Shown in pieces: positions 1 through 64,000 of a stretch of DNA of 64,000 bases; within the stretch, counting starts at the first letter, position 1, and each line of letters starts with the position of its first letter. The position numbers and the translations under genes were made by a program. The stretch is from Spirochaetota bacterium (GTDB taxonomy: Bacteria; Spirochaetota; UBA4802; JAFGJZ01). Under the pieces are notes generated by a model. It searched no databases. It worked only from the letters and a program-made list of their open reading frames with translations, and had not been told where the DNA came from. Where the stretch lies: positions 1 to 64,000 of the forward strand of contig JAFGRW010000082.1 in assembly GCA_016934935.1 (NCBI GenBank), read 5' to 3'.

Positions 1-84
1 CCCTTGGTGTTCAGCTATGTCTTTCCCACTACCGGGGCAGACTCGGGACTTTAACCCGTTAGATTGCGCCCATGCTGGGCGCAC
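1..84 (-). mobile_element. 5' end of a group II (probably IIC) intron, running off the window
   Basis: Read on the minus strand from 84 down to 1, the sequence begins GTGCGCCCAGCATGGGCGCA, followed by AATCTAACGGG and AAAGTCCCGAGTC. The GTGCG start is the conserved 5' boundary of bacterial group II introns, and this string matches what I recall of the domain I start of such introns. The intron begins 6 nt beyond the ppdK terminator hairpin, which is the known target preference of class C (IIC) introns. The reverse transcriptase/maturase and 3' end would lie outside the window. Intron identity is fairly secure; the IIC class is inferred from the insertion site. Confidence 0.75.
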
Positions 85-89
85 TAACA

Positions 90-119
90 AGACAGACGCC
101 CGGTACCAGGCGTCTGTTT
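90..119 (-). terminator. Intrinsic terminator of ppdK
   Basis: A 9-bp perfect stem (92-100 paired with 109-117) with an 8-nt loop lies 25 nt past the ppdK stop codon on the minus strand and is followed by CTTGTTA. The short T-rich tail may have been interrupted by the intron inserted at position 84. Confidence 0.8.
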
Positions 120-144
120 ATTATACTGCAGTTATTTTAAAAAA

Positions 145-2856
145 TCATTTTTCTGCTTTAAGATTCGCGTGAGCCGCTGCAAGGCGAGCAACAGGAACCC
201 GGAACGGAGAGCAACTGACATAGTTAAGGCCAACCTCACATAAAAATTCTATCGAAGAGGCGTCACCACCATGTTCACCGCAAAGACCTATCTTGAGGTC
301 GGGACGGGTCTGACGGCCTTTTTCGACTGCGATCTTTATAAGCTGCCCAACTCCTTTCCGGTCAAGCACCTGAAAAGGATCATCAACAAGAATACCCTGC
401 TCGATATACTCGTTCATAAAACTGCCCACGTCGTCACGGCTGAAACCGAAAGTCATCTGAGTAAGGTCGTTTGTTCCAAACGAGAAGAACTCCGCATTTT
501 CGGCCATCTCATCCGCGCGCAGGGCTGCTCTTGGAATTTCGATCATTGTACCGTATTTGAATTCTATTTTATCAAGACCGGAAGCCTTGATTACCTGAGC
601 GTAAACATCATCAACAATAATACGCGTAATTGCCGTCTCGTGAAAACCGCAGGTAACCGGCACCATAATTTCTGGAAAAACCTTTCTTCCAGCTTTCAGA
701 AGTTCTGCAGCCGACTCAAAAATTGCGCGAACCTGAACCTCTGTTATTTCAGGATAGGTTATTCCCAAACGAACACCGCGATGCCCCATCATTGGGTTCG
801 ATTCATGCAGCGACTGACCGCGTTTTTTCGCCTCTTCAAGACTTATGTTAAGAGCTTTAGCGATCTCCCACATTTTGTCTTCGCTCTGCGGAACAAACTC
901 GTGCAGCGGAGGATCAAGAAGCCGTATGGTTACGGGACACCCCTCCATTGCTTCAAGAGTTGCCTTTATATCTTTTTTCATAAATGGGAAGAGCTCGTTT
1001 AAGGCTTTTACGCGCTCCTCTTTTGTTGCACTGAAGATCATCTTGCGCAATGCGAAAAGAGCCGCGTCTGATCCTTCCCCGTAAAACATATGCTCTATTC
1101 TGAAAAGACCGATTCCCTCTGCTCCATAATCACGTGCTATTTTGGCGTCTGCCGGTGTATCCGCGTTTGTGCGTACCCCTATTGCTCTGAACTTGTCAGC
1201 CATTGACATAAACTTCTGAAAGCGGGGATCCTCGGTTGAATCCATCATCGGCAAAGAGCCCTGGTAAACATAACCTCTTGTTCCGTTAAGAGTTATAACG
1301 TCACCTTCCTTGAGAAATATATCGCCAATTTTAGCCTCTTTCGCGGCAGCGTTAACCTTCATGTCTCCGGCACCTACTACACAGCACTTTCCCCAGCCGC
1401 GGGCTACAAGCGCTGCATGCGAAGTCATACCGCCTCGGGCAGTAAGAATTCCCGCCGACGCTCTCATACCCTCGACATCTTCGGGGTTAGTCTCTTCTCG
1501 TACAAGAATTACCTTTTCACCCTGTTTTTTCCAGGCCACCGCGTCTTCTGCAGTAAAGACCACATGTCCGCTTGCGGCACCAGGTCCCGCGGGAAGACCT
1601 TTAAGTATTGATGTGAATTTATTCTCTTCGGCCGGATCAATAATAGGGTGAAGCAGCTCGTCCAACTGCTTGGGGTCAACCCGCAGAACCGCCGTTTTTT
1701 CATCAATCATCTTCTCATCAAGCATGTCCATTGCCATATTAAGAGCGGCCACCCCGGTTCGCTTTCCAACACGGCATTGCAGCATGTAAAGCGCTCCATC
1801 CTGAATGGTGAATTCGATGTCCAGCATATCTTTGTAGTGTTTTTCAAGATTGGTTCTGATATCATCGAGCTGTTTGTATATTGAAGGCATAACCTGCTCA
1901 AGGCTGGGCATGTGTTCGTTTTGGCTGTTCTTTGTGGAGTCGTCAAGAGGGTTTGGAGTCCTGGTTCCAGCGACGACATCTTCACCCTGAGCGTTAACAA
2001 GCCACTCGCCGTAAAACTTGTTCTCTCCTGTTGCGGGGTTTCTTGTAAAGGCTACTCCTGTGGCAGAAGTGTCGCCCATGTTTCCGAACACCATCGCCTG
2101 CACGTTAACTGCTGTTCCCCACTCGTCAGGAATACCCTCTATTCGCCGGTAAGAAATAGCCTTTTTGCCGTTCCAGCTTTTGAATACGGCTGCGATTCCG
2201 CCCCAAAGCTGTTCCATAGGGTCGTCAGGAAAATCCTTGCCAAGAGATTCCTTGACACGAACCTTAAACTCGTTAGAAAGTTCTTTCAGATCGTCTGTTG
2301 ATAATTCCGTATCGCTTTTCATATTACGTGCGCTTTTATACTCTTCAAGAATATCATCAAGCTGCTTTCTGATTCCCTTTCCGTCAGAAACGGCTATCCC
2401 TTCGGCCTTTTCCATTACAACATCCGAATACATCATGATCAGCCTTCGGTATGAGTCCCATACAAAACGTTCGTTTCCGGTTGATTTTATCATGCCTGGG
2501 ATGGTTTTTGATGTTAAACCGATATTCAAAACAGTATCCATCATGCCCGGCATGGAACTTCGCGCACCGGAACGGCACGATAAAAGAAGAGGTTTATCAG
2601 GATCGCCATATTCAGTTCCGACAATCTCCTCTATCTTTTTCATTGCCTCAAGACACTCCGCGTGAAGCTCTTCGGGAAGTTTCGATCCTATCTTGTAGTA
2701 TTCAGTACAAACCTCGGTTGTGATTGTAAAACCGGGAGGAACCGGTATTCCAAGCGAAGCCATCTCCGCCAGATTGGCTCCTTTTCCGCCAAGAAGGTTT
2801 TTCATGTCGGCTTTGCCTTCGGTATATTTGGCACCGAAAAAATAGACTCTTTTCAT
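145..2856 (-). CDS. ppdK: Pyruvate, phosphate dikinase
   Basis: This enzyme interconverts pyruvate, ATP and phosphate with phosphoenolpyruvate, AMP and pyrophosphate in the cytoplasm. The protein is about 903 aa, the usual full length. An N-terminal ATP-binding domain (GGKGANLAEM near 27) is followed by the swivelling phosphohistidine domain with GGMTSHAA (catalytic His near 480) and the C-terminal PEP/pyruvate barrel with GTNDLTQMTFG and the catalytic Cys of CGEHGG near 859. An upstream in-frame ATG at 2868 exists, but GGAG lies 6 nt before the ATG at 2856, so that start is preferred. The gene has its own terminator, an intron just beyond it, and a structured leader upstream. PPDK of this type is typical of anaerobes that use pyrophosphate-linked glycolysis. 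Confidence 0.97.
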   Translation of the reverse strand: MKRVYFFGAKYTEGKADMKNLLGGKGANLAEMASLGIPVPPGFTITTEVCTEYYKIGSKLPEELHAECLEAMKKIEEIVGTEYGDPDKPLLLSCRSGARSSMPGMMDTVLNIGLTSKTIPGMIKSTGNERFVWDSYRRLIMMYSDVVMEKAEGIAVSDGKGIRKQLDDILEEYKSARNMKSDTELSTDDLKELSNEFKVRVKESLGKDFPDDPMEQLWGGIAAVFKSWNGKKAISYRRIEGIPDEWGTAVNVQAMVFGNMGDTSATGVAFTRNPATGENKFYGEWLVNAQGEDVVAGTRTPNPLDDSTKNSQNEHMPSLEQVMPSIYKQLDDIRTNLEKHYKDMLDIEFTIQDGALYMLQCRVGKRTGVAALNMAMDMLDEKMIDEKTAVLRVDPKQLDELLHPIIDPAEENKFTSILKGLPAGPGAASGHVVFTAEDAVAWKKQGEKVILVREETNPEDVEGMRASAGILTARGGMTSHAALVARGWGKCCVVGAGDMKVNAAAKEAKIGDIFLKEGDVITLNGTRGYVYQGSLPMMDSTEDPRFQKFMSMADKFRAIGVRTNADTPADAKIARDYGAEGIGLFRIEHMFYGEGSDAALFALRKMIFSATKEERVKALNELFPFMKKDIKATLEAMEGCPVTIRLLDPPLHEFVPQSEDKMWEIAKALNISLEEAKKRGQSLHESNPMMGHRGVRLGITYPEITEVQVRAIFESAAELLKAGRKVFPEIMVPVTCGFHETAITRIIVDDVYAQVIKASGLDKIEFKYGTMIEIPRAALRADEMAENAEFFSFGTNDLTQMTFGFSRDDVGSFMNEYIEQGILVDDPFQVLDRKGVGQLIKIAVEKGRQTRPDLKIGLCGEHGGDASSIEFLCEVGLNYVSCSPFRVPVARLAAAHANLKAEK

Positions 2857-2940
2857 TTGCAGCTCCATATAAAAATTATTTTAAATATAATATAGAAAGA
2901 CATGCTTTCTTTTTGCCATTTACTTGGACCGTTTTAAACT

Positions 2941-3064
2941 AAAAAAGCCGGCACCCTCCGACTGCCATGTCGGTAGGAACCGGCTTACCTGACAGCCCCC
3001 CCGCAGGAGCCTCTGTCAAATCTTCCATTTATATAATCACGCACACAGCATCCGAAGATGCTGT
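2941..3064 (-). promoter_or_regulatory. Structured leader with three hairpins and a terminator, upstream of ppdK
   Basis: On the minus strand there are, in order: a perfect 8-bp stem capped by a UUCG tetraloop (3045-3064), a 6-bp stem (2990-2995 with 3013-3018), and a nested hairpin whose 7-bp outer stem (2945-2951 with 2980-2986) runs straight into six T residues (2941-2946). The last element has the form of an intrinsic terminator about 85 nt before the ppdK start. It could be an attenuator or riboswitch for ppdK, or the terminator of a small upstream RNA. I do not recognise the class. Confidence 0.5.
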
Positions 3065-3825
3065 ACAAAGTTTTGTCAGAACTCATATTTTCTTTTATTT
3101 AAGTTTAAAAATACCACTGTTTTATGTAAATTTTGGCGAATATGCTTATTAAAAACATACTATAAAACCATAGATTATCAGAATGCCAATCGCAACCCCT
3201 GAAAAACACCAGGTGAACCTGACCCTCATTCTTTGTAAACATCAGAATGGTTATATCAAATTTGTCAACCGAGAACTTGAAAATTGTTACAGTAATAGAA
3301 AGATTTTATGATGTATAACTCTCCGCGCTGATTAACAACACAATTAATATATTTTACATACCTATATCAATATGTTTGTCATAAAATCATTAACGTTTCA
3401 CAGAACTTCAATCTCCATCCCGCACCAGCCCTTCACCAGCTTCCTATATTTTTTTCTATTGTTCTTTAACCCGATTCAGCACATTATCTATTTTTTTCAT
3501 GAAAAATTCAAAATCTGAATCTTTCAGAAAACTGCCGGAATACCTTTTTTTTTGACTTTGCTGTCTGTTTTGTTAATATTCTTTACTATTATAAATACAT
3601 TTATGCAGGAGATGAAAATTTGCCAGTTATACCATAAAGATATTTATTGAAAACTGAAACAATAATGTCCCCCGTAAATAATGCCAACTCTGTTAAAACG
3701 CACCTCAATAATATTCTGAAGAACTTTTTGTCTGTTAAATATCTGTTAAAATTTTTTATGTTTATAAAACAACCCGGATATAAGAAACAATAGCCGGGTA
3801 AGACAATAAAGAAGGAGTCTTTAAT
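3065..3825. other. AT-rich intergenic region
   Basis: No convincing reading frame is seen. Apart from the sigma70-like promoter at 3552-3579 and the ribosome-binding site of the next gene (AAGGAG near 3812), nothing is recognised. Confidence 0.5.
3552..3579 (+). promoter_or_regulatory. Possible sigma70-type promoter
   Basis: TTGACT (3552-3557) and TAATAT (3574-3579) are separated by 16 nt. It points toward the lipoprotein gene at 3826, leaving a leader of about 240 nt. Confidence 0.4.
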
Positions 3826-4785
3826 ATGAAAAAAGAAATTTCTGTTTTAATGCTGCTTCTGTTTTTATCAGCAGCCTGTGACAAGGATGATAGTGATGAT
3901 GACTCAGATCCCGATTCATTTCTCCGCCATGATGATGCGGAACTGATTAATATTCCTCTGGAAGGAAGCCTGCAGAATCCCGCCTTTTCTCCCGATGGGA
4001 AAGCTATTGTGTTTACCCGCTTCAGAAACGGCTACAATGAAGAACCCGCCGATCTATTTATTTATAATTTTGAAAACAGCGAAATGACAACGCTTGTAAG
4101 TGACGGCAGTTCAAATGTCAACCTTCCGGGATCATCATGGAACAGCAGTACTGGAAAGATAGTTTTTTCGTCATCAAGAGACCCTCACGATGAAATTTAT
4201 CAGATTAGTTTTGACGGTTCAAATGGCGATGAAACCAGGATAACAACCCGTTCTGATTATATGGCGTATGAGCCGACCTTCTCTCCCGATGGAGAATGGG
4301 TTGTATTTGAATCACACCCTCTGGATGTCGAAGATGAGGGAGTAATAATGAAACACAGGGTTGATAATACTGTTGCCTACCAGGCGCTGACAAAAGCCTC
4401 TGATGACTGCCGGCAGCCCAACTGGTCTCCGGCCGGTGATTATATTCTTTATCAAAAATATGAAGGCGGCCAGTGGGATATCTGGATAATGGAAACAGAC
4501 GGCAGCGGGAAAAAGAAGGTCACATCCGGTGATGGCAATAAAACGGATGCGTCTTTTACTTCCGATGGACAATATATAATATACAGTTGTGATGCTGATG
4601 TTGAATTTGCAAACATCTATGAAATTTCAATTAATGGAGGAAGTGCCGATCAAATAACTGACTATAACGGTTATGACGGAGCCCCTTCAATTTCACCTGA
4701 CGGTAAAAAAATAGTCTTTGAAAGCTTTGGCGGCGATCCTGACGATTCAGACGGAACAAAACTGTATATTTTAAACGACGAATAG
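3826..4785 (+). CDS. TolB-like beta-propeller lipoprotein
   Basis: The N-terminus is a lipoprotein signal peptide with the lipobox LSAAC (Cys near 18), followed by an acidic Asp/Ser-rich linker. The rest is a series of PD40/WD40-like blades marked by repeated motifs: FSPDGKAIVF, FSPDGEWVVF, WSPAGDYILY, FTSDGQYIIY and ISPDGKKIVF, spaced about 45 to 50 residues apart. Such folds scaffold protein or sugar binding at the envelope, as in TolB. It is monocistronic, with AAGGAG just upstream of the ATG. The fold is clear; the ligand is unknown and no Tol-Pal genes are nearby. Confidence 0.85.
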   Translation: MKKEISVLMLLLFLSAACDKDDSDDDSDPDSFLRHDDAELINIPLEGSLQNPAFSPDGKAIVFTRFRNGYNEEPADLFIYNFENSEMTTLVSDGSSNVNLPGSSWNSSTGKIVFSSSRDPHDEIYQISFDGSNGDETRITTRSDYMAYEPTFSPDGEWVVFESHPLDVEDEGVIMKHRVDNTVAYQALTKASDDCRQPNWSPAGDYILYQKYEGGQWDIWIMETDGSGKKKVTSGDGNKTDASFTSDGQYIIYSCDADVEFANIYEISINGGSADQITDYNGYDGAPSISPDGKKIVFESFGGDPDDSDGTKLYILNDE

Positions 4786-4859
4786 TTCATCTGAATTACT
4801 GATAATATAAATTACCGCATACCATCGCAGCCAAAACAATTGAATCCGCCTGGCTTTAA

Positions 4860-5306
4860 CTACAGCTCCTTCTTAAGATAAATCATATCTACAAGCTGTA
4901 TTCCGTCCTCGAACATCGGGTGGTCATAGTTATCCGTAAAAAAATTCTCTATCCGGTGCGACAGTTTAAATCCACTGCCCTGATAAAAAGAGAGGATTGC
5001 CGGAGTTTCACCGGTACCGACAAGCATATATTTGTATTCATTTTTATAATTATCTGAAACATGCTTTATCAGGGCTCTTCCGTAGCCTTTGCCCTGATAT
5101 TCCGGATAAGTCGCTATATTTTTTAGCTCGCAGGTTTCGCCGTCAACCCGCGCGACAACACAGACACTTTTCAGGTCATCATCGTACAAGGCGAACAGGT
5201 CTCCTTTCGGCAAATATCTGTCGATCATATCTTCCTGCTCGTCTGCCAGTAACAGCAAGTCAAGAAACTGCTTTTTGTTTTCAGCAATTTTATCTATTCT
5301 TATCAT
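4860..5306 (-). CDS. GNAT family N-acetyltransferase
   Basis: The protein is 148 aa, normal for a single GNAT domain. The acetyl-CoA binding motif is visible as [17 protein letters not shown] near residues 64-80, and a C-terminal strand with FYQGSGF follows the usual order. GNAT enzymes move an acetyl group from acetyl-CoA to an amine; the substrate cannot be told from sequence. AAGGAA lies upstream of the ATG. It is the first of a run of minus-strand singleton genes extending toward the accessory region. Confidence 0.88.
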
Positions 5307-5455
5307 GTCTTATTATTCCTTGTTGGTATGGTCTCACATATTTGTCTTGATAATATTCCAACCATTTATAACGTTTATCAGACATTTTGGATCTGTTATA
5401 TTTTTTCATTTATTTTGAATCAAAGAAACAATCGCAATTCTCAGATTGAAAAGTT

Positions 5456-6235
5456 CTACGTTAATTTGTCAGATACTGTAGTCGTTTTGACACAAATAAA
5501 ATCAAAAAACTTTCCCATACATTTTTTTACCAGATTCAATTTTACCTCATAATAGTAATCTGAAGTAAACCACCCTTTTTCGAGAAAAAAGTTATAGTCT
5601 CTGAAGTTTTCATCCAGCATTAATCTTATTTTCGTGCGAGACATTCTGAATATCATTAATTCAAAAACAGATGGGGCAGGAAGCTTGTGGTGCTGAAGCT
5701 CCCGATAAAATTGTTTTGAGTGATTATCAATTTTTTTGCTGTTAGCCATCCGTGTCTTTTCTGTCACTGGTTCAAGAGTGGTAAGACAGATACCATTTAT
5801 CACATTAAAGCCCATTGCTGCACCGATAAAATTATAATATTTAATAATTTTGTTCCCTCCGAATATTCCCTGGACAACAATGCTTGTAAAGGTTTTTCCA
5901 AAGAAATCTGGTCTGTGAAAAAAATACCCCAACCTATCAATAAAAATCTTCATATATCCTGATACATGAAATGAATAATTGGGGGTCGCAAAAACAACAC
6001 CATCCGCCTCTTGCATTTTTTGTATAATCCTTGACCTGTCATCATTGAGCGGACACATGGCTTCATTTTTATCAAAGCAGATTTTGCAACCTTTACATAT
6101 TTCCAAATTCAGTTCACTAAGCATAATAATTTCGTAATCAACATCTCCAAATTTTGTCAGCTTATCAAGAAATTCAACAGCAGCTCTCCAGGTATGTTGT
6201 TTTCGGGCACTCCCTACTATTGCCAGAACTTTCAT
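5456..6235 (-). CDS. Flavodoxin-fold NAD(P)H-dependent reductase
   Basis: The N-terminus VLAIVGSARKQHTW is the phosphate-binding loop of the NADPH-dependent FMN reductase / iron-sulfur flavoprotein superfamily. A cysteine cluster (CKGCKICF, then a Cys in AMCPL) follows near residues 46-62; related proteins bind an iron-sulfur cluster or use redox Cys there. ATPNYSFHVSGYMKIFIDR near residues 84-102 is the flavin-contact strand. The protein is about 259 aa, longer than a bare flavodoxin because of a C-terminal extension. The ATG at 6235 is chosen because homology begins there; an upstream in-frame ATG at 6277 would add 14 residues without family similarity. Substrate unknown. Confidence 0.8.
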   Translation of the reverse strand: MKVLAIVGSARKQHTWRAAVEFLDKLTKFGDVDYEIIMLSELNLEICKGCKICFDKNEAMCPLNDDRSRIIQKMQEADGVVFATPNYSFHVSGYMKIFIDRLGYFFHRPDFFGKTFTSIVVQGIFGGNKIIKYYNFIGAAMGFNVINGICLTTLEPVTEKTRMANSKKIDNHSKQFYRELQHHKLPAPSVFELMIFRMSRTKIRLMLDENFRDYNFFLEKGWFTSDYYYEVKLNLVKKCMGKFFDFICVKTTTVSDKLT

Positions 6236-6507
6236 TGTTATTACCATTCCCCTTAATAGTTTGTTTATCCGGTGCATGCTACAACTGTATTGTTCGCTTA
6301 TGGTTATGATACTCTCCTATATATTTCAATGTACTTAATAACATCATTGATTAGAGCTTTTATTTCATTCCTGAAAACCATGTCGATAACTTCCAGCATA
6401 CTTTCTTTATTACCGGATTTTTTCTATTATCCGTCCAAATCGCATGATAAATCTTTCCAATGCAGTTAGTTTGATGAAAATCATTATACCACTAATGGTG
6501 TAATACC
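6236..6507. other. Intergenic region with a palindrome and a short frame
   Basis: A 22-nt imperfect palindrome at 6483-6504, just past the GFA gene, may act as its terminator. On the minus strand, 6399-6304 holds a 31-codon frame beginning MLEVIDMVFRNEIKALI and ending at TAA. It reads like the C-terminal helix of a lost protein but has no recognisable family. Confidence 0.35.
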
Positions 6508-6906
6508 TTATGGTAATTCTTCATAATGCGGAGCCTTCTCCAGATCATGATCCCAGTTAGCTTTTTCATTTAAATATATATGACCCGTCGGAGTTATCTG
6601 TAGATCCGTATCCAGACTTCCCGCGGGAACAACCAGCAGTTTTCCGTCCATTTGAATATTTGGCAACGCGGAACTGCAGACAGGGCAAAAGCTTTTAATA
6701 TGACCTGAATTGTTATGATTATATGTTTTTACTTCGTTCTCACCTTTTATCCATTTAAATTGCGCGGTTGATGAAAAAAGATTTGCCGCATGAGCGGAAC
6801 CTGTATCTTTACGGCAATATTTGCAATGGCATAAGAAGAAGTTCTCAAAATCTCCGGTAATCTCATATTTAATTCTTCCGCAAAGACAGGAACCCGTATG
6901 TTTCAT
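6508..6906 (-). CDS. GFA/CENP-V domain zinc protein
   Basis: The zinc-binding cysteines of the GFA (glutathione-dependent formaldehyde-activating) fold are all visible: GSCLCGRIKYEI near residue 5, CHCKYCRKDTG near 30, and FCPVCSSALP near 74. The length of 132 aa is typical. The ATG at 6906 has CAGGAG 6-7 nt upstream, so it is preferred over an in-frame ATG at 6933. Family members are often annotated as S-(hydroxymethyl)glutathione synthase, but most have no proven activity, so only the fold is asserted. Confidence 0.9.
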   Translation of the reverse strand: MKHTGSCLCGRIKYEITGDFENFFLCHCKYCRKDTGSAHAANLFSSTAQFKWIKGENEVKTYNHNNSGHIKSFCPVCSSALPNIQMDGKLLVVPAGSLDTDLQITPTGHIYLNEKANWDHDLEKAPHYEELP

Positions 6907-6956
6907 ATTTATCTCCTGTTTAATAAGCCGCAAGAAACAGCTTTATTTCTTCTCTT

Positions 6957-7247
6957 TTATTTAAGGACACTGCAATAAATTTTCCACGAATTATCCTCTC
7001 TGATCAGTGCTTTACTTAAAAGACTTTGAGCTTCGTTTCCTTCAGCAATTATGGAAGAACCATCTTCTGTTATCCTGGTTATGGTTATTCTACTAACAAT
7101 TTCTTTCATTTCAGAAATAGATTTTCCAGGAAATACTCCGATTATAGAATTAGATACCATACATATAAATATTTCAAGAAATAAATTGTTAAGGAAATTT
7201 GTTGTAACAGACAATCTGAAATTAGATGCCTCTTCCGGGTCATAAAG
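6957..7247 (-). pseudogene. 5'-truncated remnant, unknown family
   Basis: The frame opens directly after a TGA at 7248-7250 and has no ATG start near its beginning; the first usable codon is a TTG at 7214 without a clear ribosome-binding site. The C-terminal half (ITRITEDGSSIIAEGNEAQ, then DNSWKIYCSVLK) resembles the last strands of NTF2-like or small lipoprotein domains, where 'W-K-I' near the end is common. The N-terminal half is not protein-like in the same way. It is probably the tail of a gene whose 5' part has been lost. Confidence 0.35.
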
Positions 7248-7399
7248 TCAATTACTAGTGATAGCCCGGGGTCTGAACATAATTGCTCTGACATATAAAC
7301 ATTTCTGTAATATAATCAAAACCGTTAATGAATGCTCAGCGTTTTTCAGCGTGCAATTAAGTTAAGACTTATATACGTTATATGACGTATTTATTACAA

Positions 7400-8059
7400 T
7401 TATTTTGTGCACTTAAACCATACCATAGATTTATCAGAAAACAACTCAACACTGGTATATAATCTTTCCAAAATATCTTCGAGTTCTTTTTTTGTCTGGA
7501 AAGGAGGTGTAAACCAGCCCTTTTTTGACAAAACCATATTTACAATAAGATCCGTTAATTTTTTTTCTTTTTTAATGTAAAAACATCCAATAAAAAAACC
7601 GCCTTTTTTGATTACTCTCGCAGTTTCTTTAAAAGCCTTTATTTTATCCGGAAAGGCATGAAATCCATTCATTGACAGAAGAATATCATATGATTCATCA
7701 TCAAAATCCAGATTACGAACATCACCCTGCTGACAGGTTATTCTCTTATTTGATATTTTTGCTAAACGTTCTTTTGCCTTCTTTATCATTTCCTCTGAAT
7801 AATCGACACAAACAATTTCTGCTTTTTTTAATAGATCGTATTTTTGATAAGTAAATACAGCAGTTCCTACCGGGATATCAAGAAGTTTACCACTGAAATC
7901 ATCAGGGATAAATTTTAAAACTTTATCCGCCAGTTTATTATCATCAACACCCCAAAAAAGGTTAATATACAGCCTGGCCCACCAGTTATTTTGCGTTAAA
8001 ACATCATCATATATATTTCTTGTTTCTTTATATGCTTTTTTTATTTTATCTTCTCTCAT
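7400..8059 (-). CDS. Class I SAM-dependent methyltransferase
   Basis: Residues 55-65 (GKLLDIPVGTA) form motif I, which contacts S-adenosylmethionine; VCVDYSEEMIKKAKERL is motif II with its acidic ribose-binding residue; GDVRNLDFDDESYDILL and ARVIKKGGFFIGCFY are the later Rossmann strands. It belongs to the Methyltransf_11/25 group. At 219 aa it is a bare catalytic domain, and the methyl acceptor is unknown. It lies between two other minus-strand singletons with 100-180 bp noncoding gaps on either side, a spacing seen across this accessory segment. Confidence 0.85.
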   Translation of the reverse strand: MREDKIKKAYKETRNIYDDVLTQNNWWARLYINLFWGVDDNKLADKVLKFIPDDFSGKLLDIPVGTAVFTYQKYDLLKKAEIVCVDYSEEMIKKAKERLAKISNKRITCQQGDVRNLDFDDESYDILLSMNGFHAFPDKIKAFKETARVIKKGGFFIGCFYIKKEKKLTDLIVNMVLSKKGWFTPPFQTKKELEDILERLYTSVELFSDKSMVWFKCTK

Positions 8060-8161
8060 TTTACCTCGTTATTTTTAAATTATATCATATAACGGTATAT
8101 GAATATGAAAAGCACAGGATGAGTATACGGGTAAAGCCAAAGCGTTTTTTAATATTTACTG

Positions 8162-8890
8162 TTAAACGCCGTTCTTTTTTGAGGAAGGAGTGAATGTCCA
8201 AACCAATGGAACATGATCACTATACTCCAACCATTCTTTCGGATCGCCACAATAAAATTGCAATGTCTTTTTCAATAAAGTGTCATCCGCAAAAATATAA
8301 TCAATATGATAACCTTTTTCTAAATCCTTTCTATGATGAAATGTTTTTAAGCTCTCAGAACCTTGTTTTTCATTCATACAATTGTGGTATAAGCTTTTAA
8401 TGTCTCTGTTTTCAAGAATTTCTACAATGTCAGAATGATTCCACCAACGATCCCACGAATCCCAAATGGAATTACTATTGAAATCTCCAATAAAAACAGG
8501 CCTTTTAATTTTTGACAGGTTATTTTCAAGATACCAATAAAACTGTCCAATATATGCAAAAGCCTCTGCTTCTGCTTTATGAGTCCAAACAGCCACTAAG
8601 TCAAAATTATCTTCAATTGTTACAGGCAAAAACCATTTCAATTGGCGATTGCGATATGATTCGTCGAGTTCGAGAACTTTAATTTTGATTTCAGGTTTTG
8701 AGAAAATTGCTAAGCCTTTATTTTGGTTTGAACCTTTCCAATGAAAATTGAAAGATTTGAGAACTGATCTTTCAATAAATTTATCCGGATGCTCACACTC
8801 CTGAATAATATAAATATCTGCATCATATTTTTTAATCGGTTCAATTTTCTTACGGAAAGCCCCTCCACAATTCCAATCTACTATTTTCAT
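8162..8890 (-). CDS. Endonuclease/exonuclease/phosphatase (EEP) family protein
   Basis: The EEP superfamily motifs appear in order: VDWNCGGA at the N-terminus (metal-contacting Asn), IIQECEHP (catalytic Glu near 31), GDFNSNSIWDSWDRWWNH near 133 (metal-binding DxN), HIDYIFA near 200, and SDHVPLVW at the C-terminus (catalytic Asp-His). The fold cleaves phosphodiester or phosphomonoester bonds in a metal-dependent way; the target could be DNA, RNA or a small phosphate ester. GAGG precedes the ATG. An attC-like repeat starts 35 bp upstream of the start codon. Confidence 0.88.
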   Translation of the reverse strand: MKIVDWNCGGAFRKKIEPIKKYDADIYIIQECEHPDKFIERSVLKSFNFHWKGSNQNKGLAIFSKPEIKIKVLELDESYRNRQLKWFLPVTIEDNFDLVAVWTHKAEAEAFAYIGQFYWYLENNLSKIKRPVFIGDFNSNSIWDSWDRWWNHSDIVEILENRDIKSLYHNCMNEKQGSESLKTFHHRKDLEKGYHIDYIFADDTLLKKTLQFYCGDPKEWLEYSDHVPLVWTFTPSSKKNGV

Positions 8891-8924
8891 TTTTCCTCAA
8901 AAAAAAATGGTGTATTAACGTTTA

Positions 8925-9058
8925 TCGTAACTGACGTTGCATGTCCGCCTCAGCGGTTGTCACGCTTTTTGCCTCTGCAAAAAGCGTGACAAAATGCAAT
9001 GTGCCGTTAGGCCAAGCACCGCAGCGACCTTTGGGAGCGAGGAGCGGAGCTGTTATGC
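8925..9058 (-). repeat. attC-like palindromic site (site A) with adjoining block
   Basis: On the minus strand GCCTAAC (9012-9006, fits RYYYAAC) and GTTACGA (8931-8925, close to GTTRRRY) bracket a region whose arms share TTGCAT/ATGCAA and whose centre is a perfect 15-bp hairpin (8959-8973 with 8978-8992). It is similar to the site at 18183-18263. The adjoining block 9013-9058 is related to blocks at 14883-14937 and 17098-17151 (consensus around CCAAGC-ACC-AAAG). Orientation is ambiguous because GTTAGGC on the plus strand also fits a core site. Confidence 0.45.
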
Positions 9059-9261
9059 TTTGTTGTATAAAGATATCTCGCCATACACCATTGTTCTTAT
9101 GGCTAAAAAATTCACGATGTATTTTTTAGCCGAAAATGTAATATGCATTGACTAAGTATTATCAATTTTATATGAAGAATAATGTCTTTTGACAAGCATT
9201 TTTTACCTTTAGAACTTTATTGTAAAGACAAGAAAACTCTGGGGAAAGATGACGAATTAGC

Positions 9262-10437
9262 ATGTTTGCGGATAATATTATGACTCGAAAAACAAAAAAG
9301 AAGAAAAGGTCGATTTCCTCATCTGACAGAGGTCGCTGGAGTTTCTTCCCATTGTACGGTTTGATAATCAATGGTGATGACGGTTTATCTGACCCATTGT
9401 TCGGAGATGCAACATTGGTCAGTCGGGAAACTGTGGTTCAATTGGTTGAAAAGGAAAATCCCAATGCAAAAAATATTTTGTGCCATGGGAAGATGACTGA
9501 TATTGCGCCAGATCTAGATTGGTCGAAGATTCCTGTACCAAAGGCGCATTTAGTTGAAATTGTACCACATTCGTATATTGCTGTGAAAACACAGAGTACA
9601 CAGAATGCTACCGAACGACGCGTCACAATGATTCGTGTTTTCTTGTCGGCAATGATGGTATTGCGTGGTAACCTTTTGAAAGTTTTTTCAGGCGACTCAA
9701 TGGATGTCGCCTGGTCCATGATGGCTGGAAATATTCAAGTTGAATCGGGGAAACCAGCTAGCAGTGCTCGGATTGTATTGACCAATGAAAAAGCCGTTGT
9801 TACACCATTAGAAGTGTCAAAAGATGCGCTTCGAAAATCATGGGAAACCGGTTCTGATATTCCAAATCAAAGAGGCATACAATGGGATATAGGAAAAATG
9901 TACCCGGTTTCTAGACTGCTTACGATAAAACATAAAGGAAAACGACAAAACAAACTAGCAAATATTGGTGTACACATAGTGCAATCCTGTCTTTCTCGAG
10001 CGTCATCAGCGCAACTGGCTATGGCAGTAACGGCATATGAGCTTTTGATGTTTACACATAATTTTAAAAAACTTAAAGAGCGCATGACTCCTTTTTTTTC
10101 TCATGGAAACCAATTAGATATGTTGTCGGATATTTTTGAGGCACGACATTCTTGGACGCATGAAGGAAAGATTCTTTCCAAAGAAATGGAAAAAACTGTG
10201 ACGATGAACGCGCTGATGTTTGCATGGATACTATTTGATATATCTGCTGCGTATCTGGAAGTAACTGAATCTCAAGAACAATTTGAGCATATTATCGATG
10301 CTCAAGTATCAATTCTTAAAATGGTGGAGGACATCACACCATTTACTCAGGAAAATGAGCTGAAAGAGGTTAAGAATTCCGCGTTCAAAGTGCTTAAAAA
10401 TAATTTTGCAATCGAACTTACAGTTCGACGAAAATGA
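9262..10437 (+). CDS. HEPN-like C-terminal domain protein, possible defence gene
   Basis: The protein is 391 aa and I do not recognise the N-terminal two thirds. The C-terminal helical region contains EARHSWTHEG near residue 293, an R-x4-H signature like that of HEPN RNases (Apea-like group), preceded and followed by long helices. HEPN domains cleave RNA and are common in antiviral and toxin systems. The start is uncertain: ATG at 9262 has only a distant purine-rich stretch upstream, and ATG at 9280 begins MTRKTKKKKRS. It is the only plus-strand gene among minus-strand neighbours here and lies next to an attC-like repeat, suggesting independent acquisition. Confidence 0.6.
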   Translation: MFADNIMTRKTKKKKRSISSSDRGRWSFFPLYGLIINGDDGLSDPLFGDATLVSRETVVQLVEKENPNAKNILCHGKMTDIAPDLDWSKIPVPKAHLVEIVPHSYIAVKTQSTQNATERRVTMIRVFLSAMMVLRGNLLKVFSGDSMDVAWSMMAGNIQVESGKPASSARIVLTNEKAVVTPLEVSKDALRKSWETGSDIPNQRGIQWDIGKMYPVSRLLTIKHKGKRQNKLANIGVHIVQSCLSRASSAQLAMAVTAYELLMFTHNFKKLKERMTPFFSHGNQLDMLSDIFEARHSWTHEGKILSKEMEKTVTMNALMFAWILFDISAAYLEVTESQEQFEHIIDAQVSILKMVEDITPFTQENELKEVKNSAFKVLKNNFAIELTVRRK

Positions 10438-10803
10438 ATAGGATTGAAGCCCTTTCAGTGCATACCGAATTTCTGATTCAGCGTATTAACGAGAGATAAG
10501 ACTTTTGCTTGTGCAAAATATAACTGATCTTTCATCTACAGCAAGTATAACTTTCAAGAAAAGAGTAATATATATGAATAGCGTGCAGGACGCCCGCCTG
10601 TTTGTCAAATTGACGAGACACTTTCACACAACGCCTGCGTGTACCGCGCCCTCCCGGTTACCAGTTTCTTAAAATTCCCGCGCCCAGGCCGCATGGGCGA
10701 GCAGCAAACCGCTGGTTTGCGACCAGCCCCCGCCGAAGCACAGGCGCCGCACTGAGCGAAGTTGAAGTGATGTGCTTCGGCGGTTCTTCTGTTTTAATCT
10801 TTA
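10438..10803. other. Noncoding region with a GC-rich palindromic core
   Basis: About 170 bp (10615-10785) is much richer in GC than its surroundings. It holds a perfect 12-bp inverted repeat (10730-10741 with 10772-10783) and two overlapping smaller hairpins at 10704-10727. The right arm is followed by TTCTTCTGTTTT, so a terminator role for the plus-strand HEPN gene is possible. No convincing gene is seen. Confidence 0.5.
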
Positions 10804-11391
10804 TCAAGTAATATCCCAATCCTCATATCGATCTCTGGACCAACGAAGATATTTCATCAACTCTCGATTTACGATTCCACAGTTAAAATATTCATTGTTG
10901 AAATTTCCGCCGGACCATTCCATGAAAGTTTCATGCTCTTCATGATTTTTGTCTTTTATAGCTTCACAAAATTCATAATAACCGGGAACTCCGCCTACAT
11001 CTTCTGGCGGACAGGCTCGTTGGCCATCAAGACAAATTATTTCTGTTCTTAATTCAGGATCAAAATATCGGCTATCTTCAAGAATAAGTTCATGTTCCCA
11101 GCTGTCTCCAAAATCGTAGAGGTAGTGAAAACTGCGCCCATTCTGTTTAATAAGATCTCCAAGATGATATCTGCCGCAGATAAGCCCGTCTTCTTTTGAT
11201 TCCGGATACTCGGTATATCGCTTTTTACCTATCGTAAATTCATGGAGATGGCTGTCTGTCCAGCCCATGACGATCTGAATGACATCATGAAAACGATCTA
11301 AAGTAATGCTTGACGGTACAACGAAACGCCGCCATATTGCGGGTTCTATATCAAGCAGTTGTATTCTCAGCAAATAAAACCGTTCATTCAT
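10804..11391 (-). CDS. Plasmid pRiA4b ORF-3-like protein
   Basis: The sequence matches the pRiA4b ORF-3 family: YLLRIQLLDIEPAIWRRF at the start, then LDRFHDVIQIVMGW with HLHEF (near 45-52), YLYDFGDSWEHELILE (near 90), and ACPPEDVGGVPGYYEF (near 125). At 195 aa it is full length for the single-domain form. Members occur on plasmids and in mobile regions; their biochemical role is unknown. Its ATG overlaps the end of the upstream DUF6155 reading frame by 8 nt (ATGAATGA), so the two were translationally coupled before the upstream gene decayed. Confidence 0.92.
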   Translation of the reverse strand: MNERFYLLRIQLLDIEPAIWRRFVVPSSITLDRFHDVIQIVMGWTDSHLHEFTIGKKRYTEYPESKEDGLICGRYHLGDLIKQNGRSFHYLYDFGDSWEHELILEDSRYFDPELRTEIICLDGQRACPPEDVGGVPGYYEFCEAIKDKNHEEHETFMEWSGGNFNNEYFNCGIVNRELMKYLRWSRDRYEDWDIT

Positions 11392-11907
11392 CTTCTATGT
11401 CCTCATAAAATTCATATACCAAATTCCCGATTTCATCATGAAATCCCCAGCCTATGCCATCCGTTTCATCTATTAAACCGAAACACTGATCCCTGTATTT
11501 CTCCAGCATGTCGTTTTCACTTATATGCACAAGGAGCCGTTCTAATGCCTTTTCAATATTTTCGTAAAACCGTTCATCAATATCGCCATATTAATTGGTG
11601 AAATCTATCCCGCATTTGACATGTGTGAATAGAAGTTCCGCCATATAACCGGGATCATTTGAGATCTTTTTAAACTTAAAAAGAGCATCCCTTATATTGG
11701 CATACCTCAGTTTGCCAAATCCCTTTTCCGGAAAGAATTCATCAACTACTTGTTTCCTGTATTTCTTGAAAACTTCTTCAGGATTTGATGAACTGTTCTC
11801 ATCAAGAATCTCTTTGGCAAGCGGCACCTTTCTGTATAAATCAATGATTATTTCCATTCGTTCTTTTGCTTGGAGTCTAATTCTTTCTTTAATTCTCTAA
11901 TTCCCAT
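11384..11907 (-). pseudogene. DUF6155-like gene with a frameshift and an in-frame stop
   Basis: The ATG at 11907 has AAGGAA upstream and opens MGIRELKKEL, after which a frameshift near 11875-11880 is needed to continue as LQAKERMEIIIDLYRKV. The main body (11857-11591) ends in a TAA codon after CGIDFTN, yet the same frame continues past it as YGDIDERFYENIEKALE and on to EFYEDIEDE before stopping at 11384, overlapping the next gene. The reconstructed protein of about 173 aa fits the DUF6155 family as I recall it. Two lesions argue for real decay, although a sequencing error at one of them cannot be excluded. Confidence 0.7.
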
Positions 11908-11909
11908 TA

Positions 11910-12956
11910 TTATTCCTTTTCAGCTTTCTTTTGTTCTATCATCTTTTTGATTTCCTTATCAAAATCAGATTCGATCTTCTGGATTTTATTAAATTCGTCA
12001 TATTCGGAATAGGCTTTTTTCTCAGCAATCCTGTGTGAAACTGATCCTTTTCCTTCAAGAATTCTGTACTCATTAAAGTCAAGGAATTTGTTCACTGATT
12101 CTGATAAAGATTCCATAGTAAATGTTGTTCTGTTTTCGATAAGCCGTTCAATATAATCAAAATATCCTGTAATAGTCCGTTCAAGTTTATTTATTTCCTC
12201 TACATTGAGGTAATTTTTGGCGATCACCGTATCGGATTTAAGGATTCTGCCTTCCGGAGCATTTTTCCATGTTGTCATTCCCATAAACGGTTTGTCCTTA
12301 TCTGCTTTGGAATGCACAATTTCAGCTGCTGTTTGTCCCGTAATTGCATAGTGAAATTTATTCTGAATCATTGCATAAAATGTTTTGGTAATGTCCGACT
12401 TCGGATCATAATTGATGGTACATTCTGCAAAGATATCCGTTATCTGCTGGTATATCCTTCTTTCACTGCTGCGTATTGAACGGACTCTTTCCAGCAATTC
12501 CCTGAAATAATCCTGACCAAAGAAACGTCCATTCTTCAGCCGTTCATCATCCATGGCAAAACCTTTGATTATGTATTCTTTAAGAGTCCTGGTTGCCCAA
12601 ATGCGGAATTGAGTCGCCTGTTTTGAATTTATCCTGTAACCGACTGACAGAACCGCATCAAGGTTGTAGAAATTCACATTTCGTCTGACATCTCTGTTCC
12701 CTTCGGTTTGAACTATTGGGAATTTCCCAATAGTTGAGTTTTCTGCCAGCTCTTCGGATTTGTAGATATTTCTCAAGTGTTCGTTAATTGTGGAAACATC
12801 GACTCCAAAGAGTTCCGCCATCCGTTTTTGAGTTAGCCAGATAGTCTCATTATTGAGAAAGACTTCTACCTTTACCTTGCCGTCGCGAGCGGTATACAGA
12901 AGAAATTCTGTAAGTTCGTCTTTTATAGACAGGAGCTTTTTTTGTTCTTTACCCAT
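11910..12956 (-). CDS. RhuM family protein
   Basis: This 348-aa protein carries the RhuM signature: ETIWLTQKRMAELFGVDV (near 37-55, a winged-helix-like segment), FYNLDAVLSVGYRINS (near 97) and ATQFRIWATRTLKEYIIKGF (near 115). The family was first noted in a Salmonella pathogenicity island; its molecular role is unknown, though it recurs in mobile and defence regions. AGGAGG precedes the ATG by about 8 nt. A truncated paralogue lies immediately upstream, so this looks like the surviving copy of a tandem pair. Confidence 0.92.
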   Translation of the reverse strand: MGKEQKKLLSIKDELTEFLLYTARDGKVKVEVFLNNETIWLTQKRMAELFGVDVSTINEHLRNIYKSEELAENSTIGKFPIVQTEGNRDVRRNVNFYNLDAVLSVGYRINSKQATQFRIWATRTLKEYIIKGFAMDDERLKNGRFFGQDYFRELLERVRSIRSSERRIYQQITDIFAECTINYDPKSDITKTFYAMIQNKFHYAITGQTAAEIVHSKADKDKPFMGMTTWKNAPEGRILKSDTVIAKNYLNVEEINKLERTITGYFDYIERLIENRTTFTMESLSESVNKFLDFNEYRILEGKGSVSHRIAEKKAYSEYDEFNKIQKIESDFDKEIKKMIEQKKAEKE

Positions 12957-13213
12957 CTAATACAACCTCCTGAACGGGATCCTATGTTGATGTTATTATT
13001 TTGAACTGTTTCCATTTTGGAAATAGTTGCTTCTTTCTGCAGTTCTTTATCTTCGAAAATGTTTTTCAGGTGCTTTGAAATTGCAGGAACGTTAACATCG
13101 AAAAGTTCTGCCATTGTGCTTTGGGTGAGCCAGATAGTTTGGTTTTGGAAGATGGTGTCTATTTTTACTGTGCCGTCTTCAGTTTTGTATAGGATAATTT
13201 CGGATTGGTTCAT
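12923..13213 (-). pseudogene. Truncated RhuM paralogue
   Basis: The ATG at 13213 is preceded by AGGAAAGG and starts MNQSEIILYKTEDGTVKI, then QTIWLTQSTMAELFDVNV, matching the first 75 or so residues of RhuM. After ISKMETVQ the RhuM match stops abruptly and the frame reads unrelated residues into the 5' end of the intact RhuM gene. The junction falls near 12985, just before that gene's ribosome-binding site. It is best explained by unequal recombination or insertion between two related rhuM genes. Confidence 0.75.
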
Positions 13214-13240
13214 GTCGTTGCCTTTCCTATTTTCTCGCAA

Positions 13241-14156
13241 AGATCACAAAGAGCGCAAAGGTTTTTATCATCTTTTGCCTTGTAAGAGTTTCGTATATTC
13301 TGCCAGCCAGGGATGATATATTCCAAAAGGTTTCGCAATAACACCCGGGAACCCCGGCATACGAATCATCCCGATAATTATAGTACCTGTTTTAAAATAG
13401 TATAAAATTAATTACAACAAAAAGTTCAATCGGCTCAAAAAATTATATACCAGAGGACAAAAAAAGCGGGAACTGAACATGTAATACATATAAATCCTGG
13501 AATTGAAGGCAAAAGGACTATTCTATCCGGATAAACTTCACAAACAGCAACAACGCAAAATCTAAAGACCGTTTAGAACATAATTCATAATATAAGAATT
13601 ACCATTTTATGTAAAGTCACCACTTCTCGTCGCTAACAATTCATAGGAAGGCAATTAATAATTAATAATAAAAAATAATAATGTGAAAGACACATTGATA
13701 ATTAATCGAAGCAGGCGCACAATCAATGATTGCGATAAATCCAAAAACCGTTTAGAAAAAATCCACAAAATCAGAACTTCCATATTATGTACACTGGCGT
13801 CGACACGATGCCGACGCCGTAGCGATTATGGCAGGATGCCATCATAGCGGACCTTATCCCAATTGAATTATTTATTAAAATCACATCAAAAAACCCTTGT
13901 AGAATATAGTTAATAATCCTCTCCCTGCGGGGTCGAGGGGCAGCAGCCCCTTGTGGCGTTTTCTTTGGTCCTTTCTTTTTGCCATAAAAAGAAAGGACAA
14001 CGCTATTGCTTTGTTAAAAGCAAAAACCACATCTCTGGAAGAGAAAGAAATCAAACCGTTAAAACAATCGCGCCAAAAAATTGCGCAATTGTTTTGTTTC
14101 ATCACTTCGCGTTGTTATTACTCCGCAATAGTATTGACTCGTTTATGGAAATTTAT
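13241..14156. other. Gene-poor region with direct repeats and hairpins
   Basis: Two imperfect direct repeats of about 60 bp lie at 13561-13620 and 13741-13800 (shared ACCGTTTAGAA and a downstream ATTTTATGTA / ATATTATGTA). Hairpins are visible at 13797-13819, at 13974-14003 (arms GTCCTTTCTTTTT / AAAAAGAAAGGAC) and near 14058-14098. Several open frames around 13880-14230 overlap in different frames and lack family features or a ribosome-binding site, so I treat the region as noncoding and repeat-derived. Confidence 0.5.
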
Positions 14157-14196
14157 CGCACCTCCTGTGCAGAAATCAGTCGATAACATCCTGTTA
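14157..14196. repeat. 40-bp repeat, copy 1
   Basis: This segment is identical at 39 of 40 positions to 18281-18320. It contains GATAACATCCTGTTATC (ending just outside the copy), a small perfect inverted repeat with AAC and GTT ends. A nearby block GGGTAAAGCCAAAGC (14228-14242) also recurs at 8130-8144. Confidence 0.7.
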
Positions 14197-14278
14197 TCTT
14201 GCCCTAAAACCGAAAAGAATATTTCTGGGTAAAGCCAAAGCTGTTACGATTTATTAAATGCAGTTTTACACCTATTAG

Positions 14279-14590
14279 CTATTTTAATATAGCATAATCC
14301 ACTTCAGAAATTTCTGGGAAAGGGATTACTTTACATATTTTTTGGTTAGCATACCATAAATCAAGCTTTGATTGCATATTTAACCAACTTTCTGGTGAAG
14401 TGCCTGTTGCTTTTCCAATTCGTATTGCCATATCTGGTGTTAGTGATTTATGTCCATTTACCAACTGTGATAAATGTTTTCTTGATATTCCTAAATCATC
14501 TGCAGCTTCAGTTATGGTTAAATTCAAAGGTTTTATAACATCTTCTTTTAAAACTTCACCCGGATGTGTCGGTTTTCTTTCTGTTATCAT
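14279..14590 (-). CDS. higA: HigA-type antitoxin
   Basis: The protein starts MITERKPTHPGEVLKED, the diagnostic opening of HigA/VapI antitoxins, followed by an XRE helix-turn-helix (ITEAADDLGISRKHLSQLVN near 20-39) and SPESWLNMQSKLDLW. It would bind HigB and repress the operon. The ATG at 14590 has AGAGGA 6 nt upstream; an in-frame ATG at 14623 overlaps higB and is disfavoured. It follows higB by 10 nt, the usual toxin-first order of higBA. Confidence 0.92.
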   Translation of the reverse strand: MITERKPTHPGEVLKEDVIKPLNLTITEAADDLGISRKHLSQLVNGHKSLTPDMAIRIGKATGTSPESWLNMQSKLDLWYANQKICKVIPFPEISEVDYAILK

Positions 14591-14600
14591 ATAAATCCTC

Positions 14601-14906
14601 TCAATGATAATCTCGATAATCAACTATATAAGCATCTCCATCTTCAAATTTAAAAGTTATCCTCCAATTTCCATTTACCCAAACAGAATATATTCCTTTT
14701 TCTTTTCCAGATAACTGATGAATTTTATAACTTGGTAAATTCATATCTTGAGCCTTGATAGATGCGTTTAACCGGTCTAAAGTACGAGCAATTTTTGAAG
14801 AATGATCAGCAATAATTCCTTTTATTGATCCATTATCACAGCAGCCGCTCCCTGAGCGAATTCGAAGGGCAGCGGAGATAAAATGTGGCGTAGCCCAAGC
14901 GACCAA
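14601..14906 (-). CDS. higB: HigB-like toxin with replaced N-terminus (probably truncated)
   Basis: From about residue 22 the protein matches RelE-superfamily HigB: NGSIKGI, then ARTLDRLNA, DMNLPSYKIHQLSG, and the C-terminal core YSVWVNGNWRITFKFEDGDA with VDYRDYH. HigB cleaves mRNA at the ribosome. The normal N-terminus (usually MIKSF-K-G) is missing; the frame instead runs back into an attC-like repeat as ATPHFISAALRIRSGSG. About 13 native residues appear lost near 14843. Whether the toxin is still active is doubtful; the intact antitoxin follows. Confidence 0.75.
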   Translation of the reverse strand: MVAWATPHFISAALRIRSGSGCCDNGSIKGIIADHSSKIARTLDRLNASIKAQDMNLPSYKIHQLSGKEKGIYSVWVNGNWRITFKFEDGDAYIVDYRDYH

Positions 14907-14937
14907 AGTAAGCGCCGCGCATAACGATTAGTTAAGC
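14843..14937 (-). repeat. Degenerate attC-like block overlapping higB
   Basis: On the minus strand it begins GCTTAAC (14937-14931, fits RYYYAAC) followed by CGTTATGCGCGGCGC. Positions 14883-14908 match 17098-17122 closely (ATGTGGCGTAG-CCAAGC-ACCAAAG). It ends where HigB homology begins. No matching GTTRRRY end is visible, so this may be only half a site. Confidence 0.35.
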
Positions 14938-14975
14938 GAATATAAATGGGAAATATTTCCTGTATAAGTCCTTAG

Positions 14976-15341
14976 TTATTCAGACCAATCCCAATCGGAT
15001 AAACGTCCAATATAATCTCCGTGTAAACCCATTCCACTCAACTGAACAGGCATTTCATTTCCTTCATAACATAATGTTACTTCTTTGCAATCTATCCACC
15101 ACGTTAATGAAGCTAATACGTCATGAAATGCAGATTTTCTTTCTTTATTCATCATATCGGCTAAAATAATTATCTGCTTATCATTTAAATTCGAAACAAA
15201 ATTATTATATATTTCTTCATCTTTAGACCTGGAATATATTTTTTCATTTAGTATTAATTTGCCAGTAATCGAATTCGAATCTTCTACCAGATTATCAATT
15301 ATTTCTTTATATATTGACATTGGACAATCATTTTTTTCCAT
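14976..15341 (-). CDS. Hypothetical protein, 121 aa
   Basis: AAGGGG lies upstream of the ATG. The protein has no signal peptide. It reads as a compact acidic alpha/beta protein, with NFVSNLNDKQIIILADMMNK near 47-66 and KSAFHDVLASLTWWID near 69-84; the 'F-H-D-V-L-A' motif recalls small DUF6547-type proteins, but I am not certain. It sits between a DUF4844 gene and the higBA remnant, all on the minus strand. Small soluble acidic proteins in such arrays are sometimes immunity factors; that is only a guess. Confidence 0.6.
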   Translation of the reverse strand: MEKNDCPMSIYKEIIDNLVEDSNSITGKLILNEKIYSRSKDEEIYNNFVSNLNDKQIIILADMMNKERKSAFHDVLASLTWWIDCKEVTLCYEGNEMPVQLSGMGLHGDYIGRLSDWDWSE

Positions 15342-15399
15342 ACAATGCCCCTTCTATTTCAAATTTAATTTTTATTACTTGATCGCTTACAAAAATAAT

Positions 15400-15819
15400 T
15401 TAATAATTTTTACCGTATCGCCATCTATTCAAAATACCATCTGAACTTTCTATACCTAAAATATCCATTATATATTCACAATAAAAACAGACCTGATCTC
15501 TTTCTTCTGAATCATATTCGCTAAAACCTGAAAGTAATAGTTTAAGTTCATTGAGTACGAATGATTTTGTTGGATTTTTTTCTAATCCAATAATTATTCG
15601 ATCTACAGTAATATTAACTTTGCTTTCTAATTTGAAACGAATTATTTCAGATGGAGCACCGGGATACAGAGTATCATTATCCGGATTAAATTTCTCCGTA
15701 TTTCGAAAAGCTTTCAAGTCTTTAACTGTATTTACATCAATTTCCAGGACCTGTTCTCTCCGAAAACATGCAGCAAACAGAAATACAGAAAACAGAATAA
15801 ATACTGATTTTGCTTTCAA
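15400..15819 (-). CDS. DUF4844 domain lipoprotein
   Basis: A lipoprotein signal (lipobox LFAAC, Cys near 18) precedes a DUF4844 domain: LKAFRNTEKFNPDNDTLYPG near 34-53, LEKNPTKSFVLNELKLLLS near 78-96, and the C-terminal CEYIMDILGIESSDGILNRW near 113-132 followed by RYG. The function of DUF4844 is unknown. The start is a TTG at 15819 with GAGGA about 6-7 nt upstream. At 139 aa it is complete. It precedes the 121-aa gene by 58 nt on the same strand, so they may share a transcript. Confidence 0.85.
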   Translation of the reverse strand: MKAKSVFILFSVFLFAACFRREQVLEIDVNTVKDLKAFRNTEKFNPDNDTLYPGAPSEIIRFKLESKVNITVDRIIIGLEKNPTKSFVLNELKLLLSGFSEYDSEERDQVCFYCEYIMDILGIESSDGILNRWRYGKNY

Positions 15820-15863
15820 ATGAAATCCTCTTTTTTTGAAATTTTTCTATAATCGAGCTTTAA

Positions 15864-15955
15864 CCGCCACACGTCATTCAATATATTTTAACAAAACCTG
15901 CCCCATAACCGGGAAAATTACAACTAAAATTTATATCGTTATAATAGAACAACTG
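15864..15955 (+). repeat. About 85-bp duplicated upstream region, copy 1
   Basis: CCGCCACACGTC, TTTTAAC-AAACCT and TAAAATTTATATCGTTATA are shared, in order, with 19422-19510. Both copies lie 200-315 bp upstream of plus-strand lipoprotein genes, so they may carry the same promoter or regulatory site. Confidence 0.6.
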
Positions 15956-16163
15956 CGGGGAGTCTTTCCGCATATTTTCCGCGGCTGAGAGAATTCTGCT
16001 TGTCATTTACAAGTATAAGCATTTAATAATAAATTATTAATTTTCTGCAAAAAGTAACCGGTACCGGAATATCTCCGGCAGGGCGTGCAGATAAAATATC
16101 TGAGGCTGGATAAGTCTAAATTTTCTTCAAGTAACTAAATATTCTATAACGAAGGAGTTCCAT

Positions 16164-16907
16164 ATGAGACCATTTTATTTTCTGTTATTACTTTTTTTAT
16201 TTTTTACCGGCTGTTTTGTTATGACTCAAAAAGTTCCTCAATATCTGCAGCAACCGGAAAATCAGAAAAGTACGATTATTGGAATTAAGGTTCAGGTGAA
16301 AAACAATCCATCACTGAAAGCGAAACGGGTGGTTTTCTGCCGTTTGCAGAAGAGCAGTGATATGTACAAATCACCATCATGTGTAATCAGTAACTATTGG
16401 GATGGTGAGTATGCCTACCTGATAAATGAACCGCCGGGAAAATATGTTGCCGTTGCTGCCGAATTTACCTTAAAAAAAGCGCGTTATTGTTCATATTTTT
16501 CTGAAGAGATGATTAAAGAGACTGAGCTCACTGTGCAAAAAGGTGAGGTTGCTTTTCTGGGAGATTTTCGTGTGAAAAACACTATGGCCGGTTCGCAATA
16601 TGCAGATGAGATATTTAAGGGAGCCTTAACAAAGCTTAAGAAACCAAAATCGTATACTAAAAAACATGACAATGTAACCGTGAGGGTAACCTTAAAACCG
16701 GGAAAATTAAAACAGACCACGCTTAAGGAGAGTGATAAAGCACAGCAGCATTATTTTTCAATGTTATATCAAAATTTTCAAGGTGCAAAATATCATTACA
16801 AAGGCAGTTACGCGACTGGCCAAAAGGGTGAATCCGCTAGATCGCAGTTTATCAGTCGGGCGAAAGAGGTATTTAAAGATACATCATGGAGCAAGGTTAT
16901 TCATTAA
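16164..16907 (+). CDS. Hypothetical lipoprotein, 247 aa
   Basis: GAAGGAG precedes the ATG. A signal peptide with lipobox FFTGC (Cys near 17) leads to a basic mature protein rich in beta strands. Residues around 75-100 (YLINEPPGKYVAVAAEF) look like an Ig-like or transthyretin-like sandwich strand pair, as in many surface lipoproteins. I do not recognise the family. It is a plus-strand gene flanked by minus-strand cassette-like genes, with a duplicated upstream region at 15864-15955 and an attC-like site beginning 149 bp after its stop. Confidence 0.7.
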   Translation: MRPFYFLLLLFLFFTGCFVMTQKVPQYLQQPENQKSTIIGIKVQVKNNPSLKAKRVVFCRLQKSSDMYKSPSCVISNYWDGEYAYLINEPPGKYVAVAAEFTLKKARYCSYFSEEMIKETELTVQKGEVAFLGDFRVKNTMAGSQYADEIFKGALTKLKKPKSYTKKHDNVTVRVTLKPGKLKQTTLKESDKAQQHYFSMLYQNFQGAKYHYKGSYATGQKGESARSQFISRAKEVFKDTSWSKVIH

Positions 16908-17055
16908 TTTAAAACATCGGAATGATCTGATGCGGATAACCTGGCCGGTATTTCACATAATTATCTACTCGATCAGAAAATATTTTTGTGGTTTCCACTA
17001 TTACCTCAGAGCTATGGATGACGAGTTACTTATGAAATTCTCTTTTTTTGTTTTG

Positions 17056-17151
17056 ACCTAACGTTTAAGGAATATATGAAGTTTTTGCAACGCAAAAATG
17101 TGGCGTAGACCAAGCAACCAAAGGGATCGCAGCGCATCACAACGTGTTATA
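17056..17151. repeat. attC-like palindromic site
   Basis: ACCTAAC (17056-17062) fits RYYYAAC and GTTATAT (17145-17151) resembles the other core. Arms share AAC-GTT ends, and a 7-bp hairpin TTTTTGC/GCAAAAA sits at 17082-17097. The right half matches 14883-14908. In plus orientation it would follow the 247-aa lipoprotein gene; in minus orientation GTTAGGT is a perfect core. Orientation is undecided. Confidence 0.4.
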
Positions 17152-17249
17152 TGCAGTCGTCCCGCCCTGTTAATTTTTAAAGCAAAACAGGATGTTGAGA
17201 TTAAAATTTAATAGATAGTCTCTTCATTTTACAGCACTTTTTAACATTT

Positions 17250-17337
17250 GCTTAACCGGCATTGAGTTAAATTGTCGCGAAACTTGCCGAGCGAAGCGAA
17301 AAGCAAGTTTCGTGACTATAGCAATGTCCGGTTGAAG
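17250..17337 (-). repeat. attC-like recombination site, best example
   Basis: Read on the minus strand: CTTCAAC (17337-17331), arm CCGGACATTG, a 14-bp near-perfect inner stem (17274-17287 with 17303-17316), arm CAATGCCG, then GTTAAGC (17256-17250, fits GTTRRRY). The arms pair perfectly except for one extra A in the 5' arm, which is the extrahelical base pattern of integron attC sites. It begins 7 nt past the creatininase stop codon, where a cassette's attC belongs. Confidence 0.6.
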
Positions 17338-17343
17338 CAGTTG

Positions 17344-18156
17344 TCAGACATTTTTTCGTTTGTTCGATATTGCTTCTATATAACGGTTTGCTGTATCTTC
17401 AATATGCTCATTTATTTTTACCTGATCATATGCAGAAGGATTACCAATATAACCGTCTTTTGACATTTCTTTAGTTTTTCCACCTAATATCCATTCCATT
17501 TCTTTGCCAGATTCTATAGTAATGGCAGGAAGCTTTTTTGCTATATTAACGTCAACATAAGCCGGATAATACTTATTGATAATTGCTGTTTCTATATCTC
17601 CACCATGGACATCACTTTCTTTAGCGACACTTACAATTATCTCTTGAGGAGACACTGGACAAATATATTCCTCATTACCAGTTAAGCCATAATGATGTAA
17701 TACCTCTTTTCTAAAGCAATAACTGGCATTTAATCCAATTTGTTCATAAGCATTTTTAAATGAATTCATGAATAAAATATTCTGCTCAATGTCGCCATGA
17801 GCATTAATACCATAAACTTCATTAAAACCAAAATCATGCAAAGTCTTGAGAATATCAAATACAAGATTTTCAGCAGTTTCCATTCTAATGTTGAATGATC
17901 CAAGGAAACCTCTTGTTGATTGGCATATACCCCAATAAAAAGGCGGTGCAATAATTGATTTAACACCATTTTCTTCCAATCCTTCTTTTACTTTTGAACA
18001 AATAATTTGTGCTGTATAAATATCTGTACCAAGACATAATTGAGGTCCATGTTCTTCTATAACACCTAATGGTAATAACACTATAGCTTTATTATCAACA
18101 GCTGTTTGAATGTCAGTCCATTTCATGTTAATCATATTGTCATCAGCGATTTTCAT
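17344..18156 (-). CDS. Creatininase / mycofactocin-type amidohydrolase family protein
   Basis: Creatininase-family metal sites are visible: GVIEEHGPQLCLGTD near 32-46 (Glu and His ligands), APPFYWGICQSTRGF near 69-83, YGINAHGDIEQN near 114-125 (His and Asp), and HGGDIETAIIN near 184-194. The family opens amide rings or hydrolyses amides with two divalent metals; the substrate here is unknown. Length 270 aa is normal. An attC-like site lies directly downstream and another (GTTAGGT end) just upstream, so the gene has the exact layout of a mobile integron cassette. Confidence 0.88.
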   Translation of the reverse strand: MKIADDNMINMKWTDIQTAVDNKAIVLLPLGVIEEHGPQLCLGTDIYTAQIICSKVKEGLEENGVKSIIAPPFYWGICQSTRGFLGSFNIRMETAENLVFDILKTLHDFGFNEVYGINAHGDIEQNILFMNSFKNAYEQIGLNASYCFRKEVLHHYGLTGNEEYICPVSPQEIIVSVAKESDVHGGDIETAIINKYYPAYVDVNIAKKLPAITIESGKEMEWILGGKTKEMSKDGYIGNPSAYDQVKINEHIEDTANRYIEAISNKRKNV

Positions 18157-18182
18157 ATTATACTCCTCGCCCCGAAGGGTGT

Positions 18183-18263
18183 ACCTAACATTTGAAACGC
18201 ATGTCCGCTACGCGGTTGGCGCGGTTTCTGCGCATGCAGAAACCGTGAAAATTGCCATTTGGC
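18183..18263 (-). repeat. attC-like palindromic site
   Basis: On the minus strand it ends in GTTAGGT (18189-18183, fits GTTRRRY) 26 bp upstream of the creatininase ATG. The core hairpin GGTTTCTGC / GCAGAAACC around 18225-18243 and the adjoining GCGTAGCGGACATGC resemble site A at 8925. The other core (GCCAAAT) is degenerate. Confidence 0.45.
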
Positions 18264-18280
18264 GAAGCTGATTTCCCTTT

Positions 18281-18320
18281 CGCACCTCCTGTGCGGAAAT
18301 CAGTCGATAACATCCTGTTA
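18281..18320. repeat. 40-bp repeat, copy 2
   Basis: One mismatch against 14157-14196. It directly adjoins the attC-like site at 18183-18263, so the repeat may be part of a larger cassette-boundary element. Confidence 0.7.
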
Positions 18321-18630
18321 ACACATTGACAGTCGAACACTGAGCTCTTAACCGACTATCTCTAAAATGTATAATCCTTTCCTGTTTGCCCATATAAAGT
18401 CTATCCTTAATGTCTTTATGGTTTTGTACAACTCTTTAACATATAAGACATTGCGACGGTTTCTTACCGTAACGTACAGAAAGCCAGGCGATCTCAGGGA
18501 GAACATCTTATGCCTCATGCTATATTACGGAACCTCTAAATGCAGTAAATTCAATTCCATGCGAAACGCGATGTTAAGCTTGAATAATTCAGCGAAATTT
18601 CTTAGAAAAATTATTATTTTCTTTTACTGA
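18321..18630. other. Intergenic region without a convincing gene
   Basis: A minus-strand frame of about 55 codons (starting MRHKMFSLRSPGFLYV) crosses part of this region, but it has no ribosome-binding site or family resemblance. Nothing else is recognised. Confidence 0.4.
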
Positions 18631-18814
18631 TTAAATTCTATAAATAGTTTTACCTTTACCACGGCGCTTAATTTTATTAAATAATTCTGGATTCCAGAAT
18701 TCTGGAGACAATCGTAGATATTTCCAGCTGGCTAATGTACCTCTTAAAACTGAACTGCCTACTTAAAGTTGATTTGCCGCCCCCGGGTTTACCGAATACA
18801 ACGATTCTATTCAT
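18631..18814 (-). pseudogene. Remnant of a P-loop kinase
   Basis: The ATG at 18814 overlaps the stop of the upstream kinase gene and opens MNRIVVFGKPGGGKSTLSR, a perfect Walker A start of the 'topology modulation' / adenylate-kinase-like group. The match then breaks. In a different frame the sequence continues as WKYLRLSPEFWNPELFNKIK and ends GKTIYRI, which reads like the natural C-terminus of such a kinase. A large internal deletion plus a frameshift explains this. Confidence 0.6.
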
Positions 18815-19307
18815 TTTTTCTATCGATAATTTCAATATTGAAAGCCTCATCAACGGACGGCGGCTGGAAGAAACTATTAACATGATTAAAGACTTCTTCT
18901 GTATCAAAGTTATGTCTTTCCGGATTGTCTAATCTTCGTTGTTCTATCTGCTTTAAGCACAGTTGGTCGTTTGCTTCAATATAATATAATATATGCGGTA
19001 TATTGTGTTCTGAAAAAATGTCTTTAAACCATTGCCGTTGTTTTATTGTATTTGCTGGAAAATCCATTACAACATTGATACCAGTATTTAAGATTTCCTG
19101 CACATGCCTTTTTAACAAGGGTTTTAAACGCATTGAATATTTAATATATGAGTCAAAATTTTCAATTTCATCAGGATATATAGATGACAACCATTCATCT
19201 TCGGATAGTAAAATTGCGCCAATATCTTTAGCAATTTCATTAGATTTTGTTGACTTACCTGAACCCATTTTCCCGCAAAAAAATATCAATGTTCCTTTTT
19301 GATTCAT
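18807..19307 (-). CDS. AAA-type P-loop kinase / ATPase
   Basis: FFCGKMGSGKSTKSNEIAKD near 9-28 is a Walker A loop, with LLSEDEWLSSIYP a few residues later and a Walker B-like strand INVVMDFPANT near 83. The LID-like segment LKQIEQRRLDNPERHNFDTE near 120-139 is typical of small zeta-toxin-like or gluconate-kinase-like ATPases that phosphorylate small molecules or nucleotides. The ATG at 19307 has AAGGAA 6 nt upstream. The stop overlaps the start of a second, degraded kinase gene, implying a former two-kinase operon. Confidence 0.8.
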   Translation of the reverse strand: MNQKGTLIFFCGKMGSGKSTKSNEIAKDIGAILLSEDEWLSSIYPDEIENFDSYIKYSMRLKPLLKRHVQEILNTGINVVMDFPANTIKQRQWFKDIFSEHNIPHILYYIEANDQLCLKQIEQRRLDNPERHNFDTEEVFNHVNSFFQPPSVDEAFNIEIIDRKNE

Positions 19308-19421
19308 TTGCATTTCCTTAATTATAATATAACTCATGTTTCAACTGGAAAGGATGCCAATTGTTGTACAAAATAGTTAATCCCCACAATAGGCAGTCAA
19401 TGACACCTTACTAAATTTTCC

Positions 19422-19510
19422 CCGCCACACGTCGTTCAAATACTTTTAACTAAACCTTCTCTTTAACCAAAAAAATTACAATAAAAATTTATATCGTTAT
19501 ATAAAAACAG
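19422..19510 (+). repeat. About 85-bp duplicated upstream region, copy 2
   Basis: It matches 15864-15955 at roughly four of five positions by eye, with the best-kept parts at the two ends. It lies about 315 bp upstream of the lipoprotein gene at 19824. Confidence 0.6.
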
Positions 19511-19823
19511 CTGACCGACTGCTGCGAATATTTTGCCAATTAACCTGATACTTCCAGACTACGGTTTTTTGCCCGCATTTTACCCGCTTTTTATATTAAA
19601 AGTAACAAAATGTATTTGAAATTGTGTTATATATAAGAGGATATGGGGGTAATTGTTCAGTTAAGCAGGTTTTTCGTTGCACAATAAAAATATTAACATA
19701 TAATCACGCTGCCGGTAATTCTCGATCCGGTAAACAACTTATAAGACAGAATATTGTTATACAGGTCAACAGCCTGCAGCGGGTGAAGCTTTAACAGTAA
19801 TCAAACAAAATCAGGAGATACCT

Positions 19824-20572
19824 ATGAAAAAATTTACATACTTAACAGCCTTTGTATTTACTGTTCTTTTAACCGGCTCGTGTTCTCTTGAAGATATTTT
19901 AAGTGACGGTCTGATTGATATTTACACACCGGAAGACGGTCAAAAGCTTAACAGCCGAACAGTTAAAATAGAAGGCTACTACACGTTTACCGGCGAACGG
20001 GACGAAGAAGCCGAAGAAGAAGCAACATCGGATATTTTTTATGTGGAAGTTTCGGTAAGGGGCCATCTTCCTGAAACCATAGGCTCTTCCGATGAAGAAA
20101 TAGTTTTAACGTTACCTCTACGCTTCAGGAGGGCGAAAACACAATAACAGTTACCGGATATTATCTGGATAACGAAATCCGGGAAAAGGAGATACGTGTT
20201 TTCTGTGACACAAAACCTCCGGTTTTGACTATTGCTTCACCATACACCCGGCCGATTACTGATGAAAATTTGACTATCAGCGGCACCGTCGAAACTTTTG
20301 ATCTTACAACGATTGAATACAAAACAACTTATGTCGACCGGTCGGATCCGGGAAATCCTGTAACAACCGGAACCGGATATAAACCGCTAGAGTATGAAGA
20401 ATCGGAAACTTCTGATATAGCCACATGGGCCATTACATTTCAGAATTTATCGTCAACTCCTTATGTTAACGAAAGCAGTATCGGGGATAGCCTTACCATA
20501 ACCATACGCACGGTTGATGATGTCGGTAATGGCGGTTCCACAAACAAAGAGCTCGAACTGTTTGAACCATAA
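19824..20572 (+). pseudogene. Frameshifted lipoprotein gene with Ig-like domains
   Basis: The ATG has AGGAG upstream and encodes a signal peptide with lipobox LTGSC (Cys near 20), then IYTPEDGQKLNSRTVKIEGY, the opening strands of an Ig-like domain. The frame stops at 20147, but another frame already open from about 20095 continues as TSTLQEGENTITVTGYYLD and runs unbroken to 20572 (SPYTRPITDENLTISGTV, a second Ig-like domain). One missing base near 20090-20108 would restore a protein of about 249 aa. It is either a recent pseudogene or a sequencing error. Confidence 0.75.
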
Positions 20573-20643
20573 AATTATGCAATCAGTTAATTTCAGATAA
20601 GGCGCTCTATTATTGATCAGCATAAAACAGGGCATGGAAAAAA

Positions 20644-21099
20644 ATGAAAAAAGATGCAATTCTTATTGTTATCGCGTTATTATCACTGGCATTCTGCAAC
20701 AAAAGTCCGGTTATTGATATTCCAAAAGATAACATGGCTTATTACGAAAGCTTTAACGCGGCAAAACCGGGCTACCCTTTTGAAGCCTGGAAAGAATATG
20801 TCAATGACGGACTTGACCAGTACACAGAGCAAAACTGCAATAAGGCTCAGAAGATAATGGATGATCTGATTGTCAATCTTGCACGGATCGGTAAAGACGC
20901 AAGTGAACAGGAAAAGGTCCGATACTTTAAAATCGCTGTTGAAGAATTTAACAGACTGAATGCTTTAACAAATATAATAGAAACCATGGAAAGAGAAGAA
21001 ATTTTTGAGATCTTCGAAGCAATTGCCGAAATTGCCGGTATAGACACATCAAAATACGGCTCAGGTGAAGGTATAGCAAGCGAATGGCGCGAGTGGTAA
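20644..21099 (+). CDS. Hypothetical lipoprotein, 151 aa
   Basis: An N-terminal signal peptide with lipobox SLAFC (Cys near 18) precedes a short linker and an all-helical mature domain: AWKEYVNDGLDQYTEQNCNK, then two long helices rich in Glu and Lys. I do not recognise the family; an all-alpha domain with a Cys-Asn pair near residue 65 is visible. It lies 71 nt after the Ig-like lipoprotein on the same strand and may share its transcript. The ribosome-binding site is weak (GCATGG). Confidence 0.6.
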   Translation: MKKDAILIVIALLSLAFCNKSPVIDIPKDNMAYYESFNAAKPGYPFEAWKEYVNDGLDQYTEQNCNKAQKIMDDLIVNLARIGKDASEQEKVRYFKIAVEEFNRLNALTNIIETMEREEIFEIFEAIAEIAGIDTSKYGSGEGIASEWREW

Positions 21100-21189
21100 C
21101 AAACATGCTGCCCGGAATAGTATCTAATAAAATTTAAGAAATTATAATCAAAGGTTCGTGTACAAAAACCATAGTCAGGTAAGCAGCCG

Positions 21190-21822
21190 TTGAAATCAAA
21201 AATACAAAGCTATATCAAAAGCAGACTGTTTATTTTATCACCCTATATTGGTGTTATAACAGGATTGTATTTTTTCAGAAGCGCATTTTTGGCAATTATA
21301 ATCTATCACGCGGGTATTGTACTCTCTCTGATTTTTATAAAAAGCAGTTATAATTTTAGGGATCTGTTTCGTTTCAAAAGCAGAACATTGTTAATCACAT
21401 CAGCCCTGGTATGTTCATTAGCGGGAATTTCAGTTTTGCTTCTATGGGATTTTATCAAACCGGCAGAACTTGATCTTTTACGCACAATGACAGAACTGGG
21501 GCTCACCGGTATCTGGAAACCGGTTTTTCTTTTATATTTTTCTCTGATTCACCCTTTTCTGGAAGAGAGCTACTGGAGGTTTCATCTTCCTTCAACGGGA
21601 AGAGCTGTTTCATGCGATGATCTTTTTTTTGCCCTGTACCACACCCTTGTACTCTATCTCTTTTTAAAAACCTGGGCCGTTGTTCTCTGTTTTGTTGGAC
21701 TACTTTTTGCTGCGGCAGTCTGGCGATATCTTAAAGAAAGAAGAGGTGACAACCTTGCCGTTCTTCTCTCTCATGCAGTTGCCGACTTCAGTATTATGTC
21801 TGCTGTTTTTTTTTTGTATTGA
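21190..21822 (+). CDS. CPBP-family intramembrane metalloprotease-like protein
   Basis: About six hydrophobic segments cover the protein. The three CPBP (Abi/CAAX-protease-like) motifs appear in order: EESYWR near 129 (EExxxR), FALYH near 148 (FxxxH) and HAVAD near 197 (HxxxD in place of the usual HxxxN). These residues would hold a zinc in the membrane. The start is TTG with no strong ribosome-binding site, so it may be slightly misplaced. It lies 90 nt past the 151-aa lipoprotein on the same strand. Substrate unknown. Confidence 0.65.
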   Translation: MKSKIQSYIKSRLFILSPYIGVITGLYFFRSAFLAIIIYHAGIVLSLIFIKSSYNFRDLFRFKSRTLLITSALVCSLAGISVLLLWDFIKPAELDLLRTMTELGLTGIWKPVFLLYFSLIHPFLEESYWRFHLPSTGRAVSCDDLFFALYHTLVLYLFLKTWAVVLCFVGLLFAAAVWRYLKERRGDNLAVLLSHAVADFSIMSAVFFLY

Positions 21823-22008
21823 TTTACTAATTCCGGATATTTTATAAATAGATAAAACTAATAGTAACTTTAGATACAAAGATAACAGATTAGTCTGAAT
21901 ATCAAGCAATAGTTCGAAAATGACAATTTGAGAAATTATTTTTTTTACTTGCGTGATACACTGTTGCATTTACGACTTCTCAAGAACTAAACATAACAGA
22001 GTTTATAT

Positions 22009-22800
22009 ATGAATAAAATTAATATACTTTTTCTCATGCTTCTTCTTTCTCCCGGCTTATTATATTCACAGAATGAAAAACCCCTAACGCTAAACGCTGG
22101 TTTCGGATTATTGTATCACACAACCGACAATAATTTTATTTCTCCATTGATTTACCGTGGCACAGGTCCGGCTTTTAGATTTGGAGCAGATTTTCGCCTC
22201 AACAGATTGTTACTAAACTCAGAATCTGTTTTCTCCAGTATTGATCTGGAAAGCAATAAATCATCACACCTTGATACTGTATTGCATGAAGATATCACAA
22301 TTATGTCACAAAATGGATGTTATTTAAAAGTCTTCGATAAAAGTTACGGAAGTCTTTTTATTGGTTTACTTGGCGATATACATCTTGAAATATACAAGCT
22401 TAGCTCTTCACCTAATGCAGTCAACGATCTTGAATATGAATTTTTCCAACTAGGTGCTGCCCCGGCAATTAAATATGAGTTTCAAATAATGAATCATACT
22501 ATTTCGACCGGATTTTACTTTCCTGTTATTAACTATATTGTACGCCGGCAATGGTATATTTATGAAGGCATGATAGAAAACGAATATTATGAGCCCCTTG
22601 AGGTTTTGGCAAATTGCGGAGAAATTGCCTATGCAAATGAATATCTGAAAATCCCTCTAAAAATTAAATATAAATATTCGTTTAACGAAAAATTTGGAAT
22701 AAGCGCTGAATATGGATACACATATATTTCGTATGAAACCCCTCGAAATATCCGGTCTGAATACCAATCGATTATTGCAAATATTGAGGTAACTTTATGA
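22009..22800 (+). CDS. Outer-membrane beta-barrel-like protein
   Basis: A cleavable signal peptide (MNKINILFLMLLLSPGLLYS, cut probably before Q) precedes alternating hydrophobic/polar strands: LTLNAGFGLLYHT, AFRFGADFRLNRLLL and FGISAEYGYTYIS near the end. This pattern fits an 8-strand-type outer-membrane barrel. Its stop codon overlaps the start of the S41 peptidase gene (ATGA), so the two are translationally coupled. The partner role is unknown. Confidence 0.65.
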   Translation: MNKINILFLMLLLSPGLLYSQNEKPLTLNAGFGLLYHTTDNNFISPLIYRGTGPAFRFGADFRLNRLLLNSESVFSSIDLESNKSSHLDTVLHEDITIMSQNGCYLKVFDKSYGSLFIGLLGDIHLEIYKLSSSPNAVNDLEYEFFQLGAAPAIKYEFQIMNHTISTGFYFPVINYIVRRQWYIYEGMIENEYYEPLEVLANCGEIAYANEYLKIPLKIKYKYSFNEKFGISAEYGYTYISYETPRNIRSEYQSIIANIEVTL

Positions 22801-23813
22801 AATATTTATTTTCCTGTTTCTGTATATCTTTATTAATTACAAGTTGTGCCTTAAGCTGGGAAGATGAATCCGACAGCCCAGTAAATTCTTTTGATTACTT
22901 CTGGAAAGAGATGAAGTACTATTATCCAGGTTTTATAAGCAGTGGCCTGGACTGGAATTCGGTTTATGCTGCATATAAGCCATTAATCAAGGATGATCCA
23001 ACCAACGAAAACTTGCGAAAGATATTAATTGAAATTACAGACATGATAAATGACGAGCATATGAGAATATATTTTTCAAAGAGTAGCATCTATCCAGACT
23101 TGCCAAATAGCGATGAAATATTCATGCATTCAATAATTTCGAATTATGCAGTATTTGAGAACTCATTACACGAAGAGATGTATTCATACGGTTTTATAAA
23201 TGATGATATTGGATATATGTGGATCAAGAGATTTTATGGGGAAGGCATGAGCGCTAGTGCATGGGCAAAAGACGCAGCAAAAAAAATTAAATCTTTTGAA
23301 TTATGTAAAGCTCTTATCATTGATGTGAGAAACAATGATGGAGGGAATTTGTTAAATGCTGAAGAAATTTTGAAATACTTTATAACAGAAAATATTATGA
23401 ATTACTCAACTCAATATTGGAAAACCGGTCCAGGATATAATGATTACCAACACAACAAAAGCGGTTCAATAAACAAGGCCGATTATACATTCAACAAACC
23501 TGTTATCTTACTAATGAATAAAGGTTCTGTCAGCACAACTGATGTGCTGGGTGTACTTATGAAACACAATGATCTTGCTTTACTTGTTGGAGAAAGCAAC
23601 ACTATTTCTATTATCGGTGACACATATCCTGTAGAGCTTCCTAACGGCTGGCTTGTTCAGTTCGGCAGATTTGCCCATGAATTATATGATGGGCTGTATT
23701 CAGAAGGAGATATACTTCAAATGGATCATGAAGTAATAAACACCACAGATGAACTTGAGCAGGGTATTGACAGGCAGCTTGAATATGCCATACAACTTGT
23801 CGATTCCATGTAA
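22797..23813 (+). CDS. S41 family peptidase lipoprotein
   Basis: A lipobox (LITSC, Cys near 17) anchors the protein in the envelope. The tail-specific protease fold is visible: NSFDYFWKEMKYYYPGF near 30, ITDMINDEHMRIYFS near 82 (typical L-D-x-H), ALIIDVRNNDGGN near 172-184, then NKGSVSTTDVLGVLM near 240 holding the likely nucleophile Ser. There is no PDZ insert, so it is the tricorn/IRBP-like type. It is coupled to the barrel gene and followed by an acyltransferase gene, suggesting a small envelope-modifying operon. Confidence 0.82.
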   Translation: MKYLFSCFCISLLITSCALSWEDESDSPVNSFDYFWKEMKYYYPGFISSGLDWNSVYAAYKPLIKDDPTNENLRKILIEITDMINDEHMRIYFSKSSIYPDLPNSDEIFMHSIISNYAVFENSLHEEMYSYGFINDDIGYMWIKRFYGEGMSASAWAKDAAKKIKSFELCKALIIDVRNNDGGNLLNAEEILKYFITENIMNYSTQYWKTGPGYNDYQHNKSGSINKADYTFNKPVILLMNKGSVSTTDVLGVLMKHNDLALLVGESNTISIIGDTYPVELPNGWLVQFGRFAHELYDGLYSEGDILQMDHEVINTTDELEQGIDRQLEYAIQLVDSM

Positions 23814-23918
23814 AGATATAATGTACAGCTTAAGGTTTTCGTTACCCGAGTACGCATTATTCCAATAAAGTTTTTCTTAAACGTAACGTGTTAATTAACT
23901 ATTCAATAGGAAAAAGAT

Positions 23919-25085
23919 ATGTTTGGTGAAAATAAAAAGAGTGAAAACGGGACATACTATATCAGCAATATCCGGTCTACCATTGTAATTCTTGTTATTC
24001 TGCTTCATGCTGCATTGTCATATTCCAGAGTAACAGATTCATGGTGGTTTATTGTGGATCCCTCCAAAACTGTTATTGCCGATATTTTATCCGGCATATT
24101 AGACGCGATACTAATGCCTATTCTGTTTTTTATATCTGGTTATTTTTCCTTGCCGTCTTTAAACAAAAGTACAAAAAAACAGTTTCTAAAAAAGAAAGTT
24201 AAAAATATATACTTTCCATGGCTAACAGGTATTTTATTTTTAAATCCTGTTCTGGTTTTGATTATAAATCATACACAAGGCAACGATCTATATGTTTCTT
24301 TCTGTTCAATATTAAAATACTACAATAACTTTATCACTATTCCGAACCATATTATTCAGGACAGAAGTCACTCATCTCTATATTTTTCACATTATCATTT
24401 ATGGTATTTATCGTTATTGTTCTATTTTTTTGTTGTATTCTCATTATTTCAGAATACAAAACAAAAAATCATTAATATCAAGTCCGGATCGATGTTGCCC
24501 ACGTTATTGACCCTTGTAATGGTTTCTTCAGCTTCATTTACTTTTTTTTATTACTTTTTCGAAAACAACTGGTTTGTTTTATCTATAATCCAGTTTCAGT
24601 TTTCCAGAATAATTTCATATATTGCATTTTTCATTACAGGAATTCACTTTTACCGAAGTAACTATCTTACTGATAAGAAATTACTAAAATATCCTTTTAT
24701 ACATTTACTCAATGCGGCAGCTCTTTCAGTTTTATACTTATCGGCATATGAATATGTTGCAAAAAATAATCAAATTGCAATTAACTTCATATATGCGGTT
24801 TGCCGATACAGCCTTTGCGTCTATTTTTTAGTGGTATGCCTTTCTTTGGGAAAGAAATTTTTTAATAATGCTACAACTACAAACAGAATACTTAACAGAT
24901 ATTCTTTCGGTGTATATCTGGTTCATCTGAATATTGTATTGGTTTCAGCATATCTTTTCAGATATTTTGATACAATACCATCTTTATTAAAACTTTGTCT
25001 GACATTTTTATGCTCTTCCGCAGTATCCTATTTGCTTGTTATAACGTATACCAAAATTAAAACACTGATTATATCCCGGTTATAA
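23919..25085 (+). CDS. Acyltransferase 3 family membrane protein
   Basis: Ten or so membrane segments and the family landmarks are present: ISNIRSTIVILVILLHAALS near 14-33 (the conserved His), LMPILFFISGYF near 66, LKKKVKNIYFPWLTGIL near 92 (Arg/Lys-x10-P), and HYHLWYLSLLFYFF near 153. Proteins of this type move acetyl or other acyl groups onto surface polysaccharides, lipids or peptides. The gene follows the S41 peptidase by 105 nt. The start ATG at 23919 has AGGAAAAAG upstream. Confidence 0.85.
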   Translation: MFGENKKSENGTYYISNIRSTIVILVILLHAALSYSRVTDSWWFIVDPSKTVIADILSGILDAILMPILFFISGYFSLPSLNKSTKKQFLKKKVKNIYFPWLTGILFLNPVLVLIINHTQGNDLYVSFCSILKYYNNFITIPNHIIQDRSHSSLYFSHYHLWYLSLLFYFFVVFSLFQNTKQKIINIKSGSMLPTLLTLVMVSSASFTFFYYFFENNWFVLSIIQFQFSRIISYIAFFITGIHFYRSNYLTDKKLLKYPFIHLLNAAALSVLYLSAYEYVAKNNQIAINFIYAVCRYSLCVYFLVVCLSLGKKFFNNATTTNRILNRYSFGVYLVHLNIVLVSAYLFRYFDTIPSLLKLCLTFLCSSAVSYLLVITYTKIKTLIISRL

Positions 25086-25185
25086 AATTATAATCTTCCG
25101 TTTACCGCTACAGGAAAAACCCGGAATTTCAGTATATTCGTTATCGATAAATTTTAAAAATATGTATTACAAACAGATATACAAT

Positions 25186-25812
25186 TCAAAATAAATATCC
25201 GGCACCGATATTAAAAAATCCGCTATAGCCATATCCATGTTCTATATATAAATACACATCTTCATCCAAATGAAATTCAAAACCTACAAGAGTAAAGTGT
25301 ATTACTGGTTCATAGGATATCTTAGATTTGCTTTCGGTAACAAAACTAATTTTTTCTGTTAATGTTTCATCAAATATAGCATAACCTACTGCAAGAGCAT
25401 GATACATTTTGACTCTTTTAAAGCCGTGTATAATTTTGACACGAGGCATAAAGCAATGAACCGTCAGATCAGTTTCTGAAGTATCATAATTATTATAATT
25501 AATTCTGTAATTACTGTTTTCATAGTTATATGCTATTCCTAACGCCAGATATTTAAACACCATTCGGTCATAAGAAGCCTGATATCCGATCCCGTCAGAT
25601 AACTGATCTTTACTTTCTTTATATCTATTATCAATATCATCATGAGACGAATCAATAGTTTCTCCGGGATCAGAGAGAAATATAACCCCAAACCCATGCA
25701 TGGAAAAAGTACCGACACCTGCACTGAATCTGTTTCTGGTTTCGGCACTAAGAGAAGAAAAAGAAGCAATAAAAATGAAAATTATTACGCATAAATTGGC
25801 TTTACTTTTCAT
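25186..25812 (-). CDS. Outer-membrane barrel-like protein, paralogue 1
   Basis: A signal peptide ending LSSLSAETRN leads into RFSAGVGTFSM and a series of amphipathic strands ending in NIGAGYLF with a terminal aromatic residue, as expected for an outer-membrane barrel. The 208-aa length equals that of the neighbouring paralogue at 25985-26611; the signal peptide (KSK-NLCVIIFIF-ASFSS) and C-terminus are nearly the same while the central loops differ. GAGGTAA precedes the ATG. Function unknown. Confidence 0.7.
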   Translation of the reverse strand: MKSKANLCVIIFIFIASFSSLSAETRNRFSAGVGTFSMHGFGVIFLSDPGETIDSSHDDIDNRYKESKDQLSDGIGYQASYDRMVFKYLALGIAYNYENSNYRINYNNYDTSETDLTVHCFMPRVKIIHGFKRVKMYHALAVGYAIFDETLTEKISFVTESKSKISYEPVIHFTLVGFEFHLDEDVYLYIEHGYGYSGFFNIGAGYLF

Positions 25813-25984
25813 AAGTTTACCTCTTTTTATTACCCTGGTTCATAAACTGACTATTGAAACAGGTATCCGTTATAACAGTTCGTAAACAACCAGCATGAAT
25901 ATTCATAAAAATATTTATCAATAATGAGACATATTACTAATCTGGCTCAATAATCAAATTTTTGGTAATACAGACTATAATCAA

Positions 25985-26611
25985 TCAAAACATATAACCG
26001 ACACCGGCATTTGCGAAACCTGCGAAACCTATACCGGCATCCATAAAAGCGTAAATATGTTCTGTTAAATGATACTCCAACCCCACAATGGTAACATGAA
26101 TTGCGGGATCATAGACGATCTTATGTTCATCAATTGTCTGCGAATCAATTTTTTCAATTAAGGTATTGTCATATATACCTATTCCAATCGCGAACGCGTG
26201 ATATATTTTCAGATTCTTAAAACCGTATATTAATGTAATGCGAGGCATAATGGTATGAATATTCAAATCTGTTTCTGACGAATCATTATCATCATAATTA
26301 ATTATATAATTAATCTTTTCATAATTGTAGTTTAAACCTAAAGCAAGATATTCCAGTACTTTTCTGTCATATGAGGCATTAAATAATATTCCGGCTGAAA
26401 TCTCGTCGGTACTCTCTTCTTTTTTATTGTCAAGTTTATCTAATTCTGAATCTATAATGGCTGTGGCTGTAAACCCTGATCCATAAATTATAGTGTTGAA
26501 TGAACCAAAACCGACACCTGCACTGAATCTGTTTTTGGTTTCGGCACTGATGGAAGAGAAAGAAGCGACAAAAATGAAAATTATTACGCATAAATTGAAC
26601 TTACTTTTCAT
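25985..26611 (-). CDS. Outer-membrane barrel-like protein, paralogue 2
   Basis: The 208-aa tandem copy of the preceding gene has a signal peptide ending SSISAETKN, then RFSAGVGFGSFN, YDRKVLEYLALGLNYNYE near 80-97, ETDLNIHTIMPRITLIYGF near 112-130 and a C-terminal GVGYMF. Each copy has its own upstream GGAG-type site, and 172 bp separate them, so they could be expressed separately. Divergence is concentrated in segments that would be surface loops, which suggests selection on exposed regions. Confidence 0.7.
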   Translation of the reverse strand: MKSKFNLCVIIFIFVASFSSISAETKNRFSAGVGFGSFNTIIYGSGFTATAIIDSELDKLDNKKEESTDEISAGILFNASYDRKVLEYLALGLNYNYEKINYIINYDDNDSSETDLNIHTIMPRITLIYGFKNLKIYHAFAIGIGIYDNTLIEKIDSQTIDEHKIVYDPAIHVTIVGLEYHLTEHIYAFMDAGIGFAGFANAGVGYMF

Positions 26612-26800
26612 AAGTTTATCTCCTTTGATTACTTAGCTTTATAAACTGACTATTAAAAAAGTCAATTATAATTAATACAGATTTTTTTAAGTGTATTTTC
26701 TTATTGACAACATAGAGGTTACTGCAATAATTTTGAATACGCTGTTCTGCAGTTTGCCCGGCTTGCAACTATAAATTAAGCCTGATTTATCCCGGTGAGC

Positions 26801-27664
26801 TCACAAGCCAACAGGAATATATATCTCGCTGATTGACTCTTCATTATCAGGTTCCAGAGTTTTATCGCCATATTGTTCGAAATTATACAAGTATGGCAGG
26901 CGGTATTCCGTATCGGGCAGAAATGTTTCGTAAATATATCTGTAGATAATACCTACAGAGTTTGCGCGTCCTTTATGATAAAAACGAAGATATGTCTGGC
27001 GGGGCAAAACCTTTGCGGTAAACTGTATTGGAATATCATCTATCTTGCTGACTTCTGCCGCCACAAAGAAAAACAGTGTACCCGGATCCTGGTCTTCGAA
27101 CCAGTACTGCACCTGATAATATTTTTCGGGAACAATACGTTCTTTAACAAGATTAATATTTTTTGTCATGTTGCTCCAGGGCAAAGACAGATCATTTTTC
27201 ATTGATATATCGTAAAAAAACGGAATGCCAACAAGCAGTATCGGCTCTCGCTCGACCAGTTCTCCCTCTTGCTGTTCAAGAAATTTATTGGATTCTATAG
27301 ACTCGCGTGATAAACGAGGAAAAATTTCCTTTTGAGAAAATAATTTCTGTTTCCGGTAAACGGAAGGATTATCACCCGCAATTTTCTGAAAGGCACGTGA
27401 AAAAGATTCGGGAGTACTGAAACCATAATCAAAAGCTATCTCGATAATTTTTTTTTCACCGGCAACTATCTCTTTTGCCGCTTCCGATATTTTACGGTTC
27501 AGCATATATGCTTTTGGCGTAAATCCGGTTATTCCATTAAATATTCTGCTGAAATAAAACAGTGAAAAATCAAAATAACGGCTAAGTGCAAAAACCGTCA
27601 TATCGCTTTTCAGATTCTCTTCTATAAGATCAAGAGATCTGTATATCACTTCCCTGTTCTTCAT
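26801..27664 (-). CDS. AraC family regulator with GyrI-like effector domain
   Basis: The N-terminal 100 residues are an AraC/XylS double helix-turn-helix: FALSRYFDFSLFYFSRIFNG near 25-44 and IAFDYGFSTPESFSRAFQK near 75-93. The C-terminal half (from about 130) has strands such as LVEREPILLVGIPFFYD and the terminal SEISEIYIPV-like ISEIYIPVGL, the layout of GyrI-like (AraC_E_bind) ligand domains. Such regulators sense cationic drugs or metabolites. No clear target gene is next to it. Length 287 aa is normal for this architecture. Confidence 0.9.
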   Translation of the reverse strand: MKNREVIYRSLDLIEENLKSDMTVFALSRYFDFSLFYFSRIFNGITGFTPKAYMLNRKISEAAKEIVAGEKKIIEIAFDYGFSTPESFSRAFQKIAGDNPSVYRKQKLFSQKEIFPRLSRESIESNKFLEQQEGELVEREPILLVGIPFFYDISMKNDLSLPWSNMTKNINLVKERIVPEKYYQVQYWFEDQDPGTLFFFVAAEVSKIDDIPIQFTAKVLPRQTYLRFYHKGRANSVGIIYRYIYETFLPDTEYRLPYLYNFEQYGDKTLEPDNEESISEIYIPVGL

Positions 27665-27922
27665 ACTTATTCTTTTTCCTGTTACCTGGCAGTTACCGCT
27701 TTAGTCACAATATTTGGCATCATTAATTATCTTATAAAGAGTCAAGGATCATCTAGTATCCAGTCCCGTTATATCAGCACTTTTTAAGACACAGATCCAA
27801 TACCGGGTTAATTATCAAAGATTATCATTATAAACTTTCAAGGCATTTTCCAGTCTTTTGTATCATTACCGGTGAAAATATTTCACGCAAAAAAGCATCA
27901 ACCTTTTTAATCTGTATTTCTT

Positions 27923-27961
27923 AAATCCTGGAAACGGCATTATATGCCATTTCCAGGATTT
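27923..27961 (-). terminator. Hairpin downstream of the TrmO gene
   Basis: A 12-bp perfect stem (27923-27934 with 27950-27961) with a second small stem in its loop lies 9 nt past the stop codon on the minus strand. The T-tract is short, so efficiency is uncertain. Confidence 0.6.
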
Positions 27962-27969
27962 GAAAACAG

Positions 27970-28443
27970 TCAAGCGGGAAAATTAAACTCGGCTTCCCAG
28001 TTAAACTCTCCCGATTCTTCGACACTTTTAGGCCAATGCTCGCACCAACTCGGCACAGAAACATTTTGTACGATATCTGTACATGGATGATAAGGTTTTA
28101 TGTCAAGTACCGGGGTACCAATCTCTGCGTCAATATAAGGGGTATAAACAGTACCGGTATCGCGGTTAACGCTCAGTACATATACGGGAGTAACCGCTAT
28201 AGGGTTGGGACGAATCTGAGAACGTGTAGCAAAAATTCCCAGTTTTTCAGGTCCTTTTTTGTAAGGTTTATCTGTTATCAGTATGCCGCGGTAGTCCGGC
28301 GTGTCAGTCAAATTTGCCCACCATATAATGTCAAGATAACTGAACCCTTCGATGCCGGTAAGAGCTTCACGGTACTCTTCCTTAAGCTGTATGGCAAACC
28401 CGTCTTCAGCTGATTGAACTTCTCCGATTTCTGTGATTTTCAT
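27970..28443 (-). CDS. TrmO/YaeB-type tRNA-methyltransferase family protein
   Basis: The single TrmO beta-barrel domain (UPF0066) is recognised by IGEVQSAEDGFAIQLKEEY near 6-24, ALTGIEGFSYLDIIWWA near 27-43, the hallmark LGIFATRSQIRPNPIAVTPV near 68-87 and DIKPYHPCTD near 114. TrmO methylates N6-threonylcarbamoyladenosine at position 37 of some tRNAs using S-adenosylmethionine. At 157 aa it lacks the extra C-terminal domain of the E. coli enzyme, so it may be a divergent member with another substrate. Confidence 0.85.
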   Translation of the reverse strand: MKITEIGEVQSAEDGFAIQLKEEYREALTGIEGFSYLDIIWWANLTDTPDYRGILITDKPYKKGPEKLGIFATRSQIRPNPIAVTPVYVLSVNRDTGTVYTPYIDAEIGTPVLDIKPYHPCTDIVQNVSVPSWCEHWPKSVEESGEFNWEAEFNFPA

Positions 28444-28600
28444 AAATTATTCTCCTTTTTTAATGTAAAAAGAGAATACCACTTTTCTAAAACAGCTTCT
28501 TGACTATTATTGCGGTTAACATTTTTTATTCTGATATTTATTGCGATAATTATCCATATTTTGAGCCATCATGGCATAAAAGCTTATATTTATTTCAATT

Positions 28601-28999
28601 TCACACTGCTACCATAGGATCAATATAATTGAAAACCATATCTACAGTATCCGCAAATTTTACCGTATCATCTTTTGTTGGCGTCTTTCGGTTATACTGT
28701 TCCAGTGAGCATATCTCCTGAAAATCGTTCATAAAAAGCAGCCTGGTTTCAAGGTGATCCGGAATAACCTGATATTGTTTCATAAACATCACCAGATCCG
28801 CTATTGTGTGGTTAGGAGGCAGAATATTTTTTTTCAAAAAATAGGCCATGAAATATTTCTCTACCGACATGGCTGCGATATTATAGATAAAATCGGGTGT
28901 AAACTTTTCAGGTTTGTTTAAGGCGCCCTTAAGAAGCTTATTGTACTTTTTTGCTTCATCATAAAAATCTGCCCATGTTGTTTCTGTGTAACTTTCCAT
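28601..28999 (-). CDS. HEPN-domain-like protein
   Basis: The protein is small and helical. PDFIYNIAAMSVEKYFMAYF near 35-54 and LPPNHTIADLVMFM near 61-74 match the HEPN pattern of helix-'EK'-helix followed by a His in the next loop, as in HEPN/MNT or HEPN-RiboL-PSP proteins. No nucleotidyltransferase partner (MNT) lies beside it. GAGGCG is 6 nt before the ATG at 28999; an in-frame ATG at 29044 would add 15 residues of no similarity. Its role is unknown. Confidence 0.65.
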   Translation of the reverse strand: MESYTETTWADFYDEAKKYNKLLKGALNKPEKFTPDFIYNIAAMSVEKYFMAYFLKKNILPPNHTIADLVMFMKQYQVIPDHLETRLLFMNDFQEICSLEQYNRKTPTKDDTVKFADTVDMVFNYIDPMVAV

Positions 29000-29182
29000 A
29001 ATTTCGCCTCTTCCGGTTTTATTATGCTGCTCTATCAGGTTCATCCGTTTTACTTACAAAGCAAGACAATAAACTGCTCTATTTTTCTATTTTACACGCA
29101 GGAAACAGAACATCCTGACAATACAATTGAATACTGATGTGTATTTATGAATTGACAAACTCCATTAATTGAGTTACTTGTT

Positions 29183-29200
29183 GTACTTTAGCTAAAGTAC
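29183..29200. promoter_or_regulatory. Perfect 18-bp palindrome, possible operator
   Basis: GTACTTTAGCTAAAGTAC is perfectly self-complementary. A TTGACA box at 29152-29157 lies 25 nt upstream, so the palindrome would cover the transcription start region of the lipoprotein gene at 29309. The -10 box is weak. Confidence 0.45.
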
Positions 29201-29308
29201 TGATTCAGGGCAGCCTGTAATAAGCGGGCATCCCGAAGTTTACCTGCCTGATATCTGCCGAAGTACTCCACGCCTGGAAATTCTTAAAATTATCCAAGGA
29301 GGCTTTCC

Positions 29309-30274
29309 ATGATTTTTCCAAAATCTGTTTTGCTTTTATCTGTGTTAACCTTAACCATGACTACCTCTTCCTGCGGTTCTTCTGGTAGTGATTCAAATGG
29401 TGATAACACTCCCGAATCCGGTGCTACAATCGCCGCGGCATCTATTGCAACCGATTCCGTTCTTGACACCATACCGGATTCCATTTTAACATCTATCCGT
29501 GATGATTTCGAAGTCGCCTATTTTCATACAAGCCACGGAACTCATGTTTCATACGGGGTGTTTGGTCTTCCTGATTTCAAGGACGGCTACGATGAAAAAT
29601 TCGCAGTGAGTACTTCTGATGAACCTGACAAACTCTACTTTCGGGATAACCCGGGAGGATTCAGTGTTTCGGATCTCTCTAATGCCGATAACGACTGGGA
29701 AGGCTGGGTTGAGGAAGCTCGAACATGGCTGGAAGATCCGAGCAACGCAAGTGTTAACGTTTTTATATGGTCCTGGTGCAACATCGCAAATCATGACGCA
29801 ACAGCATATTGCAACTCGATGCAGACCCTTATTGATGAATATGGAGCCGGAGGCTCAAAAGTTGGTACAGGTCTTGCGAGAAAAAATCCTGTAAACTTTG
29901 TTTTTATGACCGGGCACGCTAACGTAGGCAGCAATACAGGTGATGGCCAGCCGAAAAATCAGGCTGCCATCATTACCGAATTTTGCGAAACTAACGGCTA
30001 CCACTGCATTGATTACTACTCGATTGATACAACTGCAATGGACGGTACCTATTATGAAGATACCGGCGATAACGGCAACTCTGCAGAGTACGGCGGTAAC
30101 TTTTATGAAGACTGGCAGGCATCACATACTGAAGGTGTTGACTGGTACCGCAACAGAACTTCTCCCGGCGGAAGCGAAGCCTATGGTCAGCATAACACGC
30201 AGCACATAACGGCAAACCGCAAAGCTTTTGCTTTCTGGTGGGTAATGGCTCGCCTAGCAGGCTGGGAAGGCTAA
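29309..30274 (+). CDS. SGNH-like secreted lipoprotein
   Basis: A lipobox (TTSSC, Cys near 22) is followed by a Ser/Asp-rich linker. The mature protein has FEVAYFHTSHGTHVSYG near 67-83, VNVFIWSWCNIANHDA near 149, NFVFMTGHANVG near 195, and a C-terminal GQHNTQHITANRKAFAFWWV near 293-312. The ordered Ser, Asn, Gly and C-terminal His segments resemble an SGNH/GDSL hydrolase core, though the exact catalytic set is not certain. A palindrome at 29183 may control it. Probably a surface esterase or carbohydrate-acting enzyme. Confidence 0.65.
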   Translation: MIFPKSVLLLSVLTLTMTTSSCGSSGSDSNGDNTPESGATIAAASIATDSVLDTIPDSILTSIRDDFEVAYFHTSHGTHVSYGVFGLPDFKDGYDEKFAVSTSDEPDKLYFRDNPGGFSVSDLSNADNDWEGWVEEARTWLEDPSNASVNVFIWSWCNIANHDATAYCNSMQTLIDEYGAGGSKVGTGLARKNPVNFVFMTGHANVGSNTGDGQPKNQAAIITEFCETNGYHCIDYYSIDTTAMDGTYYEDTGDNGNSAEYGGNFYEDWQASHTEGVDWYRNRTSPGGSEAYGQHNTQHITANRKAFAFWWVMARLAGWEG

Positions 30275-30375
30275 TGGGTATGTGGTTATATTGCAAAAAG
30301 CTTTATCCAAAAATGCTTTAATTATTGCTAAACCGTATCGGCATACAAAGCGGATATAATTTTTGACTCTTTAAG

Positions 30376-30403
30376 TTACCGGCATGAAATTTCATGCCGG
30401 TAA
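30376..30403. terminator. Perfect 28-bp palindrome between convergent genes
   Basis: Two 14-nt arms (30376-30389 and 30390-30403) are exactly complementary. Lying between the ends of the convergent lipoprotein and araA genes, it is probably a bidirectional terminator, although the T-tracts are short. Confidence 0.55.
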
Positions 30404-30427
30404 AAAGTCATAAGCGTATTGTTTTAA

Positions 30428-31933
30428 TCAGTTCCTCATTCTGAAATACATTTCATTCCAGCGTATTTCATTTCGAAGAGAATCTAATGACGTGGAGGAA
30501 TCTATAGACAGGATTTCGATATCCGCCAATCGGGCTAATATCGAAAACTGTTCTGACGTAACTGATTTTGTGTAAACTGTATGATGCGCACCTCCAGCTA
30601 AAATCCATGCAGCTGCCGCCGTTTCAAGATCAGGCTGCGGCTTTAACAGAACGCGCGCAACCGGCAATTTGGGAAGCTCCCTTGATTCTACAGCCGTAAC
30701 CCTGTTTATTATCATTCTAAAACGGTCACCCATATCAACTATAGTGGCATTAATAGCATCACCGGGAGCACTGTCAAAAATCATACGCACCGGACTGTTC
30801 TTACCGCCAATACCAAGAGGATGAAGCTCTATTTTCGGTTTTTTTGCAGCAAGGCTCGGGCATACCTCAAGCATATGCGCCCCCAAAACCATACTGTCAA
30901 GCGGATCAAAGTGATATGTATAGTCTTCCATAAATGAAGTACCGGTGTCATTTCCATACGCTATAACCTTAGCCGCGTTTACAAAGGCCGCGGTTTTCCA
31001 GTCACCTTCAGCGCCGAAACCGTAACCCTTCTCCATCATTCTTTGACATGCAAACCCCGGAAGCTGATCCAGGCCTTCGAGGTCTTCAAAAGTAGTTGTA
31101 AAAGCAGAAAATCCTCCGTCGGTCAGGAAACGTTCAAGACCGGCATCCTGTTTAGCGGCGTATATAAGCGACTGATGATTAGCCCCTCCCTTTAAAAGGT
31201 CAGAACTCACTTCGTAATTATCACAATACGATTCCACAAACCGTGCCGCCTCTATATCCGAAACCGAATCAATATATCTTACAAGATCAGAAACTCCATA
31301 CCCGTTAACCGAATATCCGAATTTTATCTGTGCTTCCACCTTGTCACCTTCGGTTACCGCAACCTCTCTCATATTGTCTCCGAATCGGGCGACCTTCATT
31401 CCCTGCAGATGCTTCCATCCGACAGCCACGCGAGCCCAATCGGCAACCTTGCGCTGAACACTCTCTTCACTATAGTGACCAGCCACAACCTCACGGTTTA
31501 CTCCAAGGCGTGCTGTAATAAAACCGAACTCACGGTCTCCATGTGCCGACTGATTAAGATTCATAAAATCCATATCAATACTTTTAAACGGAATATCTCT
31601 GTTAAACTGTGTGTGCAGATGCAACACCGGCTTGGAGATACTTTTTAGTCCGCGAATCCACATCTTGGCCGGCGAGAAGGTATGCATCCACAGCACAACT
31701 CCGGCACACGACATATCGGTCTGCGCCTCCCCCAATGCCCGGTAAATCCCGTCAGGTGTACTCAATAAAGATTTAAAAACAATCTTAACCGGACAGGAGG
31801 GCGATCCTGAAAGAGTCTCGCATATTGTTTGAGAATGTTCTTTAATCTGAGAGAAAATATCCTCTCCATAGAGATGCTGTGTTCCTGTAAAAAACCATAT
31901 TTGAGACTCTTTATAAATTGAAGACAGTTCCAT
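30428..31933 (-). CDS. araA: L-arabinose isomerase
   Basis: It converts L-arabinose to L-ribulose. The protein is 501 aa, as expected, starting MELSSIYKESQIWFFTGTQH. Metal-site residues are in TTTFEDLEGL near 279 (Glu) and YGFGAEGDWKTAAFV near 303 (Glu); a His follows near 340 in DPLDSMVLGAHMLEVCP, and AGGAHHTVYT near 446 gives the C-terminal His ligand. GAGGAG lies before the ATG at 31933; a longer in-frame extension to 32017 has no family match. It is the last gene of araB-araD-araA, with a 247-nt gap after araD that may hold its own control. Confidence 0.96.
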   Translation of the reverse strand: MELSSIYKESQIWFFTGTQHLYGEDIFSQIKEHSQTICETLSGSPSCPVKIVFKSLLSTPDGIYRALGEAQTDMSCAGVVLWMHTFSPAKMWIRGLKSISKPVLHLHTQFNRDIPFKSIDMDFMNLNQSAHGDREFGFITARLGVNREVVAGHYSEESVQRKVADWARVAVGWKHLQGMKVARFGDNMREVAVTEGDKVEAQIKFGYSVNGYGVSDLVRYIDSVSDIEAARFVESYCDNYEVSSDLLKGGANHQSLIYAAKQDAGLERFLTDGGFSAFTTTFEDLEGLDQLPGFACQRMMEKGYGFGAEGDWKTAAFVNAAKVIAYGNDTGTSFMEDYTYHFDPLDSMVLGAHMLEVCPSLAAKKPKIELHPLGIGGKNSPVRMIFDSAPGDAINATIVDMGDRFRMIINRVTAVESRELPKLPVARVLLKPQPDLETAAAAWILAGGAHHTVYTKSVTSEQFSILARLADIEILSIDSSTSLDSLRNEIRWNEMYFRMRN

Positions 31934-32180
31934 TTTTTTCTCCTCTGTTGCCTGCATCGATATTACCGTATAAGGTTTTTGTATAAGACAAAACCCACGA
32001 CAACTGTCTGGCAACATTTAGCAATTTTTCTACGTACAACAACTAACAATTTCTAACAACGTTATTGAACAAAAGCCATTCCGGAAACATTGACAGTATA
32101 TCCATCAGCATTAATCACTTTGCACAACCTTTTGGTAAATCAAATAAGCGATAACATGATTTACCGGACTTTCATTCACT
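31934..32180. other. Intercistronic gap between araD and araA
   Basis: It contains a 9-bp perfect inverted repeat (32134-32142 with 32157-32165), 16 nt past the araD stop on the minus strand. The hairpin could protect or attenuate the transcript before araA. No gene is seen. Confidence 0.4.
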
Positions 32181-32885
32181 TCACTTGTTACTGCTTTGTC
32201 CGTAATACGCGTCTTTACCGTGTTTTCTGAAATAATGTTTATCACAAAGAGATTTCTTTAAAGCCGGGGTGTCAGGACGTATTGTATGAGTGATAAAAGC
32301 CATTCGGGCCAGCTCTTCCAGAACTACGGCGTTATATACCGCTTTTTCAGGTGTAACCCCCCAGGTAAAAGGACCGTGACACGCGACCAGCACCATTTCA
32401 ATATCGCTATACGACATATTTTTAAAAGCATCAACTATCTGGTTACCCGTCTCTTCTTCGTAATTGCCCTGAATCCTCTCATCGGCCATTACTTCGGTGC
32501 AGGGAACATCCGCCGCAAGATGATCGGCATGCGTAGTTCCATAAATTGTCAATGGCAGGCATGTCTGAGCCCAGGCTGTAGCGTAAGTCGAGTGTGTGTG
32601 TACGATACCGCGAACAGACGGAAAATTCCGGTACAAAACAAGATGTGTTGCTGTATCAGATGACGGATTCATTGTACCTTCGATTATCCTGCCGTCAATA
32701 TCAAGCACAACGATATCCGATGGTTTCAACTCATCGTAGCTCACTCCGCTGGGCTTAATGGCTATTGCTCCGTTATCAGGATCATAAGCACTAACGTTAC
32801 CCCAGGTATACAGAGCAAGTCCTTTTCGGGGAATTTCCATATTGCACAAATAGACCTGCTCTTTTAATTTATCATAGCGTCCCAT
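32181..32885 (-). CDS. araD: L-ribulose-5-phosphate 4-epimerase
   Basis: A class II aldolase-fold epimerase that converts L-ribulose 5-phosphate to D-xylulose 5-phosphate. Visible landmarks are TWGNVSAYD near 27 and KPSGVSYDEL near 44 (phosphate binding), MNPSSDTATHLVLY near 72, the zinc-binding HTHSTYATAWAQ near 95, and a His near 171 in ACHGPFTWG. The 234-aa length is typical. Its ATG is 3 nt past the araB stop, with GGGGAG upstream, so it is transcribed with araB. Confidence 0.96.
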   Translation of the reverse strand: MGRYDKLKEQVYLCNMEIPRKGLALYTWGNVSAYDPDNGAIAIKPSGVSYDELKPSDIVVLDIDGRIIEGTMNPSSDTATHLVLYRNFPSVRGIVHTHSTYATAWAQTCLPLTIYGTTHADHLAADVPCTEVMADERIQGNYEEETGNQIVDAFKNMSYSDIEMVLVACHGPFTWGVTPEKAVYNAVVLEELARMAFITHTIRPDTPALKKSLCDKHYFRKHGKDAYYGQSSNK

Positions 32886-32887
32886 AA

Positions 32888-34537
32888 TTACTCCCCGTAC
32901 AAATTCTTCTCGGCAAAGTCACCAAGCTCTTTGTATTTCTGATACATTTGCTCATAGGTATCTCTGGTTTGCGCGCGTGGAGAAAATGTCATCGAAAAAC
33001 CTGCCCCGATAGCATTTTGAGCCTTTTCAAGATCAGGATAAATACCTGCCGCAACAGCTGCAAACATTGCAGTTCCAAGAGCAACGGCCTGATCCGACGC
33101 CGAAACAAATATCTCTCGATTCATAATATCCGCCAGAATTTGCATTCCAAGCTTGGACTTGCGTGCAACACCGCCAATTGCGATTACACGGCGTACATCT
33201 ATCCCCTCAGATAAAAAACGGTCAAGAATCGCACGCGCACCAAAAGCAGTGGACTCAATCAACGATCTGTATATTCGCGGAGCAGTGGTTCCAAGATTCA
33301 GTCCACTCAAAATTCCCTTTAACTTTTGATTTGCATCAGGTGTGCGTCGTCCGTTAAACCAGTCCACTGAAACCACAGATGGGTCAATTTCAAGTTTAGC
33401 GGCCTCTTCTTCCAGATCGTAAAGCATCTTATTTTCAATACTGTGAACAAGTTCAGCATCAATAACATATTTTTGCACAGGCCACATAAGTATATCCCTA
33501 AACCAGGCATAAACATCTCCAAAGGCCGACTGCCCTGCTTCAAGACCTACCATTCCCGGAAGAACAGAACCGTCCACCTGTCCGCAGATACCTTTGACCG
33601 GTTTCAGCCCAACCGACTCCCTGGGCGCCACTATTATATCACAGGTCGACGTACCTATTACCTTTACCATATCAAACGGAGCAATTTCTCCACCGGCAGC
33701 TCCCATATGGGCATCAAATGCACTTCCGGCAACAATCACATCATCCGGCAGTCCAAGTTTTTCGGCCCACTCCGGACATAAAGTACCAACAGCCTTTTCT
33801 GCTGTTTCTGTTTTTTTGAAAAGTCTATCACGTACTCCAGCAAGCAATGGATCAATTTCTTTTAAAAACTCATCCGAAGGTAATCCGTCAAACTCTTCAT
33901 GCCACATAGCTTTATGCCCTGCCGCACAACGTGAGCGGTACATGTTTTGCGGATCGCTCTTACCGGTCAAAAGCGCGGGAATCCAGTCACAGTGTTCTAC
34001 CCACGAGAAAGCAGCATCCCTGACCTTTGAATTATTACGTAATACATGAAGCATCTTTGCCCAAAACCACTCCGACGAATATATACCGCCGACAAAAGCG
34101 GTGTAATCCCTCTCTTTACTGTTTCTCGCGGTTTTGGTAATCAGATTCGCCTCTTCAATAGCGGTGTGATCTTTCCACAATATAAACATCGCGTCCGGAT
34201 CCTCGACAAACTCGGGCATTAGCGCCAAAGGTAAGCCATCCCGGTTAACAGCACAGGGAGTCGAACCCGTTGTATCCACGGCGATAGCCTTCACAGAACC
34301 CGCAATTGCTGAACCGGCCTCTGACAGAACTCCGCGCACGACTGAAACCAGTCCCTCCTGATAATCCAGAGGATGCTGCCTGAAACGATTATTCACTGCA
34401 TCGCAATATAACCCCTCTTTCCAGCGCGGATAATAAAACACTGACTCGGCGGCAAAACTGCCGTCATGAGCATTTATCAAAACCGCCCTTACGGAATCGG
34501 TTCCGTAATCGATTCCAATAACATATTGATCTTTCAT
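32888..34537 (-). CDS. araB: L-ribulokinase
   Basis: An FGGY-family kinase that phosphorylates L-ribulose with ATP. VIGIDYGTDSVRAVLINA near 5-22 is the N-terminal phosphate loop, AVDTTGSTPCAVNRDG near 86 the sugar-binding segment, GSAFDAHMGAAGGEI near 270 the hinge, and VIAIGGVARKS with ALGTAMFAAVAAG near 450-500 the ATPase domain. Length 549 aa matches ribulokinases of the AraB group. GGGAGG precedes the ATG. As the first gene of the operon it follows a region with a LacI-type operator at 34622-34643. Confidence 0.96.
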   Translation of the reverse strand: MKDQYVIGIDYGTDSVRAVLINAHDGSFAAESVFYYPRWKEGLYCDAVNNRFRQHPLDYQEGLVSVVRGVLSEAGSAIAGSVKAIAVDTTGSTPCAVNRDGLPLALMPEFVEDPDAMFILWKDHTAIEEANLITKTARNSKERDYTAFVGGIYSSEWFWAKMLHVLRNNSKVRDAAFSWVEHCDWIPALLTGKSDPQNMYRSRCAAGHKAMWHEEFDGLPSDEFLKEIDPLLAGVRDRLFKKTETAEKAVGTLCPEWAEKLGLPDDVIVAGSAFDAHMGAAGGEIAPFDMVKVIGTSTCDIIVAPRESVGLKPVKGICGQVDGSVLPGMVGLEAGQSAFGDVYAWFRDILMWPVQKYVIDAELVHSIENKMLYDLEEEAAKLEIDPSVVSVDWFNGRRTPDANQKLKGILSGLNLGTTAPRIYRSLIESTAFGARAILDRFLSEGIDVRRVIAIGGVARKSKLGMQILADIMNREIFVSASDQAVALGTAMFAAVAAGIYPDLEKAQNAIGAGFSMTFSPRAQTRDTYEQMYQKYKELGDFAEKNLYGE

Positions 34538-34621
34538 CTATACACCTCCCTTAAATTTTCCTTAAAATATTTTTTAGCATATGCCTAACAGGATTGTTAG
34601 TATTCCTCTTTTGCGTTTGCC

Positions 34622-34643
34622 TTTGCGTTTACGTTAACGCAAA
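34622..34643. promoter_or_regulatory. LacI-type operator in the araB upstream region
   Basis: A 22-nt near-perfect palindrome (20 of 22 positions symmetrical) centred on ACGT, of the form TTTGCGTT..AACGCAAA. It lies about 85 bp upstream of araB and matches the site at 36074-36095 at 19 of 22 positions, so both are likely bound by the adjacent LacI-family protein. Confidence 0.75.
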
Positions 34644-34862
34644 AGCGCAAAACAAATTCCACTGATATCGAGCACGATATCTTACAGCCGTTATCCTGTA
34701 ACCTTCACAGTAATGCAAAATCGTTCAAAGAACCCGGCAGATTTGTAAAAAACAGAGAATCAAATTATTGGTTCCAAACACCATCTGTTAATCTTTACGC
34801 ATAAATGTAACAAAAGCCAAACGTAATACCGATATGAATGTTAACCACCACTTCAAGCCTTA

Positions 34863-35894
34863 TCAGAAGCGGCCATCCGCAAAAGTTTTCATATTTTCAA
34901 GTGTGATAATATCGATAGGCAAAAACTGCTCATCTTCTGAATCAGTCCCTATAATTACTTTTTTATAAAGAGTCTGTATTGACAGAACACCCTGGTCTAC
35001 CGGCCTCTGTGTTAAAATAAAATCGATCACCCCTTTTTGCAGATACGAGACATTATCAGGCACCATATCAAAACCCAGCAGATTCACTCTATCAGATAAT
35101 TTCTCTCTCTCCAGCAATTCTGCAATGACATGTGCCGAAGAATCAGTTACGTAAACCGCACAAACCTCTTCACGAATTAAACCTTTTAATTCCTCAAGCC
35201 TGTTCTTTAAAGCCTTGCCCTCTGCAGGCAGCCTGAATATTGTAACAGGTAATTCCGCCTTCTCCGTAAACCCGTCAAGCCGGTACAGAAGGTGTTCATT
35301 TTCGGCATCAGGAGTAACTGCAACTATTCTCTTTTTACAGCCGCGTGTCATCAGATTAGTAAGCTTTGCCGCAAGGCGTCCGGCATCTTTTGAATTCTGA
35401 CCGATAAATGAATAACGCGGTGCACTCTTTATATCTGTGTCAAAAAACACGACCGGTTTGTTTTGATATATATCTTCGAACATCTTTTCGGTTTCTGCAG
35501 CCAAAAGCGGAGCCACAATATAACCGTCATACTCCGATTCGCTCATCCTTGCGAATGCAGCGCGGTATGTTTCGGCATTATATCTGTCAAAATGAAAAAA
35601 GTCGGCACTCACATGACTTGAGGCCAGTTCAGCCAGAGCCCTCTTCATTCCACCAAGCGGCAACTGCCAGTATCCGCTGTCCTGTTCACCGGAAGGCATC
35701 AGAACAGCTATCCGGCATTTTCTTGAAAGCGATAGGTTCCTGGCTCGTATATCAGGCGTATAGTCCAGATCCTGTATAGCCTGCTTAACCCTGCGTGCAG
35801 TCCCGGAGGCAAAGCGCCCCCTGTTATGTATTATCCGGTCAACAGTACCTATCGATACACCAGCCAGCCTGGCAACGTCTTTAATGGTAGCCAT
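34863..35894 (-). CDS. LacI family repressor, probable arabinose regulator
   Basis: The N-terminal helix-turn-helix IKDVARLAGVSIGTVDR and hinge LDYTPDIRARNLSLSR are textbook LacI features, followed by a periplasmic-binding-protein-type sensor domain (CRIAVLMPSGEQD near 60, PVVFFDTDI near 145, LLGFDMVPDN near 272). Length 343 aa is normal. The IGTVDR variant and sugar-sensor architecture are like those of repressors of pentose and inositol use. It lies 325 bp upstream of araB on the same strand, and matching palindromes occur before both its own gene and araB, so it probably controls araBDA and itself. Confidence 0.9.
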   Translation of the reverse strand: MATIKDVARLAGVSIGTVDRIIHNRGRFASGTARRVKQAIQDLDYTPDIRARNLSLSRKCRIAVLMPSGEQDSGYWQLPLGGMKRALAELASSHVSADFFHFDRYNAETYRAAFARMSESEYDGYIVAPLLAAETEKMFEDIYQNKPVVFFDTDIKSAPRYSFIGQNSKDAGRLAAKLTNLMTRGCKKRIVAVTPDAENEHLLYRLDGFTEKAELPVTIFRLPAEGKALKNRLEELKGLIREEVCAVYVTDSSAHVIAELLEREKLSDRVNLLGFDMVPDNVSYLQKGVIDFILTQRPVDQGVLSIQTLYKKVIIGTDSEDEQFLPIDIITLENMKTFADGRF

Positions 35895-36073
35895 CTACTG
35901 AAAAAACCTCCAAAACCCCGGCAATGTCATTTGTTATAATATAATATTTCCCGGGCCTCCAGGAGTTTGCTCACAGATATCGGTCAGTAAACCCGGATAA
36001 CAGGCCCGAAAACCATACAGAAAGGTAAAAACCCCTTTTTTATACTCAATTAATATGCAATTACCGTACAATC

Positions 36074-36095
36074 TATGCGTGTACGGTAACGCAAA
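36074..36095. promoter_or_regulatory. LacI-type operator upstream of the repressor gene
   Basis: Nineteen of 22 positions match the site at 34622-34643. It overlaps a 10-bp inverted repeat TTACCGTACA (36061-36070) / TGTACGGTAA (36080-36089), which may define a second half-site. Autoregulation is likely. Confidence 0.65.
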
Positions 36096-36118
36096 AGGTG
36101 AAAAAAATCAAGTTTTTT

Positions 36119-36562
36119 TTAATTATATGATTCCATAATTTTTTTATCTTCGCCTAAAAGATGTTTAATATGATTCTCTTTAAAAGATGATCCCCAAAAG
36201 TTAAGATCATTATGCGTGTCATAATATTTTAAGGGTATGGGATGCGTTCCAATAACAACAGGAACCTTATAGCGTTTTTCGATAAATTCCTTAAACTGAA
36301 CAGTTCGTGGACAGGGAGGATATCCTACAACAAGACCGGTCGCGAGATGAATAACATCCGCACCATTTTTAATCATCTCTTCCGGAACATATTCTATATT
36401 GCCCCCCGGACATCCGCCGCAATTGGCAAACCCGACCAGCTCCAGGGATTCATCCCCGGGATAAACAGCAAAGCCTCCCGCATGCTCTTTCAGAGCCCGT
36501 AAACATTTTCCTCCGCCGCAAGTCAAATAGCGTCCACAAATAATAATTCCGATTTTAGTCAT
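36119..36562 (-). CDS. CGGC domain protein
   Basis: This 147-aa protein belongs to the CGGC family: TKIGIIICGRYLTCGGGKC at the N-terminus, GFANCGGCPGGNIEYVPEEM near 43-62, and HLATGLVVGYPPCPR near 71-85. The conserved cysteines probably bind a metal or iron-sulfur cluster; the function is unknown, and the family is found mainly in anaerobes. GGGGA lies 5-7 nt before the ATG at 36562. Confidence 0.88.
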   Translation of the reverse strand: MTKIGIIICGRYLTCGGGKCLRALKEHAGGFAVYPGDESLELVGFANCGGCPGGNIEYVPEEMIKNGADVIHLATGLVVGYPPCPRTVQFKEFIEKRYKVPVVIGTHPIPLKYYDTHNDLNFWGSSFKENHIKHLLGEDKKIMESYN

Positions 36563-36628
36563 GTTTTTCCCCAATCATATCAATATAACATCTTAAAGCA
36601 CTGCTTAAACTCATGCAGAGATATAATA

Positions 36629-36656
36629 AAAGCCTGACAGACGAACGTCAGGCTTT
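36629..36656. terminator. Bidirectional terminator-like hairpin
   Basis: A 10-bp stem AAAGCCTGAC / GTCAGGCTTT with an 8-nt loop. T residues follow on the minus strand and a short T-run closes the plus-strand stem. Confidence 0.6.
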
Positions 36657-36840
36657 ATAATGCAAATAAAATGTAACTGATAATCATTAATATACTCGAC
36701 TTAACAACAAATTACTTTAGACTTTTTTTGTGCGGGGGTCATCGGTAAAACCTCTGTCTGAAGACAAAGAATTACAAGATAATGTGAAACAGAATTTCTT
36801 AATTGATAAATTGATAAAACACCTTGTAATCATTAATTTC

Positions 36841-36883
36841 TTGACACCTTGCATATTGGAAGTTATACTTCCAATATGCAAGG
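36841..36883 (+). promoter_or_regulatory. Consensus promoter inside a 37-bp palindrome; likely leaderless start
   Basis: TTGACA (36841-36846), a 17-nt spacer and TATACT (36864-36869) form a near-consensus promoter. Two perfect 16-nt arms (36847-36862 and 36868-36883, loop TTATA) span the spacer, the -10 box and the ATG at 36876. Transcription would be expected to begin close to that ATG, so the mRNA would be leaderless. The palindrome could be an operator, an mRNA hairpin or a self-recognition site. Confidence 0.75.
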
Positions 36884-38039
36884 CACGGTAAAAAGAAAAC
36901 TCACAAAGTTAGTTCTTGAAGACCTGGATACATTTCCATGCGTGGCGATTCTTGGCCCCCGTCAATGCGGCAAATCCACCCTTGCCGCAATGCTCAAAGA
37001 GACAGTCAAAAATATTGTTTATATCGATCTGGAAAACCCGGCTGATCTGAGAAAACTCGATGATCCACTGCTTTTTTTTGAACATAACACGGATAAACTT
37101 GTCTGTCTCGATGAAATACAGCGAAAACCAGAATTGTTTCCGGTTTTGAGATCTGTTTTTGACAAGAACAAAAGAAAGGGACAAGCCCTGATTCTGGGTT
37201 CCGCTTCACGAGAGCTTCTTCGACAGAGTTCAGAATCTCTGGCGGGCAGAATTTCATACATCGAGCTGACACCTTTTCTTCTTTCCGAAACCGATGGCTC
37301 AAGAAAAAATCTTTTCAGCCTATGGAACAGGGGCGGTTTTCCTGACAGCTATCTTGCAAAAAATGATGATGCCAGTTTGCGATGGAGAAGAAATTTTATC
37401 AGAACATTTCTTGAAAGGGATATTCCCCAGCTTGGTATAACCATTCCGTCAAGAAACATCGAATTTTTATGGAGAATGCTTGCCCACTCTCACGGTCAAT
37501 TGGTTAACGCGTCATCCCTCGGTGAATCAATCGGCGTCAGCCATCATACTGTCAAAAACTATCTTTCCATACTGGAACAGACCTTTATGGTGCGACTTCT
37601 CAAACCCTGCCAGGCCAACCTGAAAAAACGGCTGGTCAAATCACCGAAAGTTTACATTCGTGATTCGGGAATTCTTAACTCTCTGCTCGAAATTGACTCA
37701 TATGACGATCTTATGGGACATCCCGTCTTCGGCTCCTCATGGGAAGGGCTGACCATAGAGAATATTCTGACCGAACTTTATGACTGGCGGGGTTATTTTT
37801 ACCGCTCCTCAAGCGGCTCCGAGATTGATCTGGTGCTTGAAAAAGGCAGAAAGAGAATTGCTGTAGAATGCAAGGTTTCAACAGCACCTGAGCTGTCCAA
37901 AGGATTTTACAACGCACTTAAAGATCTTCAAATTACCGAAACAAGAATTATCGCCCCCGTTGAGACCCCCTATGCAATCGGAAAATCCATTACCGTTTCA
38001 GGGATCAGTGACTTTATTAAAGAGATCAGAAAAAGTTAA
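36876..38039 (+). CDS. AAA ATPase with DUF4143 domain
   Basis: Walker A is ILGPRQCGKSTLAAML near 24-39 and Walker B LVCLDEIQRKPELFP near 74-88. The middle has the arginine-finger-type segment and a winged helix (ASSLGESIGVSHHTVKNYLS near 210-229). The C-terminal DUF4143 region ends with SGSEIDLVLEKGRKRIAVEC near 312-331 followed by KVS, an EID...ExK pattern that resembles PD-(D/E)XK nucleases. The ATG at 36876 is preferred over an upstream in-frame ATG at 36849 because the promoter leaves no room for the latter. The family is widespread and duplicated; its function is unresolved. Confidence 0.9.
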   Translation: MQGTVKRKLTKLVLEDLDTFPCVAILGPRQCGKSTLAAMLKETVKNIVYIDLENPADLRKLDDPLLFFEHNTDKLVCLDEIQRKPELFPVLRSVFDKNKRKGQALILGSASRELLRQSSESLAGRISYIELTPFLLSETDGSRKNLFSLWNRGGFPDSYLAKNDDASLRWRRNFIRTFLERDIPQLGITIPSRNIEFLWRMLAHSHGQLVNASSLGESIGVSHHTVKNYLSILEQTFMVRLLKPCQANLKKRLVKSPKVYIRDSGILNSLLEIDSYDDLMGHPVFGSSWEGLTIENILTELYDWRGYFYRSSSGSEIDLVLEKGRKRIAVECKVSTAPELSKGFYNALKDLQITETRIIAPVETPYAIGKSITVSGISDFIKEIRKS

Positions 38040-38092
38040 TCACGAAAAACATCTGTCTGCTGACAGGCAGGCGAAAGGACACGAATAAAATC

Positions 38093-40195
38093 ATGAAACA
38101 AAACAATATCAAGGCCTCACTCTTTCCGGCACCGCCGGTTGCCGGAAAAAACAACAAAAAACTGACAATTCACGGACACACCAGAATAGATCCATATTTC
38201 TGGATGAGACTCAGCGACAAACAGAAAACCGCAAAGAATCCCGACAAGCAGACCGGAAAGGTACTGGATTACCTGAATGCCGAAAACCATTACACAGAAA
38301 CGGTTATGAAATGCGCTGAAAATTTTCAGCAGAATCTTTTTGAAGAAATAACAGGAAGAATAAAGCAGACCGATGAATCCGTACCATACTTTAAAAATGG
38401 TTATTGGTACTACACAAGATACGAAGATGGAAAAGAGTACCCTGTTTATTGCCGCAAAAAAGATAATCTCGAAAACAGCGAACAGATTCTGTTAGACGCC
38501 AACGATCGGGCACACGGGCATAATTACTATCATCTAAACAGCATCAGCGTCAGCCCCGACAACCGGCTTCTGGCTTTTGGTGAAGATACCGTCAGCCGCC
38601 GGATATATACAATTCGCTTCAGGAACATCGAAACCGGTGAACTTCTTCCAATAGAAATATGCAACACTACCGGAAGCGGGGCCTGGGCCAACGACAACCA
38701 GCACTTCTTTTACACATCTAAAGATGAAGTTTCACTATTGTCTGACAAGATATGGCGGCACAACCTGGACAATAACAACGATGTTCTTGTTTACGAAGAG
38801 AAAGACCCGTCATACTATATCGGAGTTCACAGGACAAAATCCGGTAAGTACATAATCATCTGGAACAGCAGCACGCTATCTTCCGATTTCCATATAATCA
38901 ATGCCAACCATCCGCTGGATAGTCCGGCCACTTTTACTGCCCGGGAAGAGGTACACGAATACAACATTCTTCACTTTGAAGATAAGTTTTACATTCTGAC
39001 AAATTGGAACGCCCAAAACTTCAGAATAATGGAGACACCGGAAAGCGCTACTTCAAAAGAGAACTGGACAGAAGTAATCCCGCACCGGGTCGATGTTCTT
39101 ATCGATGACTTTGAAATATTCCGGAATCACCTTGTATTGAACGAGCGTAAGGACGGCTTGCCTCATTTACGGGTTCTTAATCAACATGATAACAGTGAAC
39201 ATTATCTGAAATTCGACGAGCCCGCCTATGTGGCTTCAATATTTACCAATCCGGAATTTGACACAAACATACTGCGGTTTGCCTACTCGTCTTTGACAAC
39301 TCCATCTTCTGTCTATGACTACAATATGGATAAGCAGACAAAAGAATTAAAAAAAATACAGGAAGTAGTAGGCGGTCATAATCCTGATGACTATTTAACA
39401 GAACGAATCTATTGCGAAAGCCGGGACGGTGTAAGTATACCTGTTTCTCTGGTTTACAGTAAGAATATCAAACTGGACGGCAATTCTCCATTGCTGCTGT
39501 ACGCTTATGGATCTTATGGCAATACAATTGACCCCTACTTCAGCTCTACCCGGCTTTCACTGCTTGACCGCGGTTTTATATACGCGATTGCGCATATCCG
39601 CGGCGGACAGGCTCTGGGCCGCCACTGGTACGAAAACGGCAAGATGCATAAAAAGATTAATACATTTAACGACTATATCGATTGCGCCAAAAATATTATA
39701 AACAGGAAATACACCTCTCCCAAACATCTTTATGGCATGGGAGGGAGCGCCGGTGGTCTGCTTATGGGAGCAGCCGCAAATATGTCACCGGAGCTTTTTA
39801 ACGGGATAGTGGCGGCCGTACCGTTTGTTGATGTCGTTTCGACCATGCTGGACGAAACAATACCGCTCACTACAAACGAGTATGACGAATGGGGTAACCC
39901 TAAGGAAAAAGAGGCATACGAATATATGCTGTCATATTCTCCATACGATAATGTGACCAATCAGCAATATCCTCATATACTGGTAACCACAGGACTCTTC
40001 GACTCTCAGGTTCAATACTGGGAGCCGGCTAAATGGGTAGCCAGGTTACGGGATAAGAAAACCGACGACAACCTGCTGCTGCTTCATTGCAATATGGATG
40101 CAGGTCATGGAGGAGCTTCGGGAAGGTTTGAGCAATACAAAGAGGTCGCTCTTGAATACGCCTTTTTGTTTATGCTGGAAGGTATTAATGAATAA
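38093..40195 (+). CDS. Oligopeptidase B (S9A prolyl-oligopeptidase family)
   Basis: The enzyme cleaves short peptides after basic residues. An N-terminal beta-propeller (from HTRIDPYFWMRL near 28) precedes an alpha/beta-hydrolase catalytic domain: LLLYAYGSYGN near 466, IAHIRGGQALGRHWYENGK near 500, the nucleophile in GMGGSAGGLLMGA near 545, the Asp in TTGLFDSQVQYWEPAKW near 636, and the His in NMDAGHGGASGRFEQYKE near 670. Length 700 aa is right for OpdB. No signal peptide is seen, so it should be cytoplasmic. It follows the ATPase gene by 53 nt. Confidence 0.93.
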   Translation: MKQNNIKASLFPAPPVAGKNNKKLTIHGHTRIDPYFWMRLSDKQKTAKNPDKQTGKVLDYLNAENHYTETVMKCAENFQQNLFEEITGRIKQTDESVPYFKNGYWYYTRYEDGKEYPVYCRKKDNLENSEQILLDANDRAHGHNYYHLNSISVSPDNRLLAFGEDTVSRRIYTIRFRNIETGELLPIEICNTTGSGAWANDNQHFFYTSKDEVSLLSDKIWRHNLDNNNDVLVYEEKDPSYYIGVHRTKSGKYIIIWNSSTLSSDFHIINANHPLDSPATFTAREEVHEYNILHFEDKFYILTNWNAQNFRIMETPESATSKENWTEVIPHRVDVLIDDFEIFRNHLVLNERKDGLPHLRVLNQHDNSEHYLKFDEPAYVASIFTNPEFDTNILRFAYSSLTTPSSVYDYNMDKQTKELKKIQEVVGGHNPDDYLTERIYCESRDGVSIPVSLVYSKNIKLDGNSPLLLYAYGSYGNTIDPYFSSTRLSLLDRGFIYAIAHIRGGQALGRHWYENGKMHKKINTFNDYIDCAKNIINRKYTSPKHLYGMGGSAGGLLMGAAANMSPELFNGIVAAVPFVDVVSTMLDETIPLTTNEYDEWGNPKEKEAYEYMLSYSPYDNVTNQQYPHILVTTGLFDSQVQYWEPAKWVARLRDKKTDDNLLLLHCNMDAGHGGASGRFEQYKEVALEYAFLFMLEGINE

Positions 40196-40238
40196 CATTA
40201 TGTTGCACAGCTGCAAAAACATACAGGCAATTTAAACT

Positions 40239-40270
40239 TACCGCCTTTTCACCCGGGTCAAAAGGCGGTA
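40239..40270 (+). terminator. Hairpin downstream of the oligopeptidase gene
   Basis: An 11-bp perfect stem (40239-40249 with 40260-40270) sits 43 nt past the stop codon. It lacks a long T-tract. Confidence 0.55.
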
Positions 40271-40353
40271 TACTATAACCGCATAAATGGTAACAGTGAA
40301 TATTTTTTGTTCAAGATCTTGAGTTTACTCAGTTACCATAATCCAGGTGCGGC

Positions 40354-40767
40354 TCAGTTGCTAAAGTCCAGAACAATAATGTTACTTGGATCAGTTTCAT
40401 TAACCTCTTTTTTCGGATCTTCGCTGCCAACTACCCAGAAAGAGTATTTTCCGGATAAATTTGAGTTATTATAGCCGAACTCGCCGGTTGCCGGACACTC
40501 AAGAACATATTTTGAAAACGGTTCAATGTCAGGAATAGTACTGTATTCGCCTTCTACATAGTATAAAATAAAAAAAGCAGGTCCGCCATAAGAGCCGGTT
40601 ACGTCATGAATATTGGTGATTTGCATTGAGTACCCGGTAATATCATTGTTGAAATCTCTGGTTACTGATCCTGTCAATTCCGGTGTCACCGGAGAAAAAA
40701 TGTCATCACACGATGCAGTAAAAGTCATCAGGCATAAAAGCAATCCGGCTCGAAACAGATTTCTCAT
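40354..40767 (-). CDS. Hypothetical lipoprotein, 137 aa
   Basis: A signal peptide with lipobox FTASC (Cys near 20) is followed by DDIFSPVTPELTGSVTRD and a compact beta-rich domain that ends in SGKYSFWVVGSEDP and NIIVLDFS. The pattern suggests a single Ig-like or C2-like sandwich. I do not recognise the family. AGGA lies upstream of the ATG. It is convergent with the oligopeptidase gene and stands alone. Confidence 0.7.
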   Translation of the reverse strand: MRNLFRAGLLLCLMTFTASCDDIFSPVTPELTGSVTRDFNNDITGYSMQITNIHDVTGSYGGPAFFILYYVEGEYSTIPDIEPFSKYVLECPATGEFGYNNSNLSGKYSFWVVGSEDPKKEVNETDPSNIIVLDFSN

Positions 40768-40955
40768 AAATCCTCCAAAAGAATATAAAAACCATTTAAA
40801 TTTAAGCTAACAAAACGGTGCTTCTTGTCAATGCGTAATCATAAATTCCTGTGACTATTTCCCGGTAAGGAATACCCATTATTTTTACAGCTTATCTTCA
40901 AAAACTGTTTGATCTTTTATTTAATGATGCTAGATATATAAACAAGGTAATATTA

Positions 40956-41573
40956 ATGAATAAAAACATTCGTCTATTAACGCAACCTGATCTTCCCTAC
41001 GTTTACGATATCTGCCTGAGAACCGGAAACAACGGCGATGACGCTCATCATCATTTTCGCGATCCGTTTTTAATAGGCCAATATTATGCTGCCCCCTATC
41101 TTTTTTATGAACCAGATGTTTGCTTTGCAGTAATAGACGGTCAATCGGCAATAAGACGACCTTCCGGATATATAGTCGGCACATCTGATTCTACATCCTA
41201 TTACAAATGGCTGCATACCTGCTGGTTACCCCGATTACAGCAGATTTACCCATCAGATCTTCCAAAACCTTCTGAGGCTGAAAAGTGGATTTTACGTCTT
41301 GTAAACGGAACAGACGATATCCCGACCAATAAAATATTAAGCGACTATCCGGCACATTTGCATATTGACCTGTTGCCGTGCATGCAGGGCAAAGGCTACG
41401 GCAAGCTTTTGATACAAAATTTTATTACTGCTCTTAAAGAGAAGAGCTGTCCCGGGGTGCATCTTGGTGTCTCAAAACAAAATGTTAATGCTATTGGTTT
41501 TTATAAAAGATCAGGATTTTTGATTTTGGAAGAGGATTCAGAAAGCTGCCTGCTCGGGATAAGGTTGATCTGA
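40956..41573 (+). CDS. GNAT family acetyltransferase
   Basis: The GNAT acetyl-CoA motif IDLLPCMQGKGYGKLLIQNF near 134-153 is followed by VHLGVSKQNVNAIGFYKRSG near 169-188. The N-terminal part (DICLRTGNNGDDA near 19, then LFYEPDVCFAVID) resembles the bacterial homologues of the C-terminal domain of O-GlcNAcase, which are GNAT-like. At 205 aa it fits that subgroup. The acceptor is unknown. Confidence 0.85.
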   Translation: MNKNIRLLTQPDLPYVYDICLRTGNNGDDAHHHFRDPFLIGQYYAAPYLFYEPDVCFAVIDGQSAIRRPSGYIVGTSDSTSYYKWLHTCWLPRLQQIYPSDLPKPSEAEKWILRLVNGTDDIPTNKILSDYPAHLHIDLLPCMQGKGYGKLLIQNFITALKEKSCPGVHLGVSKQNVNAIGFYKRSGFLILEEDSESCLLGIRLI

Positions 41574-41634
41574 TTATCAAATAATTGAGTATTTTACATT
41601 GCATCAGCAAATGATATTATCTATAAAATATCAT

Positions 41635-41873
41635 TTACTGCTTAACATGCACACAATCAATTAATGTCTGATCTGACTCATACCAGGCTCCGGCAGAAGC
41701 ATCTACGATTACCGGCACATAACGCATCCAGTATTACCCAACCGGCTACGGTTTTTGTGTCCAAATGCCTTGTTACTGTCTCATATCCGGGGTTTCGAAA
41801 CTCTTCAACATAGTTTTTGTCTGATTTCAATTTAGTACTGTGATTATTGGATAAAGTTGGTTGACTGATTTTC
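41635..41873 (-). pseudogene. Decayed fragment of a small lipoprotein gene
   Basis: On the minus strand a frame without a start reads SDKNYVEEFRNPGYETVTRH, then LDTKTVAGWVILDALCAG. A one-base shift joins it to VIVDASAGAWYESDQ and a stop at 41635. The order 'G-W...D...V-I-V-D-A-G-W-Y' is typical of the C-terminus of PEGA-type or glycine-zipper-like lipoproteins. Both the missing 5' end and the frameshift indicate decay. Confidence 0.5.
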
Positions 41874-41933
41874 TCAATTATGAATGATCATCGTTAATTA
41901 TTTGCCCTGAATTATTCAGCAACGTATCAGTTT

Positions 41934-41963
41934 AAGGAGGATTCCATGTACATTATGAGATGA
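41934..41963 (+). other. Strong ribosome-binding site with a five-codon frame
   Basis: AAGGAGG (41934-41940) is placed 5 nt before ATG TAC ATT ATG AGA TGA. The translation signal is as good as any in the window but the frame encodes only five residues. It may be a leader peptide for the hydrolase gene 117 nt downstream or the stump of a lost gene. Confidence 0.4.
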
Positions 41964-42079
41964 ACTCTACTTTATTTTCTATAACAAAATAGACTCCTTG
42001 TTGTAACCTTACAGCAGATCTTCCTACTGCTTTACTTTTAAATAACCATTAAAACAAAATACGAACAAAGGATAAAACA

Positions 42080-42733
42080 ATGAATGTTATAGAAAAACAC
42101 TTTGACTCAAGCAAGGATCTGATTTTACTTCTGCACGGACAAGAGGCAAGCAGCAATGACTGGATTATAAACGGCGGATTTATTAATGGGGCAGGTCTTA
42201 CAGATGGATTAACCGATAGTCAATTTTCATGGATAGCTCCCGATCTTTACGGACACGGAAGCTTTAAAGCCGAAGAAAACGATTTTGATCCGGCGGATAT
42301 ATCTGATGAGCTGTGGCCGGTTTTTTTAAAACGGTCTGCTGATACGATATGCAACCTGGCAGAAGAAACAGTTAAAAAATACGGTTATCAGTCATTGACC
42401 GTAGTCAGCTATTCGGCCTCATGTCATGTTGCGGTCAGGATTATAAAACACAAGTTATCAGTTCCCATAAAACGTGTCTTTATGGCAGCGCCCTGTCCCG
42501 AACGCGAATACGATGACGAGTATTCACTGCACAACAATCTGGACTGCTTTAATAATCGTAAATGCTGCTTTTTTGCAGGTACGCGTGATGAGGAAGTTCC
42601 GATCGATGATGTACGCTGGTTTTTTTCCCATATTGAGAGTGACGATAAAGAGCTTTTGCTCTACGACTCGGGTCACTCTTTGCCAGAAAAATGGACCAGT
42701 GACGCATTAATTCAACTTGGCAAAAATCTTTAA
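42080..42733 (+). CDS. Alpha/beta hydrolase family protein
   Basis: DLILLLHGQEASSNDW near 12-27 gives the oxyanion-hole HG motif, and WIAPDLYGHGSF near 52 the following strand. The nucleophile region reads LTVVSYSASCHVAVRII near 109-125, where SYSAS replaces the usual GxSxG, and LLLYDSGHSLPEKW near 195-208 provides the likely catalytic His. The 217-aa size is minimal for the fold. The altered elbow makes activity uncertain, so it could be a non-standard esterase. Confidence 0.72.
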   Translation: MNVIEKHFDSSKDLILLLHGQEASSNDWIINGGFINGAGLTDGLTDSQFSWIAPDLYGHGSFKAEENDFDPADISDELWPVFLKRSADTICNLAEETVKKYGYQSLTVVSYSASCHVAVRIIKHKLSVPIKRVFMAAPCPEREYDDEYSLHNNLDCFNNRKCCFFAGTRDEEVPIDDVRWFFSHIESDDKELLLYDSGHSLPEKWTSDALIQLGKNL

Positions 42734-42748
42734 CAAACTTAAGCCGTT

Positions 42749-42766
42749 GCCCGCCTTATGGCGGGC
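42749..42766 (+). terminator. Terminator-like hairpin after the hydrolase gene
   Basis: GCCCGCC, loop TTAT, GGCGGGC begins 15 nt past the stop codon and is followed by CTGTTTGCTG. Confidence 0.65.
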
Positions 42767-42814
42767 CTGTTTGCTGATTACATCAAAAATTACTATACGG
42801 CTTAACAATCGTCT

Positions 42815-43408
42815 TCAGAAACAACAGAGTTTTTCCATATCCGTTTTAACTTCATCTAACCAGTTTTTCCTATCAACTTCGGAACTGTCTGCAATTATTC
42901 TAAACATTTTTCTATGATAATCATTTATTCCAAGAAATCCAAAAACGCATTTACCCCAGATATTTTCAAGGGGATCACCAAAATAATTGAGCTCTCGATT
43001 TTCATCTGTATTTGCGGTATTATAAACAATTGCGTATTTTATATCAAGTTTTGCAATTGGCAACCCCCCGCCCGAGTCATTCTCTGGAAAATCATAGGAA
43101 TATGGAGGCCGGATCACTCTGTCAATGTACCCTTTTAAGATTGCCGGAGGTTGTCCCCACCAGTTAGGATGAATAAAGATCAGAACATCGGAGTCAACCA
43201 GTTCCCTGGCATACTGCTTAACCAGAATATCCTCTGACTGATCAGTCCCCAGTTCTGATTCTGATAATACTGGTTGGAAATTTTCTTTATAAAGGTCATG
43301 ACCATATACAACTACATTGTTTTTTTTTAATGAATCAACTACAGTCTGATATATTGCATTATTAAAACTTTTCGGGTAAGGATGCGCCAATATTACACTA
43401 GCCTTCAT
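42815..43408 (-). CDS. NAD(P)H-dependent flavodoxin-fold oxidoreductase (KefF/NQO1-like)
   Basis: The start KASVILAHPYPKSFNNAIYQ is the hallmark of the quinone reductase/KefF/MdaB family. SDVLIFIHPNWWGQPPAILK near 73-92 is the flavin and substrate segment, and GYIDRVIRPPYSY follows. At 197 aa it is a complete domain that would bind FMN or FAD and reduce quinones or act on a transporter. It is convergent with the hydrolase gene and has GGAGAAA before the ATG. Confidence 0.88.
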   Translation of the reverse strand: MKASVILAHPYPKSFNNAIYQTVVDSLKKNNVVVYGHDLYKENFQPVLSESELGTDQSEDILVKQYARELVDSDVLIFIHPNWWGQPPAILKGYIDRVIRPPYSYDFPENDSGGGLPIAKLDIKYAIVYNTANTDENRELNYFGDPLENIWGKCVFGFLGINDYHRKMFRIIADSSEVDRKNWLDEVKTDMEKLCCF

Positions 43409-43684
43409 GTTTTCTCCTTATTGCAAATTTTTCCGAGAAATTTATGCTCTTTGTTAATCACAGAATCTCATATACTCCTTATGGTATCAACAATTAATAA
43501 CTATAAATCGGAACAAAGATTACGTATAAAACAGCATGTCATTATTATGATTCGCAATCATTTTATTACGGATATTATTTTAAAATTGTTTTTTAATCAG
43601 TTTTATTATATACTTTACAATCAGCATGAATATGCCAGGTTTGCATTATTTAACAAAATCAAACAAACAGGGTGTTCAAACAAC

Positions 43685-43942
43685 ATGAAGAATTCCTTCT
43701 TTTATAATCTTATCCGTGCGACAGGTATATATATTTTTATTACAGCACTGCTGCATATAATCATCCTACTGATAGACGCGGTCAGAAACCTTGACTTCTC
43801 CCGATTCAACTATTTCTCGGTACTTGATGCACAGTTGTTTTTTCCAGGAATAGATACCGGTAAAATCAGCTACATTATTTCTCTTTTTCTCTCATTTTCC
43901 TTGATTGGTCTGATATTTTTTATTATAACCAAAAAAGAATAA
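43685..43942 (+). CDS. Small two-segment membrane protein
   Basis: The 85-residue protein has two clear membrane helices: TGIYIFITALLHIIILLI near 13-30 and ISYIISLFLSFSLIGLIFFI near 61-80, with a short linker between. A much longer frame reads through from 43382, but its first 100 residues look random. The ribosome-binding site is weak, so the start could differ. Family not recognised. Confidence 0.5.
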   Translation: MKNSFFYNLIRATGIYIFITALLHIIILLIDAVRNLDFSRFNYFSVLDAQLFFPGIDTGKISYIISLFLSFSLIGLIFFIITKKE

Positions 43943-44051
43943 CAGCAAAGAAACCCAGCCATTCATTTATTTTGTTTTAAAACACACAAAATTTAAAATG
44001 CTCTATTTAAAACCAACTAATAACCAGAGCATAGATAATAACAATATAAAT

Positions 44052-44080
44052 TTGACATTTTTATCAGTAATCTATACATA
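44052..44080 (+). promoter_or_regulatory. Possible promoter of the hemerythrin-GGDEF gene
   Basis: TTGACA (44052-44057) and TACATA (44075-44080) are 17 nt apart, about 50 nt upstream of the start codon. Confidence 0.5.
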
Positions 44081-44130
44081 TACAGTACTATATTTATTAA
44101 AATAATCTACATACCATAGATGAGGCGCAA

Positions 44131-45234
44131 ATGGAAAACATTTTTAACTGGTCAGATGATTTTTATACTGATATCAAAATAGTTGACGAACAGCATATGA
44201 AGCTGATCGAAATCATCAACCAGATCGCGCGCATCTCTATAGAACTAACCGATGAAGCAACTGACAAATTAAACAAAATCAGGCCTCAAATCATCAGCTA
44301 TATCAAGACACATTTTGAAACAGAAGAGGCGCTAATGGTCAAATACAATATTGATGCCCGCCATCAGTCAGATCATATTAAAAATCATAACACCTTTAAG
44401 GATGATGTCTCCGCATTTTTAAATGACAGCAAAACCTTTAACAAAAACCATGTTATAAACATCACAGACTACCTGATTAAATGGCTCGCATACCACATAC
44501 TTAATACCGACAAAAGAATGGCACGGCAGATAGATCATATTAAAAATGGCAAAACTCCGGATCAGGCTTTTGATTTAGAGCAGCAATTAATCAGTAACGA
44601 CTCCAATCCTTTGCTCAAAGCGCTTCGCGCAATGTTTGATATTATATCCGAAAAAAACGAACAACTGGAAAAAGCAAACCGGGAACTTGAAGCTAAAGTC
44701 AAAGAGCGTACAATACAGCTTGAAATGTCAAACAATAAACTCAAATTACTCTCCATACAGGATGAATTGACTGGACTGATGAACCGCCGGTACGCACAGA
44801 TAAGTATAAGCCAGCAGTTAGCTGAAATGGAGCGTGCCGGCGATCCCTTTTCAGTTTTACTGATTGACGCCGACAAGTTTAAGCCCATAAACGATAACTT
44901 CGGACACGATTACGGTGACCATGTTATTAAATGGGTTGCGAATCACCTGACAGATATTATCCGTAAAGAGGATATCGCGTGCCGCCTTGGAGGTGATGAA
45001 TTTGTAATAATATGCCCGAATACGCGGCTTGACGGTGCGTTTAAACTTGGATCCAAAATTGTTAATATTGGAATGAAAACCCTTGAGATCAATGGTGTTA
45101 GCTGCTGGAAACCATCCTTAAGCGCGGGTGTTGCCGAAGCCTCCAATGCCGATACGACGGAGAGCCTTCTTAAAAAAGCCGACATAGCGATGTACAAGAC
45201 GAAAGAGAAAGGCGGATCAGGTGTAAGTAAGTAA
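44131..45234 (+). CDS. Bacteriohemerythrin-diguanylate cyclase
   Basis: Residues 1-135 form a bacteriohemerythrin domain: the iron ligands show as IKIVDEQHMKLIEIIN near 15, HFETEEALM near 57, HQSDHIKNH near 74-82, and WLAYHILNTDKRM near 116. A coiled coil (about 165-205) links it to a GGDEF domain with LSIQDELTGLMNRRYAQ near 208, CRLGGDEFVIICPN near 286, and an RKED inhibitory site five residues before GGDEF. It should make cyclic di-GMP in response to oxygen or redox state at the di-iron centre. The catalytic and feedback sites are both intact. Confidence 0.95.
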   Translation: MENIFNWSDDFYTDIKIVDEQHMKLIEIINQIARISIELTDEATDKLNKIRPQIISYIKTHFETEEALMVKYNIDARHQSDHIKNHNTFKDDVSAFLNDSKTFNKNHVINITDYLIKWLAYHILNTDKRMARQIDHIKNGKTPDQAFDLEQQLISNDSNPLLKALRAMFDIISEKNEQLEKANRELEAKVKERTIQLEMSNNKLKLLSIQDELTGLMNRRYAQISISQQLAEMERAGDPFSVLLIDADKFKPINDNFGHDYGDHVIKWVANHLTDIIRKEDIACRLGGDEFVIICPNTRLDGAFKLGSKIVNIGMKTLEINGVSCWKPSLSAGVAEASNADTTESLLKKADIAMYKTKEKGGSGVSK

Positions 45235-45329
45235 GTAAATAAGTAAATAAGTTACTGCCGGGTACTAAAATACCATTGACATCTTATCCACTATTTGCAA
45301 GGTCTTACTTGGATTCACTTGGAGGTTTT

Positions 45330-46349
45330 ATGAAAAATACCCCAACCATCAGAACTCATAAACAATTATGCAAATTACTTTTTTTTCGTTTATCGACTTA
45401 CAAAAAAATTCACCTGTTAACAATTATTATTCTGACGCTCGTATCAGCTACAGGATGCTCAAAAGACAAAATGGATTCCGCTCAAAACGACCCGACTTCT
45501 AATGAGAATAGTGTTGATAGTAATTCCAATATGGATAAAACTAAAACCTTAACATTCAATACAAACATGAATCATTGTGAAACTTTATTAAATAAAAATT
45601 CTGCCTCCGAAAACAAAAATAATCCAAAAAATTATAACAAAGCCGGATATAGCCTATATAAACAAAAAAAATATAACGAAGCCGCACTGCTGTTTCGCTG
45701 CTCAACATTACAGGATAAAAATTACACAGTTGGATACTATAATCTTGCATGTACAATGGCTCTATTACATAAACAGGGAGTAAATGTCGACATTAATGAA
45801 ATTTTCATTCTTTTGCGAAAGTCTGTTGAATTGGATCCGGAAAGAATTGAAAAAATCAGGACTGATTCCGATCTGGATTCTATTCGAGAAACAGCAGAAT
45901 ATAAAAAACTCGTATCTGAAGCCAGCATTCCTAAAGCAAACAAATCCCCTCTTGTTGAAAAACTTTGCGCCTTTGAAAACTGGACATTTGTTGATTCTGA
46001 AGGACCACCACCGACATACATTTTTACAGATAAAGAGTATTGTCTCATGGGAGCGAGTCTCAAATATACAAAAAAAAACCCGGAGATGATTTATGAATTT
46101 GGAACATACACAATCGAAGATGATAACATTATACTGCATGATGAAAACAACACAAGTTTTATATACCTTGAAAACAGGGAAATTAAAGTTCTCTCTGCCA
46201 GTGGAGATCCCGACGACTTCGAAATTTATAAAGGAAACTTTCTTAAGAATATTTCTCATTCCTATGTGATGTATGGAACGGATAAAAGCTCTCTGCAGTT
46301 AAATGAACAGATTTTAAATGAATTAAAAGATCTTGCAAAAAATAAATAA
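45330..46349 (+). CDS. TPR-like lipoprotein
   Basis: GGAGG lies before the ATG at 45330. A long N-region with KKIHLLTIIILTLVSATGC gives an atypical signal peptide and lipobox (Cys near 50). The mature part has a Ser/Asn-rich linker, then NYNKAGYSLYKQKKYNEAAL near 95-114 and YYNLACTMALLHKQG near 132, the helix pairs of TPR repeats, and a beta-rich C-terminal domain (ENWTFVDSEGPPPTYIFTD near 215). Probably a surface or periplasmic binding protein; function unknown. The unusually long N-terminus before the hydrophobic core is notable. Confidence 0.75.
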   Translation: MKNTPTIRTHKQLCKLLFFRLSTYKKIHLLTIIILTLVSATGCSKDKMDSAQNDPTSNENSVDSNSNMDKTKTLTFNTNMNHCETLLNKNSASENKNNPKNYNKAGYSLYKQKKYNEAALLFRCSTLQDKNYTVGYYNLACTMALLHKQGVNVDINEIFILLRKSVELDPERIEKIRTDSDLDSIRETAEYKKLVSEASIPKANKSPLVEKLCAFENWTFVDSEGPPPTYIFTDKEYCLMGASLKYTKKNPEMIYEFGTYTIEDDNIILHDENNTSFIYLENREIKVLSASGDPDDFEIYKGNFLKNISHSYVMYGTDKSSLQLNEQILNELKDLAKNK

Positions 46350-46373
46350 TTACCTTCGTGTAAATTATTCGCA

Positions 46374-49300
46374 TTACTGATTCACACGAGCAATCCCTGC
46401 AAAAATCTTCTTCAGATCATCTGAAATCGCGACAACTACAGGAATAATCACCAGTGTTATAGCAGCACCGAAGAGAAGGCCGTATGCCAAAACCAGCGAC
46501 ATCTGCGATAAAAACGGATCGCTTCCACCGATACCGTATCCCGTGGGCAGTACGCCCAATACCGTTGTAATAGTACTCATCATAATCGGCCGCAGACGCG
46601 AAACAGCACCATCCACTATCTTTTTTTGCAGATCAATCTTTTTACCGGATTTATCTTTAGAGCTAATTGTATGTATCAGTAAAATCGAGTTGTTTACAAC
46701 AACCCCCATAAGGCCGATCATGGCAATACCCGACATCATCGAAATCGGTATACGGTGTGTCAAAAGTACAAATGCAAACCCCGCGACTAAGAGCGGTACT
46801 GCCAACAGCACCATAAGGGGACGCTTAAACGAATTGAAGATTAATGCAATTACAAGATAAATCCCTGCAAACGCCAAAAGAGCAGCTGATGAAAGTCCCG
46901 AAAAGATTAAGGCCGACTCAACCGGTTGACCAGAATATTCTATTGAAACCTGATCATTGGTTTTAAATTTACTGCCCACAAACTGCATAACTTTCATCGG
47001 ATTTATAACACGTAAATCAGTGTTGCCATAAACAGTAACAGCCCGCACTCCGTTTACATGCCGAAGGGTACCTTTCCCGGGTTTTTCACTGACAGATATA
47101 AAATTTTCGATATTAATAATCTGTCCTGCTCTGTTTGCAACTGGTAAACTCTTTAGAAAATCCTCATCGGTACGGGCATCTTCATTAAGGCGCACCCTGA
47201 TATCTATGCTCTCATCTAGTGTAACCATTTTAGAAATAATCTGACCATCAAATGCAATCCTCAGAGTCGAAAGCACATCCTCTACAGTAAGCCCTGTCCG
47301 CGAAAGTATATCATAATCTATTTCAAGATCCACTTCGTTTTTGCCCTCTATATCGTCATTTTCGACATCATAGACCCCCTCTATGTCACTTACAAAGCTG
47401 CGAACTTTTTTTTCCGTTTCAATTCTGGCAGTATCGTTATTTGATATGATTCTAATCTCGAAGGGTTTTCCCATAGGCGGCCCCTGCCGCTTGATTTCAC
47501 CGGTTACAACTGTTTTGCTATCAATAACTTTATTTATAGGCTCCTGAAGCTCATCAATTATCTGCTGCGCGCTGCGCTCGCGCTGAGAATAAGGATGCAG
47601 GTAGACAAACATGATCGCAAGGTTGTTCTGGGTACCGCGATTAACTGTAGTCAGCTCGTTATGTGTACCAATGCGGGTGTTTAACCCAACAACCTCTTTG
47701 CCGGCCAATTTGAAAATCAGATTTTCAATAGCAGAAATTTCCTTTTCGGTTTCACTCGCAGGCGTGCCCGGGAGCGTGGTCAATTTAAGGATTAAACCTT
47801 CTGAAGCCTCCTGCGGAAAGGGATCCTTTCTGACAAACTTACCCAAAGCAACAATAGAAATCAGACAAAGAATAATTGCTCCGGTTACAAACAGATAGCG
47901 TTTGTTAACAGCAAAAATAACAAGTATACGATATCCGTTTTCCATTTTGGCTATAATTTTTCGCTTTACGGGTTTTTCTGTTTTGCTGTGAGCAAGGTGA
48001 GTCGGAAGAACAAAAAAACTTTCGAAAAGAGAAACAGCAAGCCCCACTACAACCATGAGGGGAATAGCCCAGATAAATTTTCCGGGAAACCCGTTAAGAA
48101 AAAACAGAGGCGAAAAAGCTATCATGGTAGTCAACGAAGAAGCCAGAACCGGCATCCACATATCCTTAACGGCTTTATTAGCTGCCTCGGCCGGAGCAAG
48201 CCCATCCTCTCTGTTTGTGTTTGTCTCCTCGGAAATTACTATTGCATCATCCACAAGCATGCCTATAATTATTATAAACCCGCCAAGAGAAATAAGATTA
48301 ATAGACAGCCCTATGGCTTTCATAAAGATAAACAGGGCAAAAAGCGTAAAGGGTATTCCAAAAGCGGTCCAGAGAGCTGTTCTGTAATTAAAAATGCCTA
48401 TTAAAATTATTATTACAAGCGCGAACCCCATAAGAGCATTACCCACCAAAAGTGAGATGCGATTACGTGTTAACCGGGATTGATCAAACAAAATCTTCAT
48501 ATCAATACCGTCGGGTATTTTTTCGGAATTCAAAAGTTCATATACTGAATCAACAGTTTTAATAAGATCTGAACTGCCTGTTTTTTTTACTGTTACAGAG
48601 GCGCCCCTGCGGCCGTTGTTACGGACTATCAGATTGCGATTTTCGGGCATCATAACAACTTGTGCCATCTGAGCAAGTTTTATGCCATACCCGTCACGAT
48701 TCATAATAACATTTGTGTTTAGCACCTCGCGGTAATCATCAAACTTGCTGAATAAAACAACCTTACGCTCACCGACAAACGATTCCAGTGTGCCGCCGGA
48801 ACCTTCCAGATTACGTTTACCAACAGCTGCTGCAATCATTCGCAAGTCAACATTGTAGCTCCTGGCCTTAACCGGATCAATTAAAATCTGTACCTCCAGA
48901 TCCGGCACACCGGCAACGCTAATCTCTCCCACACCCGGGATTCTTCTGAGTTTTACTTCAAGCTGGTCAATATAAGGTTTTAAAAGCTCATATTCGCCGG
49001 AATATCCTATCTCTAATACAGGAACATCCGAAGATGTAAATTCACGTATTACAGGACGTCCCTCCACATTATCCGGAAGCTCCAAAGAAGATTGTACAGC
49101 ACGGTCAATATCATCAAAAAGTTTCGCGAAATCACGGTCCGAGGCATTATCATCGGCTCTAACTTCTACTATCGAAAGCCCCTCTTCCGATATGGAAAGA
49201 ACCTCTTTAATACCGTCAATAGTTAACAACTCGTTTTCAATCGGAACCGTTACATTTAGCTCTACATCACTTACCGCGGCACCGGGATAACGGGTTTCTA

Positions 49301-49442
49301 TTGTGATACGGTTCATCGATACCTCAGGGAACCCCTCTTTTCTGGAGTTAACAGCGGATACAGCCCCACCGATAAATACAGTCAAAACAAGAATGTTTAC
49401 AAACATCCGGTGAGAAATAAAAAAAGCTACTAATCGCTGCAT
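46374..49442 (-). CDS. RND efflux/transport permease (HAE1-type), 1
   Basis: The inner-membrane trimeric pump component is 1022 aa with 12 membrane segments. FPEVSMNRITIETRYPGAAV near 37-56 is the conserved porter start; GMLVDDAIVISEE near 392 carries the paired Asp of the proton relay; GFALVIIILIGIFNYRTALW and the mirrored ALLAFAGIYLVIALIFNSF give the repeats. RND pumps normally need a periplasmic adaptor and a TolC-type channel, but neither gene adjoins this one. It could serve lipid or hydrophobe transport, or use adaptors encoded elsewhere. A second RND gene lies 8 kb away in the opposite direction. Confidence 0.92.
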   Translation of the reverse strand: MQRLVAFFISHRMFVNILVLTVFIGGAVSAVNSRKEGFPEVSMNRITIETRYPGAAVSDVELNVTVPIENELLTIDGIKEVLSISEEGLSIVEVRADDNASDRDFAKLFDDIDRAVQSSLELPDNVEGRPVIREFTSSDVPVLEIGYSGEYELLKPYIDQLEVKLRRIPGVGEISVAGVPDLEVQILIDPVKARSYNVDLRMIAAAVGKRNLEGSGGTLESFVGERKVVLFSKFDDYREVLNTNVIMNRDGYGIKLAQMAQVVMMPENRNLIVRNNGRRGASVTVKKTGSSDLIKTVDSVYELLNSEKIPDGIDMKILFDQSRLTRNRISLLVGNALMGFALVIIILIGIFNYRTALWTAFGIPFTLFALFIFMKAIGLSINLISLGGFIIIIGMLVDDAIVISEETNTNREDGLAPAEAANKAVKDMWMPVLASSLTTMIAFSPLFFLNGFPGKFIWAIPLMVVVGLAVSLFESFFVLPTHLAHSKTEKPVKRKIIAKMENGYRILVIFAVNKRYLFVTGAIILCLISIVALGKFVRKDPFPQEASEGLILKLTTLPGTPASETEKEISAIENLIFKLAGKEVVGLNTRIGTHNELTTVNRGTQNNLAIMFVYLHPYSQRERSAQQIIDELQEPINKVIDSKTVVTGEIKRQGPPMGKPFEIRIISNNDTARIETEKKVRSFVSDIEGVYDVENDDIEGKNEVDLEIDYDILSRTGLTVEDVLSTLRIAFDGQIISKMVTLDESIDIRVRLNEDARTDEDFLKSLPVANRAGQIINIENFISVSEKPGKGTLRHVNGVRAVTVYGNTDLRVINPMKVMQFVGSKFKTNDQVSIEYSGQPVESALIFSGLSSAALLAFAGIYLVIALIFNSFKRPLMVLLAVPLLVAGFAFVLLTHRIPISMMSGIAMIGLMGVVVNNSILLIHTISSKDKSGKKIDLQKKIVDGAVSRLRPIMMSTITTVLGVLPTGYGIGGSDPFLSQMSLVLAYGLLFGAAITLVIIPVVVAISDDLKKIFAGIARVNQ

Positions 49443-49619
49443 ACGCCCCCCTGCTCGCTTTACGGGAAAACCAATGTTAAAGTATCAAGGTACTGCTTAT
49501 TGTACCCTACTACAGCCCTGCTGTTATTTATATTTAAAAGATAAGTAAAAAACAGAATCTATCCACATTAATCCGGACATATCAGACACAGCAGAATCAG
49601 CTTTCTGATTAAACAATAA

Positions 49620-49961
49620 TCAACTTACAAAAACTGTTTTCTTCTCCGGACGTGGGGCCTTGATAACCATAAACACAAGATCCTCACTGCTCTCGTTGTA
49701 CCAGCAGTGCACGATATCTTTGGGGCTTTCGACAAGACTATCCTTCGAAACAGCTGCTCTCTCCTCACCGATCTCCACAACACCTGCACCCGAAATAACA
49801 AAAAATGCAACATCAACCGGGGTTATATGTTTCTTTAAAGACTGTCCGGGTTTAAGCCGAATCACTGTCACCATTGCGTTCCCGGTATTATAAATATTTC
49901 TCGCGTCCACATTATGAGCAGTATCCATAACCGGCACATCGTCTACTTTTCTTATTACCAT
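49620..49961 (-). CDS. Cupin domain protein
   Basis: A single small cupin barrel: VTVIRLKPGQSLKKHITPVD near 31-50 (motif 1, with a reduced His set), AFFVISGAGVVEIGEE near 52-67, and motif 2 in ESPKDIVHCWYNESSEDLVF near 78-97. GAGGAG lies before the ATG. At 113 aa it fits small regulatory or sugar-isomerase-like cupins. Metal binding is plausible (two His) but the substrate is unknown. It lies upstream of the RND gene on the same strand with a 177-bp gap. Confidence 0.85.
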   Translation of the reverse strand: MVIRKVDDVPVMDTAHNVDARNIYNTGNAMVTVIRLKPGQSLKKHITPVDVAFFVISGAGVVEIGEERAAVSKDSLVESPKDIVHCWYNESSEDLVFMVIKAPRPEKKTVFVS

Positions 49962-50252
49962 AGTATTTCTCCTCTATTTTTATTGCATCACCTTCAAGCT
50001 ATTTCGCTATTAAGTAATTTCAATGATAGTAATTATTCATATACATATCACATTAATTACTTTATAAAATTGACCGAGGTCAACTTAACGGAATAAAATG
50101 CAACTGGCCGATTTATCATCATTACGCATATCTCTGTGAAATTATCCATACGAAGTAACATTACTAAATCTAAACCGGAAATAATTGTCTGTCACAATAT
50201 ACATGTTTAAAAAAAATTTCGTAAATGGAATTACATTTTAATCGAAAATTTA

Positions 50253-50299
50253 TTGACACTTTATAATATACTTATATACTAGTACACATGTATACTAGT
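50253..50299 (+). promoter_or_regulatory. Promoter and palindromic operator of the nitroreductase-PadR operon
   Basis: TTGACA (50253-50258), a 16-nt spacer and TATACT (50275-50280) form a strong promoter. A 22-nt palindrome (50278-50299, 20 of 22 positions symmetrical, ACTAGT at both ends and ACATGT at the centre) overlaps the end of the -10 box and the start point. The PadR protein encoded downstream is the likely ligand. Confidence 0.7.
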
Positions 50300-50316
50300 T
50301 AATTTTGGAGTGTTTT

Positions 50317-51165
50317 ATGAAACATCCTGTTATTGAAAAATCCCTTTGCAGTAAATGTGGAAAGTGTGTGCTTGTATGTCATTTGGATATTATTACGCAA
50401 AAACCCGGTGAGTTTCCCACAGTAAATACCAATAACTGGTGCAACGCTTGCGGTCATTGTGAAGCAGTCTGCGCAAACAGAGCTATTAGCAGGTTTAATA
50501 TTTTATCCGATGACAAACTTGAAAAACAAATAACTCCACAGCAGATGAGATATTTTTTACTGAAAAAAAGAAGCTCGAGAACTTTCACTTCTCAACAAAT
50601 TGATGATAAACTATTAACACGCCTGATTGACACTGCAAGCATGGCTCCTTCTGCTATCAATGGTCAGGAGAGATCCTTCATTATAATCACGGATATATCC
50701 TCAATAAACAAACTTCGTCAAAAGGTTCTTAAACATCTGAAAAAACAGCGCCCTTTTCTAAAGTTAATGGGTTCATCAATTTTTTCTGTTTTCTTGCCAA
50801 AAGATACAGTAACACATTTTAAAAATTTACTTACAGATTTTGATATTGCAATAAACAAGACAGAATCCGGCAAAGATTATATCTTTAACAATGCTGCATG
50901 TCTTGTACTATTTACCGGAATCGGCGCAGACCCGTTTGGAAAGGACAATGCCCTGGCAGCGATGCATTATCTAATGATACAGGCGGAAGCCGAAGGTCTG
51001 AGCAGCTGCATCAACGGATATTTACAATCGGCTCCGAACCTTATTAAGTCCATGGCAAAACTTCCTCCTTTACACAAGGTATTTGGAGCCATTACACTTG
51101 GATATTCCGATATTGTTTATCACTCTGGTGTTCTGCGAAAACAACCAGTTACAATAAATATCTAA
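50317..51165 (+). CDS. Ferredoxin-nitroreductase fusion
   Basis: Residues 1-60 hold two 4Fe-4S motifs, CSKCGKCVLVCHL and CNACGHCEAVCAN. From about 80 a nitroreductase domain follows: KKRSSRTFTSQQIDDKLLTR, TASMAPSAINGQERSF near 105, then DNALAAMHYLMIQAEAEGLS near 209-228 and VFGAITLGYSD near 258. Such fusions reduce nitro or flavin substrates with electrons passed through the clusters, in anaerobes. GGAG precedes the ATG at 50317. It is co-transcribed with the PadR gene 9 nt downstream. Confidence 0.92.
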   Translation: MKHPVIEKSLCSKCGKCVLVCHLDIITQKPGEFPTVNTNNWCNACGHCEAVCANRAISRFNILSDDKLEKQITPQQMRYFLLKKRSSRTFTSQQIDDKLLTRLIDTASMAPSAINGQERSFIIITDISSINKLRQKVLKHLKKQRPFLKLMGSSIFSVFLPKDTVTHFKNLLTDFDIAINKTESGKDYIFNNAACLVLFTGIGADPFGKDNALAAMHYLMIQAEAEGLSSCINGYLQSAPNLIKSMAKLPPLHKVFGAITLGYSDIVYHSGVLRKQPVTINI

Positions 51166-51174
51166 GGAGCGATA

Positions 51175-51711
51175 ATGTCACTAAAACTTGCAATGCTCGG
51201 ATTTATAGACATGATGCCGATGTCGGGCTATGATTTAAAAAAATATTTTGACTCCAGCGTTCAATTTTACTGGGCTGCGACGCATAGCCAGATATACCGG
51301 ACACTTCGCGAAATGGAGCAGGAAAACCTTTTGACAGTAGAAATTATTAATCAAACCGAATTCCCCAACAAAAAGGTCTATCAAATAACGGATAAAGGCA
51401 AGCAGACACTGACAAAATGGATTATGCAGTCTCCGGAACTTCCCCCTGTTCGTCACAAGTTGCTTGTACAACTATCATGGTCTGACAGGTTAAAAACAGA
51501 AGATATAATCAAGCTTCTTGAAGCCTATTCCGAACAAATTCAAAACAGATTGGATATCTACAACAGCGCCCAACAGACCAGTATAGCCGAGCTGGGACGT
51601 ACGAAAAGAGAACGTCTGCTTTGGCGCGCCTTACAGGATAACGGTATTACTGCATATAATGCCGAGCTTGACTGGGCACGAAGGACAATTGAAAAACTAA
51701 AAAAACATTAA
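51175..51711 (+). CDS. PadR family transcriptional regulator
   Basis: The N-terminal winged helix shows the PadR pattern LGFIDMMPMSGYDLKKYFD near 8-26, QIYRTLREMEQENLLTVEI near 39-57 and KKVYQITDKGKQTLTKWI near 66-83. A C-terminal helical dimerisation arm (Vir-type) continues to residue 178. PadR proteins usually repress genes next to them and respond to phenolics or drugs. The 22-bp palindrome at 50278-50299 is the likely binding site, making an autoregulated reductase operon. GGAG precedes the ATG. Confidence 0.93.
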   Translation: MSLKLAMLGFIDMMPMSGYDLKKYFDSSVQFYWAATHSQIYRTLREMEQENLLTVEIINQTEFPNKKVYQITDKGKQTLTKWIMQSPELPPVRHKLLVQLSWSDRLKTEDIIKLLEAYSEQIQNRLDIYNSAQQTSIAELGRTKRERLLWRALQDNGITAYNAELDWARRTIEKLKKH

Positions 51712-51715
51712 CAAT

Positions 51716-51950
51716 GGGGAACTTCGAAAAATTACAATTTTCCAGAGGGTAACATGGTTTAAGTGCCTATTCTAAAGGAATTTTTCGTGTTACCCGTGTG
51801 GCTTTTATCTTGTGCTAAAAGCTTATTGTTCTGATAAGAACAACCTACAAGGGCAAGTTCCTTTGCTGGACGCCCAGCACCACTTTGAAAAATAAAGTGG
51901 TGCTGGGCTGCTCGCATATGCAGCCTAGTTGAAAAATTAATTTTTGGAGG
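51716..51950 (+). repeat. Palindrome-rich region with a repeat also found at 63.7 kb
   Basis: Positions 51716-51800 match 63671-63750 (opposite strand) over about 80 bp, sharing ACTTCGAAAAATTAC, GTTTAA and GGAATTTTTCG-like blocks. Inside, GGGTAACA (51747-51754) pairs with TGTTACCC (51788-51795). Further on lie a 7-bp hairpin (51826-51843), a perfect 15-bp hairpin (51872-51886 with 51894-51908) and a 14-bp A/T palindrome (51932-51945). No gene is seen. Confidence 0.6.
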
Positions 51951-52010
51951 TTGTCAATACTCTTGACTGCCTTAATATCTTTTTATAATATCAATAAATA
52001 TTAAACCATT

Positions 52011-52814
52011 GTGAGCAGAACTATGATAAAAAAAATTCTAACGGAAAGCTTTTCAGTTTCCAAGAAGAAGGGTACTCCTGGCTGGTGGATAAATTTGTTC
52101 TTAATATGCCTTATATTCTTAAACGCGGCAGCTGTGGTCTTAGAGTCAATTTCTGCTTTTTATTTGCAGCATATATGTATTTTCAAAATTTTCGAAATAT
52201 TTTCCATTACAATCTTCACTATTGAATATTTTTTGCGTCTCTGGATATCACCAATTTTATACTCCGGTACCAAAGCCACAACCGCACGGTTTAAGTACTC
52301 CTTAACTCCGATGGCTATTGTCGATCTTCTCTCTGTTTTACCTTTTTACCTGCCCTTTGTCGGTGCGGATCTTCGGTTTGTCAGATCACTCCGTATTATG
52401 CGGCTTTTTCGTCTGTTCAAAATAGCCCGTTACGTAAAGGCTTTACACAAGATTCAGGATGTACTTAAAGACAAAAAAGAGGAACTGATTCTCTCTTTCG
52501 TTTTTGTCTTTTTTTTACTTCTCTTTACCTCCACACTTATGTATTATGTAGAACATCCTTATCAGCCGGAAAAGTTTAAAAGTATTCCTGAGTCCATGTG
52601 GTGGAGTATTTCAACGCTTACAACGGTTGGTTATGGTGATATATACCCTATCAGCCCTGAAGGGAAAATACTGGGGGGATTCATTTCTCTAATCGGAATA
52701 GCTATATTCGCTTTGCCGGCCGGCATTCTGGCTTCCGGTTTTTCAGAAAGCAGAGATAAAAAAAAGAGAACAAAATGCCCGCATTGCGGCAAAGATATTG
52801 AATCGACACTTTAA
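52011..52814 (+). CDS. Voltage-gated-type potassium channel
   Basis: Six membrane segments precede a pore loop with the selectivity filter TTVGYGD near 211-217. The S4 segment FVRSLRIMRLFRLFKIARY near 121-139 has regularly spaced Arg, so the channel should sense voltage. The C-terminus carries a CPHCG zinc-ribbon-like stub. Length 267 aa is typical of bacterial Kv-like channels. The start is GTG at 52011 or ATG at 52023; neither has a strong ribosome-binding site. Its stop overlaps the convergent MerR gene by 4 nt. Confidence 0.92.
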   Translation: MSRTMIKKILTESFSVSKKKGTPGWWINLFLICLIFLNAAAVVLESISAFYLQHICIFKIFEIFSITIFTIEYFLRLWISPILYSGTKATTARFKYSLTPMAIVDLLSVLPFYLPFVGADLRFVRSLRIMRLFRLFKIARYVKALHKIQDVLKDKKEELILSFVFVFFLLLFTSTLMYYVEHPYQPEKFKSIPESMWWSISTLTTVGYGDIYPISPEGKILGGFISLIGIAIFALPAGILASGFSESRDKKKRTKCPHCGKDIESTL

Positions 52815-53629
52815 CCGGTTGTAACAGGTATCTGAAGCTCTGTGAGCCACTCATTTTCACTATGCGACTTGTTCCATATTCCATCGATATATGATTCCCG
52901 GGGATTACCCGCCATAATCAGCTTATTGTCCTCTATCCATCTGAAAAGTGCCCCATATGCGTAAGACAGTGCACTGTAAGGACCTTTGTGCATTACACAT
53001 GCAGCCTGTTTGACCGCCGGTATCTCTTTAAAACTGATGCGTTCAGTCTCCTTTCCGCGGCTTGCAACCGCCTCGCAAAATTCGATATCAATTTCCTGAT
53101 CACGATACTCTCCGTCATGGTACATGATAAAACAGTAGGGAGGATCATCCACACAACAAAGATCCGGATTTGCCCGGCTTATCTCTTCACCTATTTTTGG
53201 GATTACTGTAAAGTAGTCATCGTAAGAGTCCACAACCATACGGCAACTGTAAACAAGCACGGAAGGAAGCTCTTTCAAGACTATGTCGTAACTTGTATTC
53301 TCCGCGTTGGCAACCGAATCAAGATAATGATTCACAGAGGTGAGTCTGCGAGCCGTTTCGACAACCTCTTCTTCAAGTTTGCTGCGCTGCTCAACAAACA
53401 GCTTGGCAATGTTTTTTCCGGCAATAATCTGTCGTATCTGCGCTACCGGAAAACCGCATTGTCTAAGTGAGACAATACGGTATGCAAGCGGAAGCTGCGA
53501 AGAAGAGTAGTAACGATAACCACTCTCCGAATCGATGTAGTCCGGTATAAGCAGACCCTCCGCCTCATAAAAGCGGAGCGCCTTGATCGTAACCTTCGTC
53601 ATTTTTGAAAATAGTCCTATGCGATACAT
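52811..53629 (-). CDS. MerR family regulator with GyrI-like domain
   Basis: The MerR helix-turn-helix is clear: YRIGLFSKMTKVTIKALRFY near 2-21, then GYRYYSSSQL near 37 and IVSLRQCGFPVAQIRQII near 51. A coiled helix and an effector domain follow, with KQAACVMHKGPYSALSYAY near 209-227 typical of GyrI-like multidrug binding. BmrR-type proteins activate efflux genes on binding drugs. Here the gene lies 6 nt after the ABC permease gene on the same strand, so it probably controls that exporter. Confidence 0.92.
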   Translation of the reverse strand: MYRIGLFSKMTKVTIKALRFYEAEGLLIPDYIDSESGYRYYSSSQLPLAYRIVSLRQCGFPVAQIRQIIAGKNIAKLFVEQRSKLEEEVVETARRLTSVNHYLDSVANAENTSYDIVLKELPSVLVYSCRMVVDSYDDYFTVIPKIGEEISRANPDLCCVDDPPYCFIMYHDGEYRDQEIDIEFCEAVASRGKETERISFKEIPAVKQAACVMHKGPYSALSYAYGALFRWIEDNKLIMAGNPRESYIDGIWNKSHSENEWLTELQIPVTTG

Positions 53630-53635
53630 TTCAGT

Positions 53636-54373
53636 TTACTCCCAGCGAAATGTTTTCAGTGATACTATATATGCCGCAAATGCCATACCTGCAAGAATCG
53701 CAAACCTGGATATATCTGTTTCGATATCAGCACCCGACACCGCCCCCTGCAAAATCTTTATTCCCTGAGTCAGTGGAAAAAAATCAGAGAACCTCTGTAC
53801 CGCCGCAGGAAGTATACTGTATGGAACTGTAGTGCCGGATAAAATAAGCATTGGGAAATAGAGCAATACGCAAACCATATTTGCTTTTTTAACATCAGGG
53901 ACAATTGCCGCAATCAAAAAACCTATGCTGTATACAGAAAACTGAACGAATAAAAATGCTCCAGGATAACGGAAAAGGCTTCCTTCAATCGTGACCCCAA
54001 ACATGAAGCGGGCTGTTAAATATACTCCCGCTCCTGAAATCCACGCAAAAAAAGTCTGTAACGCGGTAATCGAGATAAGCAGAAGCAGGGGACTAACAGG
54101 AGTCGCTTTAAACCGTTTAAGTATTTTTTCATGACGGTACGAGGCAACTGTTAAAGGAATACCCATCAAACCAGCAGCACAAATACCTATACTTGCCACT
54201 CCTGCAAAGTTTTCAGAAGCGGTTTTGGCATCACCAACTGCTCCAATCAGCATCATTATTCCAACAGGCATTACAATCCCGAAAAGAATCATATCTCCAT
54301 GGCGAACCGCAAGTAAGGCCTCAATTTTTAACATCATTAAAAAGCTATATAAACTTTTTTTATCTACAATCAT
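53636..54373 (-). CDS. ABC-2 type transporter permease
   Basis: Six membrane segments in the ABC-2 arrangement: FGIVMPVGIMMLIGAV near 32, GVASIGICAAGLMGIPLTVA near 58-77, SITALQTFFAWISGAGVY near 100-120, and NMVCVLLYFPMLILSGTTVP near 163-182 with the conserved F/G-GxxxP. The 245-aa length is normal. Its start overlaps the ATPase gene by 4 nt, so the pair makes one exporter. Together with MerR it is likely a drug or lipid exporter; the substrate is unknown. Confidence 0.93.
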   Translation of the reverse strand: MIVDKKSLYSFLMMLKIEALLAVRHGDMILFGIVMPVGIMMLIGAVGDAKTASENFAGVASIGICAAGLMGIPLTVASYRHEKILKRFKATPVSPLLLLISITALQTFFAWISGAGVYLTARFMFGVTIEGSLFRYPGAFLFVQFSVYSIGFLIAAIVPDVKKANMVCVLLYFPMLILSGTTVPYSILPAAVQRFSDFFPLTQGIKILQGAVSGADIETDISRFAILAGMAFAAYIVSLKTFRWE

Positions 54374-55098
54374 GCGGCATCTCCTTTGTCTGATCTCATT
54401 AACGATAAAAACAGCTCCTCAAGATTTTTATGACCATGATCAAGTATCAGGCTTCCGGGGTTACCGGATGCAATAGTTTTTCCTTTTTTTAATACAGTGA
54501 TATTATCACAGAGGTACTCAACCTCATCCATAAAATGTGAAGTAAGTACGATGGTAATACCATTGCTACTCAAACCTTTCAGATAGTCCCAAACATCCCT
54601 TCTAGCTTCGGGATCAAGTCCGGTTGTTAATTCGTCCAGGAAAAGCAATTCGGGTTTTCCTATTAAAGCCTGTATCACGGCCAACTTCTGCTTCTCTCCA
54701 CCAGAGAGATCCGAAACAGTATGGTCTCTCCTAACATCCAAACGGAATTTTTCAAGAAGCTCTAACCAATCCGCCCTCTTTTCATACAGTGATGCTGTTA
54801 ATCTACAGCACTCCTCTACCTTGATTTTGTCCTGAAACCCGGTGTGCTGAAACTGCACACCTACTTTTTCAAATAGTTTACGTCGTTTGAGCTGAGGATC
54901 CATTCCAAGTAGCTCTACACTACCAAAATCTTTTTTGCGCAACCCGAGCATACACTCAACAGCTGTTGTTTTACCGGCACCATTATGCCCTAATAATCCA
55001 AAAATCTCACCTCTTTTGACAGAGAGACCAAAATCATTAAGAGCCTGTATGTCGCCATAACTCTTTGACAAATTTTTAATTTTCACTGCATATTCCAA
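54370..55098 (-). CDS. ABC transporter ATP-binding protein
   Basis: A complete ABC ATPase: Walker A GLLGHNGAGKTTAVECML near 31-48, Q-loop in FEKVGVQFQHTGFQDKI near 76-92, signature SDLSGGEKQKLAVIQAL near 128, Walker B PELLFLDELTTGLDPEAR near 149, and the switch His in VLTSHFMDEVEYL near 181. AGGAGGTG is 6 nt before the TTG at 55098, which is preferred over an ATG at 55119 that would lie upstream of that site. It pairs with the overlapping permease. Confidence 0.95.
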   Translation of the reverse strand: MEYAVKIKNLSKSYGDIQALNDFGLSVKRGEIFGLLGHNGAGKTTAVECMLGLRKKDFGSVELLGMDPQLKRRKLFEKVGVQFQHTGFQDKIKVEECCRLTASLYEKRADWLELLEKFRLDVRRDHTVSDLSGGEKQKLAVIQALIGKPELLFLDELTTGLDPEARRDVWDYLKGLSSNGITIVLTSHFMDEVEYLCDNITVLKKGKTIASGNPGSLILDHGHKNLEELFLSLMRSDKGDAA

Positions 55099-55343
55099 TT
55101 GTTGCACCTCCTGAATCATTTATAAAAGTATCCATCTGCAGTAAATTACACCAGCACAGACTACCTGTTCCAGGAACTGTCTGTTCAAAAAAATGAATTC
55201 CATTCTTCTGGCTTATATCAAAGAAGCTGCAGTGGCTACAATCAATCGGTCACTCTCCAGTTTGGGGAGAGTCAACAAAAAAAAATTGATCATTCAATAT
55301 CCTTTCAGTACTTTTAAATGACATCGTGTCAGGAGGCTCAATT

Positions 55344-57008
55344 ATGAGTTTTTTAAACAATCTTAAGATGTCTTTCAGACTTTTTCTGGTCTTCTTGTGC
55401 ATAATCCTGATTACAGGTGCCGGCATGGTCTACAATCTCAAAAACCTTCGCGAAATATCCGGCATCATTGATTCCATATACAACACCAGGTTAAAGAGCA
55501 TAAATTTTTTAATAGAGGCGGACCGTGACGCCTATCAATCGAGTATCGCCGTTAGCACATCTTTTGCCGAGCAGATAAACTCTAATCCCGAGCTGATTAA
55601 AAAAAACCTTGATGAAATTAGTGAAAACATGAGACAGGTGGATGAACGTTTTAACAAATTCAGGGATATATTTCTAAAATCTGAGACCGATTCTCACATA
55701 CACGATTTTGCCTATTTTAAAACACAGTACGGAAAATGGGAGGCTTTCAGTAATACTATATCAGCTCATGTTAAAAATGGTGAGTATGATGATGCACAGA
55801 ATATCTATTTTGGTGATTACTGGACTGCCTTCAATGAAATGCGAAATACCATGGACAAGCTGACCGGGGTTTCACTAAAAAGCGCAGAAGATGAGTACAA
55901 CAAAAGTGTAAAACAGATAGAAAACATACAAAAGGTCTCAATATTGATGATTGCCGTTACCATGTTTTTCTGCATTTTTATGGGAGTAGTTTTAACAATA
56001 AGCATACTCGGACCAATAAAAAAAGTAATTACCGCAATGCAGGGAGTGGCCAAGGGAGATCTTACCGTCAAAATAGAGGCACTCGGCAGAGACGAGCTCA
56101 GCACAATGATGAAAACTCTCAAAGAAACGGTTTTATCATTAAATACAATTGTTACACACATTCACAGCTCTTCTCAAACTATTACAACCTACGCGGACGA
56201 GGTAAACGCTACAGCCCTTTCATTGAGCGAATCAACAAACGAGCAGGCTGCCAATGTCGAAGAGATATCTTCATCTCTCGAAGAGATTGGGTCAACAATA
56301 AGCATGAATACCGAGAATTCCAAGAATACTGACTCATTGGCTCAAGGAGTATCAGTTAACGCCGAAGAGGGAGGAAAAGCTGTAATACAAACTGTTGACG
56401 CAATGAAGTCAATTGCGGAAAAAATCGGAATAATAGAAGATATCGCCTACCAGACAAATCTTCTCGCCTTGAACGCCGCGATAGAAGCCGCCCGTGCAGG
56501 TGAACATGGAAGAGGTTTCTCGGTTGTTGCGTCCGAAGTAAGGAAACTCGCGGAGAAGAGCCAATTTTCCGCACAGGAGATCCGCTCGGTAGCCGACGAC
56601 AGCGTTGTGATTTCTGACAAGGCAGGCAGCCTGATAAACAGGATCGTACCGGATATTAAAAAAACTGCATCACTTATTCAGGAGATTACACTCGCGTCCG
56701 AACAGCAGGATATCGGTATCAACCAGATTAATGGAGGAATGGAACAGCTTAGTATTGTAACGCAAAACACATCCTCAGCTTCAGAAGAGCTGGCAGCCAT
56801 ATCCAAGATGATGAAAGACCAGGCATCTGAACTTAAGAGTATGGTAAACTTCTTTAAAACATTATCTGATACAAAGAATGAGTCAATAAAGCATACAGAA
56901 AACACAGAAAAGAGTGATGCAGGCAACAAGCCCGTTAAACCGGAGAATAACCCGGAAAAGTCTAAGCATAAACAGGATAAAGATCAAAAAGAAGATAAAG
57001 TCGATTAA
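55344..57008 (+). CDS. Methyl-accepting chemotaxis protein
   Basis: GGAGG precedes the ATG at 55344. Membrane segments at about 8-30 and 195-220 flank a four-helix-bundle sensor domain. A HAMP domain ([20 protein letters not shown] near 217-236) leads to the cytoplasmic rod with the tip [20 protein letters not shown] near 371-390 followed by [16 protein letters not shown]. The last 40 residues are a Lys/Asp/Glu-rich tail. It signals to CheA/CheW; no che genes lie nearby. The ligand is unknown. Confidence 0.96.
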
Positions 57009-57139
57009 AAACCGAGATAGACTAAGTGAAAATATCTGCTTATCCGGTACAAAGATGAGCCGTCTTTATGCCTGATAAGTAGAGCTCTACACTATAAGCG
57101 CAGTATAAACCGAATAATGTGAATTAGAAGTAACATTTT

Positions 57140-57209
57140 TTAACAAATTATCTGTTTAAAATATAAACTAATGGTAAATCGTTGACAGTTTTAGTACTGA
57201 ATGGTCAGT
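57140..57209 (+). promoter_or_regulatory. Promoter and TetR-type operator
   Basis: TTAACA (57140-57145), a 16-nt spacer and TATAAA (57162-57167) look like a promoter. The inverted repeat ACTGAATGGTCAGT (57196-57209), typical of TetR/AcrR-type operators, lies about 25 nt past the start point and just before the regulator's ATG, fitting autoregulation. Confidence 0.6.
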
Positions 57210-57217
57210 TTATACTT

Positions 57218-57814
57218 ATGGAAACTAAAGAAAAAATTTTAAATTCTGCGGCGAAAATTTTTGCTGAAAAAAGCTACGACGGTTCCCGAGTCGATCAGAT
57301 AGCTGAACACGCCGGAATACCCAAATCCCTCATCTATTATCATTTTAAGAGTAAAGAGTCCATTTTAAATACTCTTATCGAAGCATTTATCTCGGATCTT
57401 GTAAGAATTCAGAATAATATAAAGGAAATTTATGAACATGAAAAGACCATCGCTCCAAACGAACAAATAATTGAAAAGGTAGTTCCATTCTTTCAAGAAA
57501 AATCTGACATCATGAGAATTATTATGGCAGAATCCCTGAAGGTCAGTCCTTCTCCTCCTATATTACGTGTGCTAAAAACAGTAATCGATTCCAAAAAAAG
57601 TGCCGCATGCAGGTTTAATAATATAGACTATGACAATCCGAAAACGGTTTTACGTGAATTTATAAATTACATTATACCGGTATTTACTTTCAGCTGTCTT
57701 TATAATTCTTTCTCTGATATGTACGGATTTGATAGAAACCTGATTATCAAGCACTTCATTGATATTATGGATCAAAACAGCTGCGAAAATATAAGCATAT
57801 TTGAAAATAAATAG
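57218..57814 (+). CDS. TetR family transcriptional regulator
   Basis: The helix-turn-helix is clear at the N-terminus: KEKILNSAAKIFAEKSYDGS, VDQIAEHAGIPKSLIYYHFK near 24-43, followed by a helical ligand domain. The ATG at 57218 is used because the TetR domain normally begins just before K-E-K-I-L; the upstream TTG at 57182 adds non-homologous residues and includes the operator. It lies 54 nt before the RND pump gene on the same strand, the classical layout of a repressor with its pump. Confidence 0.93.
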   Translation: METKEKILNSAAKIFAEKSYDGSRVDQIAEHAGIPKSLIYYHFKSKESILNTLIEAFISDLVRIQNNIKEIYEHEKTIAPNEQIIEKVVPFFQEKSDIMRIIMAESLKVSPSPPILRVLKTVIDSKKSAACRFNNIDYDNPKTVLREFINYIIPVFTFSCLYNSFSDMYGFDRNLIIKHFIDIMDQNSCENISIFENK

Positions 57815-57868
57815 TTTTAAATTTCTATATCACATGCAAAATAACAATACTGCAAACAAAGGATAACC

Positions 57869-60800
57869 ATGGAAAAATTTTTCGTAAAATTCATAAGACT
57901 TCTTGTTAACAGACCGCTTCTAGTTAACCTTCTGCTGATATTCATTATAATTACCGGTGCCTACTCTCTTTATACAATGCAAAGGTTGGGACTACCCCGG
58001 GTAGAGCTCTATATGACCCATATCACGACCATTTATCCGGGAGCCTCTCCGGAAGATGTAGAACTTAACGTCACGAAAAAAATAGAAGCTGCTCTTGAAT
58101 CTGTCAGCGATATTAAAAAATATACTTCTGTATCGATGGAAAATATGTCGTTTGTTACAGTAGAGATTAACGCATCAACCGATAATCTTAAAGAGGTTCA
58201 GGATGATATCGAGCGTGCTGTTAATCGTATCAATGATTTTCCGGAAGAGATAACAGACAAACCTGTTTTCTTTGAGGAGAAGTCGGATAACTGGTCAATT
58301 ATGTCTATCGGCTTTTCATCCAACAGCAAAAACGGCAAGGAGTATGTACAGCTTGCAAAAGATTTAAAGGAAGAGTTGCTTGAAGTACCCCAGGTATCAG
58401 GGATTGATATCGAAGGCGATTACGAAAATGAAATAGTAATTAAACTCAAAAAAGCCAAACTCAATGAATATATAATATCCATTGAAGAAGTTATTAACTC
58501 GATAAAGTCAAACAAGATACGGCTTTCTGCCGGATCACTCGAATCTTTTACCACCGAGACCGGAATCGTAACCTTATCTGAATTTGAAACTGTCGAAGAA
58601 ATAGAAAATATTATTGTTCGAATAAACGATGCAGGCAATGTAATACGACTTGGTGATATTGCTGAAATTTCAAAACAGATCGAAGAAGGTGACGTTATAC
58701 GGAAAGTTAACGGCCACGAAGGGCTTTGGTTGGAGGTCACAAAACAGGGTAATGCTGATATTCTTGATACTGTCAATGGAATTAACCGTGTTATTGAGCG
58801 GTTTAAGGAAAGCCGGCATATTGATGAAACGGTGGATATAATCGTCTTGCGTGATGAGTCTATCGAAACTCGCGAGCGACTTACAATACTTTATACAAAT
58901 GCCGGAATTGGACTTGCACTTGTTCTTATTCTGCTATTTTTCTTCTTTAGCAAGCGAATAGCATTCTGGACATCTCTTGGAATACCTGTAGCCTTTGCGA
59001 CAGCGTTTATTGTTGCTTCACTTGCCGGAGTTTCAATTAACCGTGTTTCGCTTCTTGGTCTTGTAGTTGTGCTTGGTATGCTTGTTGACGACTCAATTGT
59101 TGTCGCAGAAAATATTCACAGACACCGCCTAATGGGGCACAACGGAAAAGAGTCTGCTGCCAGGGGTACAGCTCAGGTATTAATACCGGTTATCGGTACT
59201 GTTTTAACAACAGTTATTGCTTTTGTACCAATATATTTTGTTCCGGGACTGGCATTTGATTTTTCCAGAGAAATTCCTACTTTTGTAATCGCAATGCTTG
59301 TGGGAAGTCTTATAGAATCTGTTTTTGTTTTACCAGTGCATTTAGCACATGAAAAAGATGATAACGAGACGATTGAAAAAGATCCTTTTGGAATGAAACT
59401 TCTTCATTTAATGGAAAATGCTTATGAACGCTTTTTACGTAAAATGCTGTATCACCGTTATTTATCTTTTGGAGCCACCCTGCTTATCTTTGCAGCAGCA
59501 CTTTTACTTTCCTTGGCACTTACGAAATTTGTAATGTTTCCAATAGACCAGGCAACAATTCTAACGATATACGGCGAGACAGAACCAGCAAGCTCGCTTT
59601 CTAATACTGATTCAATAATATCACCAGTAAACGATATCATCGAAACACTTCCGGATAATGTTATTAAGTCTTATCAGACAATTACCGGCAAAAAAGGAAG
59701 GTATTCATCAAGAAACCTGCCAAACTACTTTACCTTCGAGTTGACACTTACCACTTCTACCGAACGAGATATGACAGCGTTACAGGTTAAGGATTACATT
59801 TTTTCTGAAATTGATAAAAATGGCATAACGAAAATTGAAACCATTGATTACGAAATAGACGGTGGAGGACCACCCGCAGGAAAACCTGTATCAATAGATA
59901 TTATTGGCAACGATAACGGAAAGAGGAAAAAGCTGATTTCGCAAATAATGAAAGATCTTGAGAATATCGGCCTGACCGAAATTGATACCGACTTTCGTGA
60001 AGGTAAAGTTGAAATTAGACTTGCTCCTGACTACGAACTGATATCCAGAGGTGACCTCTCTGTCGGGCAGGTCGCAAATGTAATTCGTACAGCATTTGAC
60101 GGAACAATAGTAACATATATGGAAACTGCCGACGAACAGATTCCGTTCAGAGTAGTTCTTGATAAAAAAGATATTGATATTGAACATCCCTTGAGGGGCC
60201 TCTATACAATCAATAATCGGGGAATACTGATACCAGTCGAAAACCTTTTACGTTCGCAAAAAGGCTCAACGCCTCAAACTGTTTATCGATATAACGGAAA
60301 ACGTAAAAACACAGTAACGGCAAATATTCCTGATGGCATGACCTCTATTGAAATATATGACAAACTGGGTTCCTTATACGCAGATTTTACAAAAGATAAC
60401 CCCGGTTTTAGAATTAATCTGGGTGGTGAAGCCGAAGAGAGCACCAACACTCGAAACAAGATGATCTTCGCAACAATTCTTGCAATAATCGGAATATACT
60501 TTGTTCTGGTTCTTCAGTTCAATTCGTTGATTCAACCGGCAATAGTGATCTCTGCCATACCGTTCGGACTTATTGGAATACTTCTGGCATTTGGCTTGCA
60601 AAGAATTGATCTGTCAATGCTTGCTCTTGTGGGGATAATGGGCTATGGAGGTGTAGTTGTAAATAACTCACTTATTCTTGTAGAGTTTATAAACAATGAA
60701 CGAAAAAGCAGTGATAACTCTAACTTTATCGAAAATGTTGTAAACGGATCCAAGATGCGGCTCACTCCTATTTTTCTGACAACCCTAACAACTGTCGCAG

Positions 60801-61093
60801 GGCTGATGCCGACAGCATACGGCTGGTTTGGAGGTATGGATTCGTTTATCTCACCTATGATTATGGCTATGGCTTGGGGGTTAATAATCGGTACCCCTGC
60901 GGTACTCTTTGTTATTCCCATACAATACGCAATAATTGAAGATATTGTTGCACTCGCAAAAAAAATAACGGGTATCGATTCAAAAGAAAACCATTTGATT
61001 AATAAGGATAAGGATTATAGGCTCAAAACCGGCAAAAAAACCACAGTAACCAGAAAAAACAAATTGGCCTATAAAAAAGACGGTAACAGATAA
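57869..61093 (+). CDS. RND efflux/transport permease (HAE1-type), 2
   Basis: The protein is 1074 aa with 12 membrane segments. Conserved parts include VELYMTHITTIYPGASPEDV near 38, GLVVVLGMLVDDSIVVAEN near 400 (proton-relay Asp pair), and IYFVLVLQFNSLIQPAIVIS near 870. The C-terminal 45 residues are unusually basic. It differs from the 46.4 kb pump over most of its porter domain. No adaptor or outer-membrane channel gene is adjacent; instead a TetR gene precedes it and a transglutaminase-like gene follows 46 nt later. Confidence 0.93.
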   Translation: MEKFFVKFIRLLVNRPLLVNLLLIFIIITGAYSLYTMQRLGLPRVELYMTHITTIYPGASPEDVELNVTKKIEAALESVSDIKKYTSVSMENMSFVTVEINASTDNLKEVQDDIERAVNRINDFPEEITDKPVFFEEKSDNWSIMSIGFSSNSKNGKEYVQLAKDLKEELLEVPQVSGIDIEGDYENEIVIKLKKAKLNEYIISIEEVINSIKSNKIRLSAGSLESFTTETGIVTLSEFETVEEIENIIVRINDAGNVIRLGDIAEISKQIEEGDVIRKVNGHEGLWLEVTKQGNADILDTVNGINRVIERFKESRHIDETVDIIVLRDESIETRERLTILYTNAGIGLALVLILLFFFFSKRIAFWTSLGIPVAFATAFIVASLAGVSINRVSLLGLVVVLGMLVDDSIVVAENIHRHRLMGHNGKESAARGTAQVLIPVIGTVLTTVIAFVPIYFVPGLAFDFSREIPTFVIAMLVGSLIESVFVLPVHLAHEKDDNETIEKDPFGMKLLHLMENAYERFLRKMLYHRYLSFGATLLIFAAALLLSLALTKFVMFPIDQATILTIYGETEPASSLSNTDSIISPVNDIIETLPDNVIKSYQTITGKKGRYSSRNLPNYFTFELTLTTSTERDMTALQVKDYIFSEIDKNGITKIETIDYEIDGGGPPAGKPVSIDIIGNDNGKRKKLISQIMKDLENIGLTEIDTDFREGKVEIRLAPDYELISRGDLSVGQVANVIRTAFDGTIVTYMETADEQIPFRVVLDKKDIDIEHPLRGLYTINNRGILIPVENLLRSQKGSTPQTVYRYNGKRKNTVTANIPDGMTSIEIYDKLGSLYADFTKDNPGFRINLGGEAEESTNTRNKMIFATILAIIGIYFVLVLQFNSLIQPAIVISAIPFGLIGILLAFGLQRIDLSMLALVGIMGYGGVVVNNSLILVEFINNERKSSDNSNFIENVVNGSKMRLTPIFLTTLTTVAGLMPTAYGWFGGMDSFISPMIMAMAWGLIIGTPAVLFVIPIQYAIIEDIVALAKKITGIDSKENHLINKDKDYRLKTGKKTTVTRKNKLAYKKDGNR

Positions 61094-61139
61094 GCCTGTT
61101 TAGTCTCTATGTTTATACAAACCGATAAAGGAATAATGA

Positions 61140-62612
61140 ATGAAACTGATACTTTACATAACATCAATTTTTCTTTTTATAAACATAGAGGCTGCCGGGC
61201 TGCAGAAACATATAGACACCTTCGGCTATGATTTTTTAAACAACACTATAACTGACATCGAAAAACGGGAATTAGATAGGATAAGCTTTGAAAACAGCAG
61301 TCCCTACTTTCCTGATAAAATCATCAGGCTTTACCTTATTGCTTCACAGATAAACAAGGAACCTGACTTCACCCGGGAACTTAGAGCCTTTGAATCAGTT
61401 ATAAAAGAAATAGAACCGCAAACAAAGGGGCTCTCTTCTTACAACAGGGCCGAGAAAATTCTGCATATTTTGCACGATATCTATTTTAAAACCGAATTAA
61501 CCGGAAGCGGTGCCGGTTACAATATCGGCATCGAAGACACGTTACGCAGTAAACGCTTTAACTGTTACAAGTCAGCCCTGATTTACAATGCAGCACTTGA
61601 GTATTTCGGTTATGAAAGCTACCTGGTGATTGTTCCGGAACATATTTTCTCTGTTGTCTTGTTAGACGGAAAGCAAATCGAAGTCGAAACCACAAACCGT
61701 TTTGGTTTTGATCCCTACGATCGCGGAGCACCGGAATACAAAAGAAAACTTGATAAACCCGGTGTTATTTTTGACAAAAAAAACTACAGCAGCAAAACAC
61801 CGGTTGACAACATTTCAATCATAAGTATAATTTACAGCAACAGGCTTCTTCTTTACACCGGTCAAAAGCGTTATACGGGATACTCAGTTAAACCTGATTT
61901 TGAACGTGCAGCCGCGCTGGGAGTTCTGGGTCTGTATATGCACGGTAAAAGCACCAACCTTGCCAACAATATAATCTATCCATTTTACAGAATAAGCTCC
62001 GGCAACATGAAAAAAGATCCTGCATCAATTAGTAAATACGTAAAACAGTTTAGCGAATTTCTGGCGCATTCGCGTTTTGCCCCGTACCGCCCCATGTACA
62101 ATAAAAACATCAGCATTGCAGTTCTGGAATCACAACCGGCTCTGCGTGAAAGCTATTTGTCGTCCGCAAACCCGATTAGTGCCGATACAGTCACAGATGC
62201 GTATATTCAATCATTAAAATCTGTTGAAAGTAATTCACAAAGTGCCGAAATAACCGAAACAGCCTGGAACAACATCACCATTGATTATAATCATGATCTG
62301 GCCAAGCAGATTAATACCGACTCTATTGAGGGAATAAAGAACTACGCACTGCAGCAGAAAAGACTCTTTGAAACACTATCCGCATACAAGCACAGCAGCA
62401 AATACAAAAACATGGCGGCCTATAATACCACGGTAATTCTAAACAACTATATTCTGAAAATTTACGGAACAAAAAACTATCAAAAAGCATTATCCGAAAT
62501 TGACCGCGGCATAGACCTGCTCGAAAAGCAGCTCTCCTTTTACGACAAAAAGGTCATGGACTCCGTCAAAAAAAACCGCGAAATAATTGTAGAAGCCATT
62601 GGAAGGCAGTGA
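61140..62612 (+). CDS. Secreted transglutaminase-like protein
   Basis: A cleavable signal peptide (MKLILYITSIFLFINIEAAG) precedes a helical region and a papain-like transglutaminase core: SKRFNCYKSALIYNAALEYF near 138-157 with the likely Cys nucleophile, VIVPEHIFSVVLLDGK near 163-178 with the His, and EVETTNRFGFDP near 181-192 with the acidic residue. This Cys-His-Glu layout fits SirB1/transglutaminase-core proteins. A second helical half, to residue 490, may be TPR-like. It should act in the periplasm as a cysteine peptidase, cross-linker or non-catalytic binder. It probably shares the RND transcript. Confidence 0.75.
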   Translation: MKLILYITSIFLFINIEAAGLQKHIDTFGYDFLNNTITDIEKRELDRISFENSSPYFPDKIIRLYLIASQINKEPDFTRELRAFESVIKEIEPQTKGLSSYNRAEKILHILHDIYFKTELTGSGAGYNIGIEDTLRSKRFNCYKSALIYNAALEYFGYESYLVIVPEHIFSVVLLDGKQIEVETTNRFGFDPYDRGAPEYKRKLDKPGVIFDKKNYSSKTPVDNISIISIIYSNRLLLYTGQKRYTGYSVKPDFERAAALGVLGLYMHGKSTNLANNIIYPFYRISSGNMKKDPASISKYVKQFSEFLAHSRFAPYRPMYNKNISIAVLESQPALRESYLSSANPISADTVTDAYIQSLKSVESNSQSAEITETAWNNITIDYNHDLAKQINTDSIEGIKNYALQQKRLFETLSAYKHSSKYKNMAAYNTTVILNNYILKIYGTKNYQKALSEIDRGIDLLEKQLSFYDKKVMDSVKKNREIIVEAIGRQ

Positions 62613-62678
62613 GAGGGCGGTGAATAGTTAATAATGAAAATGGAAGTTGCACAACAGTTAAGAGACTCTCGTTGAGAC

Positions 62679-63383
62679 CTATTGATGTCTATTCAATTCA
62701 TTTTTAAATTTTATATCACCTTTAAACTCATACTTTTCACTATAATCAAATCCATAAAAACTGTCATAAACTCTAATATTAGCTTTTTTTGTTTCAATGG
62801 CATCAAGCAAAATACCACGGTCTGTATACTCATAAACCAAAATTGGCACATATGGCATTATATTATCTTCGCCTTGCATTTCATAATCACTCACAATACC
62901 AACCAATTCAAGCTTGCCATCCAAATCAATATCTTTAGGTAACATTTGAAAATACGGAATTATTTCTTTTGATATAGACTTATCTTTATTTACAATTAGC
63001 ATTAATAGCTTATTAATACTTGGTCTATCATTTACCAGCAAGAGTATTTCATAATTATCACCAATTTTCCGAATTGATGGATAATTGTTATTTATCTCAA
63101 ACTCATAATCTGAATCGACAAATACAATCTTATCATCTTTATATAAACTTATGTCAAAATACATCTTAAAATCTTTAAATTCCTCAGAATCAGCAAACGC
63201 AATTGTAAATCCATAACCTAAATCTTTTAACAAAGAATTATCAGCAACTATTGGATTAAACTGTGGCAAATTATTTAAAGTATCATAGTCATTTAAATTA
63301 TTGCAAGAAACCATAATTAGAAGCATAGCAATTTCTATTTTATAAATAACTTCAGTTTTAAATATTTTCAATTTTAACGCCAT
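62679..63383 (-). CDS. Hypothetical lipoprotein, 234 aa
   Basis: A signal peptide with lipobox IMVSC (Cys near 27) precedes a beta-rich mature domain: LPKDIDLDGKLELVGIVSD near 149-167 is an FG-GAP-like or calcium-binding-type loop ('D-x-D-x-D-G'), and VPILVYEYTDRGILLD near 179 follows. The pattern is seen in lipoproteins with integrin-like repeats. I do not recognise a specific family. It is a singleton on the minus strand near the right edge. Confidence 0.65.
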   Translation of the reverse strand: MALKLKIFKTEVIYKIEIAMLLIMVSCNNLNDYDTLNNLPQFNPIVADNSLLKDLGYGFTIAFADSEEFKDFKMYFDISLYKDDKIVFVDSDYEFEINNNYPSIRKIGDNYEILLLVNDRPSINKLLMLIVNKDKSISKEIIPYFQMLPKDIDLDGKLELVGIVSDYEMQGEDNIMPYVPILVYEYTDRGILLDAIETKKANIRVYDSFYGFDYSEKYEFKGDIKFKNELNRHQ

Positions 63384-63670
63384 GAATGAATTTTCCTCTT
63401 AATTGACAAATGACCAAATGTATAAAAAATCATAAAAAGGCAAACCCACAGATTTAACCATATTTTGTTTACATTATATTATATTATATTATATTATTCA
63501 AACTACAAAAGGGCTTTTCAATAATCAACTCAATAATAATTTATCGCGATTGACATAACAATATCTTCTTCTTTCGAAGATATTTGCCGAGTAATTGTCG
63601 TCAAGTACTATGGTGAAATATTCGTAAAACTCATCATACACGAGATCCACTATTAATTATTTTATCAACA
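63384..63670. other. AT-rich intergenic region with a short tandem repeat
   Basis: Positions 63472-63498 are a run of a 5-nt TTATA/ATTAT unit repeated about five times. Such a tract can slip and change promoter spacing, here upstream of the 234-aa lipoprotein gene. No gene is seen. Confidence 0.55.
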
Positions 63671-63750
63671 AGGAACTTGCGAAAAATTCTTTTACATAGG
63701 GACTTTAAACGGCATAACCGTTCCGGAAATGGTAATTTTTCGAAGTGCCC
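63671..63750 (-). repeat. Second copy of the 51.7-kb repeat
   Basis: On the minus strand it begins GGGCACTTCGAAAAATTACC and matches 51716-51800 in order, ending in GAATTTTTCGCAAG. It lies 40 bp past the truncated Rpn frame. Confidence 0.6.
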
Positions 63751-63790
63751 TTATTTCAAAAAAGACATTATCAGCTGTAAATCTTTTTCG

Positions 63791-64000
63791 TTATCCAGAA
63801 ATTTTCAACTGAAACATTATATCGTACAGTTTTTTAAAAAGCAAGCCTTCATTACAACCATCAATTAAATCTTTAAACGGAACAATCTCCCACCTTTGTT
63901 TGCCATGATAGAATATTATTGGAACAATTAATGTAATATCTTCTCCATTTTTTTCCTGATACGACCAGATATTTGTCATGTATCGCAAAAGCTGGAGATA
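63791..64000 (-). pseudogene. Rpn-family (PD-(D/E)XK transposase-like) gene, partial and truncated
   Basis: The frame enters from beyond the right edge and reads YLQLLRYMTNIWSYQ, then ITLIVPIIFYHGKQRWEIV, which matches the middle of Rpn/YhgA recombination-promoting nucleases. It stops at 63791 only about 45 residues past YHGK, whereas the family normally continues for over 100 more residues. The repeat at 63671-63750 lies just beyond, so the loss of the 3' part may be linked to that element. The 5' part is outside the window. Confidence 0.7.

Follow-up and report, generated by a model that had tools for sequence, protein, structure and literature searches.

A group IIC intron immediately following the terminator of ppdK in a Spirochaetota bacterium, with related copies behind many other terminators

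The ppdK locus at the contig edge

The window, a stretch of 64,000 nucleotides from contig JAFGRW010000082.1 of a Spirochaetota bacterium, starts where the contig itself begins, and this edge is occupied by the end of ppdK, its terminator and the first bases of an intron, all on the minus strand (Table 1). When the minus strand of positions 1-119 was read, the hairpin (117-92) was followed by CTTGTTA (91-85) and then by GTGCGCCCAGCATGGGCGCAATCTAACGGG..., which continued as far as position 1, where the contig stops. A GTGCG 5' boundary of the GUGYG type starts at position 84, confirming the group II boundary that the preliminary description had noted near the ppdK terminator. The same description had placed it 6 nt past a perfect hairpin; the nearby hairpin was found, while the exact values were not, as the spacing is 7 nt and the stem contains one G-T pair and is only nearly perfect. 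The 130 nt spanning the hairpin and the intron start folded with a z of -4.5, beyond chance.

Table 1. Features at the first edge of the window
Feature	Position	Strand	Remarks
Group IIC intron, first 84 nt (GTGCGCCCAGCATGGGCGC...)	1..84	-	Read 84->1 (intron nt 1-84), truncated where the contig stops; identified from the copy in G001 and from the genome's 14 near-identical 5' ends
Exon tail CTTGTTA, hairpin-to-intron spacer	85..91	-	Ends in TTA, probably IBS1 of the ppdK lineage
Intrinsic terminator hairpin of ppdK	92..117	-	11 bp, loop of 4
ppdK, pyruvate, phosphate dikinase, 907 aa	145..2868	-	TIGR01828 at 1248 bits; 95% identical to G001

The CTTGTTA sequence, the short tail of ppdK, is part of the exon. 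TTA also ends eight of the nine exons belonging to the 5' subtype of the ppdK copy, and TTG ends the remaining one. The 5' end of the ppdK copy was 99% identical to a 667-nt intron copy in the same-genus genome G001 (record JAQIBV01, Spirochaetes bacterium GH29). The 84 nt include no domain V, RT sequence or 3' end, and the Rfam models gave no match in the window, which contains no more of the intron than this.

Copies of the intron, their pairing with a same-genus genome and their relatives

The genome contains 14 intact copies of the 5' end of the ppdK lineage and a further, degenerate one (C94), almost all of them located where contigs end. The same run of 79-87 nt was found behind 14 different hairpins, and each of the intact 5' ends was inserted in sense orientation behind an intrinsic terminator. 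All 14 hairpins had folding energies of -11.4 kcal/mol or lower, compared with a mean of -5.0 across 140 positions drawn at random from the same flanks, 12% of which reached -10 or lower. At every one of the 14 contig ends, the intron bases and the exon bases common to another copy added up to exactly 87 nt. This constant overlap indicated that window position 1 is an assembly (k-mer) branch in the repeat and not a natural end. The repeat interrupts the assembly at 40 or more contig ends of the genome, and accounts for the contig end at the window start.

The domain V model RF00029 gave 20 matches in the genome, nearly all at contig starts and followed by domain VI and CTCGAT. The matches of the ppdK lineage exceeded the gathering score and led to a 3' end ...CTCGAT (of the AY type), a part beyond the 84 nt at which the ppdK copy is cut; the remaining eight matches represent another type (type B). 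RF02001 was matched in part on contig C94. The assignment of the two 5' subtypes, AAAG and AGAG, to the two domain V types was considered and rejected, since both subtypes pair with type A and type B belongs to a second lineage. The RVT_1 search of the assembled genome detected no reverse transcriptase (RT), which is explained, though not proven, by collapse of the intron interior in the assembly. In one copy (L035, G000:C69:1-229) most of the RT is gone: its N-terminal codons are joined to the last ones, and domain V and CTCGAT come next.

The 5' and 3' ends, lying on separate contigs, were paired through G001, of which approximately 2.5 Mb was read, by placing the flanks on it according to gene order. 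Eight 5' flanks and eight 3' flanks adjoin each other there (L006+L020, L009+L021, L003+L022, L004+L023, L005+L016, L008+L017, L013+L034 and L014+L019), and no intron was seen at these loci in G001 wherever the junction sequence was readable. The terminator of the L013/L034 pair is letter-for-letter identical in the intron-free G001 (AAAGCCCCTTCCGGATTAACCGGAAGGGGCTTTTTTT), as a precise insertion without target duplication would leave it, but the divergence of the exons further down may hide small changes. No counterpart of the gene that follows ppdK in G001 was detected in the Spirochaetota genome, and the 3' partner of the ppdK intron was not reached by this route.

The family was identified from its longer members. 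The G001 copy of 667 nt matched RF02001 (149.9 bits) and RF01998 and continues into an RT, with just the N-terminal 85 codons present. A complete relative in a Bacillota MAG (L067), 79% identical to the ppdK-lineage intron over 669 nt, encodes an RT of 472 aa matching TIGR04416 at 422 bits together with RVT_1 and GIIM, and an endonuclease domain was not matched in this protein. The first 29 nt of the intron are common to 52 loci, nearly all from Clostridia and nearly all behind a hairpin.

Two other RT-bearing loci were recorded. The intron of Lutispora saccharofermentans (L090, 7131 down to ~5256) combines the 5' half and the first RT codons of the ppdK lineage with a remaining RT and a domain V like those of another intron, and looks like a chimera or a nested insertion. 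The sole RVT_1 match in G001 is a 568-aa RT (L052:316-2613, on G001:C53) beside a variable gene, and the start of this RT resembles the C-terminal repeat of that gene (NNNCVWPVRSG). It looks unlike an intron RT and is probably that of a diversity-generating retroelement.

Target recognition and the nature of the ppdK insertion

The four nucleotides following GTTGC or GCTGC in domain I, a position which we take to be EBS1 by comparison with the O. iheyensis intron, matched the last exon bases at 38 of the 44 positions compared across 11 related introns. No equally good result came from 20,000 permutations, supporting the placement. Sites paired with a sister genome, together with covarying EBS1 and IBS1, thus provide a natural test of the target determinants.

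We consider it almost certain that a mobile group IIC (bacterial class C) intron, reverse-spliced just behind the intrinsic terminator of ppdK, has its 5' end at positions 84-1 on the minus strand of the window, as the preliminary description had proposed. The repeated junction with its 14 identical 5' ends, its position behind terminators, the domain V and CTCGAT of 3' ends elsewhere in the genome, the syntenic 5'/3' pairs at loci without an intron in the same-genus genome, and, in relatives, the Rfam matches, the RT/GIIM and the EBS1-IBS1 match were all observed. For the ppdK copy itself, we infer the full sequence, the splicing and the mobility. From established IIC biology we also infer that the intron RNA and an endonuclease-less RT would recognise the terminator as a DNA hairpin plus 3-4 nt of IBS1, that IBS1 would pair with EBS1 in domain I, and that insertion would occur at the end of the T-tract, with the inserted intron copied from a primer supplied by the replication fork. 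Genes would stay intact when the intron lands behind their terminators.

A multi-copy repeat adjoining palindromes could also be a non-intron element, such as a REP-like palindrome or an insertion sequence, that merely resembles an intron start. This was already refuted at the family level because of domain V and the maturase of the relatives; the Rfam models for domains I-IV and for domain V match the ppdK-lineage family, the relatives show the EBS1-IBS1 match, and such a repeat is extremely improbable at ppdK as well. That only a degenerate, non-mobile 5' fragment lies behind ppdK instead of a full intron is improbable to a lesser degree. Such remains do exist, as some terminators of G001 are followed by second-lineage fragments lacking domain V, and the copy on C69 is without most of its RT. 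The ppdK copy, however, does not differ from the others anywhere in the full 87-nt overlap, and several copies pair with intact 3' ends.

Another possibility concerned the consequences for ppdK, namely that the insertion shortened the T-tract, making termination leaky and allowing transcription of the intron by read-through, as the preliminary description had suggested. The tail CTTGTTA, with only 4 T in 7 nt, is indeed weaker than most other sites. The comparison of filled and empty sites, however, gave no sign of shortening: L013/L034 has 7 T both with the intron and at the identical empty site in G001, the counts for L009/L021 were 6 vs 5 and those for L006/L020 were 7 vs 8 (own genome vs G001), and other pairs also have full T-tracts. 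The 3' exons carry no displaced T-run; the T fraction was 0.40 and 0.34 at +1 to +10 and 0.34 and 0.36 at the positions beyond, and T occupies +1 in 10 of the 12 3' exons of the first type without any T-run thereafter. The hairpin behind ppdK in G001 differs and is likewise without a clear T-tract. The intron position is the end of the T-tract, and the ppdK tail is short by itself. Transcription of class C introns located behind terminators is expected to be rare (PMC8919778), which also counts against frequent read-through. The proposed shortening was thus not borne out, and the read-through found no support, the ppdK site itself being judged here by other loci; we regard this course of events as unlikely.

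The single intron copy in G001 lies not at a T-tract terminator but in a dispersed GC-rich palindrome (CACGAGGGGCTGCTGCCCCTCGACCCCGCA; L053:668-790 on the minus strand, L126, L138 and L150). Its EBS1, TGCG, matches CGCA at the end of the exon ...GACCCCGCA. Several other copies of the palindrome are empty and continue as ...GACCCCGCA|GGAGAAG without the intron, so that filled and empty copies are joined at the same base. We tentatively suggest that this same-genus IIC intron may have escaped the T-tracts of terminators through a change of EBS1 to TGCG and now sits after CGCA in a dispersed palindromic repeat, a reading somewhat short of an even chance. If true, targeting by a hairpin plus 4 nt would be evolving toward a new multicopy site.

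The second lineage and relation to known class C introns

A second lineage, with the 5' start GTTTGCCCAG..., is represented by nine copies in the genome, all nine inserted in sense orientation behind terminator hairpins with T-rich tails. One 5' end (GTTTGCCCAGCGAAGCTGGCAAACCC) was located on C68 via gene order, directly behind a terminator. Both lineages together account for at least 23 intact insertions behind terminators, and at 21 of 23 a co-directional ORF ends within ~215 nt upstream. An 850-nt element of the second lineage with both ends was found between a terminator and, downstream, an integrase-like ORF on a contig of a virus collection (L269:3290-4139, IMGVR_UViG_3300038761_000006), linking the 5' and 3' ends of this lineage. 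This element had no ORF of 100 aa, and the phage collection contained no relative of the second lineage.

The insertion of class C introns behind intrinsic terminators, which the preliminary description had given as known, is well established in the literature, together with attC as another target, the endonuclease-less RT and fork priming (PMC4424553, PMC8919778, PMC7161350). The introns described here share with B. halodurans B.h.I1, the O. iheyensis intron and Ta.it.I1 (PMC4424553, PMC8919778, PMC7161350) the sense insertion behind terminators, a short IBS1, the GUGCG start, domain V, the AU 3' end and, in relatives, an endonuclease-less RT. They differ from these in the spirochaete host, the presence of two lineages in one genome, the 23 or more insertions and an RT known from relatives. 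The text of the survey PMC8919778 makes no mention of spirochaetes. Post-terminator insertion is textbook IIC behaviour, and only the spirochaete host and the retargeted relative are mildly surprising.

The class C introns of Clostridia (Sedimentibacter hydroxybenzoicus, MAG JAKIML02 and Thermoclostridium) have the same first 29 nt and all lie behind terminators, the Sedimentibacter intron being 95-96% identical to the ppdK lineage over 108 nt, but they differ in EBS1/IBS1 and within domains I-IV. The second lineage has its counterparts in the LtrA introns on Pseudoalteromonas and Alteromonas plasmids, which bear the same intron with ltrA, sharing the 5' end GTTTGCCCAGCGAAGCTGGCAAACCC and domain V, also behind terminators. 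The RTs of the two lineages, as known from relatives, are only ~38% identical when this LtrA is compared with the RT of the ppdK lineage's relative. The spirochaete has been heavily colonised by two IIC lineages that both land behind terminators and have related introns in Clostridia and marine gammaproteobacteria. The class C-attC introns of integrons are IIC introns with a non-terminator hairpin as target (PMC4424553) and in this respect resemble the G001 copy in the palindromic repeat, whose target, though, is a dispersed repeat. In G001, terminators are also followed by second-lineage 5' fragments that lack domain V (from L237:11883 onward, and near 12444 of L141 on the minus strand) and look like old remnants.
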